64,000 nt of DNA from Oscillospiraceae bacterium (GTDB lineage: Bacteria > Bacillota > Clostridia > Oscillospirales > Oscillospiraceae). The position numbers and the translations under genes are program-made. The notes under the pieces were generated by a model, which ran no database searches, was not told the origin of the DNA, and was given only the letters and a program-made list of their open reading frames with translations. The stretch is from assembly GCA_022846075.1 (NCBI GenBank), contig AP025582.1:2418001-2482000 (forward strand). The letters run 5' to 3'. This document shows positions 1 through 64,000 of the stretch, one piece after another (the stretch's first letter is position 1; each line of letters begins with the position of its first letter).

Positions 1-20
1 GGGGAAAGGAGATACCGCCT

Positions 21-953
21 ATGGAACCGACCACCGTCAAAGGCCGCTTCGCCCCCAGCCCCAGCGGGCGGATGCACCTGGGCAATCTCTTCTCCGCCCT
101 GCTGGCCTGGCTCTCCGTCCGCTCCGCCGGAGGGCGGCTGGTGCTTCGGGTGGAGGATCTGGACCCGGTCCGCTGCCAGCCCGCCCACGCCTGGCAGCTC
201 ATGGAGGACCTGGAGTGGCTGGGTCTGGACTGGGACGAGGGGGGCGACGTGCCCTCCTATTGGCAGAGCAGCCGGGGAGCCCGGTACGCCGCCGCCTTCG
301 CCAAACTGGAGGAGCAGGGCTTGGTCTACCCCTGCTTCTGCACCCGCCTCCAGCGGCTCAACGAGGCCCCCCATGTCCACGACGTCTCCCCCGCCTGCCC
401 CTGCGCCGCCCTCACCCCGGAGGAGGTGGCCCGCCGCGCCCAGGAGCGCCCGCCCAGCTGGCGGGTGCGGGTGCCCCGGAAAAGCGTCTCCTTCACCGAC
501 GGCTGCCAGGGCCCCTACACCCAGGATTTGGCCCGGGAGAGCGGCGACTTCCCCGTCCGCCGATGGGACGGGGCCTGGGCCTACCAGCTGGCGGTGGTGG
601 TGGACGACGCCGAGATGGGGATCACCCAGGTGGTCCGGGGCCGGGACCTCCTCTCCTCCACCCCCCGCCAGCTCTGGCTCTATGAGGCCCTGGGGCTGAA
701 GGCCCCCTCCTTTTACCACGTCCCCCTCCTCCTGGCCCCCGACGGCCGCCGTCTGGCCAAGCGGGACGCCGACCTGGACATGGGGGCCCTCCGCCGCCGG
801 TACACCCCCCAGCAGCTCCTGGGGCTCCTGGCCCATCTGGCCGGCCAGCGGGCCGATCCCTCCCCTGTTGCCGCCGCCCAGCTTGCGGAGGACTTTTCCT
901 GGGAAAAAGTGCCCCGCCAGGACATCACCGTGGCCCCCGGGCTCCTGGCCTGA
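21..953 (+). CDS. gluQ: Glutamyl-Q tRNA(Asp) synthetase
   Basis: This is a truncated glutamyl-tRNA-synthetase paralogue that in this family attaches glutamate to queuosine at position 34 of tRNA(Asp). The 310-residue length fits GluQRS, which lacks the anticodon-binding domain of GltX. The N-terminus carries the class I signature FAPSPSGRMHLGN (HIGH equivalent), then RVEDLDPVR. A Cys cluster near residues 103-125 (CFC...CPC) fits the zinc site, and LAKRDADLDMG is the KMSKS-like loop. The ATG is preceded by AAGGAG at a normal distance. It converges with the surface-protein gene downstream and is closed by a shared terminator. Confidence 0.9.
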   Translation: MEPTTVKGRFAPSPSGRMHLGNLFSALLAWLSVRSAGGRLVLRVEDLDPVRCQPAHAWQLMEDLEWLGLDWDEGGDVPSYWQSSRGARYAAAFAKLEEQGLVYPCFCTRLQRLNEAPHVHDVSPACPCAALTPEEVARRAQERPPSWRVRVPRKSVSFTDGCQGPYTQDLARESGDFPVRRWDGAWAYQLAVVVDDAEMGITQVVRGRDLLSSTPRQLWLYEALGLKAPSFYHVPLLLAPDGRRLAKRDADLDMGALRRRYTPQQLLGLLAHLAGQRADPSPVAAAQLAEDFSWEKVPRQDITVAPGLLA

Positions 954-990
954 GAAAGGCGCGGCCCCTTCCCAGCCCGCACAAAACGAA

Positions 991-1036
991 ACCCCCACCC
1001 GCGTCCCAAGGGACGCGGGCGGGGGTTCTCTTTTTC
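991..1036. terminator. Bidirectional rho-independent terminator
   Basis: C5-A-CCCGCGTCCC pairs with GGGACGCGGG-C-G5 across a two-base loop and is followed by TTCTCTTTTT on the + strand. It lies between the convergent gluQ and SLH-protein genes. The minus-strand side is also T-rich, so it can serve both. Confidence 0.85.
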
Positions 1037-1038
1037 GG

Positions 1039-4000
1039 TTAGCGCAGGGTGTACAGCACTTTGGCCACCTGGCCCCGGCTCATGGGCGCCAGAGGCCGCA
1101 GGGTGTTGTCCTCATACCCGTTGACCACGCCCTGGCCCACCAGGCTGCGGACGTAGGCCTCGGACCACGCGGGCACCTGGGCGTAGTCGGTAAAGCCCGT
1201 GATCTCCGCCTCGGGGTACCCCCGCATCTGGGTCCGGCCCAGGATGGTCATGGCCTCGGCCCGGTTGATGCTGTCATTGGGGTGGGCGTAGAGCCCGTCG
1301 AACTCCTGGCTGCCCTGGACGATGCCCCGGTCATACATGGCCTTCACCGCGGACAGGGCCCAGGAGGGGATGTCCTTGGTGTCGGCAAAGGGCAGGGACA
1401 CCCCCTCATACCGGCTCAGGTCCAGGCCCATCCACCGGGCCACCATGGTGAAGAACTCCGCCCGGGTGATGTCCGTGTCGGGCAGGTAGTTCAGCACGTC
1501 ACCGGAGGTGGCCCCCTTGGTCACCCCCTGCTCGTAGAGGTAGTTGGCGTAGCTGGCGGCCCAGTGGTCCTCCATGTCGTCGAAGATGAGGGTGGCCCCC
1601 TCCCCCACGTCCAGGGAGGCCCGGCCCAGGTTGCCGCTGGCGTCCACCGCCGTCACCGTCACCCGGTGGCGGATAGCCCCGGGGGCGGGCAGCGTGGCGG
1701 TGAGGGTGCCGGTCTGCTCGTTCCAGCTCCCGGTCAGGGTGGCCCCGTCGTATTGGAGCACCACCGCCCCGGCGGAGAGGGAGCGGTCCACGTTGTCGTT
1801 GACGGTGGCGGTGAGCTGGATACCCTTCACCCGGATGTCGATGGTGGGCGGGGTGGTGTCCTCCAGGTCCTCATTGGAGCTGGTGAGCTGGTCCAGCCAC
1901 ACCGTGCCGGTCCGGCTCTCCCCGCCGCCGTAGATGAAGCGCAGGCCGGTCAGGGTACTGGCCCCCTCGGGGATTGCCACCAGCACGTGTTTCCAGCCGG
2001 TGAAGCTCAGGCCGGCCACCGGCGCCAGCAGCTCCTCGCCGCCGGCGTTTTCAAACACGGCGGTCAGGTTGTTGCCCGAGCCGTCGGAGAGGACCCACAG
2101 GCCCAGGTAGTGCTCCCCGCCGGGGATGGCGATCCTGGCGTCCAGCTGGGCGGTGCCCTCCTCGCCGGTGTCGTAGTCCACCTTCAAGCTCTGGAGCCCG
2201 GCGCGGACATTGTTCAGGGCCTTTTCGATCTCGGCCGTGGCGGTGTCGGTGGAGGTGAAGCCGGTCTCGGCGCCCTCCATGTCCTCCAGGCTCTTCACAT
2301 GGCCGGCCACGTTCACGGGGATGGCCACCGTCTTGCCCCCAGCGGTGACGGTCAGGTTCCCCGAGGCGCTCTTGGTCCCGGCGGTGAAGGTGCCGTCCTC
2401 CGTGATGGTGCCCACGGCCTCGTCGCACTTCCAGGTATAGCAGCCGTCCTGGGACTGGAGCAGCAGGTTCCGCCAACCGCTGGAGGCGGTGAGGGAGACG
2501 GTCTCCCCCGGGTCCAGGGACAGCGCCGAAATGGTGCCCCCGGTAGCCTCGTTCTTCACCACGATCTGGTCGGGGGTGTCCACCACCGTGATGTCCGCCC
2601 GGCCGGTGATGCCGCCGGAGCCGGTACCCGTCACCACGGCGCTCCCGGAGGAGGCGCCCGCCGTAAAGACCCCCTCCGGCGTCACCTCACCGGCCCCCTC
2701 GGCGGTATAAGTCACCCCCGAGGCGGTCCCCATGCTGTAATAGGCGGTGTCCAGGACCGCGGCGCTCAAAGAGAGCTCCGCCCCCGCCAGCAGCAGGGCG
2801 TCCCCGGGGGAGAGCGCCAGGGAGCCCGGCTCCCCGGTGGCCTTCAGCTCGGTGGTCAGAAAGATGGCGGTGGAGTTGGACCGCTCCGCCCCGTCGGATG
2901 GGCTGTTGACCACCTCCATGTAGTTCTTGTCGGGATAGGTGACCCCGATGGTGGTGGAGCCGCCGCCATCCAGGCCCACGGCCTCCACACAGCCAAGCTC
3001 CTGGAGCCGCATGGCCACCTGGGCGCAGGTGGCCCCCACGCTGACCCCGGCCTGCTTGCCGTCCACGGTGTAGAAGATGACGGTGCCGTCCTCCTTCACC
3101 CCGATGGCGGTGCGGGCGGTGCGCTCGGCGTTCAGGTTGGCCCCCACCTGCCCGTTGTCCAGCAGGCGGTACATGGCGCCCAGAGCCTCGGTGGCCTCGG
3201 CCCAGCGGGTGTCCTCGCTGGTGATGTCGATGTTCACCTCGTCCCCCGGCTGGAGGGAGCGGAGCATATTCAGGGTCCCTTCGTCGTCCTTGGCGTTCAT
3301 GGTGAGGACGAAGCAGCCCTCCGGGATGGGGTTGTCCCCGGCGGCCTCGATGACCTGGTCCACGGTGCAGCGCACCCGGCCCCCGATCCTGGGCATGTCC
3401 GACAAGGTGAGCTCGAAGCCCGCCCCGCTGTCCTCGGCGGAGATCACCTCGCCCAGGTCCTCCGCCACCGGCCGCAGGATCACGTCCACCCCGGCGGAGG
3501 TGTTCTGGGTGGTTTCCCCGAAGTCCCGGGTGAGCAGGGTCAGCCCCCCGCCGTCCACCGAGCGAACCTGGCGGATCTTGTTCACCCCGCCGAACACGGT
3601 GATTCGCTCCCCCAGCATGGTGGCGGTGATGAGCAGGTTGGGGGTGCCCACGAAGGCGGTGCCGTCGGCGCGGAAGCCCACGGCGGAATGGTAGGAGGCG
3701 GAGGAGCGCAGAATGCCGTCCGTCACCACCAGGCCAAGGGGCTGGCCGGTGGCGAACACGTAGAAGTCCCCGTTGGTGCCCCCCACCACCCGCTTGCCCT
3801 GGGCCTCCAGGCCCCGGGCCATGGTGGAGAGGGTGGCCCGCTTGAGGACCGTATCCCCGTAGGCCACGGTGGGCTTCACCTCCTCGTTGGGGGTGTAGGA
3901 CACGTAGCGCTCGGTGCGCAGGTCCTTGTATGTATCGCTCCAAAAATAGGCCCTTGTCAGCCCGGCGCCCTCAGACAGCGCCGTATGTCCGGCGTGGAGG

Positions 4001-4095
4001 TCGTGGCCCAGGGCGTCGGAGGCCAGGGCGGCCTGCCCCAACAAAAGCGACAGGGACAGCCCCGCCGCGGTGATCTGTTTCATCCAGTGCTTCAT
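1039..4095 (-). CDS. SLH-anchored phosphodiester glycosidase (NAGPA) surface protein
   Basis: This predicted exported, wall-anchored protein has about 1018 residues. The start is placed at the ATG at 4095, because AGGAGG sits just upstream and the protein then begins MKHWMKQITAAG, a typical signal peptide (basic n-region, Leu-rich core, ALA-S cleavage region). Roughly residues 60-410 match the phosphodiester glycosidase/NAGPA fold, including GTNGDFYV and the GLDGGGSTT signature. Ig-like and carbohydrate-binding-like beta domains follow. The C-terminal 190 residues are three SLH repeats (for example HWAASYANYLYEQGVTKG and AEAMTILGR), which bind pyruvylated wall polymer. The glycan substrate is unknown. 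Confidence 0.85.
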   Translation of the reverse strand: MKHWMKQITAAGLSLSLLLGQAALASDALGHDLHAGHTALSEGAGLTRAYFWSDTYKDLRTERYVSYTPNEEVKPTVAYGDTVLKRATLSTMARGLEAQGKRVVGGTNGDFYVFATGQPLGLVVTDGILRSSASYHSAVGFRADGTAFVGTPNLLITATMLGERITVFGGVNKIRQVRSVDGGGLTLLTRDFGETTQNTSAGVDVILRPVAEDLGEVISAEDSGAGFELTLSDMPRIGGRVRCTVDQVIEAAGDNPIPEGCFVLTMNAKDDEGTLNMLRSLQPGDEVNIDITSEDTRWAEATEALGAMYRLLDNGQVGANLNAERTARTAIGVKEDGTVIFYTVDGKQAGVSVGATCAQVAMRLQELGCVEAVGLDGGGSTTIGVTYPDKNYMEVVNSPSDGAERSNSTAIFLTTELKATGEPGSLALSPGDALLLAGAELSLSAAVLDTAYYSMGTASGVTYTAEGAGEVTPEGVFTAGASSGSAVVTGTGSGGITGRADITVVDTPDQIVVKNEATGGTISALSLDPGETVSLTASSGWRNLLLQSQDGCYTWKCDEAVGTITEDGTFTAGTKSASGNLTVTAGGKTVAIPVNVAGHVKSLEDMEGAETGFTSTDTATAEIEKALNNVRAGLQSLKVDYDTGEEGTAQLDARIAIPGGEHYLGLWVLSDGSGNNLTAVFENAGGEELLAPVAGLSFTGWKHVLVAIPEGASTLTGLRFIYGGGESRTGTVWLDQLTSSNEDLEDTTPPTIDIRVKGIQLTATVNDNVDRSLSAGAVVLQYDGATLTGSWNEQTGTLTATLPAPGAIRHRVTVTAVDASGNLGRASLDVGEGATLIFDDMEDHWAASYANYLYEQGVTKGATSGDVLNYLPDTDITRAEFFTMVARWMGLDLSRYEGVSLPFADTKDIPSWALSAVKAMYDRGIVQGSQEFDGLYAHPNDSINRAEAMTILGRTQMRGYPEAEITGFTDYAQVPAWSEAYVRSLVGQGVVNGYEDNTLRPLAPMSRGQVAKVLYTLR

Positions 4096-4121
4096 GCTTC
4101 CTCCTGTTCCGGTCAACAAAC

Positions 4122-4152
4122 GATGCGTACCGGGACAAGCCCGGTACGCATC
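4122..4152. other. Perfect 13-bp hairpin (hemW terminator or SLH-gene leader)
   Basis: GATGCGTACCGGG pairs with CCCGGTACGCATC around a 5-nt loop. It sits after hemW and directly downstream of the predicted promoter of the SLH gene. It may be a terminator (GTTTGTTG follows on the minus strand) or a 5'-end stabilising hairpin of the SLH-protein mRNA. The T-run is poor. Confidence 0.6.
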
Positions 4153-4181
4153 ATCTTATCACAGCCGGGGAGCGGTGTAAA
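4153..4181 (-). promoter_or_regulatory. Predicted sigma-A promoter of the SLH gene
   Basis: On the minus strand, TTTACA (4176-4181) and TAAGAT (4153-4158) are separated by 17 bp, upstream of the SLH-protein gene. The match is moderate. Confidence 0.5.
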
Positions 4182-4208
4182 CCGCCCCGGCAATATTGGA
4201 ACCAAATG

Positions 4209-5414
4209 TCATTTTTCCTTCAAAAACTTCCCCTCCGCCCGCAGGCGGGGCAGGGTGGTCTTGAGGGTGGCGGCCTCCTGGATGGTCAGCAGATCCCCGA
4301 TGAGCTGGTTGGACACCAGGAACCCCTTGGGGGTCAGGTGCCACCGGCGGTCCTTCTTCACCGCCCAGCCCTGGCGCTCGTACTCCTCCAATTTCTGCTC
4401 CAGAGGGTCGAAATTGAGGGAGAACTCCCGCCGGTATTCCCACTCCTCGATCCCCCGGACGGTCCGCAGGCGGAGCATGAGGTACTCGCTGCCCCGCTCC
4501 CGGTGGGGGATCAGCTCGGAATCGTCGATGACCGCCCCGCCGCCCAGGATGCCCGTGATATACCGGTCCAGATCCCGGACAAAGGAGTAGCGCCGCCCGC
4601 CGAAGTCGGAGTGGGCGCCGGGGCCGAAGCCGATATAGGGCTTGCCCATCCAGTATTTCAGGTTGTGCCGGGACTGGAAGCCGGGCCGGGCGAAATTGGA
4701 GATCTCATACTGGGGATACCCCGCCTGGGCCAGCCGCTCCACCGTCCACAGGTACATGTCGGCCTGGGCGTCGTCATCCGGGAGGACCTCCCCCCTGGTG
4801 ACCCGCCCGTCCAGGGGGGTGCCCGGCTCCACCTTCAGCCCATAGCAGGACAGGTGCTCCGGCGACAGGGACAGGGCGGCCTCCACGCTTTTTTTCCAGC
4901 TCTCCATGCTCTGGCCGGGCAGGCCGTAAATCAGGTCCAGGGAGAGGTTTTTAATCTTGGCCTTCCGGGCCAGGGCCACCGCCTCGGTGACCTGGCTGAA
5001 ATTGTGAAGGCGGTGGACGGCGTGGAGCTCCCCGTCGCAGGCCGACTGCATCCCCAGGGACAGCCGGTTCACCCCCGCCCGGCGCATGGCCGTCAAAAAG
5101 TGCCGGTCGGCGCTCTCCGGGTTGGCCTCGCAGGTGATCTCGGCGTCCCGGGCCACGTCGAAGCGGCGCTTCACCTCACCCAGCAGCCCGGCCAGACGCT
5201 TGCCCCCCAGGACGCTGGGGGTGCCGCCGCCGATATACACCGTGTCCACCTGCCAGCCCTTGGCCAGGGGCGCCGCCTCCTTGATGTGGGCGGTCAGCGC
5301 CTTGCAGTATTCGTCCATGACCCCGTCCCGCTCCGGCAGGGAATAAAAGTCACAGTAATCGCACTTGGCCCGGCAAAAAGGAATATGGAGATAGACGCCC
5401 AGTTTTTCACCCAT
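4209..5414 (-). CDS. hemW: Radical SAM heme chaperone HemW
   Basis: HemW-family radical SAM protein related to oxygen-independent coproporphyrinogen oxidase; in this family it inserts heme into respiratory enzymes rather than oxidising coproporphyrinogen. The 401-residue protein opens with GVYLHIPFCRAKCDYCDFYS, which carries the CxxxCxxC [4Fe-4S] motif. It continues with the GGGTPS SAM-binding motif and CEANPES. It ends in a HemN-like C-terminal domain. The ATG at 5414 is preferred over a GTG three codons upstream because GAGGTG is then correctly spaced. It is divergent from the RluA-type gene. Confidence 0.9.
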   Translation of the reverse strand: MGEKLGVYLHIPFCRAKCDYCDFYSLPERDGVMDEYCKALTAHIKEAAPLAKGWQVDTVYIGGGTPSVLGGKRLAGLLGEVKRRFDVARDAEITCEANPESADRHFLTAMRRAGVNRLSLGMQSACDGELHAVHRLHNFSQVTEAVALARKAKIKNLSLDLIYGLPGQSMESWKKSVEAALSLSPEHLSCYGLKVEPGTPLDGRVTRGEVLPDDDAQADMYLWTVERLAQAGYPQYEISNFARPGFQSRHNLKYWMGKPYIGFGPGAHSDFGGRRYSFVRDLDRYITGILGGGAVIDDSELIPHRERGSEYLMLRLRTVRGIEEWEYRREFSLNFDPLEQKLEEYERQGWAVKKDRRWHLTPKGFLVSNQLIGDLLTIQEAATLKTTLPRLRAEGKFLKEK

Positions 5415-5452
5415 AGGTTGCACCTCGCTCCGACTGGGGTTTGAATTTTATT

Positions 5453-5481
5453 ATTATACTACTTTTTTCACTGTTTGGAAA
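5453..5481 (-). promoter_or_regulatory. Predicted hemW promoter
   Basis: On the minus strand a perfect -10 TATAAT (5453-5458) lies 17 bp from a weak -35 TTTCCA (5476-5481), about 40 bp before hemW. Confidence 0.55.
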
Positions 5482-5559
5482 GAGAGCGGGTGCGGTTTTC
5501 CAAAAATTGTGGTAGAATCAATTCAAACCGCTTTCATTTCCGAGAAGGGAGGCGCCCCC

Positions 5560-6444
5560 TTGCGCTATCTGGAATTTTCCGTCCCGGAGGACGAGGCGGG
5601 CCGCCGGGTGGACGCCCTCCTCCGCAGCCGGGGCCTGTCCACCTCCGCCATCCGCCGGGCCAAGCACCGCCCCCGGGGCCTCTTAGTGGACGGGGAGGAC
5701 ATCTACACCAGCTACCTGGTCCACCCCGGGCAGACGGTGTCCATCCTGGCCGACGACAGGGCCCCCTCCGACATCGTCCCCTTTGACGGCCCGGTGGACA
5801 TCCGCTACGAGGACGACGATCTTCTGGTGGTGGACAAGCCCGCCGGGCTCACCGTCCACCCCTGCGCCGGGAACTGGGAGGACTCCCTGGGGGCCCGGCT
5901 GGTGGCCTACTACCAAATGATCGGCCTCCCCGCCGGCTTCCACCCCGTCCACCGGCTGGACAAGGGCACCTCCGGGCTGATGGTGGTGGCCAAGCACCCC
6001 GCCGCCCAGCATTCCCTCACCGCCGCCCTCCACTCGGGGGCCTTCCACCGGGAGTACCTGGCGGTGTGCGAGGGCCTCCCCTCCCCCGCCGCCGGGGTGG
6101 TGGACGCCCCCCTGGGCCGCAGTGACGATTCCTACATCCGCCAGGAGGTCCGCCCCGACGGAAAACCGGCCCGCACCCACTATGAGGTGATCTCCCCCGG
6201 CGGGCCCTTCTCTCTGGTCCGCCTGGTGCTGGAGACCGGCCGCACCCACCAGATCCGAGTCCACATGGCCCACCTGGGCCACCCCCTGGCGGGGGATTTC
6301 CTCTACGGCACCGAGATCCCGGAGCGCATCTCCCGCCCCGCCCTCCACTCCGCCCGGCTGGAGCTGCGGCAGCCCTTCACCGGGGCGGCCCTCTCCTTCC
6401 GCTCGGACCTGCCGGAGGACATGGCCCGGCTGATCCCCTCCTGA
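5560..6444 (+). CDS. RluA-family RNA pseudouridine synthase
   Basis: Converts uridine to pseudouridine in rRNA or tRNA; the exact site cannot be told from sequence. An N-terminal S4-like RNA-binding domain (about residues 1-70, with SAIRRAKH and GLLVDGE) precedes the RluA catalytic domain. That domain contains VHRLDKGTSGLMVVAK with the catalytic Asp, and GRTHQIRVHMAHLGHPL. The start is placed at TTG 5560 because GAAGGGAGG lies 7 nt upstream; an ATG at 5509 would add 17 residues but has no ribosome-binding site. The next gene is convergent. Confidence 0.88.
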   Translation: MRYLEFSVPEDEAGRRVDALLRSRGLSTSAIRRAKHRPRGLLVDGEDIYTSYLVHPGQTVSILADDRAPSDIVPFDGPVDIRYEDDDLLVVDKPAGLTVHPCAGNWEDSLGARLVAYYQMIGLPAGFHPVHRLDKGTSGLMVVAKHPAAQHSLTAALHSGAFHREYLAVCEGLPSPAAGVVDAPLGRSDDSYIRQEVRPDGKPARTHYEVISPGGPFSLVRLVLETGRTHQIRVHMAHLGHPLAGDFLYGTEIPERISRPALHSARLELRQPFTGAALSFRSDLPEDMARLIPS

Positions 6445-6494
6445 TAAAAAAGCTCCTTGGGCTATTTTTACAGCCGGGCTCCGCCCGGCCGCAA

Positions 6495-6530
6495 AGGAAG
6501 CCGCCCTCCCCAGCGGGAGGGCGGCTTCCT
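6495..6530. terminator. Perfect 16-bp hairpin terminator
   Basis: AGGAAGCCGCCCTCCC pairs fully with GGGAGGGCGGCTTCCT across a CAGC loop, between the convergent RluA-type and MATE genes. U-tracts on both sides are short. Confidence 0.7.
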
Positions 6531-6532
6531 GG

Positions 6533-7885
6533 TCATTCTTCCAATCCGCACAGGCGCAGCCATTTCCCCCGCTTCCAGCGCACGGCGCACAAAACGCCCC
6601 GCAGGGTCAGGTCGATGGCCATGGCCACCCAGATGCCGGCCAGACCCCAGTCCAGCTTCAGCACCAGCAGGCAGGCCAGGGGCACCCGCACCAGCCACAT
6701 GCACACCAGCCCCACGACCATGGGGAAGCGCACGTCGTCCGCCCCCCGCAGGGCGTTGGTGAGGATGATGGACACGGCGAAGAGGGGCTCGGCAAAGGCC
6801 ACGATCCGCAGGGCCATCGCCGCCTGGGCCACCACTTCGGCATCCGAGTTGAAGAGGGAGGCCAGGGGCGGGGCAAAGAGGAACAGGGCCGTGCCCGTCA
6901 CCAGGCACAGCAGGAAGCCGATGCCTCCCGTCAGGTTCCCGTAGGCCTTGGCGTCGGCCTTCTCCCTGGCCCCCACCGACTGCCCCACCAGGGCGATGGC
7001 GGCGTAGCCGATGCCGTAGGCGGGCAGATAGCACAGCCCCTCGGCGGTGTTGGCGATCTGGTGGGCCGCCAGGGCCACGGTGCTCAGTCGGGCCACCAGG
7101 GCGGTCATGGCGATCTGCCCCAGGTTGACGGTGGCCCGCTCGGCGGCGGAGGGCAGGGCCAGCCGGGCGGCCCGGCTGATGATGCCCGCGTCCGGGGCCA
7201 GCCCATCCCGGAGGGAGGTCTCATAGCCCGCCTGCCGGAAGGTAGCCCAGGCGGTGCCCGCCCCGGCGGCGGCCAGGGCGATGGCCGAGGCCAGGGCGGC
7301 CCCCTCCACCCCCATCCCCGCCCGGGGGACGGTAATGCCCAGGAATTCCCCCGTGGGGTAGATGAGGAAAAAGTTCAGCACGATATTCAGCAGGTTTGCC
7401 GCCGTGTTGAAGATGAGCGGTGTCTTGCTGTTGCCCATACACCGCAGGATGGCGGAAAATACCGCCAGCATGGAGCCCAGAGGCAGGGCGGCGCAGTAGA
7501 TGCGCATGTAGCTGACGGCGTGGGGCAGCACATCCGGCTTGGCCCCCAGCCACCGGGGGATGCAGCCCCCCAGCGCCTCGTAGATGGCACACAGCAGCAG
7601 ACCGCAGACCAGGGCCGCCAGGAACCCCTGCCGGATCACCCGCTTGACCCGCTCCTTGTCCCCCGCCCCCACGGCGTTGGATATCTGGACCGAGTAGCCC
7701 ACGCCCACGCCCACCAGGATGCCCTGGACCAGCCAGATGGGGGCGGCGTTCACTGAGACGGCGGCGGTGCCCGCCGCGCCCATAACGCCCACCATGGCGG
7801 TATCCACGTAGCTGACCATGGTCCCAAGCACCTGCTCGATGATGGCCGGCCAGGAGAGCCGCCAAAGCACCTGGAGGCGGGTCAT
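6533..7885 (-). CDS. MATE family multidrug/Na+ antiporter
   Basis: Integral membrane exporter of about 450 residues with the 12-helix MATE layout. Family hallmarks include the N-terminal WRLSWPAIIEQ, VSYVDTAMVG and the repeat-like second half beginning near LALPSAAERATVNLGQ. Drug or metabolite substrates cannot be predicted. The ATG at 7885 has AAGGA 6 nt upstream, whereas the GTG 24 nt further out has no clear site. It lies just downstream of the radical SAM gene on the same strand (28-bp gap), so the two are probably cotranscribed. Confidence 0.88.
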   Translation of the reverse strand: MTRLQVLWRLSWPAIIEQVLGTMVSYVDTAMVGVMGAAGTAAVSVNAAPIWLVQGILVGVGVGYSVQISNAVGAGDKERVKRVIRQGFLAALVCGLLLCAIYEALGGCIPRWLGAKPDVLPHAVSYMRIYCAALPLGSMLAVFSAILRCMGNSKTPLIFNTAANLLNIVLNFFLIYPTGEFLGITVPRAGMGVEGAALASAIALAAAGAGTAWATFRQAGYETSLRDGLAPDAGIISRAARLALPSAAERATVNLGQIAMTALVARLSTVALAAHQIANTAEGLCYLPAYGIGYAAIALVGQSVGAREKADAKAYGNLTGGIGFLLCLVTGTALFLFAPPLASLFNSDAEVVAQAAMALRIVAFAEPLFAVSIILTNALRGADDVRFPMVVGLVCMWLVRVPLACLLVLKLDWGLAGIWVAMAIDLTLRGVLCAVRWKRGKWLRLCGLEE

Positions 7886-7913
7886 GTTTTGTCCTTCTGT
7901 GAGCGTCACGGCC

Positions 7914-8789
7914 TCACACCCCCGTCAAATCAAAGTCCGGTACATAGTCTCCGCTGGCCGCCTCCGGGTCCTGGGCGTAGCCCGCCAGCTCCAGAGCGGC
8001 CATATATTCCTCCGCGCTCCGCCGCTCACTGGCGCGGAGCTTCCGGTCGATCTCAGGATACTCCCCCGCCCGGCCCAGGGGCACATATTGGCTCATGAGG
8101 GAAAAGCGGACCTCCCCCGGCGGGAAGGTCCCGGCCACCCAGTCCATCACCGCCTTGGCCTCGGGCAGGCCGCCGGGCAGAAGCAGGTGCCGGATGACCA
8201 GCCCCCGCTTTAAAAGCCCCTCCCCGTCGAACACGCAGGGGCCTGTCTGGCGGAACATCTCCAGGATGGCCGCCTTGGCCCGCTCCGGGTAGTCCGGGGC
8301 GGCGGAGTACCGCTCCGCCCGGGCCGGGTCCAGATACTTCAGGTCGGGCAGGTAGACCTGCACCTTCCCCTCCAGCCCTCGCAGAGTCTCCACCGACTCA
8401 TAGCCCCCCGTGTTCCAAACCACCGGCACCGGCAAGGGCTCTTCCAGAGCCCGGGCCACGGCGTGGGCGAAATGGGTGGGGGTCACCAGGTTGATGTTGT
8501 GGGCCCCCTGACCGATGAGCGCCCAAAAGATCTCCCGCAGCCGCTCCACCGTCACCGCCTTCCCGAAGCCCTCCTGGCTGATGACACTGTTCTGGCAGAA
8601 TACACACCGGAGATTGCACCCGGAGAAAAACACCGTCCCCGACCCCCGTGTGCCGGAGATGGGGGGCTCCTCCCAGAAATGGAGGGCGGCCCGGGCCACC
8701 ACCGCCTCGGCGGGCATGGCGCACACCCCGCCGGGGCGGTCCTCCCCCCGCTCCGCGCCGCAGGCGCGGGGGCACTGTGCACAAATCAT
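7914..8789 (-). CDS. Radical SAM protein, PflA-like
   Basis: A 291-residue radical SAM enzyme. An N-terminal Cys-rich stretch (CAQCPRACGAERG...GGVCAM) could bind a second cluster. The canonical motif CNLRCVFCQN lies at about residues 58-67, followed by NLVTPTHFAHAV and VWNTGGYES. This matches the YgiQ-unrelated, pyruvate-formate-lyase-activase-like group. The substrate is unknown: no glycyl-radical enzyme gene is adjacent, so an activase role is only a possibility. The start ATG has only a weak GAGAGA site. Confidence 0.8.
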   Translation of the reverse strand: MICAQCPRACGAERGEDRPGGVCAMPAEAVVARAALHFWEEPPISGTRGSGTVFFSGCNLRCVFCQNSVISQEGFGKAVTVERLREIFWALIGQGAHNINLVTPTHFAHAVARALEEPLPVPVVWNTGGYESVETLRGLEGKVQVYLPDLKYLDPARAERYSAAPDYPERAKAAILEMFRQTGPCVFDGEGLLKRGLVIRHLLLPGGLPEAKAVMDWVAGTFPPGEVRFSLMSQYVPLGRAGEYPEIDRKLRASERRSAEEYMAALELAGYAQDPEAASGDYVPDFDLTGV

Positions 8790-8810
8790 AACGTTCTCTC
8801 CCCAGCCGTC

Positions 8811-8842
8811 AAAAAAAGCGCCGCAAAAGCGGCGCTTTTTTC
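8811..8842. terminator. Terminator of ptsH (bidirectional)
   Basis: A7-GCGCCGC pairs with GCGGCGC-T6 across a four-base AAAA loop. It gives U-tracts on both strands, directly downstream of ptsH. Confidence 0.92.
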
Positions 8843-8859
8843 GTGCGTATCAGTGAAGC

Positions 8860-9123
8860 TCAATCCCCAAAGTTGCCGGAGATCAGCTCGATGAGGGCCT
8901 CCACGGCCTCCTTCTCATCGGCGCCATCGGCGATGAGGTTGATGGCGGTGCCCTTGACGATACCCAGAGACAGGACGCCCAGCAGGCTCTTGGCGTTCAC
9001 GCGCCGCTCGTCCTTCTCCACCCAAATAGAGCTCTTGAACTCGTTGGCCTTCTGAATAAAGAACGTCGCCGGGCGGGCGTGCAGGCCCACCTGATTGTTC
9101 ACGGTAGCCTCTTTCATGTACAT
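8860..9123 (-). CDS. ptsH: Phosphocarrier protein HPr
   Basis: HPr carries phosphate from enzyme I to sugar permeases, and in Gram-positives is a catabolite-repression signal. With the start at 9123 the 87-residue protein places the phosphorylated His exactly at 15 (GLHARPA) and the HPr-kinase serine exactly at 46 (NAKSLLGVLSLG). That supports this start over the upstream ATG of the longer frame. GGGGGGAAAA precedes it. His15 argues against the paralogue Crh. It is monocistronic here: its own promoter and terminator are visible, and ptsI is not adjacent. Confidence 0.95.
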   Translation of the reverse strand: MYMKEATVNNQVGLHARPATFFIQKANEFKSSIWVEKDERRVNAKSLLGVLSLGIVKGTAINLIADGADEKEAVEALIELISGNFGD

Positions 9124-9164
9124 AGCAGTTTTCCCCCCAAAATACATTGCGGTACTGTTCCTAT

Positions 9165-9193
9165 AGAATATCAAATTTAAGCTTTCCCGTCAA
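9165..9193 (-). promoter_or_regulatory. Predicted ptsH promoter
   Basis: On the minus strand, TTGACG (9188-9193) and TATTCT (9165-9170) are separated by exactly 17 bp, about 42 bp before the ptsH start. Confidence 0.8.
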
Positions 9194-9270
9194 TGGCATT
9201 TTACACAAAATACAAGCGCCAACCTTGGCCCCATACCCTGTTTCTCCCCATTACCAGTGCCGCTCAGCCC

Positions 9271-9471
9271 AGCCTTCCCCCCGGGGGAAGGTGGCGCCGC
9301 CCAAGGGGCGGTGACGGATGAGGGGAACTTAGTCTCTATGGACCGGTTCCTTTTCGTGCCGTTCCCCTCATCCGCCCCCTTCGGGGGCACCTTCTGCCCA
9401 CAGAGCATGAGCTGTCCGTATGCGGCACATCCGCTGACGGACAGCCAACCCCAAGGGGAAGGTGTTGTTCT
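9271..9471. repeat. Dispersed palindromic intergenic repeat, copy 1
   Basis: This 307-bp gap between ptsH and mutS2 has no gene. It holds CCTTCCCCCCGGGGGAAGG, then ACGGATGAGGGGAAC and, 40 bp on, its inverted partner GTTCCCCTCATCCG, then GCTGTCCG...CGGACAGC and a terminal AAGGGGAAGG. The same modules recur near 12.2 kb and 24.2 kb. It looks like a small non-coding mobile or REP-like repeat. Confidence 0.75.
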
Positions 9472-9481
9472 ATGGGGATTT

Positions 9482-11854
9482 CTATTTCAGCTCCGCCACC
9501 GTCACGCCGTCCTCACCCTCGCCGAAGCGGCCGGGGCGGAAGGCCTTGACGTAGGGGCTGCGCTTGAGGTGGGTGCGCACGGCGGTCCGCACCGCGCCGG
9601 TGCCCTTGCCGTGGATGATGCGCACCTCGGCCAGCTTGCCCATGACGGCGTTGTCCAGGAACCGGTCCAGCTCCACGATGGCCTCGTCCCCGGTGAGGCC
9701 CCGCAGGTCCACCTCGGGGGAGGCCCCCAGGCTTCTGAGCTGGTGGGAGGCCCGTTCCACGATCTTTTTTACCGACTGCTGGGTCTCCCCCTCGGTGACC
9801 CGGACCTCGTCCTGAGCGGCAGTGAGCTTCAAAATGCCCGCCTGGAGCTGGAGAGTGCCGTCCTTCTTCACGTCCAGCACCGTGGCCCGGGTGCCGTTCA
9901 TCTTGATGAGCTCCACCGTGTCCCCCTTTACCGCGGGGCGGGTGGGGGGCGGCACGGGGGCCTCGGGAGCCCGGCCCAGCTTGCCCTCGGCGGCGTTCAG
10001 CTTGCCCCGGAGCCCGGCCCGGGCCTCGTTCACCCGCTGCCAGTCCTCCTCCTGCTTCCGGCGCTTCTTCATCTCGTCCAGCTCCCGGAAGGTGTCGTCG
10101 GCGGCCTGCCGGGCCTCGGCCAGGATGGCCCGGGCCTCTGCCTGGGCCTTCTCCACAGCCCTGGCCCGCTCCTTCTCCAGCCCGTCCCGGTACTCCCGGG
10201 CCTGGCGCTGGTACTCCTCGGTCTCCCGCCGGAGTTTTTCCGCCGCCTCCTTCTCCCGCTCCATCTCCTGGCGCTGGCGGTCCAGTTGGGTCAGCACATC
10301 CTCGAAGCGCACGTTCTCGGCGCTGACCCGCCCCGCCGCCGCGTCGATGACATGGCCGGGCAGGCCCAAACGCTGGGAGATGGCGAAGGCGTTGCTCTTT
10401 CCGGGGATGCCGATAAGCAACTTATAGGTGGGGGCCAGGGTCTCCACGTTGAACTCGCAGGAGGCGTTCTCCACCCCCGGGGTGGTCATGGCGTAGACCT
10501 TCAGCTCGGCGTAGTGGGTGGTGGCGGCCACCAGGGCCCCCAGGGACCGGGTCTCCTCGATGATGGCGGCGGCCAGGGCTGCTCCCTCCACCGGGTCGGT
10601 GCCCGCCCCCAGCTCGTCGAAGAGCACCAGGCTCCGCTCCCCCGCCTCCCCCAGGATGCCCACGATGTTCACCATGTGGGAGGAAAAGGTGGACAGGCTT
10701 TGGGCGATGGACTGCTCGTCCCCGATGTCGGCCAGCACCCGGTCGAAAACGGGCATCCGGCTTTCCCCGGAGGCGGGGATGTGGAGCCCGCACTGGGCCA
10801 TAAGCACCAGGAGCCCCAGGGTCTTGAGGGTCACGGTCTTGCCGCCGGTGTTGGGGCCGGTGACCACCAGGGTGTCGAAGTCCTCCCCCAGCCGCAGGTC
10901 GTTGGCCACGGCGGTGTCCCGGTCCAGGAGGGGGTGGCGGGCCCGCTGGAAGGAGATGCCCCTATCCACGATCTTGGGGGCCATGCCCCGCATCCGCAGG
11001 GACAGCCCCGCCCGGGCAAAGATGCCGTCCAGCAGGATGAGGAAATCGTAGTCCTGCCGGATGTCCTCCCGGTGGCCGGCGCACTCCGCCGACAGCTCGG
11101 CCAGGATGCGCTCGATCTCCTTCTTCTCCTTGGCCTCCAGCTCCCGAAGCTCGTTGTTGGCCTTCACCACCCCCATGGGCTCGATGAAGAAACTCCCCCC
11201 GCTGGCGGACACGTCGTGGACCAGGCCGGGCACCTCGTTCTTGCACTCCGACTTCACCGGCACCACGTACCGGCCGTTTCGCTGGGTGATGATAGGCTCC
11301 TGGAGGTACTTGGACTGGTTGGAGGAGATAAGCCGCTGGAGGATGTCCCGCACCTTTCCGGCGGTGGCCCGCTTGTGGCGGCGGATGTCGGCCAGCTCGG
11401 GGCTGGCGGCGTCGGCGATCTCGTCCTCGGCCAGGATGGAGCCGGTGATCTTCTCCTCCAGGAACCGGTTGGCGGTAAGGCCGTGGAACAGCGGGTCGAT
11501 GGGGGTCTTTTTGTCGCTCCCCGCGGCGTACTCCATGGCCCCACGGGCGCAGCGGAGCACAGCGGCAATGTCCAGCAGCTCCCGGGTGTTGAGGGAGCCG
11601 CCCATGTCCGCCCGCTGGAGGGAGGCCGCCACGGGCCGCACCCCCGAAAAGGAGGGGGAGCCCCGCAGGCTCACCAGGTCCACGGCGGCGGAAGTCTCGG
11701 CCAGGGCCCGCTCCACGTCGTCGGCGTCGGTGAGGGGGCGCAGGGCCAGGGCCCGCTCCTTCCCCTCCTCGGTCACCGCCTCGGCGGCCAGGAGTTCCAG
11801 GACTTTGGGCAGCTCCAGGGTCTCGATGGATTTTTCAAATAATTCGTCTCGCAT
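9482..11854 (-). CDS. mutS2: Endonuclease MutS2
   Basis: MutS2 family ATPase/nuclease of 790 residues, linked in this family to suppression of recombination and rescue of collided ribosomes. It has the MutS core and clamp, the Walker A motif GPNTGGKTVTLKTLG, DELGAGTDPVEG (Walker B), and a long coiled coil (EKEAAEKLRRETEEYQ region). The C-terminal Smr nuclease domain has VDLRGLTGDEA and the HGKGTG motif. The start is taken at ATG 11854, which begins MRDELFEKSIETLELPKV and has GAGG upstream; the frame is open further but unsupported. Confidence 0.93.
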   Translation of the reverse strand: MRDELFEKSIETLELPKVLELLAAEAVTEEGKERALALRPLTDADDVERALAETSAAVDLVSLRGSPSFSGVRPVAASLQRADMGGSLNTRELLDIAAVLRCARGAMEYAAGSDKKTPIDPLFHGLTANRFLEEKITGSILAEDEIADAASPELADIRRHKRATAGKVRDILQRLISSNQSKYLQEPIITQRNGRYVVPVKSECKNEVPGLVHDVSASGGSFFIEPMGVVKANNELRELEAKEKKEIERILAELSAECAGHREDIRQDYDFLILLDGIFARAGLSLRMRGMAPKIVDRGISFQRARHPLLDRDTAVANDLRLGEDFDTLVVTGPNTGGKTVTLKTLGLLVLMAQCGLHIPASGESRMPVFDRVLADIGDEQSIAQSLSTFSSHMVNIVGILGEAGERSLVLFDELGAGTDPVEGAALAAAIIEETRSLGALVAATTHYAELKVYAMTTPGVENASCEFNVETLAPTYKLLIGIPGKSNAFAISQRLGLPGHVIDAAAGRVSAENVRFEDVLTQLDRQRQEMEREKEAAEKLRRETEEYQRQAREYRDGLEKERARAVEKAQAEARAILAEARQAADDTFRELDEMKKRRKQEEDWQRVNEARAGLRGKLNAAEGKLGRAPEAPVPPPTRPAVKGDTVELIKMNGTRATVLDVKKDGTLQLQAGILKLTAAQDEVRVTEGETQQSVKKIVERASHQLRSLGASPEVDLRGLTGDEAIVELDRFLDNAVMGKLAEVRIIHGKGTGAVRTAVRTHLKRSPYVKAFRPGRFGEGEDGVTVAELK

Positions 11855-11916
11855 AGTTAACCTCGATGTGGGTTTGTTTCGGTTGGTGACTGACTGCACG
11901 TCGGGACGTGCGTCCT

Positions 11917-11961
11917 TCTGGGGGATGTTTCTTTTCCTCGGGAAAAGAAACATCCCCCAGA
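11917..11961. repeat. Perfect 21-bp hairpin upstream of mutS2
   Basis: The arms 11917-11937 and 11941-11961 are exact reverse complements around a TCG loop. It begins 63 bp upstream of the mutS2 start and is not followed by a U-run in the mutS2 direction. It may be a mobile palindrome or a 5'-leader structure. Confidence 0.8.
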
Positions 11962-12128
11962 CCCCCAAAGAAAAGTCTTTTGGTGCAGCCTTGAGCGCAG
12001 TTTTCCTTCCCAGTAGAAGGTCTACTGCTCATTGTTAGGGGGAAAAGCACGGGTGCGTCTGTGCGACACGTGGTCCCCCTAGCGCCGCTCGGCCGCTGAC
12101 GTATTCTTGACTGAAGGCGTTGCATTGC

Positions 12129-12177
12129 CAAGGGCTCCCCCTTTGGGGGAGCTGTCAGCGAAGCTGACTGAGAGGGG
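12129..12177. repeat. Palindromic repeat GGCTCCCCC...GGGGGAGC type
   Basis: GGCTCCCCC TTT GGGGGAGC is followed by GTCAGCGAAGCTGAC, two adjacent hairpins. This kind of element is typical of repeated intergenic sequences in gut Clostridia. Confidence 0.6.
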
Positions 12178-12206
12178 GCCGCTGACGTGCGCTTGACAGA
12201 AGGTTG

Positions 12207-12347
12207 GTCTTTAGCCTTCCCCCTGGGGGAAGGTGGCAGCCCGAAGGGCTGACGGATGAGGGGAACTGGGGACATGGGAAAGGCTCTGCAAAACGATAGG
12301 TTCCCCTCATCAGTCTCGCTTCGCTCGACAGCTTCCCCCAGGGGAAG
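12207..12347. repeat. Dispersed palindromic intergenic repeat, copy 2
   Basis: It begins AGCCTTCCCCCTGGGGGAAGGTGG, carries GACGGATGAGGGGAAC and its inverted partner GTTCCCCTCATC, and ends CTTCCCCCAGGGGAAGCCT. The modules and order match copy 1 at 9.3 kb. Confidence 0.75.
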
Positions 12348-12645
12348 CCTAAGAGCTGCGGAACCCCGGACCCGTTACGGAGTAAGGGGCCAGGGTCATC
12401 CCACGCCTGTAAGAACAGCCCCGGGGGATGAATCCAAACAAGGGGGCCAGCGTAGGCCGGGTCGCTGTGCCACCCGGGGCTCTCTTGCGCAAGCGGGATA
12501 ACGTGGCAAAGTTCCTCGACGGCACGAGCGTAGGCCGCCCGGCTACGCCGGGCGGGTCTCTCTTTCAAGGGAAGCAGGTCACGGGCTATTCTTTCCAAAA
12601 AGAATAGTCCCCCACGTCCTCCCACATGCGGTCCGCACGTAACCA

Positions 12646-14706
12646 TCAGTGGAGGAACAAGCTCCCCACTTGATATATTAGGAAGCTCACCACCCAGGCG
12701 GTGGCCACCTGGAAGGCCACGGAAAACGCCGTCCACTTCCAGCTCCCCGACTCCCGCCGGATAACGCCGATGGTGGCCGCGCAGGGCACGTAGAGGAGGC
12801 AGAACACCATGACGCAGTAGGCGTTCAGCGGCCCAAAGCCCATGGCGGACAGCCCCCCCGCCACCGCCGCCATCCCGGCGGCGGAATTGATGTTGTTCAC
12901 CCCGAAGAGGATGGCGGTGGAGGACACCACCACCTCCTTGGCGGAGATCCCGGCGATGAGGGCCACGGCGATGGGCCAGAAGCCCAGCCCCGCCGGGGCC
13001 AGGAAGGGCACGATGGCCTTGCCCAGGATGGCCCCGAAGCTCTCTTCCATAAGGGAAGTATACCCACCCGGCCCGAAGTTCAGGAGGAACCAGAGCAAAA
13101 TGGAGGCCACGAAGATGACGGTGCCCGCCTTGGTCAGGTAGTCCTTCACCTTTTCCCACACATAGACCGCCACCGTCCGGGCCGAGGGCATCTTGTACTC
13201 GGGCAGCTCAATGAGGAGGTCGTTGGTCTGGATGCCCTTCCCCTTCTCCAGCGTATGGAGGACGAAGGCCACCAGCAGGGCCACCAGGATGCCGATGAGA
13301 TACATGGAGTAGGCCGCCAGCATGGCGTACCGGTCAAAGAACAGCCCGGAAAAAAGGATGTAGATGGGCAGCCGGGCGGAGCAGGACATGAAGGGGGTCA
13401 CCAGCATGGTCTTGAACCGGTCCCGCCGGTTCTCCAGGGCCCTGGAGGCCATGATGGCGGGCACCGAGCAGCCGAAGCCCAGCACCATGGGCAGAAAGGC
13501 CCGGCCGGACAGCCCCATCTTCCCCATGATGCCGTCCATGATATAGGCCACCCGGGCCATATACCCCGTATCCTCCAGGAAGGCCAAGGCCAGGAAGAGA
13601 ATAAAGATGTTGGGCAGAAAGGTCAGGATGCCCCCCACGCCGGCGATGATGCCGTCGGTGATGAGGGCGGTGAGGAGCTCCCCCACCCCCCAGCCCGCCA
13701 GGAGGTCGGCCGCCGCCAGGGTGAGCCAATCCACCCCCAGCTCGAAAAAGCCCTTGAGAAAATCCCCCACTGTAAAGGTGAGGAAGAACACCAGCGCCAT
13801 GATGCCCAAAAAGATGGGCAGGCCCCACACCGGGTGGGTAAGCACCTGGTCCACCCGCTCGGTCAGGGCCGCCTTTTCCTCCCTGTGGACCAGGACCTCC
13901 CCCATGACCTCCTCGATGAAGTCGTACTTCTGGTTGATGATGTCGGTCTCATAGCTGCGGTCCAGGATGTCGGGCAGGTCCACCGGGTATTGGGCGGTCA
14001 CCGCCCCGTCCCCCTCCAGCAGCTTGATGGCATGCCAGCGGGTGTTTTTAATGGCGGGATACTTCCGCTCCAGGGCTGTGGAGACGGCGTCGATGCGGAA
14101 TTCCATCAACTCGTCGTACACCATGACGTAACGCTCGTGTTTTTCCGCCGGGCCTGTCCGGCGGCGGCTGTGCCACTCGTGCTCATGGATGATGGGGTCC
14201 CTGTGCTCTGTCCCGGCGTGGTGGGCGGCGGCGTGGATCAGCACCTCCAGCCCCGTCCGCTTCCGGGCGGACACGGGGATGACGGGCACCCCCAGCATCT
14301 CGGGCAGGCGGTGGAGGTCGATCTCCATGCCCCGCTTGGCGATGATGTCCATCATGTTGAGGGCCACCACCACCGGCTTTCCCAGCTCTAAGAGCTGAAG
14401 GGTCAGGTAGAGGTTGCGCTCCAGGGAGGAGGCGTCCACCACGTCGATGATGACGTCCACCTCGTCGGAGAGGATGAACCGGCGGGACACCTGCTCCTCC
14501 ATGGTATAGGAGGTGAGGGAGTAGGTCCCCGGCAGGTCCACCAGCTTGATGTTCAGGTCGTGGTCCTTCACGGTCCCCTCCACCCGCTCCACGGTGACGC
14601 CGGGCCAGTTGGCCACCTTCAGGTTGGCCCCGGTGTAGGCGTTGAAGAGGGTGGTCTTGCCGCAGTTGGGGTTGCCGATGAAGGCCACCGTCAATTCTCT
14701 GGCCAT
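12646..14706 (-). CDS. feoB: Ferrous iron transporter B
   Basis: Inner-membrane Fe(II) transporter of 686 residues. The cytoplasmic G domain at the N-terminus shows G1 GNPNCGKTT, G3 DLPGTYS and G4 NMMD. The rest is a polytopic membrane domain with Gate motifs such as GFGCSVPAIMASR. The start at ATG 14706 follows GAGGTGG and lies one base after the feoA stop, so the two are translationally coupled. A 13-residue upstream extension in the frame overlaps feoA and is not supported. Confidence 0.95.
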   Translation of the reverse strand: MARELTVAFIGNPNCGKTTLFNAYTGANLKVANWPGVTVERVEGTVKDHDLNIKLVDLPGTYSLTSYTMEEQVSRRFILSDEVDVIIDVVDASSLERNLYLTLQLLELGKPVVVALNMMDIIAKRGMEIDLHRLPEMLGVPVIPVSARKRTGLEVLIHAAAHHAGTEHRDPIIHEHEWHSRRRTGPAEKHERYVMVYDELMEFRIDAVSTALERKYPAIKNTRWHAIKLLEGDGAVTAQYPVDLPDILDRSYETDIINQKYDFIEEVMGEVLVHREEKAALTERVDQVLTHPVWGLPIFLGIMALVFFLTFTVGDFLKGFFELGVDWLTLAAADLLAGWGVGELLTALITDGIIAGVGGILTFLPNIFILFLALAFLEDTGYMARVAYIMDGIMGKMGLSGRAFLPMVLGFGCSVPAIMASRALENRRDRFKTMLVTPFMSCSARLPIYILFSGLFFDRYAMLAAYSMYLIGILVALLVAFVLHTLEKGKGIQTNDLLIELPEYKMPSARTVAVYVWEKVKDYLTKAGTVIFVASILLWFLLNFGPGGYTSLMEESFGAILGKAIVPFLAPAGLGFWPIAVALIAGISAKEVVVSSTAILFGVNNINSAAGMAAVAGGLSAMGFGPLNAYCVMVFCLLYVPCAATIGVIRRESGSWKWTAFSVAFQVATAWVVSFLIYQVGSLFLH

Positions 14707-14707
14707 G

Positions 14708-14923
14708 TCAAGCCACCTCGATCCTTCGGGTGATGCCCCGCCCAATGGCGAACCGGGTGCCCCGCACCTTCAAAATCAGGGTCCCGCCGCCTTTGCTGCC
14801 CAGGATGGACACCCGGGTCCCCAGGGTCATGCCCAGGGCCTCCAGCCGGTGCTCCACCTGCTCGGGCAGCTCCATGCGGGACACCGTATAACTCTGTCCC
14901 ACTTCGCCGGAATCTAACGTCAT
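14708..14923 (-). CDS. feoA: Ferrous iron transport protein A
   Basis: Small SH3-like cytosolic partner of FeoB, 71 residues. It begins MTLDSGEVGQSYTVSRMELP and contains HRLEALGMTLGTRVSI and GTRFAIGRGI, typical of FeoA. AAGGAGG lies 9 nt before the ATG at 14923. It is the first gene of feoAB. Confidence 0.92.
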   Translation of the reverse strand: MTLDSGEVGQSYTVSRMELPEQVEHRLEALGMTLGTRVSILGSKGGGTLILKVRGTRFAIGRGITRRIEVA

Positions 14924-14940
14924 ATGTACCTGCCTCCTTA

Positions 14941-15014
14941 AAGCCCTCCCCTCCAAGGGAAGGGTGCCCCCTCGCCGGTCCGGCCCCCGGCCGGACGGCT
15001 TCCCCCCTCAGGGA
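14941..15014. repeat. Dispersed palindromic repeat, divergent copy
   Basis: CCCTCCCCTCCAAGGGAAGGG, CCGGTCCGGCCCCCGGCCGG and CTTCCCCCCTCAGGGAAGCC fill the gap between recO and feoA. They are related to the other intergenic palindromes but rearranged. Confidence 0.5.
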
Positions 15015-15017
15015 AGC

Positions 15018-15776
15018 CTATGGCGATATCTGTAAACTCTTGTAAAAATCCAGGGTGCGGAAGCCCCGCTCCAGCTGGGTGAGCAAAAAGCTCTCGCAGG
15101 CCCCCGCGAACCGCTCCAGGCTCCCCCCCTCCAGCTGGAAAGAGAACAGCCGCTTGGGCGGGCCGTACACCACGTGCCGGAGGGCCGCCAGCGAGGGGCC
15201 GTCCAGGGGCATGGAGATGCCCTCCTCCCCCACCTCGCCCCGGCACCGCTGGCAGTGGAGCACCCCGGCGGAGAGGTTCAGCCGGGGCGCCTCGGGCTGG
15301 GGCAGGCCGCAGACGGCGCAGGCGTCCAGCAGGGGTTCGTACCCCACCAGGCAGGCCAGCTTCATCTCAAAGGCCCCCTTCACCAGGGCGGGGGGCTTGC
15401 CCAATTTGTCCAGAGCGTAGAGGGAGTTGAGGACCAGGGACAGCAGTCCCGGCGTCTCCACCCCCTCCTCGGCCACCGCCTCCGCCGTCTCGGCGAAGTA
15501 GGAACCCAGGGCCAGCTTCTCCAGGTCGGAGCGCACCCCCCGGAACTCCTCCAGGGTGCTGGCCTCATTCAGCGACCAGAGGTCCTGATAGTCGAACACC
15601 GTCATGTCCGACCACACCAAAAGCTGGGCGGGGGCGGCCAGGGGGCTGTTCTTCCGCCGGCAGCCCCGGGCCTTCACCGTCCGCTTCCCCTGGCCCTCGG
15701 CCAGGACGGTCAGGATCTTGTCGGTCTCTTTGTAGTTGACCTCCCGGAGCACCAGGCCCCTCGTCACCACGTGCAT
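15018..15776 (-). CDS. recO: DNA repair protein RecO
   Basis: RecO loads RecA with RecR during RecFOR repair. The 252-residue protein has the N-terminal OB fold (TRGLVLREVNYKETDKILTVL) and a C-terminal domain with a CAVC...CQRC zinc knuckle at about residues 154-176. It is the last gene of the yqfC-to-recO cluster. Confidence 0.93.
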   Translation of the reverse strand: MHVVTRGLVLREVNYKETDKILTVLAEGQGKRTVKARGCRRKNSPLAAPAQLLVWSDMTVFDYQDLWSLNEASTLEEFRGVRSDLEKLALGSYFAETAEAVAEEGVETPGLLSLVLNSLYALDKLGKPPALVKGAFEMKLACLVGYEPLLDACAVCGLPQPEAPRLNLSAGVLHCQRCRGEVGEEGISMPLDGPSLAALRHVVYGPPKRLFSFQLEGGSLERFAGACESFLLTQLERGFRTLDFYKSLQISP

Positions 15777-15792
15777 ATCCTATGTACGGGCG

Positions 15793-15906
15793 TCAGGCGG
15801 ATCGCTCCGCGGCCTGACGCTCCTCCTCCCTCAAGCAGCAATAGAGGCTGTACGCCTCCGGAAGTCCGGTCTGAACAAAAAGCTCCCAGGCAAGTGCGAC
15901 GGTCAT
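15793..15906 (-). CDS. yqzL: YqzL-like small protein
   Basis: A 37-residue frame encodes MTVALAWELFVQTGLPEAYS and then an Arg/Glu-rich tail. The W-x-LF-x-QTG-x-x-x-AY pattern resembles the YqzL family, whose gene lies between era and recO in many Firmicutes, as it does here. GAAGGGGG precedes the ATG by 7 nt. Function unknown. The evidence is pattern plus synteny. Confidence 0.7.
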   Translation of the reverse strand: MTVALAWELFVQTGLPEAYSLYCCLREEERQAAERSA

Positions 15907-16023
15907 GACGGCGCCCCCTTCGATTTTCTCTCTGGGGTTAGCTTGCCGTATTCGCGGGGAAATATCAGCGTTAAATTTATCCCCTCAAAATGGAAATCAT
16001 ATCCGGACCGCTTTGGGACAATA

Positions 16024-16386
16024 TCATTTTACCCTTGTAAAATCAGCGCTGGTATCTCCGCCGGTCTCAATGCGCAGCGTATCGCCCTTCAACGTATAGC
16101 CGATGCCCACGCTCACCTCGCCCGACGTCAGGGTCAGCGTATCATCCGTCAGCTTGTATGTGAACGATGTCTCGGCGCGGGTGCCTTCCCCGGTCGTGAC
16201 CTCCAGCGTACCCGTGCCATCCTCGTCGAACGTCAACGTGTCAGCGCCTTCAAAAAACACCTGCTCTCCCTGTATCTCCCAGGCGCCGTCACTCTCCCAC
16301 GTGCCGATGATCTGCCCTGACGCCCCGCAGGCACACAGAACAAGCAGCAGACCGCCTGCCAGCAGACTCACAAAACACCTTTTCAT
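16024..16386 (-). CDS. Small lipoprotein, calycin/lipocalin-like
   Basis: A 120-residue predicted lipoprotein. The signal peptide ends in the lipobox LVLCAC, so the mature N-terminus is a lipid-modified Cys about 19 residues in. The rest alternates short beta strands (IIGTWESDGAWEIQG...TLTFDEDGTGTLEV...), a pattern of lipocalin-like 'GTW' domains. The ATG at 16386 has AAGGAG at good spacing. It interrupts the usual era-yqzL adjacency. Ligand unknown. Confidence 0.75.
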   Translation of the reverse strand: MKRCFVSLLAGGLLLVLCACGASGQIIGTWESDGAWEIQGEQVFFEGADTLTFDEDGTGTLEVTTGEGTRAETSFTYKLTDDTLTLTSGEVSVGIGYTLKGDTLRIETGGDTSADFTRVK

Positions 16387-16412
16387 CACAAACTCCTTTT
16401 TAGCTTTTAGCC

Positions 16413-17306
16413 TCAGTCGTCCCGGTAGCCGAAGTTGTGGACCAGGTTCAGGTTGTCCCGCCAGTTCTCCTTCACCTTGACCCAGGTCTGAAGGAAAACC
16501 TTGGTGCCCATAAAAGCCTCCATATCCTCCCGGGCCATGGTGGAGATCTTTTTCAGCATGGCCCCCTTCTTGCCGATGATGATGCCCTTGTGGCTCTCCT
16601 TCTCACAGTAGATGGTGGCGTCGGCCTCAATGACCTCGTCGTCCCGCTCGGAGAATTTGGTCAGCTCCACGGCGGTGCCGTGGGGGACCTCCTTATCCAG
16701 GCACAGCAGCAGCTTTTCCCGCAGGATCTCCCCGCAGACCTGCCGCTCGGGCTGGTCGGTGACCATCCCCTCGGGAAAGAGGTGGGGCCCCTCGGGCAGA
16801 TAGCCCTCCAGCAGGTCCAGCAGGTCCCCCACCCCGTCCCCCTGCCGGGCGGAAATGGGCATCACCGCGGCAAACTGGTGGTCCTGGGAATAGGCGGCGA
16901 TGACGGCCAGCAGGTCCTCCTTCTTCACCGTGTCGATCTTATTGATGACCAGCACCGTGGGGGCCTTTACCGCCGCCAGCCGCGCCATCAGCTCCTTTTC
17001 CGGCTCCCCCACGTGGGGGATGGGCTCCACCAGCAGCAGGGCGGCGTCTACGTCGGCCACGCTCTGGCGCACCACCCCCACCATGTAGTCCCCCAGCCGG
17101 GTCCTGGCCTTGTGGAGGCCAGGGGTGTCCAGGAACACAAACTGGCTCTCCCCCCGGTCCACCACGGCGCAGATGCGGTTGCGGGTGGTCTGGGGCTTGT
17201 TGGAGACAATGGCGATCTTCTCGCCCACCAGGGCGTTGGTGAGGGTGGACTTGCCCACGTTGGGCCGTCCCACGATGGCGATCATGCCGGCTTTGCTTTT
17301 CTTCAT
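16413..17306 (-). CDS. era: GTPase Era
   Basis: Essential GTPase that binds the 3' end of 16S rRNA during 30S assembly. The 297 residues contain G1 GRPNVGKST, G3 DTPGLHK, G4 NKID and a C-terminal KH domain with GIIIGKKGAMLKKI. GAGGAT lies before the ATG. Confidence 0.96.
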   Translation of the reverse strand: MKKSKAGMIAIVGRPNVGKSTLTNALVGEKIAIVSNKPQTTRNRICAVVDRGESQFVFLDTPGLHKARTRLGDYMVGVVRQSVADVDAALLLVEPIPHVGEPEKELMARLAAVKAPTVLVINKIDTVKKEDLLAVIAAYSQDHQFAAVMPISARQGDGVGDLLDLLEGYLPEGPHLFPEGMVTDQPERQVCGEILREKLLLCLDKEVPHGTAVELTKFSERDDEVIEADATIYCEKESHKGIIIGKKGAMLKKISTMAREDMEAFMGTKVFLQTWVKVKENWRDNLNLVHNFGYRDD

Positions 17307-17371
17307 AGGTGATCCTCAGCTTTCTTTGAGCGTTTTATCTGGATCGGGGCCTGTGCCCCCGGCTTCCCGGG

Positions 17372-17713
17372 TCACAGGCTCCAAATGTAGCACAGCGAGA
17401 GGGCGGTTAAAATCAGGTGGGCCCCCGCCGTGATGGCGGTGGGAATACCCAGCGGGGTCTTGAATTTCCGCTGTTGGCCGATGGCGAAAATCAGGCTGAA
17501 CACGGACAGCGGCGCGAAGCAGGCCCCGGCAATGACGAACCCGGTGCCCAGATAGAAGGGGGACAGTCCGGCGGTAAACAGGCTCAAAAGCAAGGTGACC
17601 ATCCCACCCACCACCAGAAAGGGGCCGATACACAAAAGCCCGCAGGCGACGGCCTCCAAAATCAGCAGGGCCAGAATCATCTTTTTGCTCTCCCGCCGGA
17701 ACATGCGCCTCAC
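17372..17713 (-). CDS. Small membrane protein of unknown function
   Basis: A 113-residue protein with about three hydrophobic segments (ILALLILEAVACGLLCIG, a central LLLSLF region, and SVFSLIFAIG), basic at the N-terminus and at QQRKFK. Not recognised. It occupies the place where dgkA and cdd often lie, but does not look like DgkA. The start is GTG 17713 or ATG 17704. Confidence 0.6.
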   Translation of the reverse strand: MRRMFRRESKKMILALLILEAVACGLLCIGPFLVVGGMVTLLLSLFTAGLSPFYLGTGFVIAGACFAPLSVFSLIFAIGQQRKFKTPLGIPTAITAGAHLILTALSLCYIWSL

Positions 17714-17738
17714 CCACTTTCTTTTCCGCTTCGCTCCC

Positions 17739-17936
17739 CTATGCCTCTTTATCCCCGGGCTTGTCCGGCCCGTCCCGTGTCTCGCCCAGCTTTTCGCAGA
17801 CGGCCCAGGTACAGCCCACGATCAGGCCGGGCAGGGCAAAGAGGATCAGGAGCACCACCGTCTCGCCCAGCAGGGCGGACAGCAGGTAAAATGCCAAAAG
17901 GGAGAGAAGCGCCATCCCAACAACGGCCCAAATCAT
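17739..17936 (-). CDS. Small membrane protein
   Basis: A 65-residue protein, hydrophobic over residues 1-48, then a charged tail EKLGETRDGPDKPGDKEA. Its ATG overlaps the ybeY stop (ATGA), which supports coupled translation. Function unknown. Confidence 0.65.
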   Translation of the reverse strand: MIWAVVGMALLSLLAFYLLSALLGETVVLLILFALPGLIVGCTWAVCEKLGETRDGPDKPGDKEA

Positions 17937-18433
17937 ACCGGGTCCTCCCGGGTAATACCCAGCTCTCCCAGGATGGCCTCTTCCCGCGCCCGCATCCGGG
18001 CCTTCTCCGGGCCCTCGTCCATGTGGTCGTAGCCCAGCAGGTGCAGCACCGAGTGGACGGCCAGATAGGCCGCCTCCCGGCGGGTGCCGTGACCGTACTC
18101 CTCCCCCTGGGCACGTGCCCGCTCCAGGGAGATGACCATATCCCCCAGGGGGGTCAGGCCGGTGGCGGGGTCGGCGTCGGAGGCGTCCACAGGGGGGTGC
18201 CCCGGCTCATACTGGAACATGGGGAAGCTGAGCACGTCGGTGGGGGCGTCCACCTCCCGCTGTTCCAGGTTGATGGCGTGGATTCCGGCGTCGTCGGTCA
18301 GCAGCACATCCACCTCACAGGGGACGGCCACCCCCTCGGCCTCCAGGGCCGCGGGGATAACGGTTTGGAGAAGGGCCTCCACCTCCCTGGTGTCCTCCTC
18401 CAGGTCGGAGCTGATGATAATATTGTGGTTCAC
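17933..18433 (-). CDS. ybeY: Endoribonuclease YbeY
   Basis: Zinc-dependent RNase for 16S rRNA 3' maturation and ribosome quality control. The 166-residue protein carries HSVLHLLGYDH, the three-histidine metal motif. It starts at GTG 18433, which overlaps the stop of the upstream membrane-protein gene (GTGA). The longer open frame upstream is not supported. Confidence 0.92.
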   Translation of the reverse strand: MNHNIIISSDLEEDTREVEALLQTVIPAALEAEGVAVPCEVDVLLTDDAGIHAINLEQREVDAPTDVLSFPMFQYEPGHPPVDASDADPATGLTPLGDMVISLERARAQGEEYGHGTRREAAYLAVHSVLHLLGYDHMDEGPEKARMRAREEAILGELGITREDPV

Positions 18434-18933
18434 TCCATCATCCCCCCGACCAGCGCGGCATCCTTCCAGATGTGGTAATAGGTATAGGTGTAATAGACCG
18501 CGCTGACGGCAAAGGCCAGCAGCGCCGCGAAGGCCAGGTCGGTCCCCAGCAGCGCCAGCACCAGGGAGAGGACAACGCTGATGGCCAGCACATACCAGGT
18601 GGTGCGGAATTTTTCCACCCGCCCGGTCTCCCAGCTGCGCAAGGAGGCCAGCTCCTCCACCCACACCACCAGCCGGTAGGTGACCAAAAGCTGGAATACC
18701 GCCCCCAGGGGGATGGGCAGGCCGGCGCCAAAGGCCCCCAGCACCCACAATACGCCGTCCACCACCGCGCCCACCGCGGCGATCATACGGCTGGTCTGGG
18801 TGGAGGGGCACTCCTCCGCCTCCCTCAGGCCCAGGTAAATCAGGATATACCCCACAAAGGCAGGCGTCAGGTTCAGATCATTGATGCTGAAATTGATAAA
18901 CACGAACAGCAGGCCGATAAAGACCTTCCGCAT
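18430..18933 (-). CDS. Membrane protein between phoH and ybeY
   Basis: A 167-residue polytopic protein (about five hydrophobic stretches) starting MRKVFIGLLFVFINFSINDL and ending in an aromatic YYTYTYYHIWK segment. It overlaps ybeY by 4 nt. It occupies the position of yqfF in other Firmicutes but has no HD motif, so it is not that protein. Function unknown. Confidence 0.6.
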   Translation of the reverse strand: MRKVFIGLLFVFINFSINDLNLTPAFVGYILIYLGLREAEECPSTQTSRMIAAVGAVVDGVLWVLGAFGAGLPIPLGAVFQLLVTYRLVVWVEELASLRSWETGRVEKFRTTWYVLAISVVLSLVLALLGTDLAFAALLAFAVSAVYYTYTYYHIWKDAALVGGMME

Positions 18934-18966
18934 CTCCGGCTCCCTCCTCTTTCACAAGCGCCGTCC

Positions 18967-19938
18967 TTACTTCTTCCGGCTCCTCCGGTTCTCGTCCTCC
19001 TCGTATGCCTTGATGATGCGCTGGACGATGACATGCCGCACCACGTCGGCCCCGGTGAGCTGGCAGATGGCGATGTCCTCCACGCCCTTCAGCACCCGCA
19101 TGGCCTCCTTCAGCCCGCTGACCTTGTCGGTGGGCAGGTCGATCTGGGTCACGTCGCCGGTGATGACGATCTTGGACCCAAACCCCATCCGGGTCAGGAA
19201 CATCTTCATCTGCTCCCGGGAGGTGTTCTGGGCCTCGTCCAGGATGATGAAGCTGTCGTCCAGGGTCCGCCCCCGCATATAGGCCAGAGGGGCCACCTCG
19301 ATGTTCCCCCGCTCCAGGTACTTCTGGTAGGTCTCCGGCCCCAGCATCTCGAAGAGGGCGTCGTACAGCGGCCGCAGGTAGGGGTCCACCTTGGACTGCA
19401 GGTCGCCGGGCAGGAAGCCCAGCCGCTCCCCCGCCTCCACGGCGGGCCGGGTGAGGATGATGCGGTTAACCTCCCCCGCCCGGAAGGCGGCCACGGCGGC
19501 GGCCACCGCCAGGTAGGTCTTGCCGGTGCCCGCCGGGCCGATGCCCAGCGTCACCAGGTTTTTCTTGATGGCGTCCACGTACCGCTTCTGGCCCAGGGTC
19601 TTGGCCTTGATGGGCTTGCCCTTGGCCGTGACGCACAGCACGTCGGCGGAGAGCTGTCCGATCTTGTCCTCGTGGCCCGCCTTCACCAGGTTGAGGATAT
19701 ACCGCACGTTCTGCTCGCTGATGGCCTCCCCCCGGCTGATGAGCTTCAAAAGCCCCTCCACCGCCTTCACGGCGTAGATGACCCTCTCGGCATCCTCTCC
19801 CGCCACCTTCAGTTCCCCGTCCCGGCTGACCACGGTCACGTCCAGGTCCTTCTCGATAAGCTTGATATTCTCGTCCAAAGAGCCGAAGAGGCTGACGGCC
19901 TCCTCCATGCGCTCCACACTGATGGTCTGTTCAGTCAA
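18967..19938 (-). CDS. phoH: PhoH-like ATPase
   Basis: PhoH/YbeZ-type P-loop protein of 323 residues, commonly paired with YbeY and thought to act in RNA metabolism. It has an N-terminal KH-like region, Walker A GPAGTGKT, and Walker B FIILDEAQN followed by TGDVTQIDLP. A TTG start at 19938 with AAGGAGAG upstream is likely. Confidence 0.92.
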   Translation of the reverse strand: MTEQTISVERMEEAVSLFGSLDENIKLIEKDLDVTVVSRDGELKVAGEDAERVIYAVKAVEGLLKLISRGEAISEQNVRYILNLVKAGHEDKIGQLSADVLCVTAKGKPIKAKTLGQKRYVDAIKKNLVTLGIGPAGTGKTYLAVAAAVAAFRAGEVNRIILTRPAVEAGERLGFLPGDLQSKVDPYLRPLYDALFEMLGPETYQKYLERGNIEVAPLAYMRGRTLDDSFIILDEAQNTSREQMKMFLTRMGFGSKIVITGDVTQIDLPTDKVSGLKEAMRVLKGVEDIAICQLTGADVVRHVIVQRIIKAYEEDENRRSRKK

Positions 19939-19968
19939 ATCAGGGTCTCTCCTTCGTATTCGTCGTTC

Positions 19969-21174
19969 CTATCCCGCGGGCACGAACCGGCCCAGCTCCT
20001 CCCGGCACTCGGCGGTGAGGGTGACCCGCAGTGCACCGGAGCGCTGGACGGCGGAGTAGGTCTGGCTCACCACCTGGCCGGTCTCCCCCAGCAGTTCCCG
20101 CAGCTCCCTGTCCAGCCGCTCCTCCAGCATGGCCTGGGCGGCCTTCCCGTCCACGGGGAGGGAGACCACCTCATAGGCCCGGTACACCTCCCGCCGCAGG
20201 GTGAAGGGGAGGACCAGGCCGCCGGGGAGGGTCAGATTCCATGTCTCGCTTATTTTATCATATCTGTCAAAGGGAATTCCACTATTTTGAGCAAAATTCA
20301 CCCTTTGCCCCAAAACCGACAGGGACAGACGGCTTTTTTCGTCGCCGGTGTATTCCTTCACCCCCGCCTCCAGGGGAATGACGGCGGTGAGGGTCCGCCA
20401 GGTGCGGCCCTCCACCCGCCCCATAGCCCGCACGGGCATCCACAGGGTGGGATTTTCGCTGTACTGGGGCGGGTCCATCCGGATGGAGCCCCGGATGAGG
20501 ACGTCCCCGGGGAGCACGGTGGCACCCTCAGCCACCGCCGGGTCCCCGGACCAGACCTCCATCTGGGTGACGATGCCGGGGGCCTCGGCCACGATATCCC
20601 CCAGCTGGCTCCTGTCCACGATCTCCGGCTTGGCCACCTTCTCCCGCACCACCACCTGGGCCCGGATGCCGTGGAGGTTCACGGCCATCCAGGACAAGTC
20701 CTCCAGGCGGAGGAGGGCCTCGTTGGAGATCTCCCGGGTGGCCAGCCCCGGGCCGTAGGCCCCCGGCCGCAGCCCCGCCCGCCGCAGCTCGGTGAGGATG
20801 ACCTGGGTGGGCACCGTCTCGTTGCCCTCCACCTCCACCACCAGCACGAACCGGGAGAGGAAGCACACCGCCGCCAAGGCCAGGGCCAGCCCGGCCAGGA
20901 GGGCGTACCGCTTCCGAAAGCGGATCAGGAAGGGGGGCACCCCCTTCCGCTCCGCCTCGGCCACGGTGCAGCCCGTCCGCTGGGCCAGCTCATCCAGGCC
21001 CTTCCGGTCCTGCCAGGCCACCGTGAGCCGCAGGACGTGGTCCTCGGGCCACTCCACGGCCCAAAAGGCCACCGCCTTCTGGGCGCACAGGTTCAAAAAG
21101 CGCTCGGGAAAGGCGCCGGATACCTCCAGCCGCACACTCCCCCGCAGCAGGTTCACGATTTTCCGCGCCGCCAT
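19969..21174 (-). CDS. yqfD: Sporulation protein YqfD
   Basis: Membrane protein required in sporulation of spore-forming Firmicutes. The 401-residue product has a cytoplasmic N-terminal domain, one transmembrane helix at about residues 88-112 (YALLAGLALALAAVCFLSRF) and a large external beta domain with VEVEGNETVP. It lies 9 bp downstream of yqfC. Confidence 0.85.
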   Translation of the reverse strand: MAARKIVNLLRGSVRLEVSGAFPERFLNLCAQKAVAFWAVEWPEDHVLRLTVAWQDRKGLDELAQRTGCTVAEAERKGVPPFLIRFRKRYALLAGLALALAAVCFLSRFVLVVEVEGNETVPTQVILTELRRAGLRPGAYGPGLATREISNEALLRLEDLSWMAVNLHGIRAQVVVREKVAKPEIVDRSQLGDIVAEAPGIVTQMEVWSGDPAVAEGATVLPGDVLIRGSIRMDPPQYSENPTLWMPVRAMGRVEGRTWRTLTAVIPLEAGVKEYTGDEKSRLSLSVLGQRVNFAQNSGIPFDRYDKISETWNLTLPGGLVLPFTLRREVYRAYEVVSLPVDGKAAQAMLEERLDRELRELLGETGQVVSQTYSAVQRSGALRVTLTAECREELGRFVPAG

Positions 21175-21183
21175 GCCGCCCCC

Positions 21184-21462
21184 CTATTCCAGCTCTACGG
21201 CCAGGAGCGTACCGGTGATCAAAAGCTCGCTGGCGTTCATGGCCTTCAGCTCCAGGCCCACGCCCCGGACCTTGACGATCAGCTTGCCCCCGCTGACCAG
21301 GATCTCCTCCGGCCCGTAGGCCAGGATCCCCTTGTGGTTTTCCATCCGCAGCTCCTGCCGCCCGGTGATCTCCACCCGGGGCAGGCCCACCAGGTCGCCG
21401 GGCAGATCAAAGACCTCGGCGGTCTTTTCCAGCAGGCCCTCTTTTTTCCCTTTCCGCTCCAT
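21184..21462 (-). CDS. yqfC: Sporulation protein YqfC
   Basis: A 92-residue YabP/YqfC-family protein: DLVGLPRVEITGRQELRMEN, HKGILAYGPEEI and VKVRGVGLELKAMN are the family's beta-rich pattern. ATG 21462 has GGAGGG upstream. With yqfD it marks the host as a spore former. Confidence 0.85.
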   Translation of the reverse strand: MERKGKKEGLLEKTAEVFDLPGDLVGLPRVEITGRQELRMENHKGILAYGPEEILVSGGKLIVKVRGVGLELKAMNASELLITGTLLAVELE

Positions 21463-21568
21463 AGGCACCCTCCATGCGCCCCTTGGCGCCCCGTCAGAAT
21501 ATAAAGTCATGTTCGGGGAGCTTCGGGCCGCCCTGGGCGGCCTGACGGTCTTTCCAAGCATACGGAAA

Positions 21569-21612
21569 CCGCCCTCCCCGTCCCGCTATGTATATGCGGG
21601 CGGGGAGGGCGG
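21569..21612. terminator. Hairpin downstream of cca
   Basis: CCGCCCTCCCCG pairs with CGGGGAGGGCGG, extended by CCCGC/GCGGG around a TATGTATAT loop. It lies between cca and yqfC, with only a short U-tract. Confidence 0.55.
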
Positions 21613-21640
21613 CATGAGTTCCAGTGTTGTCGGACGGCGG

Positions 21641-22651
21641 TCAGCCATTCGAGAGCCTTTCCAGCAATTCCCGCAGGCGGGGGGGCGTGTTGTCCTCCGG
21701 GTGCTCCAAGACGTGGAGGGCCAGCCGCCGCTGGGCGGCACTAATGGCGGGGCCCTCGAGCCCCAGGGCCATCAGCTCCCGGCCCGAGAGGGCCAGGGTG
21801 GGGATGACCGCCAGTTCCGGGTGCTCCACCGCCCTTCGGAGGGCCCGCTCCACCGGCAGGGCGGTGATGGGAAAGCCCGTCAGGGCGCAGAACCCCCGCC
21901 ACCGGGCCTCCTTGGTGGGGGGAAACCCGGCCAGTTCTTCCAGAGCGTCCAGCTCCGGACCCTTGGGCATGGAGTGCAGGTGGTCCAGCAGCCCCGCCCG
22001 GACCATGGCGGCGATGTACTGGGGCCGGGGAGAGAGGAGGGTCTTTTCCATCTCAGCCTTGATCCGCTCCCGGGACACCTTCGCCGTCAGCGGGGCGTTC
22101 CGCCCCATGGCCGCCCAGGTCTCCGGCTCGATGGAGAAGCCCAGCTGGGCGGCGAAGCGCACCCCCCGGAGCATCCGCAGGGCGTCCTCGGAAAACCGCC
22201 TGTCCGGGTCCCCCACACAGCGGATGATCCGCCCCTCCAAATCCCTCTGCCCCCCGAAGGGGTCCACCACGGTCCCGTCAGGGGCCAGGGCCATGGCGTT
22301 GACGGTAAAGTCCCGCCGGGACAGGTCCTCCACCAGCCCCGCATCGAAGGTGACGGCGTCGGGGTGCCGCCCGTCGGCGTAGCCCCCCTCCCGGCGGAAG
22401 GTGGTGACCTCCACCGGCCCGTCGGGGTTGGGGACGGTGACGGTGCCGTGCCGGATGCCCGTGGGGACGGCGTTTGGGAACAGCTCCATCACCCGCTGGG
22501 GCCGGGCGGCGGTGCACACGTCCACGTCCCCCGGCGCCCGCCCCAGCAGCAGGTCCCGGACGCAGCCCCCCACCGGGTAGGCGGCGAAGCCCGCCGCCGT
22601 CAGCCGCTCCAGACAGTCCCGCGCCCCCGCGGGCAGGTCCTTCCATGTCAT
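21641..22651 (-). CDS. cca: CCA-adding tRNA nucleotidyltransferase
   Basis: Class II CCA-adding enzyme or poly(A) polymerase family member of 336 residues. It has YPVGGCVRDLLLG, the DVDVCT metal-binding pair, RRDFTVNAMAL, and FSEDALRMLRGVRFA in the neck. ATG 22651 with AGGAGGGGAG upstream begins MTWKDLPAG. A few Clostridia split A- and CC-adding activities; sequence alone does not exclude that. Confidence 0.88.
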   Translation of the reverse strand: MTWKDLPAGARDCLERLTAAGFAAYPVGGCVRDLLLGRAPGDVDVCTAARPQRVMELFPNAVPTGIRHGTVTVPNPDGPVEVTTFRREGGYADGRHPDAVTFDAGLVEDLSRRDFTVNAMALAPDGTVVDPFGGQRDLEGRIIRCVGDPDRRFSEDALRMLRGVRFAAQLGFSIEPETWAAMGRNAPLTAKVSRERIKAEMEKTLLSPRPQYIAAMVRAGLLDHLHSMPKGPELDALEELAGFPPTKEARWRGFCALTGFPITALPVERALRRAVEHPELAVIPTLALSGRELMALGLEGPAISAAQRRLALHVLEHPEDNTPPRLRELLERLSNG

Positions 22652-22701
22652 CTTCTCCCCTCCTCCCGGTATAACCCGTCTTTCTTTTGTATAGAATGTC
22701 C

Positions 22702-22730
22702 TTGCCAATTTTTCCGCCCTGTCATATAAT
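22702..22730 (+). promoter_or_regulatory. Predicted murC promoter
   Basis: TTGCCA (22702-22707) and a perfect TATAAT (22725-22730) are separated by 17 bp, 35 bp before murC. This is a strong sigma-A match. Confidence 0.85.
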
Positions 22731-22764
22731 AATATGTCAAATGTAGAAAAAAGGTTGTGTCCTC

Positions 22765-24141
22765 ATGACAAACATGGATATTACGGAATATTTGCTCCCC
22801 GGACGGCGGGCCCATCTGGTGGGCATCGGCGGGGTGTCCATGGCCCCCCTGGCGGAGGTCCTCCACGGCATGGGCATGGTCATCACCGGCTCCGACATGC
22901 GGGAGAGCGCCACGGTGGAGCACCTGCGGGGCCTGGGCATCGAGATCGCCATCGGCCAGAGCGCCGAGCACCTGGGGGACGCGGAGCTGGTGATCCGCAC
23001 CGCCGCCGCCCACGACGACAACCCGGAGATTTCCGGGGCCCGGGCCCGGGGCATCCCCGTCTTTGAGCGGGCCCAGGCCTGGGGGGCCATCATGAAGCGG
23101 TACAAAAACGCCCTGTGCGTCTCGGGCACCCACGGCAAGACCACCACCACCAGCATGTGCACCCACATCATCATGGCCGCGGGGCTGGACCCCACGGTGA
23201 TGATCGGCGGTACCCTGCCCCTGCTGGGGGCTGGCCACCGGGTGGGCCGGGGGGACACCATCGTGCTGGAGAGCTGCGAGTACTGCAACTCCTTCCTCTC
23301 CTTCTTCCCCACCATCGCCGTCATTTTGAACGTGGACGCCGACCATCTGGACTTTTTCAAGGATTTAGCGGACGTGGAGAAGTCCTTCCGGGCCTTCGCC
23401 GACCTGGTGCCCGAGGATACCGGGGTCATCGTGGCCAACGCCGACGACGCCAACACCATGGCCACCCTGGCCGGAGAGCAGCGCCCCATCCTCACCTTCG
23501 GGCTGAACGCCGGCGACGTCCACGCCGAGCGCCTCACCTGGAAAAACGGCCTGCCCTCCTTCGACGTGGTGTACCGGGGCGAAACCTACACCCACGTGGA
23601 GCTCCAGGTCCCCGGCGAGCACAACGTCCGGGACGCCCTGGCCGCCGCCGCCGCCTGCATCACCCTGGCGGTGCCGCCGGAGGCTGTCGCCCAGGGGCTT
23701 GCCGGCTTCAAAGGTGCGGGGCGCCGCTTTGAGAAGAAGGGGGTCTTCCACGGGGCCGACGTCTACGACGACTACGCCCACCACCCCAGCGAGGTCCAGG
23801 CACTTCTCACCATGGCCATGGGCCTTGGCTACAAAAGGGTCATCTGTGCCTTCCAGCCCCACACCTACTCCCGGACCCACGCCCTCTTTGAGGAGTTCGT
23901 AAACGTCCTCTCCGAGCCGGACGTGACCCTCCTGGCGGAGATTTTCGCCGCCAGGGAGGACAACGACCTGGGCATCTCCTCCAAGGACCTGGCCGACCGG
24001 GTCCCCGGCAGTGAGTATTACCCCACCCTGAAGGCCCTCACCACCCGGCTCCGGGCGCTGGCCCAGCCCGGCGACCTCATCCTCACGGTAGGGGCCGGCG
24101 ACATCTACACCGTGGGCGAGGCCCTGGTCTCGGAGCCCTAA
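22765..24141 (+). CDS. murC: UDP-N-acetylmuramate--L-alanine ligase
   Basis: Adds L-Ala to UDP-MurNAc in the cytoplasm, the first peptide step of peptidoglycan synthesis. The 458-residue protein has GIGGVSMAPLAEVL at the N-terminal UDP-binding domain, the ATP loop SGTHGKTTTTSM and DDYAHHPSEV at the C-domain. It has its own promoter and is divergent from cca. The ribosome-binding site is weak (AAAAAGG, long spacing). Confidence 0.95.
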   Translation: MTNMDITEYLLPGRRAHLVGIGGVSMAPLAEVLHGMGMVITGSDMRESATVEHLRGLGIEIAIGQSAEHLGDAELVIRTAAAHDDNPEISGARARGIPVFERAQAWGAIMKRYKNALCVSGTHGKTTTTSMCTHIIMAAGLDPTVMIGGTLPLLGAGHRVGRGDTIVLESCEYCNSFLSFFPTIAVILNVDADHLDFFKDLADVEKSFRAFADLVPEDTGVIVANADDANTMATLAGEQRPILTFGLNAGDVHAERLTWKNGLPSFDVVYRGETYTHVELQVPGEHNVRDALAAAAACITLAVPPEAVAQGLAGFKGAGRRFEKKGVFHGADVYDDYAHHPSEVQALLTMAMGLGYKRVICAFQPHTYSRTHALFEEFVNVLSEPDVTLLAEIFAAREDNDLGISSKDLADRVPGSEYYPTLKALTTRLRALAQPGDLILTVGAGDIYTVGEALVSEP

Positions 24142-24241
24142 AGCCTTCCCCTGGGGTTGGCTGTCCGTTAGCGGCTGCGCCGCTTACGGACAGCTCATGC
24201 CCTGCGGGTAGAAGGTGCCCCGAAGGGGCGGATGAGGGGAA
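24142..24241. repeat. Dispersed palindromic intergenic repeat, copy 3
   Basis: It starts directly after the murC stop: GCCTTCCCCTGGGG, then GCTGTCCGTTAGCGG...CCGCTTACGGACAGC, AGAAGGTGCCCCGAAGGGGCGGATGAGGGGAAC. Modules match copies 1 and 2. Confidence 0.7.
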
Positions 24242-24276
24242 CCTCTCGTCTCCGCCCCACTCAATCCAGAACGTCC

Positions 24277-24825
24277 CTACTCTTCGGCGTCCGCCCCCAC
24301 CGGGGCGGGCGCTTTCTCTTCCTCCGCCGTCTCCCCCTGAACCGCGGCCGTCAGCGCCGCCTCGGCCTCCTCCCGCTCCCGGCGGGCGGCCTCCAGCTCG
24401 GCCTGTTTGCGCGCCTCTTCGGCCTGGGCCTCGGCCTCCTTCCGGCGCGCCCGCCGCTTTTTCAGGCTCTTGAACTGGGCCAGCATCCCGAAGACGGCGA
24501 ACACGGCGATGATGAAAAAGGTGCAGATGGTCCCCGCCGTGGGCGCGAAGTCCCCCTTCAGTCCGGCGATGAACCACCCCGCGCCCCACCCCAGGGCACA
24601 GCCCGCGTAGTAGAGCAGGGTGAACCGGTACAGCCGCAGGAACACGGCTAAAGCCCCGGCCAGCGCCAGGGCGGCGTACACCACCGCCAGCTGGGCGGAG
24701 ACGAACTCCCCCGCCGACAGGTAGTACCCTGTCAGCCCGATGGCCAGAAAGGCCGCGAAGCTGACGATGGCGGAGACCAGGTTGGCGGCGGTGAACAGGG
24801 GCCGCTTTTCTTCCTTCTCTTTCAT
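24277..24825 (-). CDS. Membrane protein with charged coiled-coil tail
   Basis: A 182-residue protein from ATG 24825 (GGAGGG upstream). About four hydrophobic segments in residues 15-125 are followed by a long Arg/Glu/Ala-rich helix (RRKEAEAQAEEARKQAELEA) and an acidic, Pro-containing end. No family recognised. It follows mreB on the same strand after a terminator. Confidence 0.7.
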   Translation of the reverse strand: MKEKEEKRPLFTAANLVSAIVSFAAFLAIGLTGYYLSAGEFVSAQLAVVYAALALAGALAVFLRLYRFTLLYYAGCALGWGAGWFIAGLKGDFAPTAGTICTFFIIAVFAVFGMLAQFKSLKKRRARRKEAEAQAEEARKQAELEAARREREEAEAALTAAVQGETAEEEKAPAPVGADAEE

Positions 24826-24837
24826 GAAAAACCCTCC

Positions 24838-24874
24838 AAAAAGCCCCGCCCGCACTGCGCGGGCGGGGCTTTTG
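24838..24874 (-). terminator. Terminator downstream of mreB
   Basis: On the minus strand GCCCCGCCCGC pairs with GCGGGCGGGGC and runs into TTTTT. Confidence 0.85.
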
Positions 24875-24883
24875 TGTTTGAAT

Positions 24884-25909
24884 TCAGCCGTTGAGCTGCT
24901 TGCGCCGGGACAGGTTGATGGTGCCGTCCTGCATCCCGTCCAGGGATTCCAGGCTCTTGCCCGTGCCGTAGGCCACGCAGGAGATGGCGTCGTCGGCGAT
25001 GTGGGTCTCGATGCCGGTGTGGGACTCGATGAGCTTGTCGAAGCCCTGGACCAGGGAGCCGCCGCCGGTCATGACGATGCCGTTGTTGGAAATGTCGGCC
25101 ACCAGCTCGGGGGGCGTGCGCTCCAGTACGCCGTGGATGGCCTCCAGGATGCGGGCGGAGGGCTCCTCGAAGGCCTCGATCATCTCGCCGGAGGTGACGG
25201 TGAACACCCGCGGCAGGCCGGTCATCAGGCACCGGCCCTTGATCTCCACGCTCTGCTCCTCCTCCGGGGGGAACACGCAGCCGATCTTCATCTTCAATTC
25301 CTCGGCCGTCCGCTCGCCGATGAGCACGTTGTGCTTGCGGCGGATGTACTTGATGATGGCCTCGTCGAACTGGTCGCCGGCGATTTTGATGGAGGTGGAC
25401 TCCACGATGCCGGACAGGGAGATGACGGCGATATCGGAGGTGCCGCCGCCGATATCCACCACCATGTGGCCGTCGGGCTTGGCGATATCGATGCCCGCGC
25501 CGATGGCGGCGGCCACCGGCTCCTCGATGAGGTAGACCCGCCGGGCGCCGGCCTGGATGCCCGCGTCGATGACGGCCCGCTCCTCCACCTCGGTGATGCC
25601 GGAGGGGACGCAGATGATGATGCGGGGCTTAAAGAGGCGGAAAGAGGTCACTTTGCGGATGAACTCCTTGAGCATCCGCTCGGTCATGTCGTAGTCGGAG
25701 ATGACGCCCTCCCGCAACGGGCGGATGGCCACGATGTTGCCGGGGGTCCGGCCCAACATCTGCTGGGCGTCGGTGCCCACCTTCAACAGCTTGCCGGTGT
25801 TCTTGTCGATGGCCACCACGGAGGGCTCACGCAGGACGACGCCCTTGCCCTTGACGTAGACCAGGATGGAGGCGGTGCCGAGGTCGATTCCAATATCTTT
25901 ACTGAACAT
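24884..25909 (-). CDS. mreB: Rod shape-determining protein MreB/Mbl
   Basis: Actin-like cytoskeletal ATPase of 341 residues that guides lateral wall synthesis. It shows the phosphate-1 loop DIGIDLGTASILVYVKGKG, DIGGGTSDIAVISL (phosphate 2) and NNGIVMTGGGSLVQGFD (adenosine motif). MreB and Mbl paralogues cannot be separated here; there is no mreCD next to it, which favours an Mbl-like solo gene. Confidence 0.93.
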   Translation of the reverse strand: MFSKDIGIDLGTASILVYVKGKGVVLREPSVVAIDKNTGKLLKVGTDAQQMLGRTPGNIVAIRPLREGVISDYDMTERMLKEFIRKVTSFRLFKPRIIICVPSGITEVEERAVIDAGIQAGARRVYLIEEPVAAAIGAGIDIAKPDGHMVVDIGGGTSDIAVISLSGIVESTSIKIAGDQFDEAIIKYIRRKHNVLIGERTAEELKMKIGCVFPPEEEQSVEIKGRCLMTGLPRVFTVTSGEMIEAFEEPSARILEAIHGVLERTPPELVADISNNGIVMTGGGSLVQGFDKLIESHTGIETHIADDAISCVAYGTGKSLESLDGMQDGTINLSRRKQLNG

Positions 25910-25989
25910 AGCTGCACCTCATATATCTTCTTCCAGGCTATTGTAGCCCGGAGCCGTTTCTTTTAGTCCGGGGTATGATTCAGTGTATT

Positions 25990-26018
25990 ATTATATCCGC
26001 TTTTTCCACACTTTTCAA
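25990..26018 (-). promoter_or_regulatory. Predicted mreB promoter
   Basis: On the minus strand, TTGAAA (26013-26018) and a perfect TATAAT (25990-25995) are 17 bp apart, about 80 bp before the gene. The prophage begins just upstream of it. Confidence 0.85.
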
Positions 26019-26058
26019 CGTCAAACGGCAAAAAAGAGGAAATTGGCAGACATTATCA

Positions 26059-26103
26059 TTAGGTTACACAAGGTCATTCGACCGCGTGTGACCTAATTTT
26101 TTT
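26059..26103. terminator. Hairpin with T7 at the left prophage boundary
   Basis: TTAGGTTACAC pairs with GTGTGACCTAA (one G-T-type mismatch), with an inner GGTC-ATTC-GACC stem, followed by TTTTTTT. It separates mreB's promoter from the first phage gene. It may be a terminator, or part of the attachment site. Confidence 0.7.
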
Positions 26104-26123
26104 GTCCGTTTGGAGGTGAGGAC

Positions 26124-26399
26124 ATGGCCGACTATGCTTTCAGAACCATCGAGGACCGGCGGAAGATACAGGAAATGTGGGAGGAAGGAAGATCGCCGCG
26201 AGAGATCGCGGGGGCCTTTGAGAAATCCCTGGACGTAGTTTATACCGAACTTTCCCGGGGCCGGGATGGGACGCGCCTGCCGGATCAGCGCCTGCGGTAT
26301 AGCGCGGATCTGGCCCAGCGCAAGGTGCAGCAATCCCTGGAGCGGCGGGGCAGAAAAGCCGGAAAGCCCACCACCGGGAAAAGAGCGGCGGGCCTGTAA
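26124..26399 (+). CDS. Small helix-turn-helix protein
   Basis: A 91-residue protein; residues 10-45 (RRKIQEMWEEGRSPREIAGAFEKS) resemble the HTH_38-type N-terminus of IS30-like proteins and phage regulators, followed by a basic tail. It is the first phage gene, with GGAGGTGAGG upstream. Likely DNA binding; role unknown. Confidence 0.65.
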   Translation: MADYAFRTIEDRRKIQEMWEEGRSPREIAGAFEKSLDVVYTELSRGRDGTRLPDQRLRYSADLAQRKVQQSLERRGRKAGKPTTGKRAAGL

Positions 26400-26422
26400 C
26401 GGCCGCCGGAGAGGAGAACCGC

Positions 26423-26887
26423 ATGAAAAGAAAGGAAATCAAGTGGCGGCGGGAGGGCCGCCGGGTAATGACCGGACGCCAGGACGGCGTGATCTTTCGG
26501 ATCTGGACACCGTATGACGCCCCGGAAAAGGGGTATTACGTGGACAGCCACGACACAAAAGGAAAAGGCCGGAGCATAAAGACGGCAGACCGCAAGGCTT
26601 TCCCGACCTGGGAGGCGGCCGTGGAGTTTTGCCAGCAGATCATGGTGGGAGAGGTTGACCTGGAAACCATGCGGGCGGAGTTCGACGCGGCGGAGGCGGA
26701 AAAGGAACGGCGGGCGATCCGCAGGGCCGTGGCAGAGGCCAAGGAGTTCCGGGGACACCTGGAGCGGGCGGGAATTTCGTACACCACCCTGCTGCACCTG
26801 GTGGCATTACAGGAAGGAATGAGCGGCCTGGCCCACAATATCCTCCTGGGATATGAACACGGGGAGGGCTGGCCGGATGGGACCTGA
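26423..26887 (+). CDS. Phage hypothetical protein
   Basis: A 154-residue protein rich in charged residues. It has an N-terminal beta-like segment (GVIFRIWTPYDAPEKGYYV) and a helical EKERRAIRRAVAEAKEFRGHL region. Not recognised. It overlaps the next gene by 11 nt. Confidence 0.6.
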   Translation: MKRKEIKWRREGRRVMTGRQDGVIFRIWTPYDAPEKGYYVDSHDTKGKGRSIKTADRKAFPTWEAAVEFCQQIMVGEVDLETMRAEFDAAEAEKERRAIRRAVAEAKEFRGHLERAGISYTTLLHLVALQEGMSGLAHNILLGYEHGEGWPDGT

Positions 26888-27296
26888 CGAAAAGGGCACC
26901 GGCCCGCTGACGGTTTACATGGACGGCCAGCCGGTGGGGATCGCGGGCGGTGAGATCCCGGAGATCTCCCTGGCGGCGGAGGAACCCGTGGAGGCCGTAC
27001 CGTCGGCCGTATTCTCCGGCGGGTCCGCGACCATCACGCTGGAGCAGGCCAGTGAGGCCATGAAGTCACTGGCGGGGGCGTGGGACGCGATATGCACAAC
27101 CGTGGAGCAGGCAGGAAAGGCGGTGGCCAGGGTGTGGGCGGCCTGCCGGGAGGCGCTGGAGTTCCAGGAGGCCATGCGGTTGGCCTCCGCCTACAACCGC
27201 CCCCTGGCCTACCGCTACCGGCACACCAAGAAAAAGCGGACCCGCAAGAAGTACGCCAAGCGGATCCTGGCCTGGTATCGGGAGGAGGTCCTGTAA
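26877..27296 (+). CDS. Phage hypothetical protein, basic C-terminus
   Basis: A 139-residue protein starting MGPDEKGTGPLTVYMDG at ATG 26877 (GGGGAGG 9 nt upstream). A helical middle is followed by RYRHTKKKRTRKKYAKR, likely nucleic-acid binding. No family recognised. Confidence 0.6.
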   Translation: MGPDEKGTGPLTVYMDGQPVGIAGGEIPEISLAAEEPVEAVPSAVFSGGSATITLEQASEAMKSLAGAWDAICTTVEQAGKAVARVWAACREALEFQEAMRLASAYNRPLAYRYRHTKKKRTRKKYAKRILAWYREEVL

Positions 27297-27656
27297 ATGC
27301 TACGGCTGACGGCGAACAAGACGAAACTTTACACACTGGTGGCGGATTATGTGGACAACCTGCCGCCTATGCGAAAAACCGAGTTTATAAAATACCCGCG
27401 CACCCCCGACTATGCCCTGGAGTGGGCCACGGAGCGGGAGAAGGGCCGCGCCTTTCTCTCTGCCTGCATGGGCCGCCCCCTCCTGAAAATCGACATTGAC
27501 GAAAAAGAAACCGGCCGACTTGTACGGGGCGCGTGCAAGTACATAGACCTGCAGGACCTCCGGGAGCGGGGCATGGTGGAGGAGTTCACCACGGCGGCGG
27601 AGCGCCGGCGGATAGAAAGGGGTGCCGACAATGGCGGACTTTCTCCCGCTACCTGA
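27297..27656 (+). CDS. Phage hypothetical protein
   Basis: A 119-residue protein (MLRLTANKTKLYTLVADYVD...) whose ATG abuts the preceding stop and whose 3' end overlaps the methylase start by 26 nt. A charged helical C-terminus (AAERRRIERG). Not recognised. Confidence 0.6.
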   Translation: MLRLTANKTKLYTLVADYVDNLPPMRKTEFIKYPRTPDYALEWATEREKGRAFLSACMGRPLLKIDIDEKETGRLVRGACKYIDLQDLRERGMVEEFTTAAERRRIERGADNGGLSPAT

Positions 27657-28206
27657 CAGGGAATACCAGGTGATTTACGCGGATCCCCCGTGGGAGTACC
27701 GGCAACACGGGACCACGGCCAAGAGCCGGGGAAACGCGGCCCAGCACTATCCCACCATGACCACCGAGGATATATGCAAATTGCCAGTGAAGAAAATCTG
27801 CGGGGGGGGGGCAGCCTGTTTCATGTGGGCGACTTTCCCAAACATCGCGGAGGCGATCAAGGTTCTGGAGGCGTGGGGGTTCGTTTACAAAACCGCCGCT
27901 TTCGTGTGGGTCAAGACCTACGCCAAGAGCGGGCGGCCGTTTTGGGGAATGGGCGCCTACACCCGCGCAAACGCGGAGGTGTGCCTGCTGGGGGTGTCCC
28001 CCGGGTTCAAGGCCCGGGAGCGGATCCGCAGCCACCGCGTCCACCAGGTGATCACGGCCCCCTTTGAGGGGCACAGCAAAAAGCCGGACGAAACGCGGCG
28101 GCGGATCGTGGAACTGCTGGGGGATGTGCCACGGCTGGAACTGTTCGCCAGGGACCGCGCCCCAGGGTGGGACGCCTGGGGGAATGAGGCGCCGCCGGAA
28201 GAATAG
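27631..28206 (+). CDS. MT-A70 family DNA adenine methyltransferase
   Basis: A 191-residue S-adenosylmethionine-dependent N6-adenine methylase. The catalytic DPPW is at about residues 18-21 (YADPPWEY). FMWATFPNIAEAIKVLEAWGF and the C-terminal KARERIRSHRVHQVI/PFEGHSKKPDETRRRI blocks complete the fold. A run of ten G lies in codons 58-61, and the family pattern continues in frame on both sides, so the gene is 'on' as sequenced. ATG 27631 with AAAGGGG is preferred to GTG 27622. The target sequence is unknown; a role in protecting phage DNA or changing host methylation is inferred. Confidence 0.88.
   Translation: MADFLPLPDREYQVIYADPPWEYRQHGTTAKSRGNAAQHYPTMTTEDICKLPVKKICGGGAACFMWATFPNIAEAIKVLEAWGFVYKTAAFVWVKTYAKSGRPFWGMGAYTRANAEVCLLGVSPGFKARERIRSHRVHQVITAPFEGHSKKPDETRRRIVELLGDVPRLELFARDRAPGWDAWGNEAPPEE
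27802..27811 (+). repeat. G10 homopolymer inside the MT-A70 methylase
   Basis: Ten consecutive G in frame (Cys-Gly-Gly-Gly-Ala). Gain or loss of one base shifts the frame before most of the catalytic domain. This is a typical slipped-strand phase-variation tract. Confidence 0.85.
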
Positions 28207-28215
28207 GAGGAACCC

Positions 28216-28431
28216 ATGAGCGAAAAGCGGAGGCGGCCGGCCAGGCTGGAGATCGGCCAGGAAGTGGTGCGGACGCCGGAAACCATCTTCGAGGAGGCGC
28301 ACGGAAAAGCCATCCGGCGGCCCATGCGGGGCCGCGTGGACTATATCCACCCCCGGGGGCGGTTCCACATCGTGGCTTTCGAGGTGCGCGGGAAAACCAT
28401 CAAGGAAACCTTTCAAGGTGTGGAGGCATAA
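28216..28431 (+). CDS. Small basic phage protein, SH3/KOW-like
   Basis: A 71-residue protein with beta-type pattern RMRGRVDYIHPRGRFHIVAFEV; GAGGAACCC precedes it. Not recognised; probably a small barrel. Confidence 0.55.
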   Translation: MSEKRRRPARLEIGQEVVRTPETIFEEAHGKAIRRPMRGRVDYIHPRGRFHIVAFEVRGKTIKETFQGVEA

Positions 28432-28433
28432 CA

Positions 28434-29075
28434 ATGAAATTTTTGGAAAAGAACGGGCTTAAAACAGCACAGACCTGTTTCAGGGACATTTTTCAAAGCA
28501 ACATCCACCGGAACTATGCGGACGACCTTCTGGCGTGGCTGGAGAGGGAAACGGACTTTTTCGAGGCCCCGGCCTCCACCCGGAACCACGGAGCGCACCC
28601 CGGCGGCCTGCTGGTACACTCCCTGAACGTGTACCGCCGCCTGCGGGCCATCGTGTGCGTGGAAACCTACGGGGACACCACCTCCTCCGACCTGCTGGCG
28701 GGGGACGTGGAGGAAACGGTGGCGATCCTGGGCCTGCTGCATGACGTGTGCAAGGTGAACTGCTACCACACCGAAACCCGCCGGCGGAAGAACCCGGACA
28801 CCGGGTTTTGGGAGGACTACCGGGCGTATGCGTTCCGGGATCCCCTTCCCCTGGGGCACGGCGAGAAAAGCCTGTACCTGATCCAGCGGCACATGGACCT
28901 GGAGCCAGAGGAGGCCCTGGCCATCCGGTGGCACATGGGGGCCTATGACAACGCGGTGAAAGGTGACGGCCGCGCCCTTTCGGCGGCCATGGAGGCCACC
29001 CCGTGGGTGTGGCGCCTCCACCAGGCGGATATGTGCGCGGCCTGGGTGGATGAACGGGAGGCGGAGGAGGAATGA
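28434..29075 (+). CDS. HD-domain phosphohydrolase
   Basis: A 213-residue HD-superfamily metal hydrolase. NHGAHPGGLLVHSLNVY supplies the first His, GLLHDVCKVN is the HD pair, and AIRWHMG contributes a further His. Such phage proteins may act on nucleotides. Substrate unknown. Overlaps the next gene by ATGA. Confidence 0.75.
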   Translation: MKFLEKNGLKTAQTCFRDIFQSNIHRNYADDLLAWLERETDFFEAPASTRNHGAHPGGLLVHSLNVYRRLRAIVCVETYGDTTSSDLLAGDVEETVAILGLLHDVCKVNCYHTETRRRKNPDTGFWEDYRAYAFRDPLPLGHGEKSLYLIQRHMDLEPEEALAIRWHMGAYDNAVKGDGRALSAAMEATPWVWRLHQADMCAAWVDEREAEEE

Positions 29076-29248
29076 AAAAGGTTCTTTGCAAGCCCTGCGC
29101 GGTGGAAACCGCCGCCCGGAAGGATCGGGAGGTCAAGCAACTGCCCGGACGGTCCGAGAAGATCACCTGCGACAAGTGCGGCCGCCGGCGCTATGGCCTC
29201 CCCTATGAGGTCAAGCGAGTATTTTTCACGGGAGGGTCCAGGAAATGA
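29072..29248 (+). CDS. 58-residue zinc-ribbon protein
   Basis: Short gene MKKVLCKPCAVETAARKDR... with CKPC and CDKCGRRRYG, a four-Cys zinc ribbon. GGAGGAGG precedes the ATG. It overlaps genes on both sides by 4 nt (ATGA), which supports that it is real. Confidence 0.75.
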   Translation: MKKVLCKPCAVETAARKDREVKQLPGRSEKITCDKCGRRRYGLPYEVKRVFFTGGSRK

Positions 29249-30159
29249 GCCAACGAAAAGCAAAAGAGTACCGCCGGGCCATGGAGCAGTACCAGGGTGT
29301 GGCGGCAGACGTGGACGACCTGAAACGCCGGATCGGTGCCATGGAGGTCCGGCACCGCCGGGAGGATCAAATGGAGGAGGCGGCCAGACGACGGGCGCGG
29401 GCCGCCGCCCGGGAGCAGCAGGAACAGGAGAGAGTGCGGGCACAGGAGCAAGCGGAGGCGGAGCGCCGGGAGGCCAGCCGCCGCCGGAATGAGCGCCGCC
29501 GGCGTATCGTCCGGCGCCGCCGGATCACCGCCCTGGCCTGCATGGCCGCCCTGGTCCTGGCTGTGGTGTGGGCCGTCGCTATGGCCTGCGCGGCCGTAGG
29601 TGCTGACGAACCGGAAACGATCCTGCCGGATCCCGTGGCCGTCACGCCAATTACCACGCCGGCGGCCGTCCTGGGGGAGGATCCGCTGGAGGCGGAGAAG
29701 ATCGAGGCCGCCCTGCTGGAACAGGGGTATTTCTCCGAGGAGATCCCGCTTTCCTACGACCTCCAGGACGTTATGCGGACCGCCTGCGCGGAATACGGGT
29801 GCCCCTACACCCTGGCCCTGGCCGTGGCGGAGGTGGAAAGCCACTTCGACATGGACGCCGTGGGTGCCGTGGGTGAGGTGGGGGTCATGCAGTTAAATCC
29901 GGGGCCGGAAAATACATACTGGATCAACCTGCAGGCGGAAACCAACCAGGACCCAACCACGCCGGCCGGGAATATCGTCTGCGGGGTGTACCTGCTGGGG
30001 ACCCACCTGATCAACTATGAGGACACAGAAAAGGCCCTTATGGCCTACAACATGGGGCCGGCCGGGGCGCTCCAAGCGTGGGAGGCCGGTGTCACCTCCA
30101 CGGAGTACACCGAAAAGGTCATGGAGGCCGCGAACCGCTGGGAGGCGGTGCTGGGTTGA
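29245..30159 (+). CDS. Membrane-anchored lytic transglycosylase (SLT)
   Basis: A 304-residue protein. An Arg/Glu coiled coil (residues 1-93) is followed by one transmembrane helix at about 94-117 (ALACMAALVLAVVWAVAMAC) and an external lysozyme-like domain. The catalytic region is LAVAEVESHFDMDAVG with the Glu in VES, then GVMQLNP and YNMGPAGA. Family activity is cleavage of peptidoglycan glycan strands. It lies among early genes, so wall passage or DNA entry/exit is more likely than lysis; that is inference. Confidence 0.85.
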   Translation: MSQRKAKEYRRAMEQYQGVAADVDDLKRRIGAMEVRHRREDQMEEAARRRARAAAREQQEQERVRAQEQAEAERREASRRRNERRRRIVRRRRITALACMAALVLAVVWAVAMACAAVGADEPETILPDPVAVTPITTPAAVLGEDPLEAEKIEAALLEQGYFSEEIPLSYDLQDVMRTACAEYGCPYTLALAVAEVESHFDMDAVGAVGEVGVMQLNPGPENTYWINLQAETNQDPTTPAGNIVCGVYLLGTHLINYEDTEKALMAYNMGPAGALQAWEAGVTSTEYTEKVMEAANRWEAVLG

Positions 30160-30428
30160 AACCGTTCAATTTCAACGAGGGGAGCCGGGAGCAGACCAGA
30201 CGCGAGGCGGTGGCGCGGGCCAGGTTCCACCGCTGGCAGGTCCCGGGACGCTCCAAGGTGGTCCACCCGGCCCATGGGGCCATCGTGGTGCCCCACGCCT
30301 CCAACCTGGCCGCGATCCTGAACGCGGCGGAGGTGTGGCGGTGCGACTGGGCGACAATCCTGGACGCAGAGGTGTGGGCCGCCGATCCGGCGGAGCCGGT
30401 GGCCAAAATGCCTATACATATTAAATAA
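30156..30428 (+). CDS. Phage hypothetical protein
   Basis: A 90-residue protein from TTG 30156 overlapping the previous stop (TTGA). It contains VVHPAHGAIVVPHASNLAAILNAAEVWRCDW, a short alpha/beta pattern. Not recognised. Confidence 0.55.
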   Translation: MKPFNFNEGSREQTRREAVARARFHRWQVPGRSKVVHPAHGAIVVPHASNLAAILNAAEVWRCDWATILDAEVWAADPAEPVAKMPIHIK

Positions 30429-30442
30429 AGGAGGACAGGCTG

Positions 30443-31018
30443 GTGATCATCGAGGAAAAGGGCCTGGTAAAGGCCATAAAGGCAGCATACCGACATAGTG
30501 GGTACACCGTCTTGAACCAGGGCGGGGAGGTCACGATCTACACGGAAGGGTGGTTCGTGCGGTGCCTGTGGACCAAACTTCCACGCAAGGCGCTGGCCAC
30601 CATCGTGGAACACATGGGAATGATCCCGGACGACGGCGAGGCCATGGCCATCGAGAAGGACGACCAGCCCCAGGCCATCATGGCCGGGATCGTGAGCGAC
30701 GACGTGGCCGGGTGGATGGGCGGAGAGGCGGCCAGTATGGCCTCCTATGTCCCCGTCACCTTCCGGGGGTATCAGTTATTCCAGGAGGTGAACGGCCGCC
30801 AGGCGTATGGCGTGGATCCCACCGCCCTGGCCATCGTGGAGCGGGTCACGGCGGAAATGGGGACGGCCGCAATTTCCGGCGGCCGTGCGCTGACCTGGAG
30901 CCACGACGGGGAAACCGTCATGCTGGAGGCGATCCGAAAAACCACCTGGGCGTGGGAGTGGGAGCGGACCGTGTGGGAGGCCCTGGAGAGTGTGGACCTG
31001 CACAAGAGGGAGGGTTGA
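30443..31018 (+). CDS. Phage hypothetical protein
   Basis: A 191-residue protein from GTG 30443 (AAAGGAGG upstream). Mixed alpha/beta; no motif recognised. It abuts the next gene. Confidence 0.55.
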   Translation: MIIEEKGLVKAIKAAYRHSGYTVLNQGGEVTIYTEGWFVRCLWTKLPRKALATIVEHMGMIPDDGEAMAIEKDDQPQAIMAGIVSDDVAGWMGGEAASMASYVPVTFRGYQLFQEVNGRQAYGVDPTALAIVERVTAEMGTAAISGGRALTWSHDGETVMLEAIRKTTWAWEWERTVWEALESVDLHKREG

Positions 31019-31020
31019 CC

Positions 31021-31413
31021 GTGACGGAGTTCGAGAAGATCACCGCCTCCCCTGCCGTCCTGGGCGCTTTCCTGGGTTCCCTTCCCTGCCTGGAAGGTCC
31101 GTGGGACGACGCCTTTCACCGGGAGTTCTGCGACAAGTGCAAGGCGGAAAACTGCGACGCCTGCCCGCATGAGGCAGAGCGGAACAGCCCGACGTGGTGG
31201 CTGGGGCTGATCCACACGGGGACCGGGCCGGTGAGGACCGAGAGCCGGAACCCATACCTGCAGCAGGCCGCCAACCTCCGCCTGGAGGCCATGCACCAGC
31301 GGGACCGTTTCGGCCGTGACCTGCTGGCCCGGGAACTGGAGAGCGCGGCGGCCACCATTGAGGAACTGGCGGCAGAAATGGAGGCGCGGACCCATGGAGA
31401 ACCGGGCCTTTAA
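31021..31413 (+). CDS. Cys-rich phage protein
   Basis: A 130-residue protein from GTG 31021. CDKCKAENCDACPHE at about residues 37-51 forms a four-Cys metal-binding-like cluster; the C-terminus is a charged helix. It overlaps the methylase start by 20 nt. Function unknown. Confidence 0.6.
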   Translation: MTEFEKITASPAVLGAFLGSLPCLEGPWDDAFHREFCDKCKAENCDACPHEAERNSPTWWLGLIHTGTGPVRTESRNPYLQQAANLRLEAMHQRDRFGRDLLARELESAAATIEELAAEMEARTHGEPGL

Positions 31414-32053
31414 TATGGATTGCATGGAGGCCATGCGGTCCATGCCGGATCAATGTTTTGACCTGGCCGTGGTGGATCCGCCCTATGGGATCAGGATAAG
31501 CAACAATATGGGGCGGCGGAAGGGTGAGCGGCCGAGCGGATACAAAAAAGTGACCTGGGACGACACGCCACCGCCGCCGGAATACTTCACGGAACTGGTG
31601 CGGGTGTCAAAAAACCAGATCATTTTCGGGGCCAACCATTTTGTGAGCCTGATCCCGGCGGCGGATAGTTCGTGCTGGATATGCTGGGACAAGGGATTTT
31701 CCAGTGAAGTGTCCTTTGCCTCCTTTGAACTGGCCTGGACCAGTTTTGACAGACCGAGCAAGCGCGTGGCGCTATCCTCCGCCCAGGCCGGAAGGATACA
31801 CCCAACGCAAAAGCCGGTGGCGCTGTATGCCTGGATTTTTCAACACTATGCAAAGCAAGGGGACCGGATCCTGGACACACACCTGGGGAGCGGGTCAAGC
31901 CGGATCGCCGCGTGGGACGCCGGCCTGGACTTCACAGGGTACGAGATCGACCCGGAGTATTTCGAGGCCCAGGAAAAGCGGTTCCAGCAACACACCGCGC
32001 AAATGTCCCTGTTCGGCGGGGGGGGGGTATCTGATCACAATATACATTTTTAG
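31394..32053 (+). CDS. Site-specific DNA methyltransferase (N4/N6, DPPY)
   Basis: A 219-residue SAM-dependent methylase. Motif IV is VVDPPYGI at about residues 30-37. The SAM-binding motif I lies late in the chain (ILDTHLGSGSSRIAAWDAGLDFTGYEID), the beta-class order. HPTQKPVALYAWIF is also typical. The start is ATG 31394, giving MENRAFNMDCMEAM. A second G10 run sits nine codons before the stop. The target is unknown. Confidence 0.88.
   Translation: MENRAFNMDCMEAMRSMPDQCFDLAVVDPPYGIRISNNMGRRKGERPSGYKKVTWDDTPPPPEYFTELVRVSKNQIIFGANHFVSLIPAADSSCWICWDKGFSSEVSFASFELAWTSFDRPSKRVALSSAQAGRIHPTQKPVALYAWIFQHYAKQGDRILDTHLGSGSSRIAAWDAGLDFTGYEIDPEYFEAQEKRFQQHTAQMSLFGGGGVSDHNIHF
32018..32027 (+). repeat. 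G10 homopolymer near the 3' end of the DPPY methylase
   Basis: Ten G after GGC. As read, the protein ends GGGGVSDHNIHF. Loss of one G would extend the frame to a stop near 32084; gain of one would stop within two codons. The effect would be on the C-terminal tail only. Confidence 0.8.
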
Positions 32054-32063
32054 GAAAATGAAA

Positions 32064-32254
32064 GCCACCTGCGCCTGGTGCTGACAACACGGCGCAGGTG
32101 GCGATATAAGCGACGGCGAAACCGTCCCGGATACCTATATTATATCAGTTCTCCGGGCGGTTCGCAACGGAAAATTTTTGACGGGGCCACGGCCCCGTAA
32201 GCGCCGGTAAGAGGCATTAGTAAAGTGACCAGCACCCACAAAGGAGGGGGCACC
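32064..32254. other. Structured gap before the Rep gene (candidate replication origin or promoter)
   Basis: A gap of 200 bp without a gene. It holds a 12-bp stem (GCCACCTGCGCC at 32064-32075 with GGCGCAGGTGGC at 32091-32102), a small GACGG/CCGTC hairpin, a TATATTATAT stretch, and ACGGGGCC-AC-GGCCCCGT. No U-run follows the first stem. Hairpins just upstream of an HUH initiator suggest an origin; not proven. Confidence 0.5.
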
Positions 32255-33004
32255 ATGCCATACGTACACAGGATGGTGCAGGCTGGCCGGACCGTCGAAC
32301 ACAGGAAAATGCAATCCTTCCGGGTCCACACCAAGGGGGTCAAGCGCGGCCCCAATAAGGGGACCACCACGGAAAAGCAAGCCCGGATCAACGAGCGGGT
32401 GGCAGAAGAACACCTGCGCTGGGACCTGAACGCCAACTTTGACCACCGGGACCTCCACGCCGTCCTCCACTACTACGACAAGGACACGACCTTTGAGGAA
32501 ATCCTGGCCCACAAGGCCGCTTTCCTGGCCAACCTTCGGAAAGCCTGCCGAAAGCGCGGGATCAAGTACAAGGCCGTGGTGGTGATCGAAACCAAGCGCA
32601 TGACCAACCCGCACATACACGTGGTGATCAGCCGCATGGACCCGGAGATCATCACCGAGGCATGGGAGAACGTCCCCAGGGGAGGCGGGGGTATCAGTTT
32701 CAAGCCCCTGGACCGCCGGGGGAACCATGCAAAACTGGCGGCCTACCTGATGAAGGAAAGCCGGTCCACCATGGAGAAGTACCGGGAGGCAGGAAAGCGG
32801 GGAAAGCGGTACAGCAAAACCCAAAACATGACCAAGCCGGTGATCACCTACAAGGTGGTGTCCGCCTCCTCCTGGAGGCATGAGCCAAAAGCGCGGAAAG
32901 GCGCGGTCCTGTATAAGTTCGACGATGGGGCGACCTGCAAAACCGGGTGGCACGAAATGACGGGCTACCCATACCAGGAATATTTCGAGGTTTTCAACGA
33001 ATAG
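32255..33004 (+). CDS. HUH rolling-circle replication initiator-like protein
   Basis: A 249-residue Rep-like nuclease. NPHIHVVIS carries the HUH (His-x-His) metal motif, and KLAAYLMKES downstream provides the Tyr-x-x-Lys catalytic motif. Together these fit single-strand nicking and joining. ATG 32255 follows AAGGAGGGGG; the longer frame upstream is not needed. In a tailed prophage it may start replication, or act with the neighbouring sulfur genes. Confidence 0.8.
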   Translation: MPYVHRMVQAGRTVEHRKMQSFRVHTKGVKRGPNKGTTTEKQARINERVAEEHLRWDLNANFDHRDLHAVLHYYDKDTTFEEILAHKAAFLANLRKACRKRGIKYKAVVVIETKRMTNPHIHVVISRMDPEIITEAWENVPRGGGGISFKPLDRRGNHAKLAAYLMKESRSTMEKYREAGKRGKRYSKTQNMTKPVITYKVVSASSWRHEPKARKGAVLYKFDDGATCKTGWHEMTGYPYQEYFEVFNE

Positions 33005-33016
33005 GAGGACAAGCTG

Positions 33017-33313
33017 ATGAAAATTTACATAGCGGGCAAGATCGCCGGGGATCGGCGGTATCGGGCCAAGTTCAGGGAGGCCGCCAAGGCCATGGAGGCG
33101 GCGGGCCATGTTGTCCTGAACCCGGCCACGCTGCCGGACGGCCTGACCGACGGGGACTATATGCGGATCTGCATGGCCATGGTGGACGCGGCGGACCTGG
33201 CCGTGTTCCTGCCGGACTACCAGGAGAGCCGGGGCGCCATGGTGGAATGGGCGTACTGCCAGAGGATCGGCAAGGACTGCGCCATGTACCTGGACATGAA
33301 GAAGGGGGAATAA
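33017..33313 (+). CDS. DUF4406 nucleoside-deoxyribosyltransferase-like protein
   Basis: A 98-residue Rossmann-type protein. KIYIAGKIAG opens the fold, MVDAADLAVFLPDY and GAMVEWAYC follow, as in DUF4406 and nucleoside 2-deoxyribosyltransferase relatives. It may act on nucleotides or sense them. It lies 3 nt before the PP-loop gene. Confidence 0.75.
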   Translation: MKIYIAGKIAGDRRYRAKFREAAKAMEAAGHVVLNPATLPDGLTDGDYMRICMAMVDAADLAVFLPDYQESRGAMVEWAYCQRIGKDCAMYLDMKKGE

Positions 33314-33316
33314 GCC

Positions 33317-34669
33317 ATGAAATACTACGAGGGGTGCGAGGAGATCACCAGAGAGAAAACGCGGGACTTCCAGGCAAAAATGAAACTGGGGTATGACTTC
33401 AAAAAGGCATACGCGGCCAGACGGGCGTGGGAGTTCTACAACCACCCGGAAGTGGCGGGGCGCTGCTACGTGGCCGTGGGCGGTCTGGACAGTATCACCC
33501 TTTTCCTGTTCCTTCGCTCCATCGGGATCGACGTGCCGGCCACGTCCGTGTCCATGCTGGAGGATAGGAGTATTCAGAGGGTCCACAAGGCCCTGGGAGT
33601 GAAGGGGCTGCTGCCGGTGGTCAACCAGAAAACCAAACGGCCGTACAACAAAGTGGAGGTGATCCGGGAATATGGGTTCCCGGTCCTGTCCAAGGAAATC
33701 GCCGGGAAAATCTACACGCTGCAGCACCCGACGGAGAAAAACGCCACTGTGCGCCATGCCATTATGACAGGGGAAACCGGAGCCTATGGAGGATACCGGA
33801 AGGGCACCCGCATGAAAATGGCCCAAAAGTGGCTGGAGATCTTCGGAGGCCCGGAAAACGAGCGGGAGGGCACGGACTATAAAACGGCCCCCTTCCAGGT
33901 GTCGGAGTTGTGCTGCTATTACCTGAAAGAAAAGCCGTGCGACGACTACGCAAAAGAAAGCGGACGTTTCCCGTACATGGGCCTTATGGCCTCCGAGGGC
34001 GGCCGGCGTCAAAAGGCCCTTATGCTGAACGGGTGTAATTATATCAGCAAGACCACCAAGCGCAGCGCCCCCTTTGCCATATTCACCAGGCAGGACCTCT
34101 TGACCATGACCCTGGAAATGGAGGCATGGTATCAAGAACACTGGGAGGAGTTCGACGGGAACGGCGAACATCTGGAAACCATCGTCCCGGAGATTTACGG
34201 GAAAATCGTCCGGGATCCGCTGAACATGACCCAGGAGGAGATCGAGGAGTATAAAGCAGAACACGGCGGAACGGAGCCGGAGGGGCAACTGCGGACCACA
34301 AAAGCGCAACGGACCGGCTGCTCCATGTGCGGGTTCGGGATCCACATAGAGAAAAGGCCAAACCGATTTGACCAACTGCGGCACCGGAACCCGAGAGAGT
34401 GGGAAATGTGGATGAAACACATCTGCCAGGACGAAACCGGGGAATGGTACGGCTGGGGCCGCGTTTTGGACTATATCGGGATCGGGTGGGAAGATGATCT
34501 CTTTGACCGAGAGGACCCGAAACCGCTTTGCGAGGAGTGCGTGGAGCGACTGAAAAAGGACTTTACCCTGGAGGGGCCGGAGGAGGCACCGCACAAGGGA
34601 ACGTGCTGGGCCTGCAGAAGAAAGCGGAAGGTGGTCAACCGTTTTGCCGTTGAGGAGGTGCAGGGATGA
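33317..34669 (+). CDS. PAPS-reductase/DndC-like PP-loop protein
   Basis: A 450-residue member of the phage phosphoadenosine-phosphosulfate-reductase-like family (PP-loop ATP pyrophosphatases). The loop at residues 54-59 is VGGLDS, a variant of SGGxDS with Ser replaced by Val. Cys-rich segments occur late: TGCSMCGFGIHIEKRPNRF, then CEEC and CWAC. These could bind Fe-S or zinc, as in DndC. The family adenylates a substrate for sulfur transfer. Its stop overlaps the cysteine desulfurase start (ATGA), strongly suggesting a joint sulfur pathway. An assimilatory CysH role is unlikely because of length and context. Confidence 0.78.
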   Translation: MKYYEGCEEITREKTRDFQAKMKLGYDFKKAYAARRAWEFYNHPEVAGRCYVAVGGLDSITLFLFLRSIGIDVPATSVSMLEDRSIQRVHKALGVKGLLPVVNQKTKRPYNKVEVIREYGFPVLSKEIAGKIYTLQHPTEKNATVRHAIMTGETGAYGGYRKGTRMKMAQKWLEIFGGPENEREGTDYKTAPFQVSELCCYYLKEKPCDDYAKESGRFPYMGLMASEGGRRQKALMLNGCNYISKTTKRSAPFAIFTRQDLLTMTLEMEAWYQEHWEEFDGNGEHLETIVPEIYGKIVRDPLNMTQEEIEEYKAEHGGTEPEGQLRTTKAQRTGCSMCGFGIHIEKRPNRFDQLRHRNPREWEMWMKHICQDETGEWYGWGRVLDYIGIGWEDDLFDREDPKPLCEECVERLKKDFTLEGPEEAPHKGTCWACRRKRKVVNRFAVEEVQG

Positions 34670-35796
34670 ACGTATATGCGGACCATGCGGCCACAACCCC
34701 CATGCGGGCGTGTGCCAAAGAGGCCATGCTGGAGGCCCTGGAGGACTTCGGGAACCCGTCCAGCATACATTCTGCCGGGAGGCTGGCGGCCGTGAGGCTG
34801 GAAAGCGCCAGGAAGGAAGTGGCGGAACTGCTGAACTGCCGCCCCTCTGAAATCTATTTCACCTCCGGCGGAACGGAGGCGGACAACTGGGCAATCCGGG
34901 CGGCAAGGTACGGGGACGGCCACGTGGTGGCCTCTGCCTTTGAACACCACGCCATAATCCACGCCCTGGAGGCCATGGCGCGGGAAAAAGAAAGGCACGT
35001 GGAACTGGTCAAACCGGAGCGGGACGGGATCGTGGATCCAGAGAGGGTCCGCCGGAATGTGAGCCAGTACACAAACCTGGTCACGGTCATGGCAGCAAAC
35101 AACGAGGTGGGGACCATCCAGCCTGTTGAGGAGATCGGGAGGGAGATCCGAAAGGGCGGAAACAAAAGAACGATTTTCCACACGGACGCAGTGCAGGCGG
35201 TGGGCCATATCCCGGTGGACGTTCAGAAAATGGGCGTGGATATGCTTTCTCTGTCCGCCCACAAGTTTGGAGGCCCCAAGGGGGTGGGCGTCTTGTATTG
35301 CAGAAACGGGATCATTCTGGACCCGCTCCTGTTCGGCGGAGGGCAAGAGCGAGGAAACCGACCGGGAACAGAGAACACGCCGGGGATCGTTGCCATGGCG
35401 GTGGCCATGCGTGAGGCTTGCGAAAACATGGAGAGCGCAGCGGCCAAGACAAGGGAACTGCGGGACCGCCTGATCCGGCGCATTAAGGAGATCCCGGACA
35501 GTTACATACACGGGAGCCTGGAAAAGCGCCTACCAGGGAATATAAACTGCTCATTCGCCGGCGTCGAGGGTGAGGCCGTGGTGATCATGCTGGATCTGGC
35601 CGGTGTGTGCGCGTCGTCTGGTTCCGCCTGCACATCGGGGACCGGGGAACCGAGCCACGTACTGACCGCCATGGGACTGTCCAGGAAGGACGCCTATGGG
35701 GCCATACGGATCACGCTGGCGGAAACGAATACCGAGGCGGAAGTGGACTATATAGGCGACCAACTGGCGGAAATCGTCCGAAAATTGAGGGGGTAA
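34666..35796 (+). CDS. Cysteine desulfurase (NifS/IscS/DndA-like)
   Basis: PLP enzyme of 376 residues that removes sulfur from cysteine to give an enzyme persulfide. The PLP lysine is K200 (SAHKFGGPKG) and the catalytic Cys is C322 (SSGSACTSG). HHAIIHAL and HTDAVQAVG are also conserved. All key residues are intact. It overlaps the PP-loop gene by 4 nt and has no iscU neighbour, so sulfur is likely passed to the PP-loop protein. Confidence 0.92.
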   Translation: MNVYADHAATTPMRACAKEAMLEALEDFGNPSSIHSAGRLAAVRLESARKEVAELLNCRPSEIYFTSGGTEADNWAIRAARYGDGHVVASAFEHHAIIHALEAMAREKERHVELVKPERDGIVDPERVRRNVSQYTNLVTVMAANNEVGTIQPVEEIGREIRKGGNKRTIFHTDAVQAVGHIPVDVQKMGVDMLSLSAHKFGGPKGVGVLYCRNGIILDPLLFGGGQERGNRPGTENTPGIVAMAVAMREACENMESAAAKTRELRDRLIRRIKEIPDSYIHGSLEKRLPGNINCSFAGVEGEAVVIMLDLAGVCASSGSACTSGTGEPSHVLTAMGLSRKDAYGAIRITLAETNTEAEVDYIGDQLAEIVRKLRG

Positions 35797-35800
35797 CATC

Positions 35801-36178
35801 GTGGGCGTTATCGGGATCGGAGTAGGCACCGCCAAAATGGGGCGGATCTGCCGGGACAAGGATGGGAACATCACGGAGCAATCGACGGCCAGGTGGGACG
35901 TGGACCCCGACGGCGGATCGGTGGCAATCTGGCCAATGGACCCGGAGAAGATGGAACCGAGCGGGCCGGCGGAGGTGTACGGGGACTGGGACGCGGCCGC
36001 ATACCTCCGCCGGGTGGTGGAACTGATCCACCCAAACCGGCAGATCAACATACCAAACCTGGAGGCCATGATCCGGGCCGCCGCAAAGGATGGGGTGGAT
36101 ATTTGCACCTACTGCCCGGACTATAACTGCCGGGACTGTATCGTGAATGAGTGGAAGGAGGATCCAGACGATGAATGA
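35801..36178 (+). CDS. Cys-cluster phage protein
   Basis: A 125-residue protein from GTG 35801. It begins GVIGIGVGTAKMGRI and ends with ICTYCPDYNCRDCIV, a four-Cys metal-binding-like motif. It overlaps the next gene by 8 nt. It follows the sulfur genes directly; function unknown. Confidence 0.6.
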   Translation: MGVIGIGVGTAKMGRICRDKDGNITEQSTARWDVDPDGGSVAIWPMDPEKMEPSGPAEVYGDWDAAAYLRRVVELIHPNRQINIPNLEAMIRAAAKDGVDICTYCPDYNCRDCIVNEWKEDPDDE

Positions 36179-36434
36179 CCAGATTATTTTGAACGTGACC
36201 AAGAGGGACGGCGGCCTGGAAGTGACCACCAGAGGAACGGGGCACGACCAACTGGCGGCCATAGAGGCGGTGGCGGCCTCCGCGTGGCGGGTTATGACCG
36301 CCAATCGGAACGTGCCGCCGAACGCGGCCACCGGAGTGATCCTGCTTTCCGTGCAGCGCGGGATCCAGACTGCCGCAGGCAAAAGCGGGCGCATGAACAT
36401 GGAGGAGATCGGGCTGGACCGGAGCGGGAAGTGA
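36171..36434 (+). CDS. Phage hypothetical protein
   Basis: An 87-residue protein (MNDQIILNVTKRDGGLEV...) with a beta-hairpin-like N-terminus and helical middle. Not recognised. ATG 36171 lies within the end of the previous gene. Confidence 0.55.
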   Translation: MNDQIILNVTKRDGGLEVTTRGTGHDQLAAIEAVAASAWRVMTANRNVPPNAATGVILLSVQRGIQTAAGKSGRMNMEEIGLDRSGK

Positions 36435-36443
36435 GGCGGAACC

Positions 36444-36626
36444 ATGAGAGAGAAAAAGAACCTGCGGCGGGTCACTCTCCTGGTGACAGCGCAGACCGCC
36501 TATAACCTGGACAGGCTGGCCGCCATGTGCGGGTATCGGGAGCCGGGCCACGTCGTGGATAAACTGGTCCGCGAGAAAATGCTGGAACTGAACGGAGGTA
36601 AACACCATGAACGAAACGAAAATTGA
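36444..36626 (+). CDS. Small DNA-binding-like protein (ribbon-helix-helix type)
   Basis: A 60-residue protein, RRVTLLVTAQTAYNLDRLAAM...HVVDKLVREKM, with the strand-helix-helix pattern of ribbon-helix-helix regulators. It overlaps the DUF5131 gene by 20 nt. Confidence 0.55.
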   Translation: MREKKNLRRVTLLVTAQTAYNLDRLAAMCGYREPGHVVDKLVREKMLELNGGKHHERNEN

Positions 36627-37347
36627 CTGGGCGGAAATGTCCTGGAACCCCGTCACCGGGTGCCGCCATGGGTGCCCCTACTGCTACGCCAGGCGAACCG
36701 CGCACCGCTTTGACGCCGGCCTGGAGGACCACGCCGCCGTGGGCGGCCTCCACGTCCTGGAGGAGAGGATCAAGGGGACGCCGTACCCTTATGGGTTCGA
36801 GCCGACCCTGCACCGCTACCGGCTGGACCAGCCGGAGCGGAAGAAAGAGGGCCGGACCGTGTTTGTGTGCAGCATGGCGGATCTGTTCGGCCGCTGGGTG
36901 CCGACGGCATGGATCCGGGACGTGCTGGACGCCTGCCAGAGAGCGCCCCAGCACAGATACCTGTTTTTGACGAAAAACCCCGCTCGATACCTGGAACTGG
37001 ACCAGGTGGCCCTCCTCCCCCATGCGGAAAATTTCTGGTACGGGTCCACGGTGGCCAATGAGGACGCGGCGGCCATGTATCCCATGCCGTGGGCAAATAT
37101 CAACACATTCTGGAGCATGGAGCCGCTGCTGGAGCCGGTGGACATGAGCGCGGCGGAGGGCCTGCCCCAGTGGGTGATCCTGGGGGCCGAAACCGGGAGT
37201 CGGCCGGACAAGGTAACGCCGCGCCGGGAGTGGGTGGACCAGATCACCGAGTTTTGCGCGGAAAATGAAATCCCGGTTTTCTACAAGGACAACCTGCGGG
37301 CCTACTTCCCGGACCTCCCGCCCTCCGCGTCCCCCTGGGAGGTGTGA
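36607..37347 (+). CDS. DUF5131 (phage Gp37/Gp68-type) radical-SAM-like protein
   Basis: A 246-residue protein with the family start KIDWAEMSWNPVTGCRHGCPYCYARR. It carries a CxxxCxxC cluster motif (CRHGCPYC), as in radical SAM enzymes. Further family blocks are VCSMADLFGRWVP and WVILGAETGSRP. The reaction is unknown; the family is frequent in phages. Its place after sulfur and methylase genes suggests nucleic-acid or nucleotide modification. Confidence 0.82.
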   Translation: MNETKIDWAEMSWNPVTGCRHGCPYCYARRTAHRFDAGLEDHAAVGGLHVLEERIKGTPYPYGFEPTLHRYRLDQPERKKEGRTVFVCSMADLFGRWVPTAWIRDVLDACQRAPQHRYLFLTKNPARYLELDQVALLPHAENFWYGSTVANEDAAAMYPMPWANINTFWSMEPLLEPVDMSAAEGLPQWVILGAETGSRPDKVTPRREWVDQITEFCAENEIPVFYKDNLRAYFPDLPPSASPWEV

Positions 37348-37350
37348 GCC

Positions 37351-37608
37351 ATGAGAAAGATCATCAACGTGGAAATCGGACAATCCCTGCCGAAAGAGCG
37401 GTGGCAAGAAGCGGCCAGAAATTTGACCGACCTGGGAAAAGTGCTGGCCCGCAACCTGCTGGCACAAAACAGGGACGGGAGAGGTAAAGAGGACGCGGAC
37501 GATCTCATGGCGGACATTTCCCTGGCCGCGCTGGCCCTGAACTATGTGGCGGAGTTCGCCACGGATAAATGCCGCTTTATCGCGGTGCCGGGAGGGCAGG
37601 AAAAATGA
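37351..37608 (+). CDS. Phage hypothetical protein
   Basis: An 85-residue, mostly helical protein (MRKIINVEIGQSLPKERWQEAA...). Its stop overlaps the ASCH gene start (ATGA). Not recognised. Confidence 0.55.
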   Translation: MRKIINVEIGQSLPKERWQEAARNLTDLGKVLARNLLAQNRDGRGKEDADDLMADISLAALALNYVAEFATDKCRFIAVPGGQEK

Positions 37609-38006
37609 AAGCCGTGCTTTTGAGCCTGAAACCGGAATGGTGGGAGAAGATCCTGACCGGAGAAAAGGACATGGAGATCAGAAAGACGGCACCGCAGGGC
37701 GGAGCGGGAGAGCCGGAGCCGTGGCCCGTGCTGGTACTGGTGTATGTAAGCGGGACCGGAGGGGTGCAGGGGAAATTCCGTTGTCCGGGATACGTAAAAA
37801 CCAACCTGCTGGCCGGACTGCAAAGGAGGGCCTGCATACCAATGGGAGATCTGGTAGACTACGCCGGAGGACCGGGGAAAAGCGTGTGCGCCTGGATCGT
37901 GGAAAACCCGGTAAAATTCGATGAACCCAGACCGCTGGCGGAGTTTGGGCTGAAACACCCGCCCATGTCATGGCAGTACATTGAGATACCAGAAACGGAG
38001 GAATAA
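37605..38006 (+). CDS. ASCH/PUA-like domain protein
   Basis: A 133-residue protein from ATG 37605 (GGAGGG upstream). MKAVLLSLKPEWWEKILTGE then KDMEIRKTAP is the ASCH signature. ASCH/PUA-fold proteins bind modified nucleotides or RNA. In this cluster it could read modified DNA; inference only. Confidence 0.75.
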   Translation: MKAVLLSLKPEWWEKILTGEKDMEIRKTAPQGGAGEPEPWPVLVLVYVSGTGGVQGKFRCPGYVKTNLLAGLQRRACIPMGDLVDYAGGPGKSVCAWIVENPVKFDEPRPLAEFGLKHPPMSWQYIEIPETEE

Positions 38007-38009
38007 GGC

Positions 38010-38411
38010 ATGAAAGAATACCTGCGGGCGGTGTGCCTGTGCATGGCCACCCTGGTGGCGGTGCTTTTTGCCACGGGTGTGGTGTGGTACGGGTATCTGG
38101 TGGCGGCCACGCTTTTCGGGCTGACACGAGGCGAAACGGCAACCGCGATCCTGGGGATCGCGCTGGTGGCTGGGGCCGTAAAAGCGTACCGGGAAAGGCG
38201 GAGGCAGCGGGCACAGAAAGAGGCCATAGACAAAGCGATCCAACTATGGGAGGCGCTTATGGCAAAACAGCAGTATGAAATGCCGGCGGCCGAGTGGCGG
38301 CGCCTGCGGCCCTTCTACACCCTGACCGTCGAGGCGCTGAAAAATGAGCGCGACCGGGCCGCGAGGCGCGGAGGGGTGAAACAAGTCCGAGAGAATGGTG
38401 AGGGCGCATAA
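38010..38411 (+). CDS. Phage membrane protein
   Basis: A 133-residue protein with two hydrophobic segments (residues 6-34 and 43-57) and an Arg/Lys-rich cytoplasmic tail (YRERRRQRAQKEAIDK). The topology alone would allow a holin, but the long basic tail and early position argue against it. Function unknown. Confidence 0.6.
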   Translation: MKEYLRAVCLCMATLVAVLFATGVVWYGYLVAATLFGLTRGETATAILGIALVAGAVKAYRERRRQRAQKEAIDKAIQLWEALMAKQQYEMPAAEWRRLRPFYTLTVEALKNERDRAARRGGVKQVRENGEGA

Positions 38412-38888
38412 ATGGCCATCAACATTTCCGACCTTCCGCCGAAATACCAGGCCCAGGCCGTGAAAAAGTACATGGAACAGCAGGCGCGGCGGGGGCTTGT
38501 GCCCTCCGCCGCCGCCGTGCAGGATCCCGAGAAGGTGAACAAGTACCGGAACACCCCCACCACACGGGTGACGGCCTCCGGGGCTGTCCTCCGGTTCGAC
38601 AGCCAGAAAGAGGCCCGTCGGTATGACTTCCTGATCGAGCGGGAGCGGCGCGGGGAAATCCGGGACCTACGCCTGCAGGTTGACTTCACCCTCCAGGAGG
38701 CATACACGGACGCGGAGGGCCGCAGGGTCCGGGCCATCCGGTACAGGGCCGATTTTACATACTACGAGGGCACCCAGGGGCGGCAGGTGGTGGAGGACGT
38801 AAAAAGCCGGCCGACACGCACCCGGGAATATGCCATGAAAAAGAAAATGCTAAAGGACCGTTTTGGAATTGACATAACCGAGGTGTAA
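38412..38888 (+). CDS. DUF1064 nuclease-like protein
   Basis: A 158-residue protein. KYRNTPT, FDSQKEARRYDFL, IRDLRLQVDFTLQ, YRADFTYYE and VVEDVKSRPTRTREYAMKKKM are the DUF1064 pattern, a PD-(D/E)xK-like fold with E, D and E-x-K residues in place. Probable phage recombination or resolvase-type nuclease. Confidence 0.8.
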   Translation: MAINISDLPPKYQAQAVKKYMEQQARRGLVPSAAAVQDPEKVNKYRNTPTTRVTASGAVLRFDSQKEARRYDFLIERERRGEIRDLRLQVDFTLQEAYTDAEGRRVRAIRYRADFTYYEGTQGRQVVEDVKSRPTRTREYAMKKKMLKDRFGIDITEV

Positions 38889-38890
38889 CA

Positions 38891-39400
38891 ATGAGAACAA
38901 CAAGGGGCACGAACCCGGAGCGGGAGGCCGTCAAAGAGTACCTGCAGCAGTACCATGACGCCAAAGCCAAAAAGCAGATACTGGAGGAGCGCCACCGCAC
39001 CCTTTCCGCCGACCTTCGGGACCCTGGCGTGGGATCCGCATACAGGACCATGCCGACCTCCAAGAGGCAGGCCAGAGAGGGCGGGGCGGTGTCCCTTGTG
39101 TACCGGATCGCGGAGGTGGAGGACCGGATCGGCCAGCAGCGGGAGGCTATGGCCAAAGCGGTCCTGCACGTAATGGACATGATCGACATACTCCCCCAAA
39201 ACTCCATGGAGCGCACCGTGGTGGAAATGCGGCACATCGACTGCAAGCCCTGGGAGAAGATCGCCCAGGCCGTACACATGAGCCGGTCCCGCGTATTTGA
39301 CTACTACAACGCCGCCCTGGACACCCTGCTGGCCTGTAAGCGCACGGGGAAACTGGTGGGGGAATACATGGCCGGCAAAGAGAAAAACAAGCGCGGATAA
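38891..39400 (+). CDS. RinA/ArpU-family late transcription activator
   Basis: A 169-residue sigma-factor-like regulator: long N-terminal helices and a C-terminal region 4-like HTH (ERTVVEMRHIDCKPWEKIAQAVHMSRSRVFDYYNAALDTL). In Gram-positive phages this family switches on packaging and late genes. It is the last gene before the terminase module and directly precedes a repeat-bearing promoter. Confidence 0.82.
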   Translation: MRTTRGTNPEREAVKEYLQQYHDAKAKKQILEERHRTLSADLRDPGVGSAYRTMPTSKRQAREGGAVSLVYRIAEVEDRIGQQREAMAKAVLHVMDMIDILPQNSMERTVVEMRHIDCKPWEKIAQAVHMSRSRVFDYYNAALDTLLACKRTGKLVGEYMAGKEKNKRG

Positions 39401-39403
39401 AAG

Positions 39404-39438
39404 ATCGGACGTCATCGGACTTTTTACTGTGCTATATT
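39404..39438 (+). promoter_or_regulatory. Predicted late promoter with two activator repeats
   Basis: ATCGGAC occurs at 39404-39410 and 39414-39420, one helical turn apart. TATATT at 39433-39438 is the -10. A poor -35 plus paired repeats fits activation by the RinA/ArpU protein encoded immediately upstream. Confidence 0.6.
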
Positions 39439-39916
39439 GATAGCATGGAAATCGGGAGGGCCACCAGGGAAACGCCTGGCGGCCCTCCCCTTTCCATACC
39501 TGAGCCGGGCGGAGCGTAGGCGCGGGGGCTTTCCTCCTTTCACCCCGCAGCGTCCGCAGTACCAGGGCGGACGCAGCCCGGCAATCACATGGCCATGGGC
39601 GTCATACCATGGGCGCCCATGGCCTCCCCTCTCCGAAAAATGAGAGGGCGCCCCCCATTTGGGTCCTTCCCAGGGGGTACGACCGTGCGGGGCGCGGAAG
39701 GCCCGGCGTTTTTCTCCAAGAAAATCCCTGAAAAACGGGCCGTTACGTTACGCATTGACGCGCCGGCCGGAGCAATCGGGAGGCACCCACCCCCTAAAGG
39801 GGGTGAGGCCCGAAAAAATCCAGAGGAAACGAGGTCAAAAAAACGAAATCCACCACCAGGCGGAAAGCGAAACCGGCGGGGCCATCCGGCCGGCGGCGGA
39901 AAAGGGGGTGCTGCAG
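39439..39916. other. Structured non-coding region before terminase (candidate packaging site)
   Basis: About 480 bp with no convincing gene. It has a long stem at 39454-39489 (GGGAGGGCC-x-CCAGG with CCTGG-x-GGCCCTCCC), repeated CCATGGGCG/GGGCGCCC palindromes near 39590-39620, and CACCCCC-TAAA-GGGGGTG at 39788-39805. The open frame crossing it in the terminase frame does not look like protein. Position and structure fit a leader or cos/pac site. Confidence 0.5.
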
Positions 39917-40510
39917 GTGGCGGGAACGACGAAAAAAACAGCGCCAAAGAGGTCCACGACGCCGGCGGTGCTGACCGGGACGGTGCCGGAATGGGCCAAT
40001 TCCACCGCCATCGCCCAACTGCTGGGGAAAACCACCCGGCGGGTCCAGCAGTTGACCCAGGACGGGATCCTGGAAACCGAGGTCCCGCCCGGCGGCGGGG
40101 CCAGGAAGTACCGGACCTGCGAAACGATCCAGCGGTATATCGCCCACGTGGAGCAAAAGGCCCAGGAGATCGGAGAGGGCGGCCGCCTGGCGGAACTGAA
40201 CCTGAAAAAACTGGAGGCGGAGGTGGCCCTGAAAGAGAGCCAGGGCAGCCTCCACCGCCTGAAAACCGCCATAGCGGAGGGGAAATACCTGCCGGCGGAG
40301 CAGGCCACCGAGGAACTGGCGGAGTTTATGGCGGCCTTTCAAAAGTTCGCCATGACGATCCCGGCCCGCATGGCCGGGGCCATGTCCGGGTATGCGGACG
40401 CCATCACGATCCGCAACGCACAAAAGGCCATCCGCAAGGAACTGGAAACCATGCTGACGGCCTATGTGGACGCCATGCAGGCGGAGGACCCGCCGGAGGC
40501 CGCGCCGTGA
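39917..40510 (+). CDS. Terminase small subunit (Nu1-like)
   Basis: A 197-residue DNA-packaging recognition subunit. VPEWANSTAIAQLLGKTTRRVQQLTQDGIL is the winged-helix of the Nu1 family, followed by helical dimerisation segments. The start is placed at GTG 39917 because AAAGGGGG lies 8 nt upstream; the long open N-terminal extension is low-complexity. It overlaps the large subunit by GTGA. Confidence 0.82.
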   Translation: MAGTTKKTAPKRSTTPAVLTGTVPEWANSTAIAQLLGKTTRRVQQLTQDGILETEVPPGGGARKYRTCETIQRYIAHVEQKAQEIGEGGRLAELNLKKLEAEVALKESQGSLHRLKTAIAEGKYLPAEQATEELAEFMAAFQKFAMTIPARMAGAMSGYADAITIRNAQKAIRKELETMLTAYVDAMQAEDPPEAAP

Positions 40511-42345
40511 GGAAGTACCGAGTAAAACCCTACAAGGTGCCCCGGTGGATGGTGCCGGCCATTGAGATCCTGCGGCCAAGGGAACGGGTAAGCACATCCG
40601 CATGGGCGGAGCAGAACCGGGTCCTGCCAAACGGAAACGCCATACCAGGGCCGTGGCGGAACAACGTCACCCCGTACCTGGTGGAGATCATGGACGCCTT
40701 TTCCGACGAAACCACGGAAAAGATCGTCTTTGTCAAGCCCACGCAGGTGGGCGGCACCTCCGCCATGGAGAACGCCCTGGGGAGCCTGATAGACCAGGAT
40801 CCGGCGCCGGCCATGTTCGTGTACCCTTCAGACGAACTGGCAGAGCGCACGGTGGAGGCGAAACTGGAGCCAATGATCCGCCAGTGCAAGGCCCTGGCGG
40901 AGAAGTACCGGGAGCATGACAGCAAGCGCCTGGCCCTAAAGTTCCGGGATATGATCGTCTACCTGACCGGAGCCAACAGCCCGGCCAGCCTGGCCTCCAC
41001 CCCGATCCGATACCTGTTCCTGGATGAAGTAGACAAATTCCCGGGGGCGACCAAAAAAGAGGCCGACCCCGTATCCCTGGCCATTGAGCGCACAAAGACA
41101 TTTTTCAACCGCAAGATCTTTATGGCCTCCACCCCGACCCTGAAAACCGGGCCGATCTGGAAAGCCAAGGAGGAGGCGGACGCGGAAAAACACTACTTTG
41201 TGCCGTGCCCCCATTGTGGGGAATTTATCGAACTGAAATTCGCACAGATCAAGTGGCCCAGCAAGGACGACGTGCCGGACCAGGCGGAGCGGGCCGAAAT
41301 GGCCACATACGTGTGCCAGGCGTGTGGGTGTATCATCGCCGACCGGGACAAGGCGGCCATGCTCCAGGCGGGCCGGTGGCAGATCGTCCGGCAGACCACG
41401 ACGACACCCAAAAGCGTGGCCTACTGGATGAATACCCTGTATTCACCGTTTACCAGGTTTTCCGACATCGCCCGGGAGTTCATGCGGGCCAAGGACGACC
41501 CGGAACTGCTCCACAACTTCGTCAATTCGTGGCTGGCGGAGCCGTGGGAGGACACCAAACTGAAAACCAACGCCGAAATGGTCATGGAGCGGCAAACGGA
41601 GGTTCCGGCCTGGTCCCTCCCGGCGTGGACAAAACTGCTGACCGGCGGGATCGACGTGCAGGAAAATTGCCTGTACTGGGTGATCCGAGCATGGGGCGAC
41701 TTTATGACCTCCCAAAACGTGGCCCATGGCCAGGCGCTTTCCATGGCGGAAGTGGAACGGATTATGAATACCGAGTTTTCCCTGCCAGACGGCGGAAAGG
41801 TCATGGTGGACCTGGCCCTGATGGACAGCGGAGACCAGACCGACGCGGTGTATGAGTTCTGCACCATGAACATGGACTGGGTGCGGCCCTGTAAGGGCGT
41901 CCCGTCCCTCCAGGGCCATTACAAGATCTCCACCGTGGACAAGGCCGGGAGCCGGGCCAACGGTATGCAACTGGTCCTTGTGGACGGCGGCAAATACAAG
42001 GACATGATCGCCGGGCGCATGAGGCGGCCAAACGGGAACGGATCCTGGATGGTGCATAAAGACTGTGATCTGGAGTATGCGGAGCAGGTCACGGCGGAGC
42101 ATAAGATCACCGAGCGGGCCGCCGGAAAAGAGGTTCAGCGGTGGGTGCTGAAATCCTCCCACGCGGACAACCATTACCTGGACTGCGAGGTGTACGCGGC
42201 GGCGGCCGCCGACGTGCTGGAGGTCCGGTCCCTGTTCCTGAAAAACCCGGACCGAGCGGAGGAGCAGGCGCCAAAGCCGGCACCGCCAAAGCCGCAGCCG
42301 GCACCGGAGGAAACATGGATCCAGCAGAATGAAAACTGGTTCTGA
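40507..42345 (+). CDS. Terminase large subunit (GpA family)
   Basis: A 612-residue lambda GpA-type packaging ATPase/nuclease. Walker A-like VKPTQVGGTS and Walker B YLFLDEVDKFP lie in the first third, followed by MASTPT and a zinc-like CPHCGEF...CQACGC cluster. The nuclease half begins near TGGIDVQENCLYW with acidic residues (MDSGDQTD). It starts at GTG 40507 within the small-subunit stop. Confidence 0.93.
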   Translation: MRKYRVKPYKVPRWMVPAIEILRPRERVSTSAWAEQNRVLPNGNAIPGPWRNNVTPYLVEIMDAFSDETTEKIVFVKPTQVGGTSAMENALGSLIDQDPAPAMFVYPSDELAERTVEAKLEPMIRQCKALAEKYREHDSKRLALKFRDMIVYLTGANSPASLASTPIRYLFLDEVDKFPGATKKEADPVSLAIERTKTFFNRKIFMASTPTLKTGPIWKAKEEADAEKHYFVPCPHCGEFIELKFAQIKWPSKDDVPDQAERAEMATYVCQACGCIIADRDKAAMLQAGRWQIVRQTTTTPKSVAYWMNTLYSPFTRFSDIAREFMRAKDDPELLHNFVNSWLAEPWEDTKLKTNAEMVMERQTEVPAWSLPAWTKLLTGGIDVQENCLYWVIRAWGDFMTSQNVAHGQALSMAEVERIMNTEFSLPDGGKVMVDLALMDSGDQTDAVYEFCTMNMDWVRPCKGVPSLQGHYKISTVDKAGSRANGMQLVLVDGGKYKDMIAGRMRRPNGNGSWMVHKDCDLEYAEQVTAEHKITERAAGKEVQRWVLKSSHADNHYLDCEVYAAAAADVLEVRSLFLKNPDRAEEQAPKPAPPKPQPAPEETWIQQNENWF

Positions 42346-42357
42346 CAGGAGGCAATC

Positions 42358-42591
42358 ATGGAACTGGACAACACAACAGCGGCCCCGGCGGAACTGCTGG
42401 AGCAGGTCAACAAGGCGATCACCACCGTGCTGGTGGGCGGGCAATCCTACCGGATCGGCAGCCGCCAACTGACGCGGGCGGACCTGGCCATGTTGAAAAC
42501 CCTCCGGGACGACCTGGAGGCGCAACTGGCGGCCGACGAAAGCGGCCCCCTGCTGGGGCGCACCTACATGGCATTTTTCGAGGGGAGGTAA
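42358..42591 (+). CDS. gpW-like head-tail joining protein
   Basis: A 77-residue protein between terminase and portal, the position of lambda gpW. TTVLVGGQSYRIGSRQLTRADLAMLKTLRDDLEAQL resembles the gpW/DUF6148 pattern (beta hairpin, then helix). AGGAGG precedes the ATG. Confidence 0.7.
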   Translation: MELDNTTAAPAELLEQVNKAITTVLVGGQSYRIGSRQLTRADLAMLKTLRDDLEAQLAADESGPLLGRTYMAFFEGR

Positions 42592-42595
42592 AGCG

Positions 42596-44092
42596 GTGAG
42601 TTTCATTGACAGCATGATCGCGGCCGTGTCCCCAAAGAAAGCATACGAGCGGGAGGCGTGGCGCCAAGGGCTGGAGGCCATGCGCGGGTATGACGCGGCC
42701 GGGTTCGGCCGGATCAATTCCGGGTGGAGGGCACACAACGAGAGCGCGGAGATCACAGACCGATACAGCCGGGACGTGGTACGCGCCCGCGCCCGGGACC
42801 TGGAGCGGAACAGCGACATTCTCCAGGCCGTGGTCCTGGCCTACAAGCGCAACGTGGTGGGAAAGGGCTTTACCCTCCGGGCAAGGACCGGGGACGACGA
42901 CCTGAACCGCCAGATCGAAAAACTGTGGCGTCAATGGTGCAAGGCCAGAAACTGCGACGTGACCGGGGAGCAATCCTTTACCGAGATCCTACGCATGGCC
43001 GTGGAGCGCAAGAAGGTGGACGGCGGGATCCTGTTCCTGTTCCGCCACACCTCCGGCGGCGTGGTGCCGTTCAAGTTGCAGGCCATTGAGGTGGACGAAC
43101 TGGACGTGACACAGAGCGCCCCGCACCGGCAGGGAAACCGTGTCGTGGGCGGGATTGAATATAATTCCTGGCGCCGGCCGGTGGGCTACTGGATCCAGCA
43201 ATATGATCTGGAGGGGTGGCGCCTGCTGCAGCCGATCTACATTGACGCCAAGGACGCCTATTTCCTGAAATCGAAACGGCGGCCCAGCCAGATCCGGGAA
43301 ATGTCGGATATGTCCCACACGATCACCAGGATCCGGGACGTGAACGAGTTTATAAACGCGGTATCCGTCAAGGAGCGGATCGCGGCCTGCCTGGCGGTGC
43401 TGATCAAAAAGACCATTCCGACCGGGACAAGCCTGGGGCGGTCCGGGGTTCGCGGGCCGGACGGCCGCGTGGACTACGCCGGCAAGAAACTGGGGCCGGG
43501 CATGATCATGGAAATGGGCGCTGGCGACGAGGCCCAGGTGGTGGATCCCAAGGGAGCGGCCACCGACGCCACCGCGTTCCTGAAAGTTCAGCAGGGACTG
43601 ATCGGCGCGGGCCAGGGATTGAGTTATGAGGCGGTGTCCCGCGACATGAGCGGGTCCACCTACTCCTCCGCCCGGCAAAACGCCATCGAGGACGAGGACA
43701 CATACGCGGAGGACACGGAACTGCTGACGGAGTTCATGTCCGAGGTGTACGAGCAATTTATTATTTCGTGTTATCTCTCCGGGGTGATCACCTTCCCCGG
43801 GTTTTGGGATAAAAAGGCGGAGTATATGGCCCATGACTGGGTGAAATCCCCGAAAAAGTGGATTGACCCGGCCAAGGAAAGCACCGCCGACAAAACCGCC
43901 CTGCAGAGCGGGCAAAAGACCTACCAAGAGATCTGCGCCGAGCGGGGCAAGGACTGGCGCCAGGCCATCGACGAAACCGCCGAGGTCCTGGAGTATGGCC
44001 GAGAAAAAGGCATTGAGATGGGAGGTGTAATTTTTGGAAATGGAACGGCAGCAGCCCAGCAGAACGCCGGAGGGCAACCGCCCCAGGGATAA
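42596..44092 (+). CDS. Phage portal protein (lambda family)
   Basis: A 498-residue portal that forms the DNA gate of the head. The lambda-type blocks are RARDLERNSDILQAVVLAYKRNVVGKG, LWRQWCKARNCDV and SYEAVSRDMSGSTYSSARQNAIED. GTG 42596 has GGGGAGG upstream. Its end overlaps the protease gene by 59 nt. Confidence 0.92.
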   Translation: MSFIDSMIAAVSPKKAYEREAWRQGLEAMRGYDAAGFGRINSGWRAHNESAEITDRYSRDVVRARARDLERNSDILQAVVLAYKRNVVGKGFTLRARTGDDDLNRQIEKLWRQWCKARNCDVTGEQSFTEILRMAVERKKVDGGILFLFRHTSGGVVPFKLQAIEVDELDVTQSAPHRQGNRVVGGIEYNSWRRPVGYWIQQYDLEGWRLLQPIYIDAKDAYFLKSKRRPSQIREMSDMSHTITRIRDVNEFINAVSVKERIAACLAVLIKKTIPTGTSLGRSGVRGPDGRVDYAGKKLGPGMIMEMGAGDEAQVVDPKGAATDATAFLKVQQGLIGAGQGLSYEAVSRDMSGSTYSSARQNAIEDEDTYAEDTELLTEFMSEVYEQFIISCYLSGVITFPGFWDKKAEYMAHDWVKSPKKWIDPAKESTADKTALQSGQKTYQEICAERGKDWRQAIDETAEVLEYGREKGIEMGGVIFGNGTAAAQQNAGGQPPQG

Positions 44093-44669
44093 GGACCATG
44101 GCACCAGGAGCATGGGCCAGATCCTTTCCCGGGAGGACCAGCCCCAGGAGAGCAGACGCCGGACAATCAGTTTTTCCAGTGAGGAGCCATACCGGCGCTT
44201 TTTCGGCATGGAGATCCTGGACCACGGGGAGAACGCGGTGGACCTGTCCCGCCTGAACAGCGTGGGCGTTCTCCTGTTCAACCACAACACCGACAAGGTG
44301 GTGGGAAAGGTGATCCGGGCCTGGGTGGAGAACCACCGGGGCATGGCAGAAGTGGAGTTCGACACGGACGACGACGCCGAAAAGATCTTCGGGAAAGTGC
44401 GGTCCGGCACACTGAAAACCACGTCCGTGCGGTATAGCGTGGACGCCTGGGAGGAAGTGGTGGCCGGGAAACAATCTGCGGATGGGCGATTTACCGGCCC
44501 TTGCCAGATCGCCCGGAAGTGGACGCCGCTGGAGGTGTCCGTGGTGTCCGTGCCTGCGGATCCCACTGTGGGAGTGGGACGGGCCGACACGGGCCAGACG
44601 TGCGCCCCCCTCTCCGTGTATGAGCGACAGATCCAAGCAAACAAAAATCTGATTTTCAACAGGAGGTAA
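44034..44669 (+). CDS. Prohead protease (HK97 type)
   Basis: A 211-residue prohead maturation protease. The domain runs from FSSEEPYRRFFGMEIL with the putative catalytic His in LLFNHN and Ser in KTTSVRYSV; PLEVSVVSVPADP closes it. TTG 44034 is preferred because GGGAGGTG is 6-7 nt upstream; ATG 44040 is the alternative. Confidence 0.85.
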   Translation: MEMERQQPSRTPEGNRPRDKDHGTRSMGQILSREDQPQESRRRTISFSSEEPYRRFFGMEILDHGENAVDLSRLNSVGVLLFNHNTDKVVGKVIRAWVENHRGMAEVEFDTDDDAEKIFGKVRSGTLKTTSVRYSVDAWEEVVAGKQSADGRFTGPCQIARKWTPLEVSVVSVPADPTVGVGRADTGQTCAPLSVYERQIQANKNLIFNRR

Positions 44670-44677
44670 GAAAAACC

Positions 44678-46234
44678 ATGAATGAACTGCAGAAAGCCCT
44701 TGCCCGCCAGCAGGAACTTGTGACCCTGGCCCGCAACGAGGGCCGGGACCTGACCGCCGAGGAGCAGGCGGAGTTCGACCGCTGCCAGGCCGTGATCGAC
44801 GCCGGCAACGAGGGCGGAGAGGCCGGCGGCCAGCCCGCCGGCGGTGAGCGCGGCGCGGAGAACGGCGGCCAGGGCGCCCCGGCCGGCACCAACCAGCCCA
44901 GCGTGGCAGACACGCAGAGAGCGATCCAGGCGGAGCGCCAGCGCACCGCCGACATTATGGCCCTGTGCCGCCAGACCGGCATGGACGCGGAGGAGTATAT
45001 CCGCAGCGGCGCCACCATGGACACCGTGCGGGCGGCGGCCGTGGACTTCCTGATCCAGCACAACGGCCCCGTGGGCGCCAGAATGTCCGACAACAGCCGG
45101 GAGCAGGACAACTTCCGCCAGGCGGCCGTGGACGGCCTGCTTATGCGTAGCGGCATGGAGGTGGAGCGCCCCAGCGAGAACGCGGAGCAAATGCGCGGCC
45201 TGTCCCTGCGCGATCTGGCCATTGAGTGCATGGCCCGGGAGGGCCTGGGGACCACAGCCTCCCTTCTCCGTATGTCCAAGGACGACCTGTGGAACATGGC
45301 CTGCCGCCAGTTCTTCAACCCCACGGCGGCCTTCCCCGCGATCCTGGACAACACGATCCGCAAGGCCATTGTGCAGAGATACCAGGCCGTCCCCACCACC
45401 TTCCAGGTGTGGACCACCAAGGGCAGCGTGACCGACTTCAAGCCCACCAAGGATCACGAGTACCTGGCCGGCGGTGCCGGCGAGTTCCTGCGCGTGGGTG
45501 AGGGCGGCGAACTGAAACACGACACCCCGCAGACCGAACTTCTCCCCCAGCGCCAGGTGGCAACCTACGGCCGCCAGTTCTCCATGACCCGGGAGGCGTT
45601 TATCAACGACGACGTGGGCTTTATCACCCAGGTGCCCGGTATGTACGCGGCCTCCGCCAAGCGCACGATCAACAAGCAGGTGTATTCCATCCTGTTCAAC
45701 AACCCCACGATCTTCGACGGTGTGGCCCTGTTCCACGCCAACCACAACAACCTGATCACCACCGGCGCGGCCCCGTCCATCGAAACCCTGCAGGCCATTA
45801 TGATCAAACTGCTGAACCAGAAGGACCCCTTCGGGGACAGCATTATGGTGCAGCCCCGGTACATCATCGTGCCCGTGGGTTACGGGTTCCTTATGTCGCA
45901 GATCCTGGAAACCGCGCAGATCGACGTGGACGGGATCGGCAGCCACACCGCAAACGCCCTGTATCAGTACCGGAACCGCCTGCAGGTGATCGAGGAGGGC
46001 ACCCTGAACGCCCTGGCCGGTTCCAACGCGGTGCCCTGGTTCGTCGCGGGCGATCCCACCTATGCCCGTTCCATCCAGGTGGACTACCTGAACGGCCAGG
46101 AAACCCCGACCATTCGCCGCATGGAGGTGGCCGGCCAACTGGGCTATGTGTGGGACATTTGGCTGGACTGGGGTATCACCGCCGTGGACTTCCGTGGTAT
46201 TGCCAAGAACCCCGGAACCACCATCACGCTGTAA
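44678..46234 (+). CDS. Major capsid protein
   Basis: A 518-residue capsid protein. The N-terminal ~90 residues form a helical, Gly-rich scaffolding-like region (LARQQELVTLARNEGRDL...) probably removed by the protease. The HK97-fold body contains GSVTDFKPTKDHEYL, YGRQFSMTREAFINDD and the end domain VAGQLGYVWDIW. AGGAGGTAAG precedes the ATG. Confidence 0.88.
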   Translation: MNELQKALARQQELVTLARNEGRDLTAEEQAEFDRCQAVIDAGNEGGEAGGQPAGGERGAENGGQGAPAGTNQPSVADTQRAIQAERQRTADIMALCRQTGMDAEEYIRSGATMDTVRAAAVDFLIQHNGPVGARMSDNSREQDNFRQAAVDGLLMRSGMEVERPSENAEQMRGLSLRDLAIECMAREGLGTTASLLRMSKDDLWNMACRQFFNPTAAFPAILDNTIRKAIVQRYQAVPTTFQVWTTKGSVTDFKPTKDHEYLAGGAGEFLRVGEGGELKHDTPQTELLPQRQVATYGRQFSMTREAFINDDVGFITQVPGMYAASAKRTINKQVYSILFNNPTIFDGVALFHANHNNLITTGAAPSIETLQAIMIKLLNQKDPFGDSIMVQPRYIIVPVGYGFLMSQILETAQIDVDGIGSHTANALYQYRNRLQVIEEGTLNALAGSNAVPWFVAGDPTYARSIQVDYLNGQETPTIRRMEVAGQLGYVWDIWLDWGITAVDFRGIAKNPGTTITL

Positions 46235-46257
46235 GGCAGTAAGGAGGTAAAACAGAT

Positions 46258-46590
46258 ATGAGCGCGAAATACTGGCAGAGAGGCGAAACCATCGACTACA
46301 CCCCCACCGACGACCTGGCAAACGGTGACGTGGTGGACCTGGCCACCCGGATCGGCGTGGCTGGGAACGACATTCCGGCCGGCGAAACCGGCGCGGTCCA
46401 CGTCGTGGGCGTGTTCGAGATCCCCAAGGCCACCGGCGCCGTCACGGTGGGCCAGGCCCTTTACTGGGACAAGGCGGCGGAAAACATCACCACCGCAGCG
46501 GGCAGCAGCCCGGCGAACACCCCGGCAGGCTGGGCCGTGGCGGCGGCCGGGTCCAGTGACGCCACGGTGCTGGTGAAACTGCTGGGCTAA
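46258..46590 (+). CDS. Capsid decoration protein (DUF2190)
   Basis: A 110-residue DUF2190-type protein: QRGETIDYTPTDDLANGDVV, AVHVVGVFEIPK and VGQALYWDKAAENITT. Such proteins sit at capsid trimers and stabilise the head. It follows the capsid gene, as usual. Confidence 0.82.
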   Translation: MSAKYWQRGETIDYTPTDDLANGDVVDLATRIGVAGNDIPAGETGAVHVVGVFEIPKATGAVTVGQALYWDKAAENITTAAGSSPANTPAGWAVAAAGSSDATVLVKLLG

Positions 46591-46604
46591 AGGAGGGCCA
46601 GGCC

Positions 46605-47078
46605 ATGAAAGGATTGATTGCAAAGCGGCCGATCCTGTACCGGGGCCGTATGTATCGGGACGGGGAGAACCTGCCCGGCGACGACACCAGAATGGTGGCC
46701 GCGTGGCTGGAAAATGACAGCGCGGAACTGTGCGGAGCGGAACAGGACACCGCCATGGGAGGCCGGGAGGAGGCCCAGGAGCCGCCCAGGGGGCCGGAGA
46801 ACACCCCGGAGGTATCCGGGGATACCGAGGGCCAGGGAGCGGCAGACGGCGGCCAGGAGGCCCGGGAACAGGCCGGAGAGGGCGAAACCGGAGGCATGAT
46901 CGCCGGGCACCTGGATCCCAAAGACCTGGAGGGCCTGAAAAAGGCTGACCTGGAGCGCATGGCCAACGATATGGGCCTGGATATTTCCAAGGCCAAGATC
47001 AAGGCGGACCTGATCGCCGCGATCACGGCGGCGGAAGTCTACGCCCCCGCAGAGGATGAAAACGGGGGTGCCCTGTAA
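46605..47078 (+). CDS. Head protein with C-terminal HeH/SAP-like motif
   Basis: A 157-residue protein. An N-terminal part (KGLIAKRPILYRGRMYRDG) and acidic Gly/Glu-rich linker are followed by LEGLKKADLERMANDMGLDI...KIKADLIAAI, a helix-extended-helix (Rho-N/SAP-like) motif. Common next to capsid genes in Mu-like prophages. Function uncertain. Confidence 0.65.
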   Translation: MKGLIAKRPILYRGRMYRDGENLPGDDTRMVAAWLENDSAELCGAEQDTAMGGREEAQEPPRGPENTPEVSGDTEGQGAADGGQEAREQAGEGETGGMIAGHLDPKDLEGLKKADLERMANDMGLDISKAKIKADLIAAITAAEVYAPAEDENGGAL

Positions 47079-47413
47079 TGGGCGCCCCCTCCTTCAAGGA
47101 CTGCGTGGCGGCGGATATTCACGGAGTATTCCTGAATACCCAGGAATTTGCAGACACACATACCATCGACGGCCGGAAAATGGACGCGGTGGTGGACGAC
47201 GACGCCCTGCTGGAGCGGGACGCGGCCCGGGGAGGCGTCCACACGGATGGGACATACCGGACGCGGCGCCTGCTGTATGTGGATAAGACCGACTACGGTG
47301 GGCGGCCCATGTCGGGCAAGATCCTGAACCTGGACGGCCGGGAGTATCGCGTGGTACAGGCAGACGAGGCGGCCGGCGTCCTGACCATTGAAATCGAGGC
47401 GATCCGCACATGA
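47078..47413 (+). CDS. Head-tail connector-like protein
   Basis: A 111-residue, beta-rich protein between capsid and tail genes (DIHGVFLNTQEFADTHTIDG...). Position and length fit a head-closure/stopper protein (gpFII-like). It overlaps genes at both ends by 1-4 nt. Confidence 0.6.
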   Translation: MGAPSFKDCVAADIHGVFLNTQEFADTHTIDGRKMDAVVDDDALLERDAARGGVHTDGTYRTRRLLYVDKTDYGGRPMSGKILNLDGREYRVVQADEAAGVLTIEIEAIRT

Positions 47414-48057
47414 TCCATATCGAGGTTGACACCCAGGCCGAAATCGTGAGGATCGGCCAGCGACTGGAGCGCCTGGCGTTCCAGGCCCCGGACATTCTCC
47501 GCCTGTCCATCAATGCGGCGGCCCGCAAGGTCCGAAAGCAGATCACCAAGGACGCGGCCGAAACCTACACCATCGACGAAAGCATACTGAAAGACCGGAG
47601 CAAGGGCGCTCCAAAGGTACAGACGGCAAAGCCGGGAAATATTGAGGCCGTGATCCGGTCCAAAGGCCCGGTAAACGATCTGATCGACTTCCTTGTGAGG
47701 CCGGGGAGCGACGGCGCAAAGGCCAAGGTGCTGAAATCCGGCGGCATGAAACCGCTGGAACGCGGCGGCGCAAAAGCCTTTATCGGAAGGTTCCAGAGCG
47801 GCCATACCGCCGTTTTGCAACGGCAGATCCGGCAAACCTACACCGTGGGCGGCGCGGCGGACCGTATCAAAAAATACGGATACCCAAGCGGGGGCCAATG
47901 GCCGGACATGACCAGGATCAAGAAACTGCTGGGGCCGTCTGTACCAAGTATGCTGGGAAACGAGGAAATCCAAGAAAAAACCAGGACCATGCTTTACACG
48001 GTCCTGGACCAGGAGATCGAAAAACGGATCAATAAGGCGATCCGGCAAAGCGCCTGA
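47410..48057 (+). CDS. Minor tail protein Z-like (tail completion)
   Basis: A 215-residue protein of the phage minor tail Z/HK97 gp10-like type: INAAARKVRKQITKDAAETYTIDESILK, KSGGMKPLERGGAKAFIGRF and FVAR-like C-terminal helix MLGNEEIQEKTRTMLYTVLD. It ends one base from the stop of the convergent SWIM gene. Confidence 0.75.
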   Translation: MIHIEVDTQAEIVRIGQRLERLAFQAPDILRLSINAAARKVRKQITKDAAETYTIDESILKDRSKGAPKVQTAKPGNIEAVIRSKGPVNDLIDFLVRPGSDGAKAKVLKSGGMKPLERGGAKAFIGRFQSGHTAVLQRQIRQTYTVGGAADRIKKYGYPSGGQWPDMTRIKKLLGPSVPSMLGNEEIQEKTRTMLYTVLDQEIEKRINKAIRQSA

Positions 48058-49128
48058 TCACCCCGCATGAGAGCGGAGAAACGAGCGGGCGGCCCGATAC
48101 GCCGGGGACCCCTTAACCGGCTGGAGCAATTCGCGGGGCGACAGTTCGCTGGCCCATTCGGCGCCGGCGGAGGCGTCCGAAAAGGCGTAGCAAACCGCGT
48201 CCACCGGGTCCGTGGGTGCGTCCACCAATGAGGAACCGGCGTCAAAAAGCCGGACAGAGGCGGCGTACAAGGCCAGAACATCACGCGGGGAGAGTTTTTC
48301 AAACAAAAGGAAAGACAGATCCCAGGCGGAGGACAGGAGAGAAACCCGGAGGCGCTTTCCGGTAACGAACTGGAGCAGGCCCACCGGGATCCCCGTGGCG
48401 TCCTCCCTATCATAGCGGGAAAGCACAGCGCCGGCGTCCTTTTCGTCGAAATCCGGGGCAAATGTCACCTGATATTCAGCGGCAAAGGCTTTCTGCCTTT
48501 CACTGACGGGGTGCATATTTTGCGCCGCCATGTCGAGCGGGAGGACCTCCACCGGATCGGCCAGGCCAATTTCGCGGGCGGCGGCCACGGCGTCCTCCTC
48601 CCCGCAGGCGGAAACTGTACGCTTGTTTTTCCGGCCCGTTTCAGGGTTCACGCCGCGCACATCGTAGCGAAAAACCCCGTTTGAGTAACCGGAGGCGGGG
48701 CGGGGTATGACGCCATCGGCGCAGGCCACGTCCAGCCAGGAGGCCCAATAGTCCGCCGGAGTGTATCCGAGAAAAGCCGCCAAAGCGTATATGTGCTTGC
48801 ACGGCAGGCCGCGCTCCTGGAAATCCGGGCAGGTGCAGCGATCCAGCGAAACCGTATAAACGCGGTCCAGCCGGCCCTGAACCTTCACAGCCCCGGCCTT
48901 TGCGTCGCAATCCAAAACCTTTGTACGTTCTCCACCCTTTGAAAAAACGGAGAGCGGGCGGGCGGCGGCGCGTCCAAAGCGGGCGTATTGCCCCGGGGCG
49001 GCGTGTACTGACGGATCCCAGGGACCAAACAAGGGGCCGCCGGAATAGTTGAACCCACCACGGGCGCCGGCGGCGGAAGGAGCGGGCCTATCAGTTTTCG
49101 GAAGGAACTTCCGCAGAAAATCAAGCAT
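48058..49128 (-). CDS. SWIM zinc-finger protein (inverted cargo gene)
   Basis: The only gene found on the minus strand in the prophage, 356 residues. The SWIM motif is C98-x-C100 ... C110-x-H112 (RCTCPDFQERGLPCKHIY), expected to bind zinc and DNA or protein. The N-terminus is Gly/Pro-rich; the C-terminal half is helical and unrecognised. It has its own upstream region with AAGGGGTG before ATG 49128. Its orientation and place inside the tail operon suggest a moron expressed in the lysogen. Confidence 0.8.
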   Translation of the reverse strand: MLDFLRKFLPKTDRPAPSAAGARGGFNYSGGPLFGPWDPSVHAAPGQYARFGRAAARPLSVFSKGGERTKVLDCDAKAGAVKVQGRLDRVYTVSLDRCTCPDFQERGLPCKHIYALAAFLGYTPADYWASWLDVACADGVIPRPASGYSNGVFRYDVRGVNPETGRKNKRTVSACGEEDAVAAAREIGLADPVEVLPLDMAAQNMHPVSERQKAFAAEYQVTFAPDFDEKDAGAVLSRYDREDATGIPVGLLQFVTGKRLRVSLLSSAWDLSFLLFEKLSPRDVLALYAASVRLFDAGSSLVDAPTDPVDAVCYAFSDASAGAEWASELSPRELLQPVKGSPAYRAARSFLRSHAG

Positions 49129-49151
49129 TTTTTACACCCCTTTATGCCGTG

Positions 49152-49196
49152 TATTACCACGGTTTTCAGACTATTACCACAACATGAATTTACCAC
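49152..49196 (-). promoter_or_regulatory. Three GTGGTAA repeats upstream of the SWIM gene
   Basis: TTACCAC (GTGGTAA on the minus strand) occurs at 154-160, 174-180 and 190-196 of 49 kb. The first two copies extend to TATTACCAC and lie exactly 20 bp apart. Likely an operator or activator site for the SWIM gene. Confidence 0.6.
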
Positions 49197-49229
49197 AAAA
49201 AGCGCCGAAAAGTCAAGGAGGCGAACACC

Positions 49230-49742
49230 ACGACACCGGAATTTTTGCAGGACGCCATCGTGGCGGACCTGGCGGACCTGTTCGAGGGGCAGACCCTCCC
49301 CAGTTCTGCCGGGGACCGGCGGCCGATCCGGGTTTACTCCCAGGACCTCCCGATCATTGAGGGGCTGGACGAAACCGAGGACCGGACCGAGGAGATACCG
49401 GAACCGTATATCATCGTGCGGACCAATGAGGGAAACATTCCAGACGCCAACAGCGCCCAGGAGATCGACCTGATCCTGGTGGTATGCGCCTATGACCGGA
49501 ACCCGAACCGACAGGGATACAGGGACGTGCTGCACATCATCCAGGAGATCTACGGGAGGTACGCCAAAAATCCGCTGGTGCGGATCAAGGCGGACAGCGG
49601 CGGCGCGAGAGGCGGCCCGTGGTCCGTCAAGTACCCGATCAAGTGGGTTACACAGCAAGAGGACACCCACCCCTATTATTTCGGGGCCATGTCGCTGAAA
49701 TTTGAGGCGCCAGCGGTGCGCCAGGAGGTGCCATTCACATGA
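49230..49742 (+). CDS. Tail terminator-like protein (Mu gp37 type), apparent ACG start
   Basis: About 170 residues, with DAIVADLADLFEGQTLPSSAGDRRPIRVY and EIDLILVVCAYDRNPNRQGYRDVLHIIQEIYGRY, resembling the Mu Gp37 family; its position before sheath fits. No ATG/GTG/TTG lies at the expected distance from AAGGAGG (49215-49221). ACG at 49230 does, giving (M)TPEFLQDAIV. TTG 49245 is the nearest standard start but is 23 nt from that site. Confidence 0.7.
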   Translation, partial: TTPEFLQDAIVADLADLFEGQTLPSSAGDRRPIRVYSQDLPIIEGLDETEDRTEEIPEPYIIVRTNEGNIPDANSAQEIDLILVVCAYDRNPNRQGYRDVLHIIQEIYGRYAKNPLVRIKADSGGARGGPWSVKYPIKWVTQQEDTHPYYFGAMSLKFEAPAVRQEVPFT

Positions 49743-49999
49743 CCAAGAGAACAACCAGAAAGGCGGCGGAGGCCGCCGGCACGGTGGTGTACTGCGGCCC
49801 GTCCATCAAGGGCGTGGCCAAACAGTTCACCGCCTACAACAACGGGATCCCGGAGGGGCTGAAAGCGGCGACCGAGAAAAACAAGGTCCTGGCCGCCCTG
49901 ATCGTCCCCCTGGAGGACCTGCCGGAGGCCATGCGCCAGTTGCGCCAGAAATCCGGCCGTATCCACACCCTGTATAAAGCCGTACAGGGCAGAACCTAA
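49739..49999 (+). CDS. Small protein upstream of tail sheath
   Basis: An 86-residue protein (MTKRTTRKAAEAAGTVVYCGPSIKG...). Small genes of this size commonly lie just before the sheath in Mu/P2-like phages (Mu gp38 position). It overlaps the previous gene by ATGA. Function unknown. Confidence 0.6.
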   Translation: MTKRTTRKAAEAAGTVVYCGPSIKGVAKQFTAYNNGIPEGLKAATEKNKVLAALIVPLEDLPEAMRQLRQKSGRIHTLYKAVQGRT

Positions 50000-50014
50000 A
50001 GGGAGGGATCAACT

Positions 50015-51487
50015 ATGCCTTATAATCACGGCGTTTACAACCAGGAGCAGGAAACCAGCCTGACCACACCGATCCAGGGGACGGCGGGCCTGCAGGTCAT
50101 CTTCGGAACCGCTCCGATCCACCTGGCGGCGGATCCGGCGGCGGCCGTCAACAAGCCCGTGGTGTGCTATTCCTTCGCGGAGTGCCAGCAGGCCATGGGC
50201 TATTCGGACGACTTCGAGAACTTCACGATTTGCCAGAGCATGGACGCCTGTTTCCGCGTGTTCAACGTGGCGCCCATTATCCTGGTGAATGTGCTGGACC
50301 CCAGCAAGAGCAGCCATACCACGCAGAACGCGGAGGAGGAGTGCGCCGTGGCGGACGGTGCCGTGGCCTACGCAAAGCAGTTTGTCCTCCTGGACACCAT
50401 CGTGGTCAAGAACGCGGACGCCACCCTGGTGGCCGGCAGCGACTACGTGGCCACCCACGCGGAGGACGGTACGGTGACGATCACCATCCTGTCCGAGGCC
50501 GCCAAGGAGGCGGAAACCCTGAAAGTGGCCAGCACCAGCCTGAAACCGGACGGCGTGACGGCGGCGGACATTGTGGGCGGCGTGGACGCCCTGACCGGGA
50601 AGGAAACCGGCCTGGAACTGGTGCGCCAGATCTATCCCCGTTTCGGCATGACGCCCGGGATCCTGCTGGCCCCCGGATGGAGCCACAACCCCACCGTGGC
50701 GGCGGCCCTCCAGGCCAAGACCGAGGGGATCAACGGGAACTTCGACTGCGTGACCTACCTGGACATTTCCACGGACCCGGAGGAGGACGGTGCAGAGGTT
50801 TACACCGACGTGAAAACCGCCAAGGAGGCCCTGGGCGCCACCTCTCCCCACGCGGCGGCCCTGTGGCCCATGGGCGCGGTGGGCGACAAGGTTTATTACC
50901 TGTCCGCCATGTTTGCCGCCCTGACGGCCTACACGGACGCCGGCAACAGCGACGTGCCCTATGAAAGCCCGTCCAACAAGGATTTGAAGATCACCAAAAC
51001 CGTGCTGAAAGACGGAACGGAGGTCCTGCTGGACCAGCAGCAGGCCAACGACCTGCTGAACGCCAACGGCGTGATCACCGCCATCAACGCAAACGGGTAC
51101 AAAGCCTGGGGCAACAACACGGCGGCCTATCCCTCCACCACTGACCCCAAGGATCGGTGGCTGGCGGTGCGGCGGTTCTTCGACTGGGACGGCAACAACT
51201 TTATTTTGACCTACTTCCAGAAGGTGGACAAGCCGGGCAACACCAGACTGATCCAATCCATCGTGGACAGCCAGAACATCATCGGCAACGGGTACGTGGC
51301 CCGGGACTACTGCGCCGGATACCGGACCGAGTTCAAGAGCGACGAAAACCCGATCACCAACCTGCTGGACGGCCACCTGACTGTCCACACCTACCTGGCG
51401 CCCTATATCCCGGCGGAGTACATCGAGAATATCAGAGAATACGACACGGAGGCCCTGGAGGCCGCCCTGACTGGTGGAGGTGAATAA
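50015..51487 (+). CDS. Tail sheath protein
   Basis: A 490-residue contractile sheath subunit. Blocks include the N-terminal GTAGLQVIFGTAPIHLA, YPRFGMTPGILLAPGWSHN, the central SNKDLKITKTVL and KDRWLAVRRFFDWDGNNFILTYFQKVDKP with VDSQNI near the C-terminus, typical of P2 FI-like sheaths. It proves a myovirus-type tail. Confidence 0.92.
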   Translation: MPYNHGVYNQEQETSLTTPIQGTAGLQVIFGTAPIHLAADPAAAVNKPVVCYSFAECQQAMGYSDDFENFTICQSMDACFRVFNVAPIILVNVLDPSKSSHTTQNAEEECAVADGAVAYAKQFVLLDTIVVKNADATLVAGSDYVATHAEDGTVTITILSEAAKEAETLKVASTSLKPDGVTAADIVGGVDALTGKETGLELVRQIYPRFGMTPGILLAPGWSHNPTVAAALQAKTEGINGNFDCVTYLDISTDPEEDGAEVYTDVKTAKEALGATSPHAAALWPMGAVGDKVYYLSAMFAALTAYTDAGNSDVPYESPSNKDLKITKTVLKDGTEVLLDQQQANDLLNANGVITAINANGYKAWGNNTAAYPSTTDPKDRWLAVRRFFDWDGNNFILTYFQKVDKPGNTRLIQSIVDSQNIIGNGYVARDYCAGYRTEFKSDENPITNLLDGHLTVHTYLAPYIPAEYIENIREYDTEALEAALTGGGE

Positions 51488-51490
51488 ACC

Positions 51491-52012
51491 ATGAGCGTTC
51501 CCAATATTCCCAGCAAAATCAATAGTTACAACGTCTACAACGACGCGGAGCGCCTGATCGGCGTGGGCGATGAAGTCACCCTGCCGGACTTCGAGGCCAT
51601 GGCGGAAACCATTTCCGGCGCCGGGATCCTGGGCGAACTGGACGACCCCACCGTGGGCCATTTCTCCAACATGGAAATGGAGATCCCCTTCCGCGTCCTG
51701 GACCGCGAGGCCACCGATATGCTGGACATGACCAAGGCGGTGCGACTGACCCTCCGGGCGGCCCAGCAGGCGCTGACCGTGGAGGGTGACACGGAATTTC
51801 GGTCCATGCGCGTGGTGGTGCGCGGCAAAAGCGCCACCCTGGCCATGGGTAGCGTACAGAACGCCAACCCCATGGAAAGCAGCGTGACCCTGAATGTGTC
51901 CTATATCCTGATCGAGGTAGACGGCACCACCCTGGTAGAACTGGACAAGATCAACCCGACCTTCAAGGTGAACGGCGTTGACCTGCTGCAGAAAGTGAGG
52001 GAAATGACCTAA
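51491..52012 (+). CDS. Major tail tube protein
   Basis: A 173-residue P2 FII-like tube protein: NIPSKINSYNVYNDAERLIGVGDEV, LDDPTVGHFSNMEMEIPFRVL and a final VDLLQKVREMT. Directly follows the sheath, as in P2 and Mu. Its TAA overlaps the next ATG (TAATG). Confidence 0.9.
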   Translation: MSVPNIPSKINSYNVYNDAERLIGVGDEVTLPDFEAMAETISGAGILGELDDPTVGHFSNMEMEIPFRVLDREATDMLDMTKAVRLTLRAAQQALTVEGDTEFRSMRVVVRGKSATLAMGSVQNANPMESSVTLNVSYILIEVDGTTLVELDKINPTFKVNGVDLLQKVREMT

Positions 52013-52371
52013 TGAGCAACATCACCGAGAACACGGCCGCCCTGGGCGCGGCGGAGCAGGAAACCGAGGAGGAAAGCCTGGTCCTGAAATTCCGAAAGCC
52101 CTACAAGTTCGAGGGACAGGAATACACCGAGGTGGACCTGTCCGGCATGGAGGACATGACGGCCGGGGACCTGTGCGCCGTGGCCAAACTGGCCAACCGG
52201 GAACTGGGCGTGACGCCGATCCCGGAAATGACCCTGCCTTATGCCATGTATATGGCGGCCAGGGCCAGCCACAAGCCCGTGGAGTTCTTCAAGGGCATGC
52301 CCCCGGTGGAGGCCATGAAGTTGAAAAACCTGGTCACGGGTTTTCTGTACGGCGGGGATGGAGAGGAATAA
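52012..52371 (+). CDS. Tail assembly chaperone, short form (gpE/gp41-like)
   Basis: A 119-residue protein, ending GGDGEE at a normal stop. LVLKFRKPYKFEGQEYTEVDLSGMEDMTAGDL is the gpE/Mu gp41 type pattern. A slippery GGGTTTT lies nine codons before the stop and allows the longer form below. Confidence 0.87.
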   Translation: MSNITENTAALGAAEQETEEESLVLKFRKPYKFEGQEYTEVDLSGMEDMTAGDLCAVAKLANRELGVTPIPEMTLPYAMYMAARASHKPVEFFKGMPPVEAMKLKNLVTGFLYGGDGEE

Positions 52372-52547
52372 ACCCGCCGGAAATCAAAAAAGGGTGTGTT
52401 GCCCTATCTCTCCGACTGCATAGCGGCGTGGACTACTTCCTGGGCCTGCCGCTGGACGACCTGAACGACATGGCAAAGGTGGTGCTTGAAATTGGCAAAA
52501 AGCAAGGTCATGGAACTGGCCATAAAAATCGCCGGAAAGGTAGATAA
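52012..52547 (+). CDS. Tail assembly chaperone, -1 frameshift long form (gpE+E'-like)
   Basis: The predicted fusion is 111 residues of the short form plus 67 residues of the -1 frame (178 in all). The -1 frame runs SVRRGWRGINPPEIKKGCVAL...DYFLGLPLDDLNDMAKVV and overlaps the tape-measure start. The -1 frame has no start or ribosome-binding site of its own at the join. This arrangement is conserved in tailed phages. Confidence 0.75.
52338..52344 (+). promoter_or_regulatory. Slippery heptamer G_GGT_TTT
   Basis: GGGTTTT is in the exact X_XXY_YYZ phase of the chaperone frame (codons GGT 52339, TTT 52342). A -1 shift re-pairs as GGG and TTT and enters the downstream frame. Confidence 0.75.
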
Positions 52548-54783
52548 ATCCCTGGGGACCAGTACCAAGGCGGCCAACAAGCAACTGGCGACCATCCAAA
52601 AGGCGGCCAACAAAGTATCCACCACCATGACGGCGGGACTGGCGGCGATGGGGACCGGGGCCATCGCCGCCACCAAGTACCTGGCAGACCTGGGCGGAGA
52701 ATGGCAGACGGCCACCAACCAGGTGGCCGCCTCCACCGGCGCGGCCGGGAAGGAACTGGAGGGCCTGCGGGACGTTATGGAGGACGTGTACGCGGCCAAC
52801 TACGGGGACAGCGTGGCCGACGTGGGCGACGCGGTGGCCATGGTCAACCGGAACATGGCCAACCTGGACCAGAACGGATTGACGGCGGCCACCGAGGGCG
52901 CCCTGGCCCTGCGGGACGCTTTCGAGTACGACGTGGCGGAAAGCACCAGGGCGGCGGAGGCCATCCGAAAGAACTTCGGTTCCTCCGCAGAGGAGGCTTT
53001 CAGCCTGATCGCGGCCGGCGCACAAAACGGCCTGGACTACTCCGGGGAACTGATCGACACCATCAACGAGTATTCCTCCCAGTTTGCAAAACTGGGCTTT
53101 GACGCGGATGGAATGTTTAACATTCTCCAGGCGGGGGCGGACGGAACCGCCTGGAACCTGGACAAGGTGGGCGACGCCATCAAGGAGTTTTCGATCCGGG
53201 CCATTGACGGGAGCGACAGCACGATGGAGGCGTTCACGTCCCTGGGGTACAACGCGGAGAACATCATGGCCACCTTTGCCGCCGGAGGCGAGGGGGCCAA
53301 CAAAGCATTTTTTGACGTGATCAACACCCTTATGGCCGTTGACGACCAGGTGGAGCGGGACGCCCTGGGCGTGGCCCTGTTCGGCACCATGTGGGAGGAC
53401 CTGGGGACGGAGGCCATGGAGGCCATGGCCGGCGCGTCCCAGGCCGCCTACGATACCGAGGGCGCCCTGGAGAAGATCAACCAGGTCAAGTACAACGACC
53501 TGGACAGCGCGATCCAGGGGATCGGCCGCCAGATGGAGGTGGCCCTGCTGCCGGCGGCGGACGCCGTGTATCAATCCCTTATGGACAGTATGCCGGAGAT
53601 CACGGAGGCCATGGAGGAGGTGTCCCCAGTGATCGCAGAGATCGCCGGGGACTTTGCCGACTGGGCTGGCGGGGCCATTTCGGACGGCCTGCCGGTCCTG
53701 GTGGACGGGATCCGCGACTTTGCAGACTGGGCGGGCAAGGCATACGAAAAGGCCAAGCCGTTCCTGTCCTTCCTGTGGGAGCATAAGGGGACGGTGCTGG
53801 CCGTGGCGGCGGCCCTGCGGGTGCTGGGGCCGGCCATCGGCGCCGTGACCACGGCCATGAACGCATTTAAGACCGCCAAGACCTTTATGGCCCTCTTGCA
53901 ATCCTCCGGGAAAATCGCGCAAGTCACCGCAGCATTTCAGCGGTTCGGATCCATCCTGACGGGGCCGCTGGGTATCATCATCGCGGTGGCGGGGGCCATC
54001 GCCCTGCTGTATAAGAACTGGGACACCGTAAAGGCGTGGCTGGTGAATTTCGGCAACACCGTGAACCAGATCTGGACCAACTTTTCCAACATGGTGGGAA
54101 ATGCCATCGCGGCCATCGGCCAAAAATTCCCCATGCTGGGCGCGTACCTGCAGGGATGGTGGGAGAGTATCCAGGCGGCGGTGGATAACGTGAAAGCGAT
54201 TTTTCAAAATATCATCGACTTTATCAGCAACGTATTTTCCGGCAACTGGAGCGCGGCCTGGCAGAACATTGTAAACATCTTCGGAAATTTGTTCGGCATG
54301 ATCGTGAACCTGGCCAAGGCGCCGATCAACGGGGTTATTTCTGCCATTAACTGGGTTATTTCCAAGATCAACAGCATTTCCGTGACGATCCCGGACTGGG
54401 TGCCGGGCGTGGGCGGCAAAACCCTGGGCTTTAATATCCCCACGATCCCGCAACTGGCGGAGGGTGGCGTGGCCACCTCCCCAACCCTGGCGGAGATCGG
54501 CGAGGGCGGGGAACCGGAGGCCGTCATGCCCCTGTCCAAACTGGCGGCCCTGCTGGATGAATACACCAAGAAACCGAAACCGACCGGCGGCGCAGACGGC
54601 CAGGAGGGCGGCGACGGGGAAACTATCGTATTCTCCCCCGTGCTGAACTTCTACGGCAAAGCAGACCGCGAGGAGGTGGAGGAGGCCACCCGGATCTCCT
54701 TTGAGGAGTTCAAGCGCCTGTATAAGCGCCTGAAAGCGGAGGAGCGCCGGAAGAAATTCAAGCCGGAGCCTGCGATGGGGTAA
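52486..54783 (+). CDS. Tail tape measure protein
   Basis: A 765-residue tape measure that sets tail length. Helical N-terminus, tape-measure core (SVADVGDAVAMVNRNMANL...AAEAIRKNFGSSAEEAFSLI), hydrophobic segments at about 490-510 (GPLGIIIAVAGAIALLYKNW) and a Trp-rich repeat-like region (WWESIQAAVDNVKAIFQNI). TTG 52486 or ATG 52510 could start it; both lie inside the chaperone -1 frame. Confidence 0.9.
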   Translation: MKLAKSKVMELAIKIAGKVDKSLGTSTKAANKQLATIQKAANKVSTTMTAGLAAMGTGAIAATKYLADLGGEWQTATNQVAASTGAAGKELEGLRDVMEDVYAANYGDSVADVGDAVAMVNRNMANLDQNGLTAATEGALALRDAFEYDVAESTRAAEAIRKNFGSSAEEAFSLIAAGAQNGLDYSGELIDTINEYSSQFAKLGFDADGMFNILQAGADGTAWNLDKVGDAIKEFSIRAIDGSDSTMEAFTSLGYNAENIMATFAAGGEGANKAFFDVINTLMAVDDQVERDALGVALFGTMWEDLGTEAMEAMAGASQAAYDTEGALEKINQVKYNDLDSAIQGIGRQMEVALLPAADAVYQSLMDSMPEITEAMEEVSPVIAEIAGDFADWAGGAISDGLPVLVDGIRDFADWAGKAYEKAKPFLSFLWEHKGTVLAVAAALRVLGPAIGAVTTAMNAFKTAKTFMALLQSSGKIAQVTAAFQRFGSILTGPLGIIIAVAGAIALLYKNWDTVKAWLVNFGNTVNQIWTNFSNMVGNAIAAIGQKFPMLGAYLQGWWESIQAAVDNVKAIFQNIIDFISNVFSGNWSAAWQNIVNIFGNLFGMIVNLAKAPINGVISAINWVISKINSISVTIPDWVPGVGGKTLGFNIPTIPQLAEGGVATSPTLAEIGEGGEPEAVMPLSKLAALLDEYTKKPKPTGGADGQEGGDGETIVFSPVLNFYGKADREEVEEATRISFEEFKRLYKRLKAEERRKKFKPEPAMG

Positions 54784-54793
54784 GGAGGGCGCC

Positions 54794-55006
54794 ATGGAAA
54801 AGACCTATACGACGAAACAGGGCGACGCCTGGGACGCCATCGCGTTCCGGGTGTACGGCGACGTGAAATATACCGGCTTTCTCATGCAGGCCAACTTCCC
54901 GCACCTGGACACCTTCGTGTTTGACGCGGGGGTGGTCCTCCAAACGCCGGACCTGCCGGAGGACGACGACCTGGCCAACGCGCCGATCTGGAGGACCACC
55001 GCATGA
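54794..55006 (+). CDS. Tail protein X (LysM-like)
   Basis: A 70-residue P2 gpX-like protein: TTKQGDAWDAIAFRVYGDV at the start and ANAPIW at the end. It is usually at the tail-tube to baseplate junction. AAGGAGG precedes it; it overlaps gpD by ATGA. Confidence 0.85.
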   Translation: MEKTYTTKQGDAWDAIAFRVYGDVKYTGFLMQANFPHLDTFVFDAGVVLQTPDLPEDDDLANAPIWRTTA

Positions 55007-56295
55007 GGACACGGAGAGCGGAAACGGATCTGACCTGGAACGGCGCGGCCGTCACCAGCAAAATGGTGGGCTACAAGGCCACCGTGACCTATACGGACGC
55101 GGCCAGCGGCGAGGCGGACAGCCTGGAGATAAGCATGAACGACCGGGACCGCCAATGGACCACGGCGTGGATGCCGAAAACCGGGGACACCCTGACGGCC
55201 GCCATTAAGGTGTACGACTGGGAGCGGGAGGGGGACAACCGGACCCTGGACTGCGGATTTTTCATCCTGGACAATTACAGTTTTTCGTGGTGGCCAATGA
55301 CCGGGACCATTTCGGCCGTGTCGGTGCCGGCGGATAGTGCTTTCCGGGCGACGCAGCGGACCAAGACATGGGAAAAGGCCACCCTGCAGGCCATAGGAAA
55401 CGAGATCGCGGCCAGGGCGGGCATTACCCTGACCTGGGACGTGGAGGGGGAACCCATTACCGTCGAAAGCGTGGAGCAATCCGAGCAAACGGACTGCGAG
55501 TTTTATATGAGCCTGTGCGAGGAATACGGCCTTTCCATGAAGGTGTACGCCCAAAAAATCGTGGTGTACGACCGGGAGCAGTACAAGGAGCGGGACGTGG
55601 CGGGCACAATCCGGGAAAGCGAGATCGAAAGCGGTTCCTGGAATACCACCCTTGACGGGACCTATACCGGCGGGGAATACACCTACACGGACCCGAACAC
55701 CGAGGAGGAGATCAAGGTCACGGTGGGGACGGGAACCCGGATCCTGAAACAATCCGGCAAGGCCGACAACAAGGCCGACGCGGAGCGCAAGATCACGGCG
55801 GCGGTGGCCAACGCCAACCACGGCGCCACCACCCTGTCCCTGACCATCATGGGGCGGCCGGACCTGGTGGCCAGCCAGTGCGTCACCGTGGTGGGGATCG
55901 GCCGCCTCTCCGGCAAGTATTTTATCGACAGTATCACCCACACGGTGGGCGGAGGATACACCATGGACATGGAACTGTCCCTGGTGGAGGCCATGACCGA
56001 GGAAGTGATCAAGGACGCCACGGAGCGCCTGGCGGCGGTGGGCGTCATGGACAGCCCGGAATACTGGGTGCAGCATTACAAGGACGTGGCAAACCTGGAC
56101 GGCCTGATCCTGAACATGGCCACCAGGATCAAGACCAACCTGGGCGGCAGCAGTATCACCACCGTGGACGACGCCCTGGACGTGCTGACCCGCACCGGCG
56201 TGATCAACTCCCCGGACTACTGGGCCAGCAAGCACAGCGCCCTGGCGTGGCTGGATCGGCTGCTGATCAATGCCGCCAACGCCCTGACCGAGTAA
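55003..56295 (+). CDS. Baseplate hub protein (gpD late control family)
   Basis: A 430-residue P2 gpD-like hub (T4 gp27 fold): DSLEISMNDRDRQWTTAWMPKTGD, FFILDNYSF and VGIGRLSGKYFIDSITHTVGGGYTM. The C-terminal ~100 residues carry a duplicated PEYWVQHYKDVANLDGL/PDYWASKHSALAWLDRL motif, a wall-binding-like repeat. Confidence 0.88.
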   Translation: MRTRRAETDLTWNGAAVTSKMVGYKATVTYTDAASGEADSLEISMNDRDRQWTTAWMPKTGDTLTAAIKVYDWEREGDNRTLDCGFFILDNYSFSWWPMTGTISAVSVPADSAFRATQRTKTWEKATLQAIGNEIAARAGITLTWDVEGEPITVESVEQSEQTDCEFYMSLCEEYGLSMKVYAQKIVVYDREQYKERDVAGTIRESEIESGSWNTTLDGTYTGGEYTYTDPNTEEEIKVTVGTGTRILKQSGKADNKADAERKITAAVANANHGATTLSLTIMGRPDLVASQCVTVVGIGRLSGKYFIDSITHTVGGGYTMDMELSLVEAMTEEVIKDATERLAAVGVMDSPEYWVQHYKDVANLDGLILNMATRIKTNLGGSSITTVDDALDVLTRTGVINSPDYWASKHSALAWLDRLLINAANALTE

Positions 56296-56305
56296 GGAGG
56301 AACCA

Positions 56306-56698
56306 ATGAAGGGAGAAATTCGCCTGGGGAAAATATCGTCCATCGACTACGCCAAGGGCATGGCCCGGGTGGTGTACCACGAAAAGGACGACGACGTGAC
56401 GCGCCTGATCCCCCTTCTCTCCCATGAGTACAAAATGCCCCCGGTGGGGTCCCAGGTCCTTGTGGTCCACCTGTCCAACGGGACGGAGGCCGGCGTGGTC
56501 CTGGGCCGGCCGTGGAGCGAGAAGAACGCGCCGCCGGAGGGCGGGGCCACCCTGTACCGGAAGGACCTGGGGCAGAACCCCGGGGACGCCATGATCCGGT
56601 ACGACGGCAGCACCATGACCATCAAATGCACCGGGGCCATCAACATCGAGGCCGGCGGGGCCATCACCATCAACGGCGCCACCATCGACCTGAACTAA
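56306..56698 (+). CDS. Baseplate spike protein (gpV family)
   Basis: A 130-residue gpV-like OB-fold/spike protein: GKISSIDYAKGMARVVY, LSHEYKMPPVGSQVLVVHLSNG and a C-terminal beta-helix repeat (GGAITINGATIDLN). It forms the membrane-piercing tip with the PAAR protein encoded next. Confidence 0.88.
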   Translation: MKGEIRLGKISSIDYAKGMARVVYHEKDDDVTRLIPLLSHEYKMPPVGSQVLVVHLSNGTEAGVVLGRPWSEKNAPPEGGATLYRKDLGQNPGDAMIRYDGSTMTIKCTGAINIEAGGAITINGATIDLN

Positions 56699-56713
56699 AA
56701 GGAGGCGGGAACC

Positions 56714-57052
56714 ATGCCAAACGCGGCAAGACTGACGGACGCGGTGGACGGGACCACCGCCGGGGAACATTCGGGGCACGTGCCCCCACACTCCCCCGAG
56801 CCATTCACCGGGGAGATCTCCGGGGCCTGTTCCGGGGACGTGCGGGTGAACGGCCTGGCGGCCGCGACGGTGGGAAGTATCACCACCGAGCGGGACGGGT
56901 GCTGTGGATCCAGCCAGGGCGCGGTGGCGGCAGGCAGCGGAACCGTGCGGATCAACGGAAAAGCGGCGGCCCGCACCGGCGACGCCCTGGCCCCCCATAG
57001 CGGGAGCGGGACCATCACCGGAGGCAGCGCCACCGTGCGGATCGGAGGGTAA
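56714..57052 (+). CDS. PAAR-like spike tip protein
   Basis: A 112-residue Gly-rich protein with repeats such as GTVRINGKAAARTGDAL and His residues near GEHSGHVPPH, the PAAR pattern. It is expected to sharpen the spike and bind metal. Confidence 0.78.
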   Translation: MPNAARLTDAVDGTTAGEHSGHVPPHSPEPFTGEISGACSGDVRVNGLAAATVGSITTERDGCCGSSQGAVAAGSGTVRINGKAAARTGDALAPHSGSGTITGGSATVRIGG

Positions 57053-57055
57053 ACC

Positions 57056-57451
57056 ATGGCCATCGGAACACTGGGAAGAAAGATCGTTTTTGAGGTGAGC
57101 GACGACCGGGTTTTTACGTTTTCGGAAATGACCCGGGAGATCACGAGCCGGTGGGCCAACCACGAACCCCAGGGGGTCAAGCCAAAGCCGGAGTTTTTGG
57201 GCGCCGGCCTGCAGACGGCCAGCCTGACGATCACCATTTCCGCCACCCTGGGGGTCCGCCCCCGGGACGTGCTGGAGGCCATCGAGAACATGGTGGAGAA
57301 CGGCACGGCGGAAACCCTGGTGATCGGCAACAGGCCGGTGGGAAACAACCCCTTCCGCCTGACCGGATCGAGCGAAACCTGGGGCGTGGTGTATAACCGG
57401 GGCGAACTGGCCAGGGCCTCCATGACCATCAACCTGGAGGAGTATACATGA
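57056..57451 (+). CDS. Tail protein gpU-like
   Basis: A 131-residue P2 gpU-type protein: LGRKIVFEVSDDRVFTFSEM and SLTITISATLGVRPRDVLEAIENM. Its place here, after the spike, is unlike P2 order but usual in Firmicute prophages. Confidence 0.78.
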   Translation: MAIGTLGRKIVFEVSDDRVFTFSEMTREITSRWANHEPQGVKPKPEFLGAGLQTASLTITISATLGVRPRDVLEAIENMVENGTAETLVIGNRPVGNNPFRLTGSSETWGVVYNRGELARASMTINLEEYT

Positions 57452-57753
57452 ACGAAACCGGCGTTTACGACTTCAAACTGGAATACACCTTCGCTGGCGA
57501 CTACATGGCAGAACTGGACCGGCAACTGGCCCTGCTCCTGTCCACGCGGGAGGGCACCATGCCCCTGGATCGGGAGTTCGGCCTGAACATGGACTTTGTG
57601 GATATGCCGCCGGAGGTGGCCAAAAGCCTATACACGGCGGAGGTCACGGAGAAGGTGGCCAAGTTTATCCCCACGGTACGGGTCCAGGAAGTCAAATGGA
57701 GCAGCGGAGGACAAGGGAATTTAATTGCAAAGGTGGTGATCACAAGTGCCTGA
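57448..57753 (+). CDS. Baseplate wedge protein (gpW/gp25-like)
   Basis: A 101-residue gp25-like wedge protein: LLSTREGTMPLDREFGLNMDFVD is the sheath-nucleating EPR-type loop region. It overlaps its neighbours by 4-8 nt. Confidence 0.85.
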   Translation: MNETGVYDFKLEYTFAGDYMAELDRQLALLLSTREGTMPLDREFGLNMDFVDMPPEVAKSLYTAEVTEKVAKFIPTVRVQEVKWSSGGQGNLIAKVVITSA

Positions 57754-58903
57754 CGAAATGAACGCGATCAAGAGCCTGCCGGACATTTCTTTCATCGACA
57801 ACAAGGACATTGACCAGGTGCGGCAGGAAATGGTGGCGGACTATGAAAGTTTTATTTCCGAGGCCACCGGCCAGACCGTGACCCTGGAGCGGTCCAGCGT
57901 CCACCGTATGGAACTTTACGCGGCGGCGGCGCAGATCTACCAGGCCATGCAGTACATTGACCGACAGGGAAAGCAAAGTATCCTGAAATACTCCTATTCG
58001 GATTTTCTGGACAACCTGGCCATTTTTAAGGGCGTGACCCGAAACCCGGCCACGCCGGCCACCACCACCCTGCGCTTTACCCTTTCGGCGGAGCGGGACA
58101 CGGCCACCGGGATCCCCCAGGGGACCCGCGTTTCCACGGCCGGCGCCATCTACTTCGCCACGGACGTGTACGCGGAGATCCCGGCGGGGTCCACCACCGT
58201 GGACGTGCCGGCCACCTGCACGGTGGCGGGCACGGACGGAAATGGGTTCGCCGCCGGAGAACTGGCCACCATTGTGGATCCGATCCCCTACGTGGCCAGC
58301 GTGACCAACACGACAGCAACCGAGGGCGGCGCGGAGATCGAGAGCGACGACGACCTGGCGGAGCGGGTTTTCCTGGCCCCTGGGGCCTATTCTACGGCCG
58401 GACCGGAGGACGGATACCTGTACCACGCCAAGGCGTACAGCGCCGCCATAGGCGACGTGGTGGCCACCAGCAACCAGGCGGCGGGGACCGTGGACATTGT
58501 TTTCATCATGGCCGACGGCAGCACCCCGGGGGAGGAAATGATCGAGGGCCTGGAGGGATACCTGCAGGGCAAGACGATCCGGCCCATGACGGACCTGGTA
58601 CGGGTGGCCGCGCCGCAAGAGGTCACGTACACCATCAACCTGACCTATTACATCAACCGGAGCGACAGCGCCAAAGCCGTGACCATCCAGGCGGCGGTGG
58701 CCCAGGCCGTGGCGGACTATCAGACCTGGCAAAGAGCCATCGGGCGGGATATTAACCCCTCCCAACTGGTCCGCATGGTCATGGACGCGGGCGCCAAGCG
58801 CGTGACCGTGACGGCCCCCACGTACACCGCCGTGGACGCCACCAAGGTGTCCGCCCTCCAGGGGGACGCCGTGATCAGTTACGGAGGGCTGGAGGATGAT
58901 TAA
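57746..58903 (+). CDS. Baseplate assembly protein J
   Basis: A 385-residue gpJ-like wedge protein: FLDNLAIFKGVTRNPATPATTTLRF, GTRVSTAGAIYFATD, AGELATIVDPIPYVASVTNTT and ESDDDLAERV are family blocks. GTG start; overlaps gpI by 8 nt. Confidence 0.9.
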   Translation: MPDEMNAIKSLPDISFIDNKDIDQVRQEMVADYESFISEATGQTVTLERSSVHRMELYAAAAQIYQAMQYIDRQGKQSILKYSYSDFLDNLAIFKGVTRNPATPATTTLRFTLSAERDTATGIPQGTRVSTAGAIYFATDVYAEIPAGSTTVDVPATCTVAGTDGNGFAAGELATIVDPIPYVASVTNTTATEGGAEIESDDDLAERVFLAPGAYSTAGPEDGYLYHAKAYSAAIGDVVATSNQAAGTVDIVFIMADGSTPGEEMIEGLEGYLQGKTIRPMTDLVRVAAPQEVTYTINLTYYINRSDSAKAVTIQAAVAQAVADYQTWQRAIGRDINPSQLVRMVMDAGAKRVTVTAPTYTAVDATKVSALQGDAVISYGGLEDD

Positions 58904-59549
58904 ACTTTCCGGGAGCCGGTTCACGGACATTATGCCGGACAACCTGGCCAGCCAGGTGGAAACCCAGGCTTTCGCCTACGCGGTGGGGCGGCAGATCGAA
59001 AAACTGTGCGCCTACTCCGACGCGGCAAGGACCTACGCGGCCATAGCGACCATGCCGGAGTGGCTGCTGGACTATATGGCCGTAGAACTTCGCACCCCGT
59101 CCTATGATGAAAACTATTCCCTGAAAACCAAACGGGCGCTGATCCAGGGGTCCCTCCTGTTTTACACGCAGATGGGGACACCGGCGGCGGTGAACCGGAT
59201 CATTGAAACCATCTTTGAAACCGGGTACATCGAGGAATGGTACGAGTATGACGGGGATCCCCACCACTTCCGCGCCTACGTAGGCGACGGCGGAGAGGTG
59301 GGGCCGGGGGAACTGGAGGAGTTCCGGCGGGTCCTGTCCTCCGTCAAGCGCCTTTCGTCGTGGCTGGATGATATTATCACGATCACAGCCATGGACCCGG
59401 ATATGGTGACGTTTACGGGGACCATGGGGAAGGGCTACACGTCCACACCCCTGCCGGAGGCGGCGGTGGACTACCACCTGGAGGACATGATCCGAGCGGG
59501 CGGAACATTCGGCACCATTACACAAACCGCCATCCCGGCGGCAATCTAA
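58896..59549 (+). CDS. Tail protein I
   Basis: A 217-residue P2 gpI-like baseplate protein linking the wedge to the fibres: MPDNLASQVETQAFAYAVGRQ, WLLDYMAVELRTPSYDENY and GTPAAVNRIIETIFETGYIEEWYEYD. Confidence 0.88.
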   Translation: MIKLSGSRFTDIMPDNLASQVETQAFAYAVGRQIEKLCAYSDAARTYAAIATMPEWLLDYMAVELRTPSYDENYSLKTKRALIQGSLLFYTQMGTPAAVNRIIETIFETGYIEEWYEYDGDPHHFRAYVGDGGEVGPGELEEFRRVLSSVKRLSSWLDDIITITAMDPDMVTFTGTMGKGYTSTPLPEAAVDYHLEDMIRAGGTFGTITQTAIPAAI

Positions 59550-59564
59550 ACAGGAGGAAAACCC

Positions 59565-62084
59565 ATGTTTTACGGATTTGTAATCACCGAGGCAGGAAAC
59601 AGCCTGCTGGCCAGCATGGTGGCGGGCCAAACCCTGACCATCACAAAGGCGGTCATGGGCGAGGGCACCGCAGACAACGCGGAGGCCGCCCGGAAGTTGA
59701 CAAACCTGATCACCCCGGGGCCGGAGGCCACCAGCACCGAGCCGACGGTGGACGGGAACAACGTCAACATGATCGTGGAGTATCGGTCCGACCTGAACGG
59801 CGGCCTGCAGGAAGGGTTCTGGATCGGTGAATTTGGCATTTTCGGCAAGGTAGGGAACGGCGCGGAAACCATGATCGGGTACGGTTCCCTGGGCGACGCC
59901 AAGCAGTACGTGAGCGCCTACGTGGCCGGGGCCGCCCCGGACGTGCGCCGGTATCCCGTTTCCATCACCGTCACCACCGGGATCCAGGTTGATGTGGCAT
60001 ACCCGGCGGAGGCGTGGATGACCGCCGAGGACGTGGCGGAATACTTCAACCAGACATTGAAACCCGACCTGGAGGAGAGCCTGCAGGACCTGATCGACGA
60101 CCACAACGAGGACCCGGACGCCCACGGCGGCGCCCTGGAGGGCAAGCAGGACCAGATCAAGGCGGAGGGGATCCTGAAAGGGACCAAGACCACCACCGAG
60201 GAGGGCGACACGTACAGCGTGGGCGCGGCCACGCCTGGCACCGACTACCAGGCCCCCACCAACGCCCTGACAGCGGCGGCGGCCATGACCACCCAGGACC
60301 TGATCCCCTTCTATGACGTGGCGACCGGCCAGCACAAGCGGACCACCCTGCAGGCGCTGAAAGAGGCCATCGGAGTGCAAAGCCCGGCCATCAACGTGAC
60401 CACCTGCGCGGGGGCCTCTGTGACCTGTTCGGACGGCGTGACCACCCTGGAGGGCACCGGGTCCACGGAGTTTGAACTGCCAAACGTGGGAAACTGGACC
60501 GTGACCGCCACCCTGGACGGGGAGAGCGTGTCCGAGGTGGTGGAGGTAAGCGGCGCCCTGCTGTATGAGGTGGACCTGATGATCACGAGCGGGATCGCCG
60601 TGACGGCACAGCCGGACAAGACCACCTATTTCATCGGGGAGGAGTTCGACCCGGAGGGCATGGTGGTAACGGCCACCTTTGCCGACGACACCACCGCAGA
60701 CGTGACCGAGGACTGCACCTTCTCCCCGGAAACCATGGCGGCGGGCACCCAATCCGTGACCATTACATACGTCCGGGCGGGCGTCACCAAGACCACCACG
60801 GTGGCGGTGGCGGTGCGGACCCTGGACCATATCGCCGTGACCACGCCGCCCAATAAGACGGCCTACAAGTACGGGGAAACCTTCCAGCCGGCGGGCATGG
60901 TGGTGACGGCCTACTACACCGACGAAACCAGCCGGACGGTGACGGGGTACACCTACTCCCCCACCGGCGCCCTGGACATGGACGACACCACGATCACCGT
61001 TTCCTATACGGAGGGGAGCGTGAGCAAGCAGACCACCCAGGCCATCACCGTGGCCAAGGTGCTGGAGAGTATCGAGATCACCACGCCCCCCAACAAAACC
61101 GCCTATTTCTCCGGGGAAACCTTCAACCCGGCGGGCATGGTGGTGACGGCCCACTACAACGACGGGAGCAGCGCGGCGGTGACGGGGTACACCTACTCCC
61201 CCACCGGCGCCCTGGCCACGGGCAACACCACGATCACCGTTTCCTATGCGGAGGGCGGCGTGACCAAGACGGACACCCAGGCCATCACCGTGACCGCGAT
61301 CTCCAACACCCTGAACAGCAATTCCTGGGCTACCATCAAGGCCGTTTCGGACGCCGGGCAGGGCGCCAACTACTGGGACGTAGGCGACACCAAGCAGATC
61401 ACGATCAACGGAAAGGTGGGGAATACGAACATTTCCAACCTGGCGATCAACGTGTTTATTATCGGGTTCAACCACAACGCCAGCCGGGAGGGTTCCAACC
61501 GGATCCACTTCAAGATCGGCAAAATCAGCAATACCCAGGTGGGCCTCTGTGATAGTGAATACGGAAATTATACTTCCACCTCCGGCGCGTTCACGATGAA
61601 CACCAGCAACACCAACAGCGGCGGGTGGGCCAACAGCCACATGAGAAAGACGGTGCTGGGGTCCGACGCAAGCCCCACAAGCCCCCGGGCCAACACCCTG
61701 CTGGCGGCCCTGCCGGCGGACCTCCGGGCCGTTATGAAACCGATCACCAAGTATTCGGACAACACCGGCGGCGGCAACAATACGGCCAGTTACGTGACCA
61801 GCACCACGGACTACCTGCCCCTGCTTTCGGAGTTCGAGTACCACGGCGCCCGGACCTATGCCAACAGCGCGGAGCAGAACTTCCAGCAGCAGTACGCCTA
61901 TTATCAGGCGGGCAACAGCAAGGTGCATTACAAGCACAACGCCACCGGCACGGCGGCCTATGCGTGGTGCCGGTCCGTCTATGCGGCGAGCGCGGACACT
62001 TTCTGCCTTGTCGGCACCAACGGCGACGCCTCCGCCAGCTACGCGGACCATTCCTGGGCCGTGGCCCCCGGCTTTGCGGCCTAA
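59565..62084 (+). CDS. DGR-diversified tail fibre/adhesin
   Basis: An 839-residue receptor-binding protein. Residues 1-150 are a phage tail-fibre N-terminal domain (FYGFVITEAGNSLLASMVAG, WIGEFGIFGKVGNG). Three Ig-like Big_3-type repeats follow at about 346-580. The C-terminal 255 residues resemble the DUF6273/C-type-lectin fold used as a DGR target (FKIGKISNTQVGLCDSEYGN, DYLPLLSEFEYHG, SWAVAPGF). The last 42 residues (796-837) are the variable repeat. AGGAGGAAAA precedes the ATG. It is the target of the retroelement downstream. Confidence 0.9.
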   Translation: MFYGFVITEAGNSLLASMVAGQTLTITKAVMGEGTADNAEAARKLTNLITPGPEATSTEPTVDGNNVNMIVEYRSDLNGGLQEGFWIGEFGIFGKVGNGAETMIGYGSLGDAKQYVSAYVAGAAPDVRRYPVSITVTTGIQVDVAYPAEAWMTAEDVAEYFNQTLKPDLEESLQDLIDDHNEDPDAHGGALEGKQDQIKAEGILKGTKTTTEEGDTYSVGAATPGTDYQAPTNALTAAAAMTTQDLIPFYDVATGQHKRTTLQALKEAIGVQSPAINVTTCAGASVTCSDGVTTLEGTGSTEFELPNVGNWTVTATLDGESVSEVVEVSGALLYEVDLMITSGIAVTAQPDKTTYFIGEEFDPEGMVVTATFADDTTADVTEDCTFSPETMAAGTQSVTITYVRAGVTKTTTVAVAVRTLDHIAVTTPPNKTAYKYGETFQPAGMVVTAYYTDETSRTVTGYTYSPTGALDMDDTTITVSYTEGSVSKQTTQAITVAKVLESIEITTPPNKTAYFSGETFNPAGMVVTAHYNDGSSAAVTGYTYSPTGALATGNTTITVSYAEGGVTKTDTQAITVTAISNTLNSNSWATIKAVSDAGQGANYWDVGDTKQITINGKVGNTNISNLAINVFIIGFNHNASREGSNRIHFKIGKISNTQVGLCDSEYGNYTSTSGAFTMNTSNTNSGGWANSHMRKTVLGSDASPTSPRANTLLAALPADLRAVMKPITKYSDNTGGGNNTASYVTSTTDYLPLLSEFEYHGARTYANSAEQNFQQQYAYYQAGNSKVHYKHNATGTAAYAWCRSVYAASADTFCLVGTNGDASASYADHSWAVAPGFAA
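60590..61307 (+). repeat. Three tandem Ig-like repeat units in the fibre gene
   Basis: Units of about 240 bp. Units two and three (from about 60,831 and 61,071) are alike at DNA level, sharing GGGGAAACCTTC, CCGGCGGGCATGGTGGTGAC and GGGTACACCTACTCCCCCAC. Copy number could change by recombination, altering fibre length. Confidence 0.8.
61950..62075 (+). repeat. DGR variable repeat (VR)
   Basis: 126 bp at the 3' end of the fibre gene, ending nine bases before the end of its stop codon. It aligns without gaps to the TR (offset 737). All 18 mismatches are at TR adenines (9 to G, 5 to C, 4 to T), changing 14 codons. The 3' part, CCTGGGCCGTGGCCCCCGG, is invariant and GC-rich, fitting the initiation-of-mutagenic-homing site. 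Confidence 0.95.
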
Positions 62085-62106
62085 TCCGGCGGAGCAATCG
62101 GGGAAA

Positions 62107-62132
62107 ATCCCGCCCACGGAAGTGGGCGGGAT
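62107..62132 (+). promoter_or_regulatory. GGAA-tetraloop hairpin after VR
   Basis: Perfect 11-bp stem ATCCCGCCCAC/GTGGGCGGGAT with loop GGAA, 31 bp after VR. CGGCGG (62087-62092) and CCGCCG (62134-62139) can form an outer stem. No U-run follows, so it is not a terminator. GGAA fits the GRNA loop of the DNA hairpin needed for homing in the Bordetella phage DGR. Confidence 0.85.
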
Positions 62133-62165
62133 CCCGCCGAACACACACCGAGAGGAGGGGCGGCC

Positions 62166-62624
62166 ATGTCTGTCCTGAAAAGCAAGCGATCCACCAGCAA
62201 GGCGGAGTATGTGAACCTGGCCAATGAGATTTACACGGAAACCGTGGCATTTTTGACCCGGCTTTCCGCCAGGTACGCCCGCCTGCTGGCGGAGCCGGTG
62301 GCGGCGCTGGCCGGGGAGGTGATCGACCAGACGGAAAAGGCGAACAGCATTTTTCCAAAGGGAGAGCCGAACCTGGGCCTGCGGAAAGGCCACCTGCTGG
62401 AGGCCAGGGCCGCGCTTATGGCCCTGGACGTGCGCCTGGGACACTGTTACACCATCCTGGCGCTGAACCCGCAGGGGTGCTTTACCAAGCCGGACGGGAA
62501 AAGTGTACCGCCGGCGGAGGCCACCAAGAAACTGGATGATATGTCGCAGAGCCTGGGAGAGAAGATCGACCGGGAAAACGAACTGATCCGGGCCGTTCTG
62601 GAGAGCGACCGGAAAAGAAAATAA
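62166..62624 (+). CDS. avd: Accessory variability determinant (Avd-like)
   Basis: A 152-residue, mainly helical protein predicted to be a four-helix bundle, basic, between VR and TR, where avd lies in DGRs. Segments FLTRLSARYARLLAEPVAALAGEV, GHLLEARAALMALDVRLGHCY and LDDMSQSLGEKIDRENELIRAV form the helices. In known DGRs Avd binds the reverse transcriptase and TR RNA. GAGGAGGGG precedes the ATG. Identification rests on position, size and helical pattern. Confidence 0.8.
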   Translation: MSVLKSKRSTSKAEYVNLANEIYTETVAFLTRLSARYARLLAEPVAALAGEVIDQTEKANSIFPKGEPNLGLRKGHLLEARAALMALDVRLGHCYTILALNPQGCFTKPDGKSVPPAEATKKLDDMSQSLGEKIDRENELIRAVLESDRKRK

Positions 62625-62686
62625 ATCACTGGCCATTTGGGTGTATCTCTGAAAACGTGCCGAGTGGCAGGGCGGCGGGTGCTTTG

Positions 62687-62812
62687 ACGGCGGCCAATGC
62701 GTGGTGCCGGTCCGTCAATGCGACGAACACGAACAATTTCTGCCTTGTCAACACCAACGGCGACGCCAACAACAACAACGCGAACAATTCCTGGGCCGTG
62801 GCCCCCGGATTT
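62687..62812 (+). ncRNA. DGR template repeat (TR)
   Basis: 126-bp template of the VR, 62 bp after avd. It is A-rich at variable codons (runs of AAC/AAT), giving 32 adenines. It is transcribed as part of the non-coding DGR RNA and copied with adenine-specific errors. An open frame through it is not a gene. Confidence 0.95.
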
Positions 62813-63037
62813 CACAACCCCGCGAGGGGGACGGGTCAAATGCAGTAGGAAACGAACCGGACCCTTTGTGAAAGGAGAGATACTTCCCGGGCGATAAGCC
62901 CGAAACCGCCCTTTGTGGCCCCTTCACGGACGCTGCTTGCATGGCGGGGTATTGTGCTACCCCCGTTTCATGTGAAGGGTCTACGCGGTTTAGCCGCACA
63001 CCTACACCACAACCGCACGGAGGCGCGAATACTTATT
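62813..63037 (+). ncRNA. Structured spacer between TR and RT
   Basis: Gene-free 225 bp. Predicted stems: CGGGC/GCCCG (62888-62902), CCCTTCAC (62920-62927) with GTGAAGGG (62972-62979) enclosing GGGGTA/TACCCC (62946-62963), and GCGG/CCGC (62985-62997). In known DGRs this spacer is part of the RNA needed to prime cDNA synthesis. Confidence 0.65.
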
Positions 63038-64000
63038 ATGACCAGCGAGGAGCGCCGGGAGGCGCGATACCATAGACGACAGGCCAGCCGGGAGGCGCGG
63101 CGGAGGAAACGCAGCGAGGACCTGGGCGGGATCGCCCAGGCGTTCAGTTTCCGGAAAATGTTCAAATGGGGAAAGAAGTGCTGCAACAATGTACGGTGGA
63201 AACAATCCACGCAGAACTTTGAACGGCACCTGTTTTCCGGTACGGCCCGCCGGCGGCGGGAAGTTCTATCCGGGAAGTGGCGGCCAAAGCCGGGCGCCCA
63301 CTTCCTTCTCCGGGAGCGGGGCAAGATCCGGCCCATAGACGCCCCGCACATCAACGACCGGCAGATCCACAAAACCCACACAAAGGAGGTCCTGGAGCCG
63401 CTATACACGCCGGGCATGATCCGGCGGAACGGCGCCAGCCAGAAGGGAAAGGGCCTGTCCTTCCACCATGAGGAACTGAAACGGATCCTGCGGGAGCATT
63501 TCAGGAAACATGGCCGGGAGGGTTACGTGGTCCTTATGGACCTAAAGCAGTTCTTCCCCTCCGCGCCCCATGCGGCAATCTATGAGCGCCACCGGCGCTT
63601 GATCCTGGACCCGGAGATCCGGGCGGTGGCGGACACGGTGGTGGCCGCCGTGCCGGGCGGCGTGGGTATGCCCCTGGGCGTGGAGCCGTCGCAGATGGAA
63701 ATGGTGTCCCTGCCGTCCGACGTGGACAACTGGATCGCCTGCCAACTGCGGGCGGAAGGGCCGGCCCACTATATGGACGACTACCACATGATCGCGGAAA
63801 CCAAGGAGCAGGCGGAGGCGTTCCGGGACGCCGCAACCGAGCGCATGGAGGCCATGGGGCTGACCGTGAGCCGGAGCAAAACCAGGATCGTGCCACTGTC
63901 CAAACCCTTCCGGTTCTGCAAGGTCAAATTCTACCTGACGCCCACCGGGAGGGTGATCACCCACGGGAACCGGGACGGGATGAAACGGGCGCGGCGGAAA
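63038..64000 (+). CDS. DGR reverse transcriptase (cut by window end)
   Basis: 321 residues are visible with no stop. Conserved RT motifs are VVLMDLKQFF (catalytic D168), LGVEPSQ at 213-219, which is the DGR-type [I/V/L]GxxxSQ motif instead of QGxxxSP, and the YMDD box at 245-248. The motif 2-type region is KIRPIDAPHINDRQIHK. A basic N-terminus (RRQASREARRRKR) precedes it. ATG 63038 has GGAGG 14 nt upstream, a long spacing. The family copies TR RNA with errors at A. The thumb continues beyond 64,000. Confidence 0.95.
   Translation, partial: MTSEERREARYHRRQASREARRRKRSEDLGGIAQAFSFRKMFKWGKKCCNNVRWKQSTQNFERHLFSGTARRRREVLSGKWRPKPGAHFLLRERGKIRPIDAPHINDRQIHKTHTKEVLEPLYTPGMIRRNGASQKGKGLSFHHEELKRILREHFRKHGREGYVVLMDLKQFFPSAPHAAIYERHRRLILDPEIRAVADTVVAAVPGGVGMPLGVEPSQMEMVSLPSDVDNWIACQLRAEGPAHYMDDYHMIAETKEQAEAFRDAATERMEAMGLTVSRSKTRIVPLSKPFRFCKVKFYLTPTGRVITHGNRDGMKRARRK

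Follow-up and report, generated by a model that had tools for sequence, protein, structure and literature searches.

The published systems with which the present element belongs are the diversity-generating retroelements (DGRs) of the Faecalibacterium phages Taranis (MG711467), Roos (PP479939) and Pioen (PP479940), which have the same target-accessory-TR-RT order, also carry RT-2 RNA, and encode RTs and accessory proteins approximately 54% and 68% identical, respectively, to those described here. These are different phages, however, with a further ORF between the target and the accessory gene, whereas here the accessory gene directly follows the target. Roos and Pioen have been reported to possess a DUF6273 target and to vary in VR among reads (PMC11792537). 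The closest phage records found are Dulem virus 34 (PP511788) and the gut phage scaffold MT835543, which match approximately 64% of the phage region at approximately 76% DNA identity and contain the same DGR, with an A-specific VR and an Ig-like target; the RT and accessory protein of PP511788 are annotated as hypothetical proteins, and MT835543 carries no annotation. The DGR of Bordetella phage BPP-1 (mtd-avd-TR-brt) shares the gene order, the A-specific transfer from TR to VR, the GRNA hairpin 3' of VR and a structured spacer, but its RT, which has the YMDD and GxxxSQ motifs in common with the present RT, is 25% identical, its Avd and the present accessory protein are alike only in fold, and its spacer at the equivalent place belongs to the Rfam family Phage_DGR (RF03022) while the present one belongs to RT-2 (RF03077). 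Tentaclins (PMC10743442) also possess a DUF6273/C-lec domain hypermutated by a DGR together with Ig-like domains; the C-lec domain is N-terminal in tentaclins, whereas here it is C-terminal, following the tail-fibre N-terminus and the Ig repeats. DGRs as a class are known and close relatives have been published; what is added here is the link between RT-2 RNA and DGRs, in which RT-2 is the counterpart of Phage_DGR.

The 64,000-nt stretch of DNA analysed (the window) almost certainly carries a complete, most likely working DGR which rewrites the fibre tip of a contractile-tail prophage in an Oscillospiraceae bacterium. The preliminary description had placed the target with VR, hairpin, accessory gene, TR, spacer and RT in this order on one strand within 4.4 kb, and each part was confirmed at its place, all on the forward strand:

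59565..62084, + strand, DGR target ORF, 839 aa, tail fibre with VR at its 3' end
61299-62081, + strand, C-terminal domain of the target, AF2 model, pLDDT 97.8
61950..62075, + strand, VR, 126 bp, covering the final codons of the target gene, 18 mismatches to TR
62051..62075, + strand, IMH-like VR 3' end, TTCCTGGGCCGTGGCCCCCGGCTTT, with one TR adenine only
62107..62132, + strand, DNA hairpin/cruciform, ATCCCGCCCAC(GGAA)GTGGGCGGGAT, 11-bp stem and GGAA loop (GRNA type)
62166..62624, + strand, accessory ORF, 152 aa, predicted Avd-type four-helix bundle, phrog_30516 (unknown function)
62687..62812, + strand, TR, 126 bp, 13 AAY codons in its mutable part
62813-63037, + strand, spacer between TR and RT
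62831..63046, + strand, RT-2 RNA (Rfam RF03077), full-length covariance model match, model positions 1-222
63038..64000, continuing to 64201 in window numbering, + strand, DGR RT, 387 aa, uninterrupted in the host genome

The 126-nt alignment of VR with TR is gapless, and 18 of the 18 mismatches are at TR adenines (hypergeometric P = 1.7e-13, with A at 32 of the 126 TR bases). The changes are unidirectional, with zero mismatches at C, G or T of the TR in the window. At the site of the sole adenine in the IMH-like region, each of the six elements compared has A in TR but C in VR, and the role of the VR 3' end as IMH, together with the IMH/IMH* difference, is putatively assigned by analogy with BPP-1. 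A search of the host genome with the TR region matched its own TR and own VR alone, and no further VR came up when the window and the 35 kb that follow it were scanned in an adenine-aware manner. Among 127 related viral loci, a TR/VR pair was detected in 100, with 1639 of 1681 mismatches at A, as counted by a detector favouring A-specific pairs; six TR/VR pairs aligned without this detector have the same adenine bias.

The hairpin begins 32 nt past VR and its DNA fold has a z-score of -3.5. Relatives carry the same hairpin element with changed paired stems, and a GRNA hairpin lies 3' of VR in 31 of 88 distinct sequences versus 9 of 1760 random windows, while the strict 7-bp GRNA hairpin is absent within 90 nt of VR in the other 57 relatives.

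The target comprises a tail-fibre N-terminus (residues 1-220 match phrog_7037 tail fiber, 6e-40), three Big_3 Ig-like repeats (Pfam 4.6e-21, 3 stretches) and a C-terminal C-type-lectin-like (DUF6273-type, C-lec) domain. It had been described as a DUF6273-type target with Ig-like repeats; the repeats and a lectin-like predicted fold bear this out, but the score to DUF6273 (PF19789), 20.8 bits, is below the Pfam gathering cut-off of 23.5, which a homologous small target in another locus passes (32.2 bits). Structure prediction of the fibre C-terminus, which the preliminary description had proposed as a check, gave a C-type-lectin-like fold of high confidence with Z 15.6 to residues 32–282 of 9qa6, described as a C-type lectin-like domain, and Z 4–7 to other C-type lectins. 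The absence of Mtd from these fold-comparison matches does not argue against kinship. Among PDB sequences, profile searching yielded no relative of the lectin-like domain. On its predicted fold, the protein is a C-type-lectin-like DGR target with VR at the C-terminal end. Variation clusters in the A-bearing VR codons, with a mean entropy of 2.88 bits versus 1.65 in the lectin-like domain outside VR.

The RT matches RVT_1 (1e-13), contains the motifs LGVEPSQ (LGxxxSQ/GxxxSQ type) and YMDD, and has the DGR RT 8ub7_A as its best PDB match. Truncation or interruption just beyond the window had been named as refuting the system, and the sequence past 64,000 gives a complete RT. An identity as a retron, group II intron or defence RT was rejected, as the best scores are far below the curated cut-offs (67.5 bits versus 300 for the group II intron RT model, NCBIfam TIGR04416); the PADLOC defence-RT matches are generic RT-domain matches, which the BPP-1 DGR RT also gives, and more strongly.

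The accessory protein matches none of the curated Avd models in Pfam and NCBIfam (NF033474, PF22296), no PDB sequence proved related to it in a profile search, and profile comparison linked BPP-1 Avd to neither accessory set. It is, however, homologous to the Avd-position proteins of other DGRs (hhalign 99.4%, E 1.6e-21), a set in which one member scores 4e-7 to NF033474, under the cut-off, and another is annotated as Avd. Its predicted fold superimposes on Avd (4dwl, 8ub8) with Z 13.5–13.8 and an rmsd of 1.8–2.3 over 106–110 residues; unrelated four-helix bundles reach Z 12.3, so the fold match alone is moderate evidence. The earlier label 'Avd-like' thus fails by sequence models but stands by profile-profile comparison and predicted fold, which together place the protein in the Avd fold family. 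Avd has been reported as undetected in Taranis, a relative of the present system (PMC5883640), and an Avd-fold candidate is now available for the accessory that Taranis-type DGRs seemed to lack.

The spacer, previously read as structured, is so more strongly than was claimed: the RT-2 match scores 152.7 bits against a gathering cut-off of 40, although the single-sequence RNA fold gives no significant signal (z -1.1). RT-2 RNA was reportedly first described by Weinberg et al. in 2017. The Rfam name records the association with RTs alone. A literature text search for RF03077 returned unrelated papers only, and it is uncertain whether the link between RT-2 and DGRs has been stated before.

The location of RT-2 within DGRs is all but demonstrated here, and the RNA is very probably the clostridial DGR template-RNA module. 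Across 394 order-level genomes, all 12 matches above the cut-off lie between a DGR TR and its RT, with the TR end 0–20 nt upstream or overlapping by at most 6 nt and the 3' end of the RNA at the RT start, and RT-2 is present in all 40 viral relatives tested, whose loci were fetched by the accessory protein. An independent RT-associated RNA (e.g. retron-like or regulatory) merely located beside DGRs would agree with the bare Rfam name and with five sub-threshold matches (25–39 bits) beside RTs, four of which have no TR/VR seen within 1.5 kb, but this is highly unlikely in view of the placement and co-occurrence just given and of Phage_DGR occupying the same place in BPP-1. The wider proposal, that RT-2 is a conserved 3' template-RNA module which binds RT and accessory protein and primes cDNA across a large clade of DGRs from clostridial gut phages, paired with a divergent Avd subfamily missed by current models, is evenly balanced. 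The adenine bias could also be ascribed to chance or to ordinary divergence of two lectin-domain repeat copies under selection, as repeated domains can diverge in this way and the detector applied to relatives is biased towards A-specific pairs; such an origin is vanishingly improbable, given that every VR-TR mismatch is at A, the changes are one-way, and the bias is repeated in the 100 related loci as well as in the six pairs aligned without the detector.

Activity of the DGR in the lineage is indicated by two near-identical elements, from Flavonifractor An100 and an Oscillospiraceae MAG, which were compared with that of the window. Pairwise, the three VRs differ at 21–23 of 126 sites, 20–22 of them at TR adenines, while the TRs differ at 2–3 of 126 and the flanking 1 kb at 3–12 of 1000 (VR versus flank, p 3.7e-14 to 3e-18). 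The preliminary description would have been refuted by VRs of relatives that do not vary at TR-adenine positions, and they vary there; with the RT intact, its claim of a complete DGR directed at the fibre of a contractile-tail prophage is supported. The tail-fibre VR of this prophage lineage has already been rewritten in nature, and as the VRs differ at 17–18% of sites between elements approximately 98% alike elsewhere, diversification is recent in the lineage. The element could still be a fossil, recently active but now dead in this copy, with inherited VR differences between relatives: the present copy is known from one genome sequence, and some intact-looking Faecalibacterium phage DGRs lack variation in culture reads (PMC11792537). 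This is very unlikely, since the copy retains an intact RT, accessory gene, TR, RNA, IMH-like end and hairpin and the VR divergence is so high against that background. A role of the rewritten protein in attachment to mucus or a different environmental surface, instead of in bacterial host choice, has somewhat more in its favour, as Ig-like repeats and C-type-lectin-like folds are found in mucus-binding and decoration proteins and such a role has been proposed for Hoc-like DGR targets (PMC5883640). It is nonetheless rather unlikely for a protein with an N-terminal tail-fibre domain whose gene comes after those of baseplate J and tail protein I, where the receptor-binding fibre is usually encoded, although the fibre evidence is compatible with a double role.

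The anatomy, the intact RT, the adenine-confined differences, the VR divergence between near-identical elements, the hairpin, the RNA family and the predicted folds, each observed or computed, are consistent with the following course of diversification by a working DGR. The accessory gene, TR and the RT-2 spacer RNA would be transcribed together, in this order, as one RNA to which RT and the Avd-type protein bind. TR would then serve as the template for cDNA, which we infer to be primed in the spacer and in which random bases would be placed opposite the adenines. By retrohoming, with the IMH-like sequence and the GRNA-loop hairpin as guides, this cDNA would take the place of VR in the 3' end of the fibre gene. 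With scaffold and TR left as they were, the lectin-like domain would acquire a new surface for binding, giving rise to virions whose binding is altered; the effect on host binding through VR is suggested by analogy with BPP-1 and by the C-type-lectin-like predicted fold of the target.

The element provides one well-supported case in which the tail fibre of a gut Oscillospiraceae prophage is hypermutated in nature, and the three near-identical copies serve as a natural experiment. RT-2 with an Avd-fold accessory may provide a second, BPP-1-independent system for how spacer RNA, RT and accessory protein make adenine-mutagenised cDNA. As a mark of DGR template RNA in clostridial phages, RT-2 would allow one Rfam model both to find DGRs and to delimit their RNA. 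The prophage itself had been called P2/Mu-like, of which the P2-like part holds for the tail, but the head genes are of the gpA-terminase/lambda-portal type and no Mu transposase was seen among the proteins tested. Its host is a gut bacterium of the Oscillospiraceae.

The window carries a genuine and complete diversity-generating retroelement (DGR). All of its parts lie on the forward strand in the order proposed in the preliminary description, namely fibre gene with variable repeat (VR), hairpin, accessory gene, template repeat (TR), spacer and reverse transcriptase (RT):

57746–58903, +, baseplate J, upstream of the tail-fibre gene
58896–59549, +, tail protein I, upstream of the tail-fibre gene
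59565–62084, +, tail-fibre gene, the DGR target
61950–62075, +, VR of 126 bp at the 3′ end of the fibre gene, a gapless match to the TR
beginning 32 nt after the VR, +, hairpin with an 11-bp stem and a GGAA loop
62166–62624, +, accessory ORF
62687–62812, +, TR
between TR and RT, +, spacer, carrying the RT-2 RNA
62831–63046, +, RT-2 RNA (Rfam RF03077), full-length match, 152.7 bits (cut-off 40)
from 63038 past the window end, +, RT

The VR differs from the TR at 18 sites, all of them TR adenines (P 1.7e-13; nine replaced by G, five by C and four by T), while 0 of the 94 non-adenine positions differ. A truncation or interruption of the RT past position 64,000, raised in the preliminary description, is ruled out, as the genome is a single contig of 3.23 Mb in which the RT continues unbroken to 387 aa and contains LGVEPSQ and YMDD. 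The mutable part of the TR contains 13 AAY codons, in which no adenine substitution can create a stop codon, and encodes at most about 2e18 variants.

Two elements with 99% identical RTs, from Flavonifractor sp. An100 (L015) and an Oscillospiraceae MAG (L016), are proof of natural use of the DGR in the immediate lineage of the window element. Pairwise among the three, the VRs differ at 21–23 of 126 sites, 20–22 of these at TR adenines, so that the variation in related strains on which the earlier reading had been made to depend is present; the TRs show 2–3 differences, and across the two 500-bp flanks of the VR combined there are 3–12 per 1000 (VR versus flanks, Fisher p 3.7e-14 or less). One difference near the VR 3′ end (A in TR, C in VR) is shared by each of the six elements examined side by side; an IMH*/IMH difference accounts for it better than mutation does, which leaves 17 of the 18 window differences as mutagenic.

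The DGR of L016 (694–1556) is a recombinant: its private sites upstream of and just after the VR match L015, and those from the spacer through much of the RT match the window. Its VR has three non-adenine mismatches with its own TR, all three carrying the base of the L015 TR, so this VR was written when the TR was of L015 type, and the cassette changed later. Non-adenine mismatches in such DGRs can thus be a sign of TR replacement rather than of infidelity.

While the DGR itself is close to those of published phages, the identity of its structured spacer as RT-2 is the less expected result. Among 394 order-level genomes RF03077 gave 12 hits above cut-off, every one beginning right after an adenine-specific TR or overlapping it by a few nt; these were selected by RNA and form a stronger test than the viral loci below, though several are related. 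RT-2 also precedes the RT in 10/10 related loci, and in 20/20 viral loci with the window-type accessory and 20/20 with the other type, both sets being selected by accessory protein rather than at random. The five sub-threshold hits (25–39 bits) all precede YMDD RTs, with TR/VR seen at one; the TR/VR detector recovered the BPP-1 pair as a positive control. RT-2 is present as well in Roseburia phage Shimadzu, in whose record Avd and RT are annotated, whereas the BPP-1 spacer is a different family, RF03022 (Phage_DGR). These results identify RT-2 as the spacer RNA of DGRs in the window's clade; by analogy with BPP-1 (summarised in PMC12875486), it would prime cDNA synthesis and bind RT and accessory protein. 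At one sub-threshold RT-2 locus (L038, reverse strand), one TR (1427–1497) matches two separate VR-like stretches (367–437 and 909–960), both adenine-specific, which is possibly a DGR with two targets. In Acutalibacter sp. 1XD8-36, a related DGR has a match to the type II hammerhead ribozyme downstream of it (40.9 bits; L018 10564–10652, −).

The hairpin proposed after the fibre gene is likewise found. Phage DGRs contain GC-rich stems of 7–10 bp with GRNA loops 4–34 bp after the VR (Guo et al., PMC3240598), and GRNA-type hairpins occur within 90 nt after the VR in 31 of 88 distinct post-VR sequences versus 9 of 1760 random windows; among relatives the stems differ in sequence but keep their pairing.

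The accessory protein had been called Avd-like, which position, profile and predicted fold support, although it has no match in Pfam, NCBIfam or PADLOC models. Its profile aligns with that of proteins encoded where other DGRs have Avd (hhalign 99.4%, E 1.6e-21), and one of these proteins hits the Avd model below its cut-off. It is predicted to fold as a four-helix bundle (pLDDT 91), closest among solved structures to the IVP/S23-type proteins 2gsc (Z 16.6) and 2rld (Z 14.7) and to BPP-1 Avd (Z 13.5–13.8); unrelated bundles reach 12.3, just below, so that kinship to Avd is likely from fold, position and profile combined, the fold alone being insufficient. Avd homologues have been reported only in Mushu and Lagaffe and not in the Faecalibacterium phage Taranis (PMC5883640); Taranis carries a protein 68% identical to the window accessory. 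Accessory proteins of 267–282 aa in two other DGRs (L033 490–1338 and L034 538–1341) resemble a tandem pair of Avd-type domains.

Residues 1–220 of the target match a tail-fibre family and are followed by three Big_3 repeats, in agreement with the Ig-like repeats described earlier. The 261-aa C-terminal domain, for which structure prediction had been proposed, is predicted to adopt a C-type-lectin-like fold (pLDDT 97.8); among solved structures it comes closest to the N-terminal domain of 9qa6 (Z 15.6, rmsd 2.5 over 179 residues), named C-type lectin-like by its authors, while other C-type lectins give Z 4–7. DUF6273 is already published as a C-type-lectin-like, DGR-mutated domain (PMC10743442, PMC11792537). 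Among 60 homologues, entropy is 2.88 bits at adenine-bearing VR codons, 1.24 at the remaining VR residues and 1.65 in the rest of the domain. The Ig-repeat middle of the target (60050–61300) diverges strongly from An100, the first 480 bp and the C-terminus being nearly identical, a pattern suggesting domain swapping or recombination within the repeats.

The surrounding prophage encodes a gpA-type terminase, a lambda-type portal, tail sheath (phrog_23), tail tube, baseplate J and tail protein I, so its tail is contractile, as proposed; the phage records closest to it are Dulem virus 34 and MT835543. In a prophage of a congener (genome G800), a second, remote DGR target lies about 28.5 kb upstream (L188 1494–2156), a 221-aa DUF6273 protein directly 3′ of a DNA methylase gene, whose VR2 differs from the TR (L175 2895–3024) at 12 sites, 11 at adenines; the same methylase/terminator neighbourhood occurs in the window at about 31316–32080, without the 221-aa gene. 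Past the window end, a few kb after the lysis genes and close to where the prophage is presumed to end on the right, lies a phrog_4646 transposase (405 bits; L002 9323–10357, window numbering about 69322–70356).
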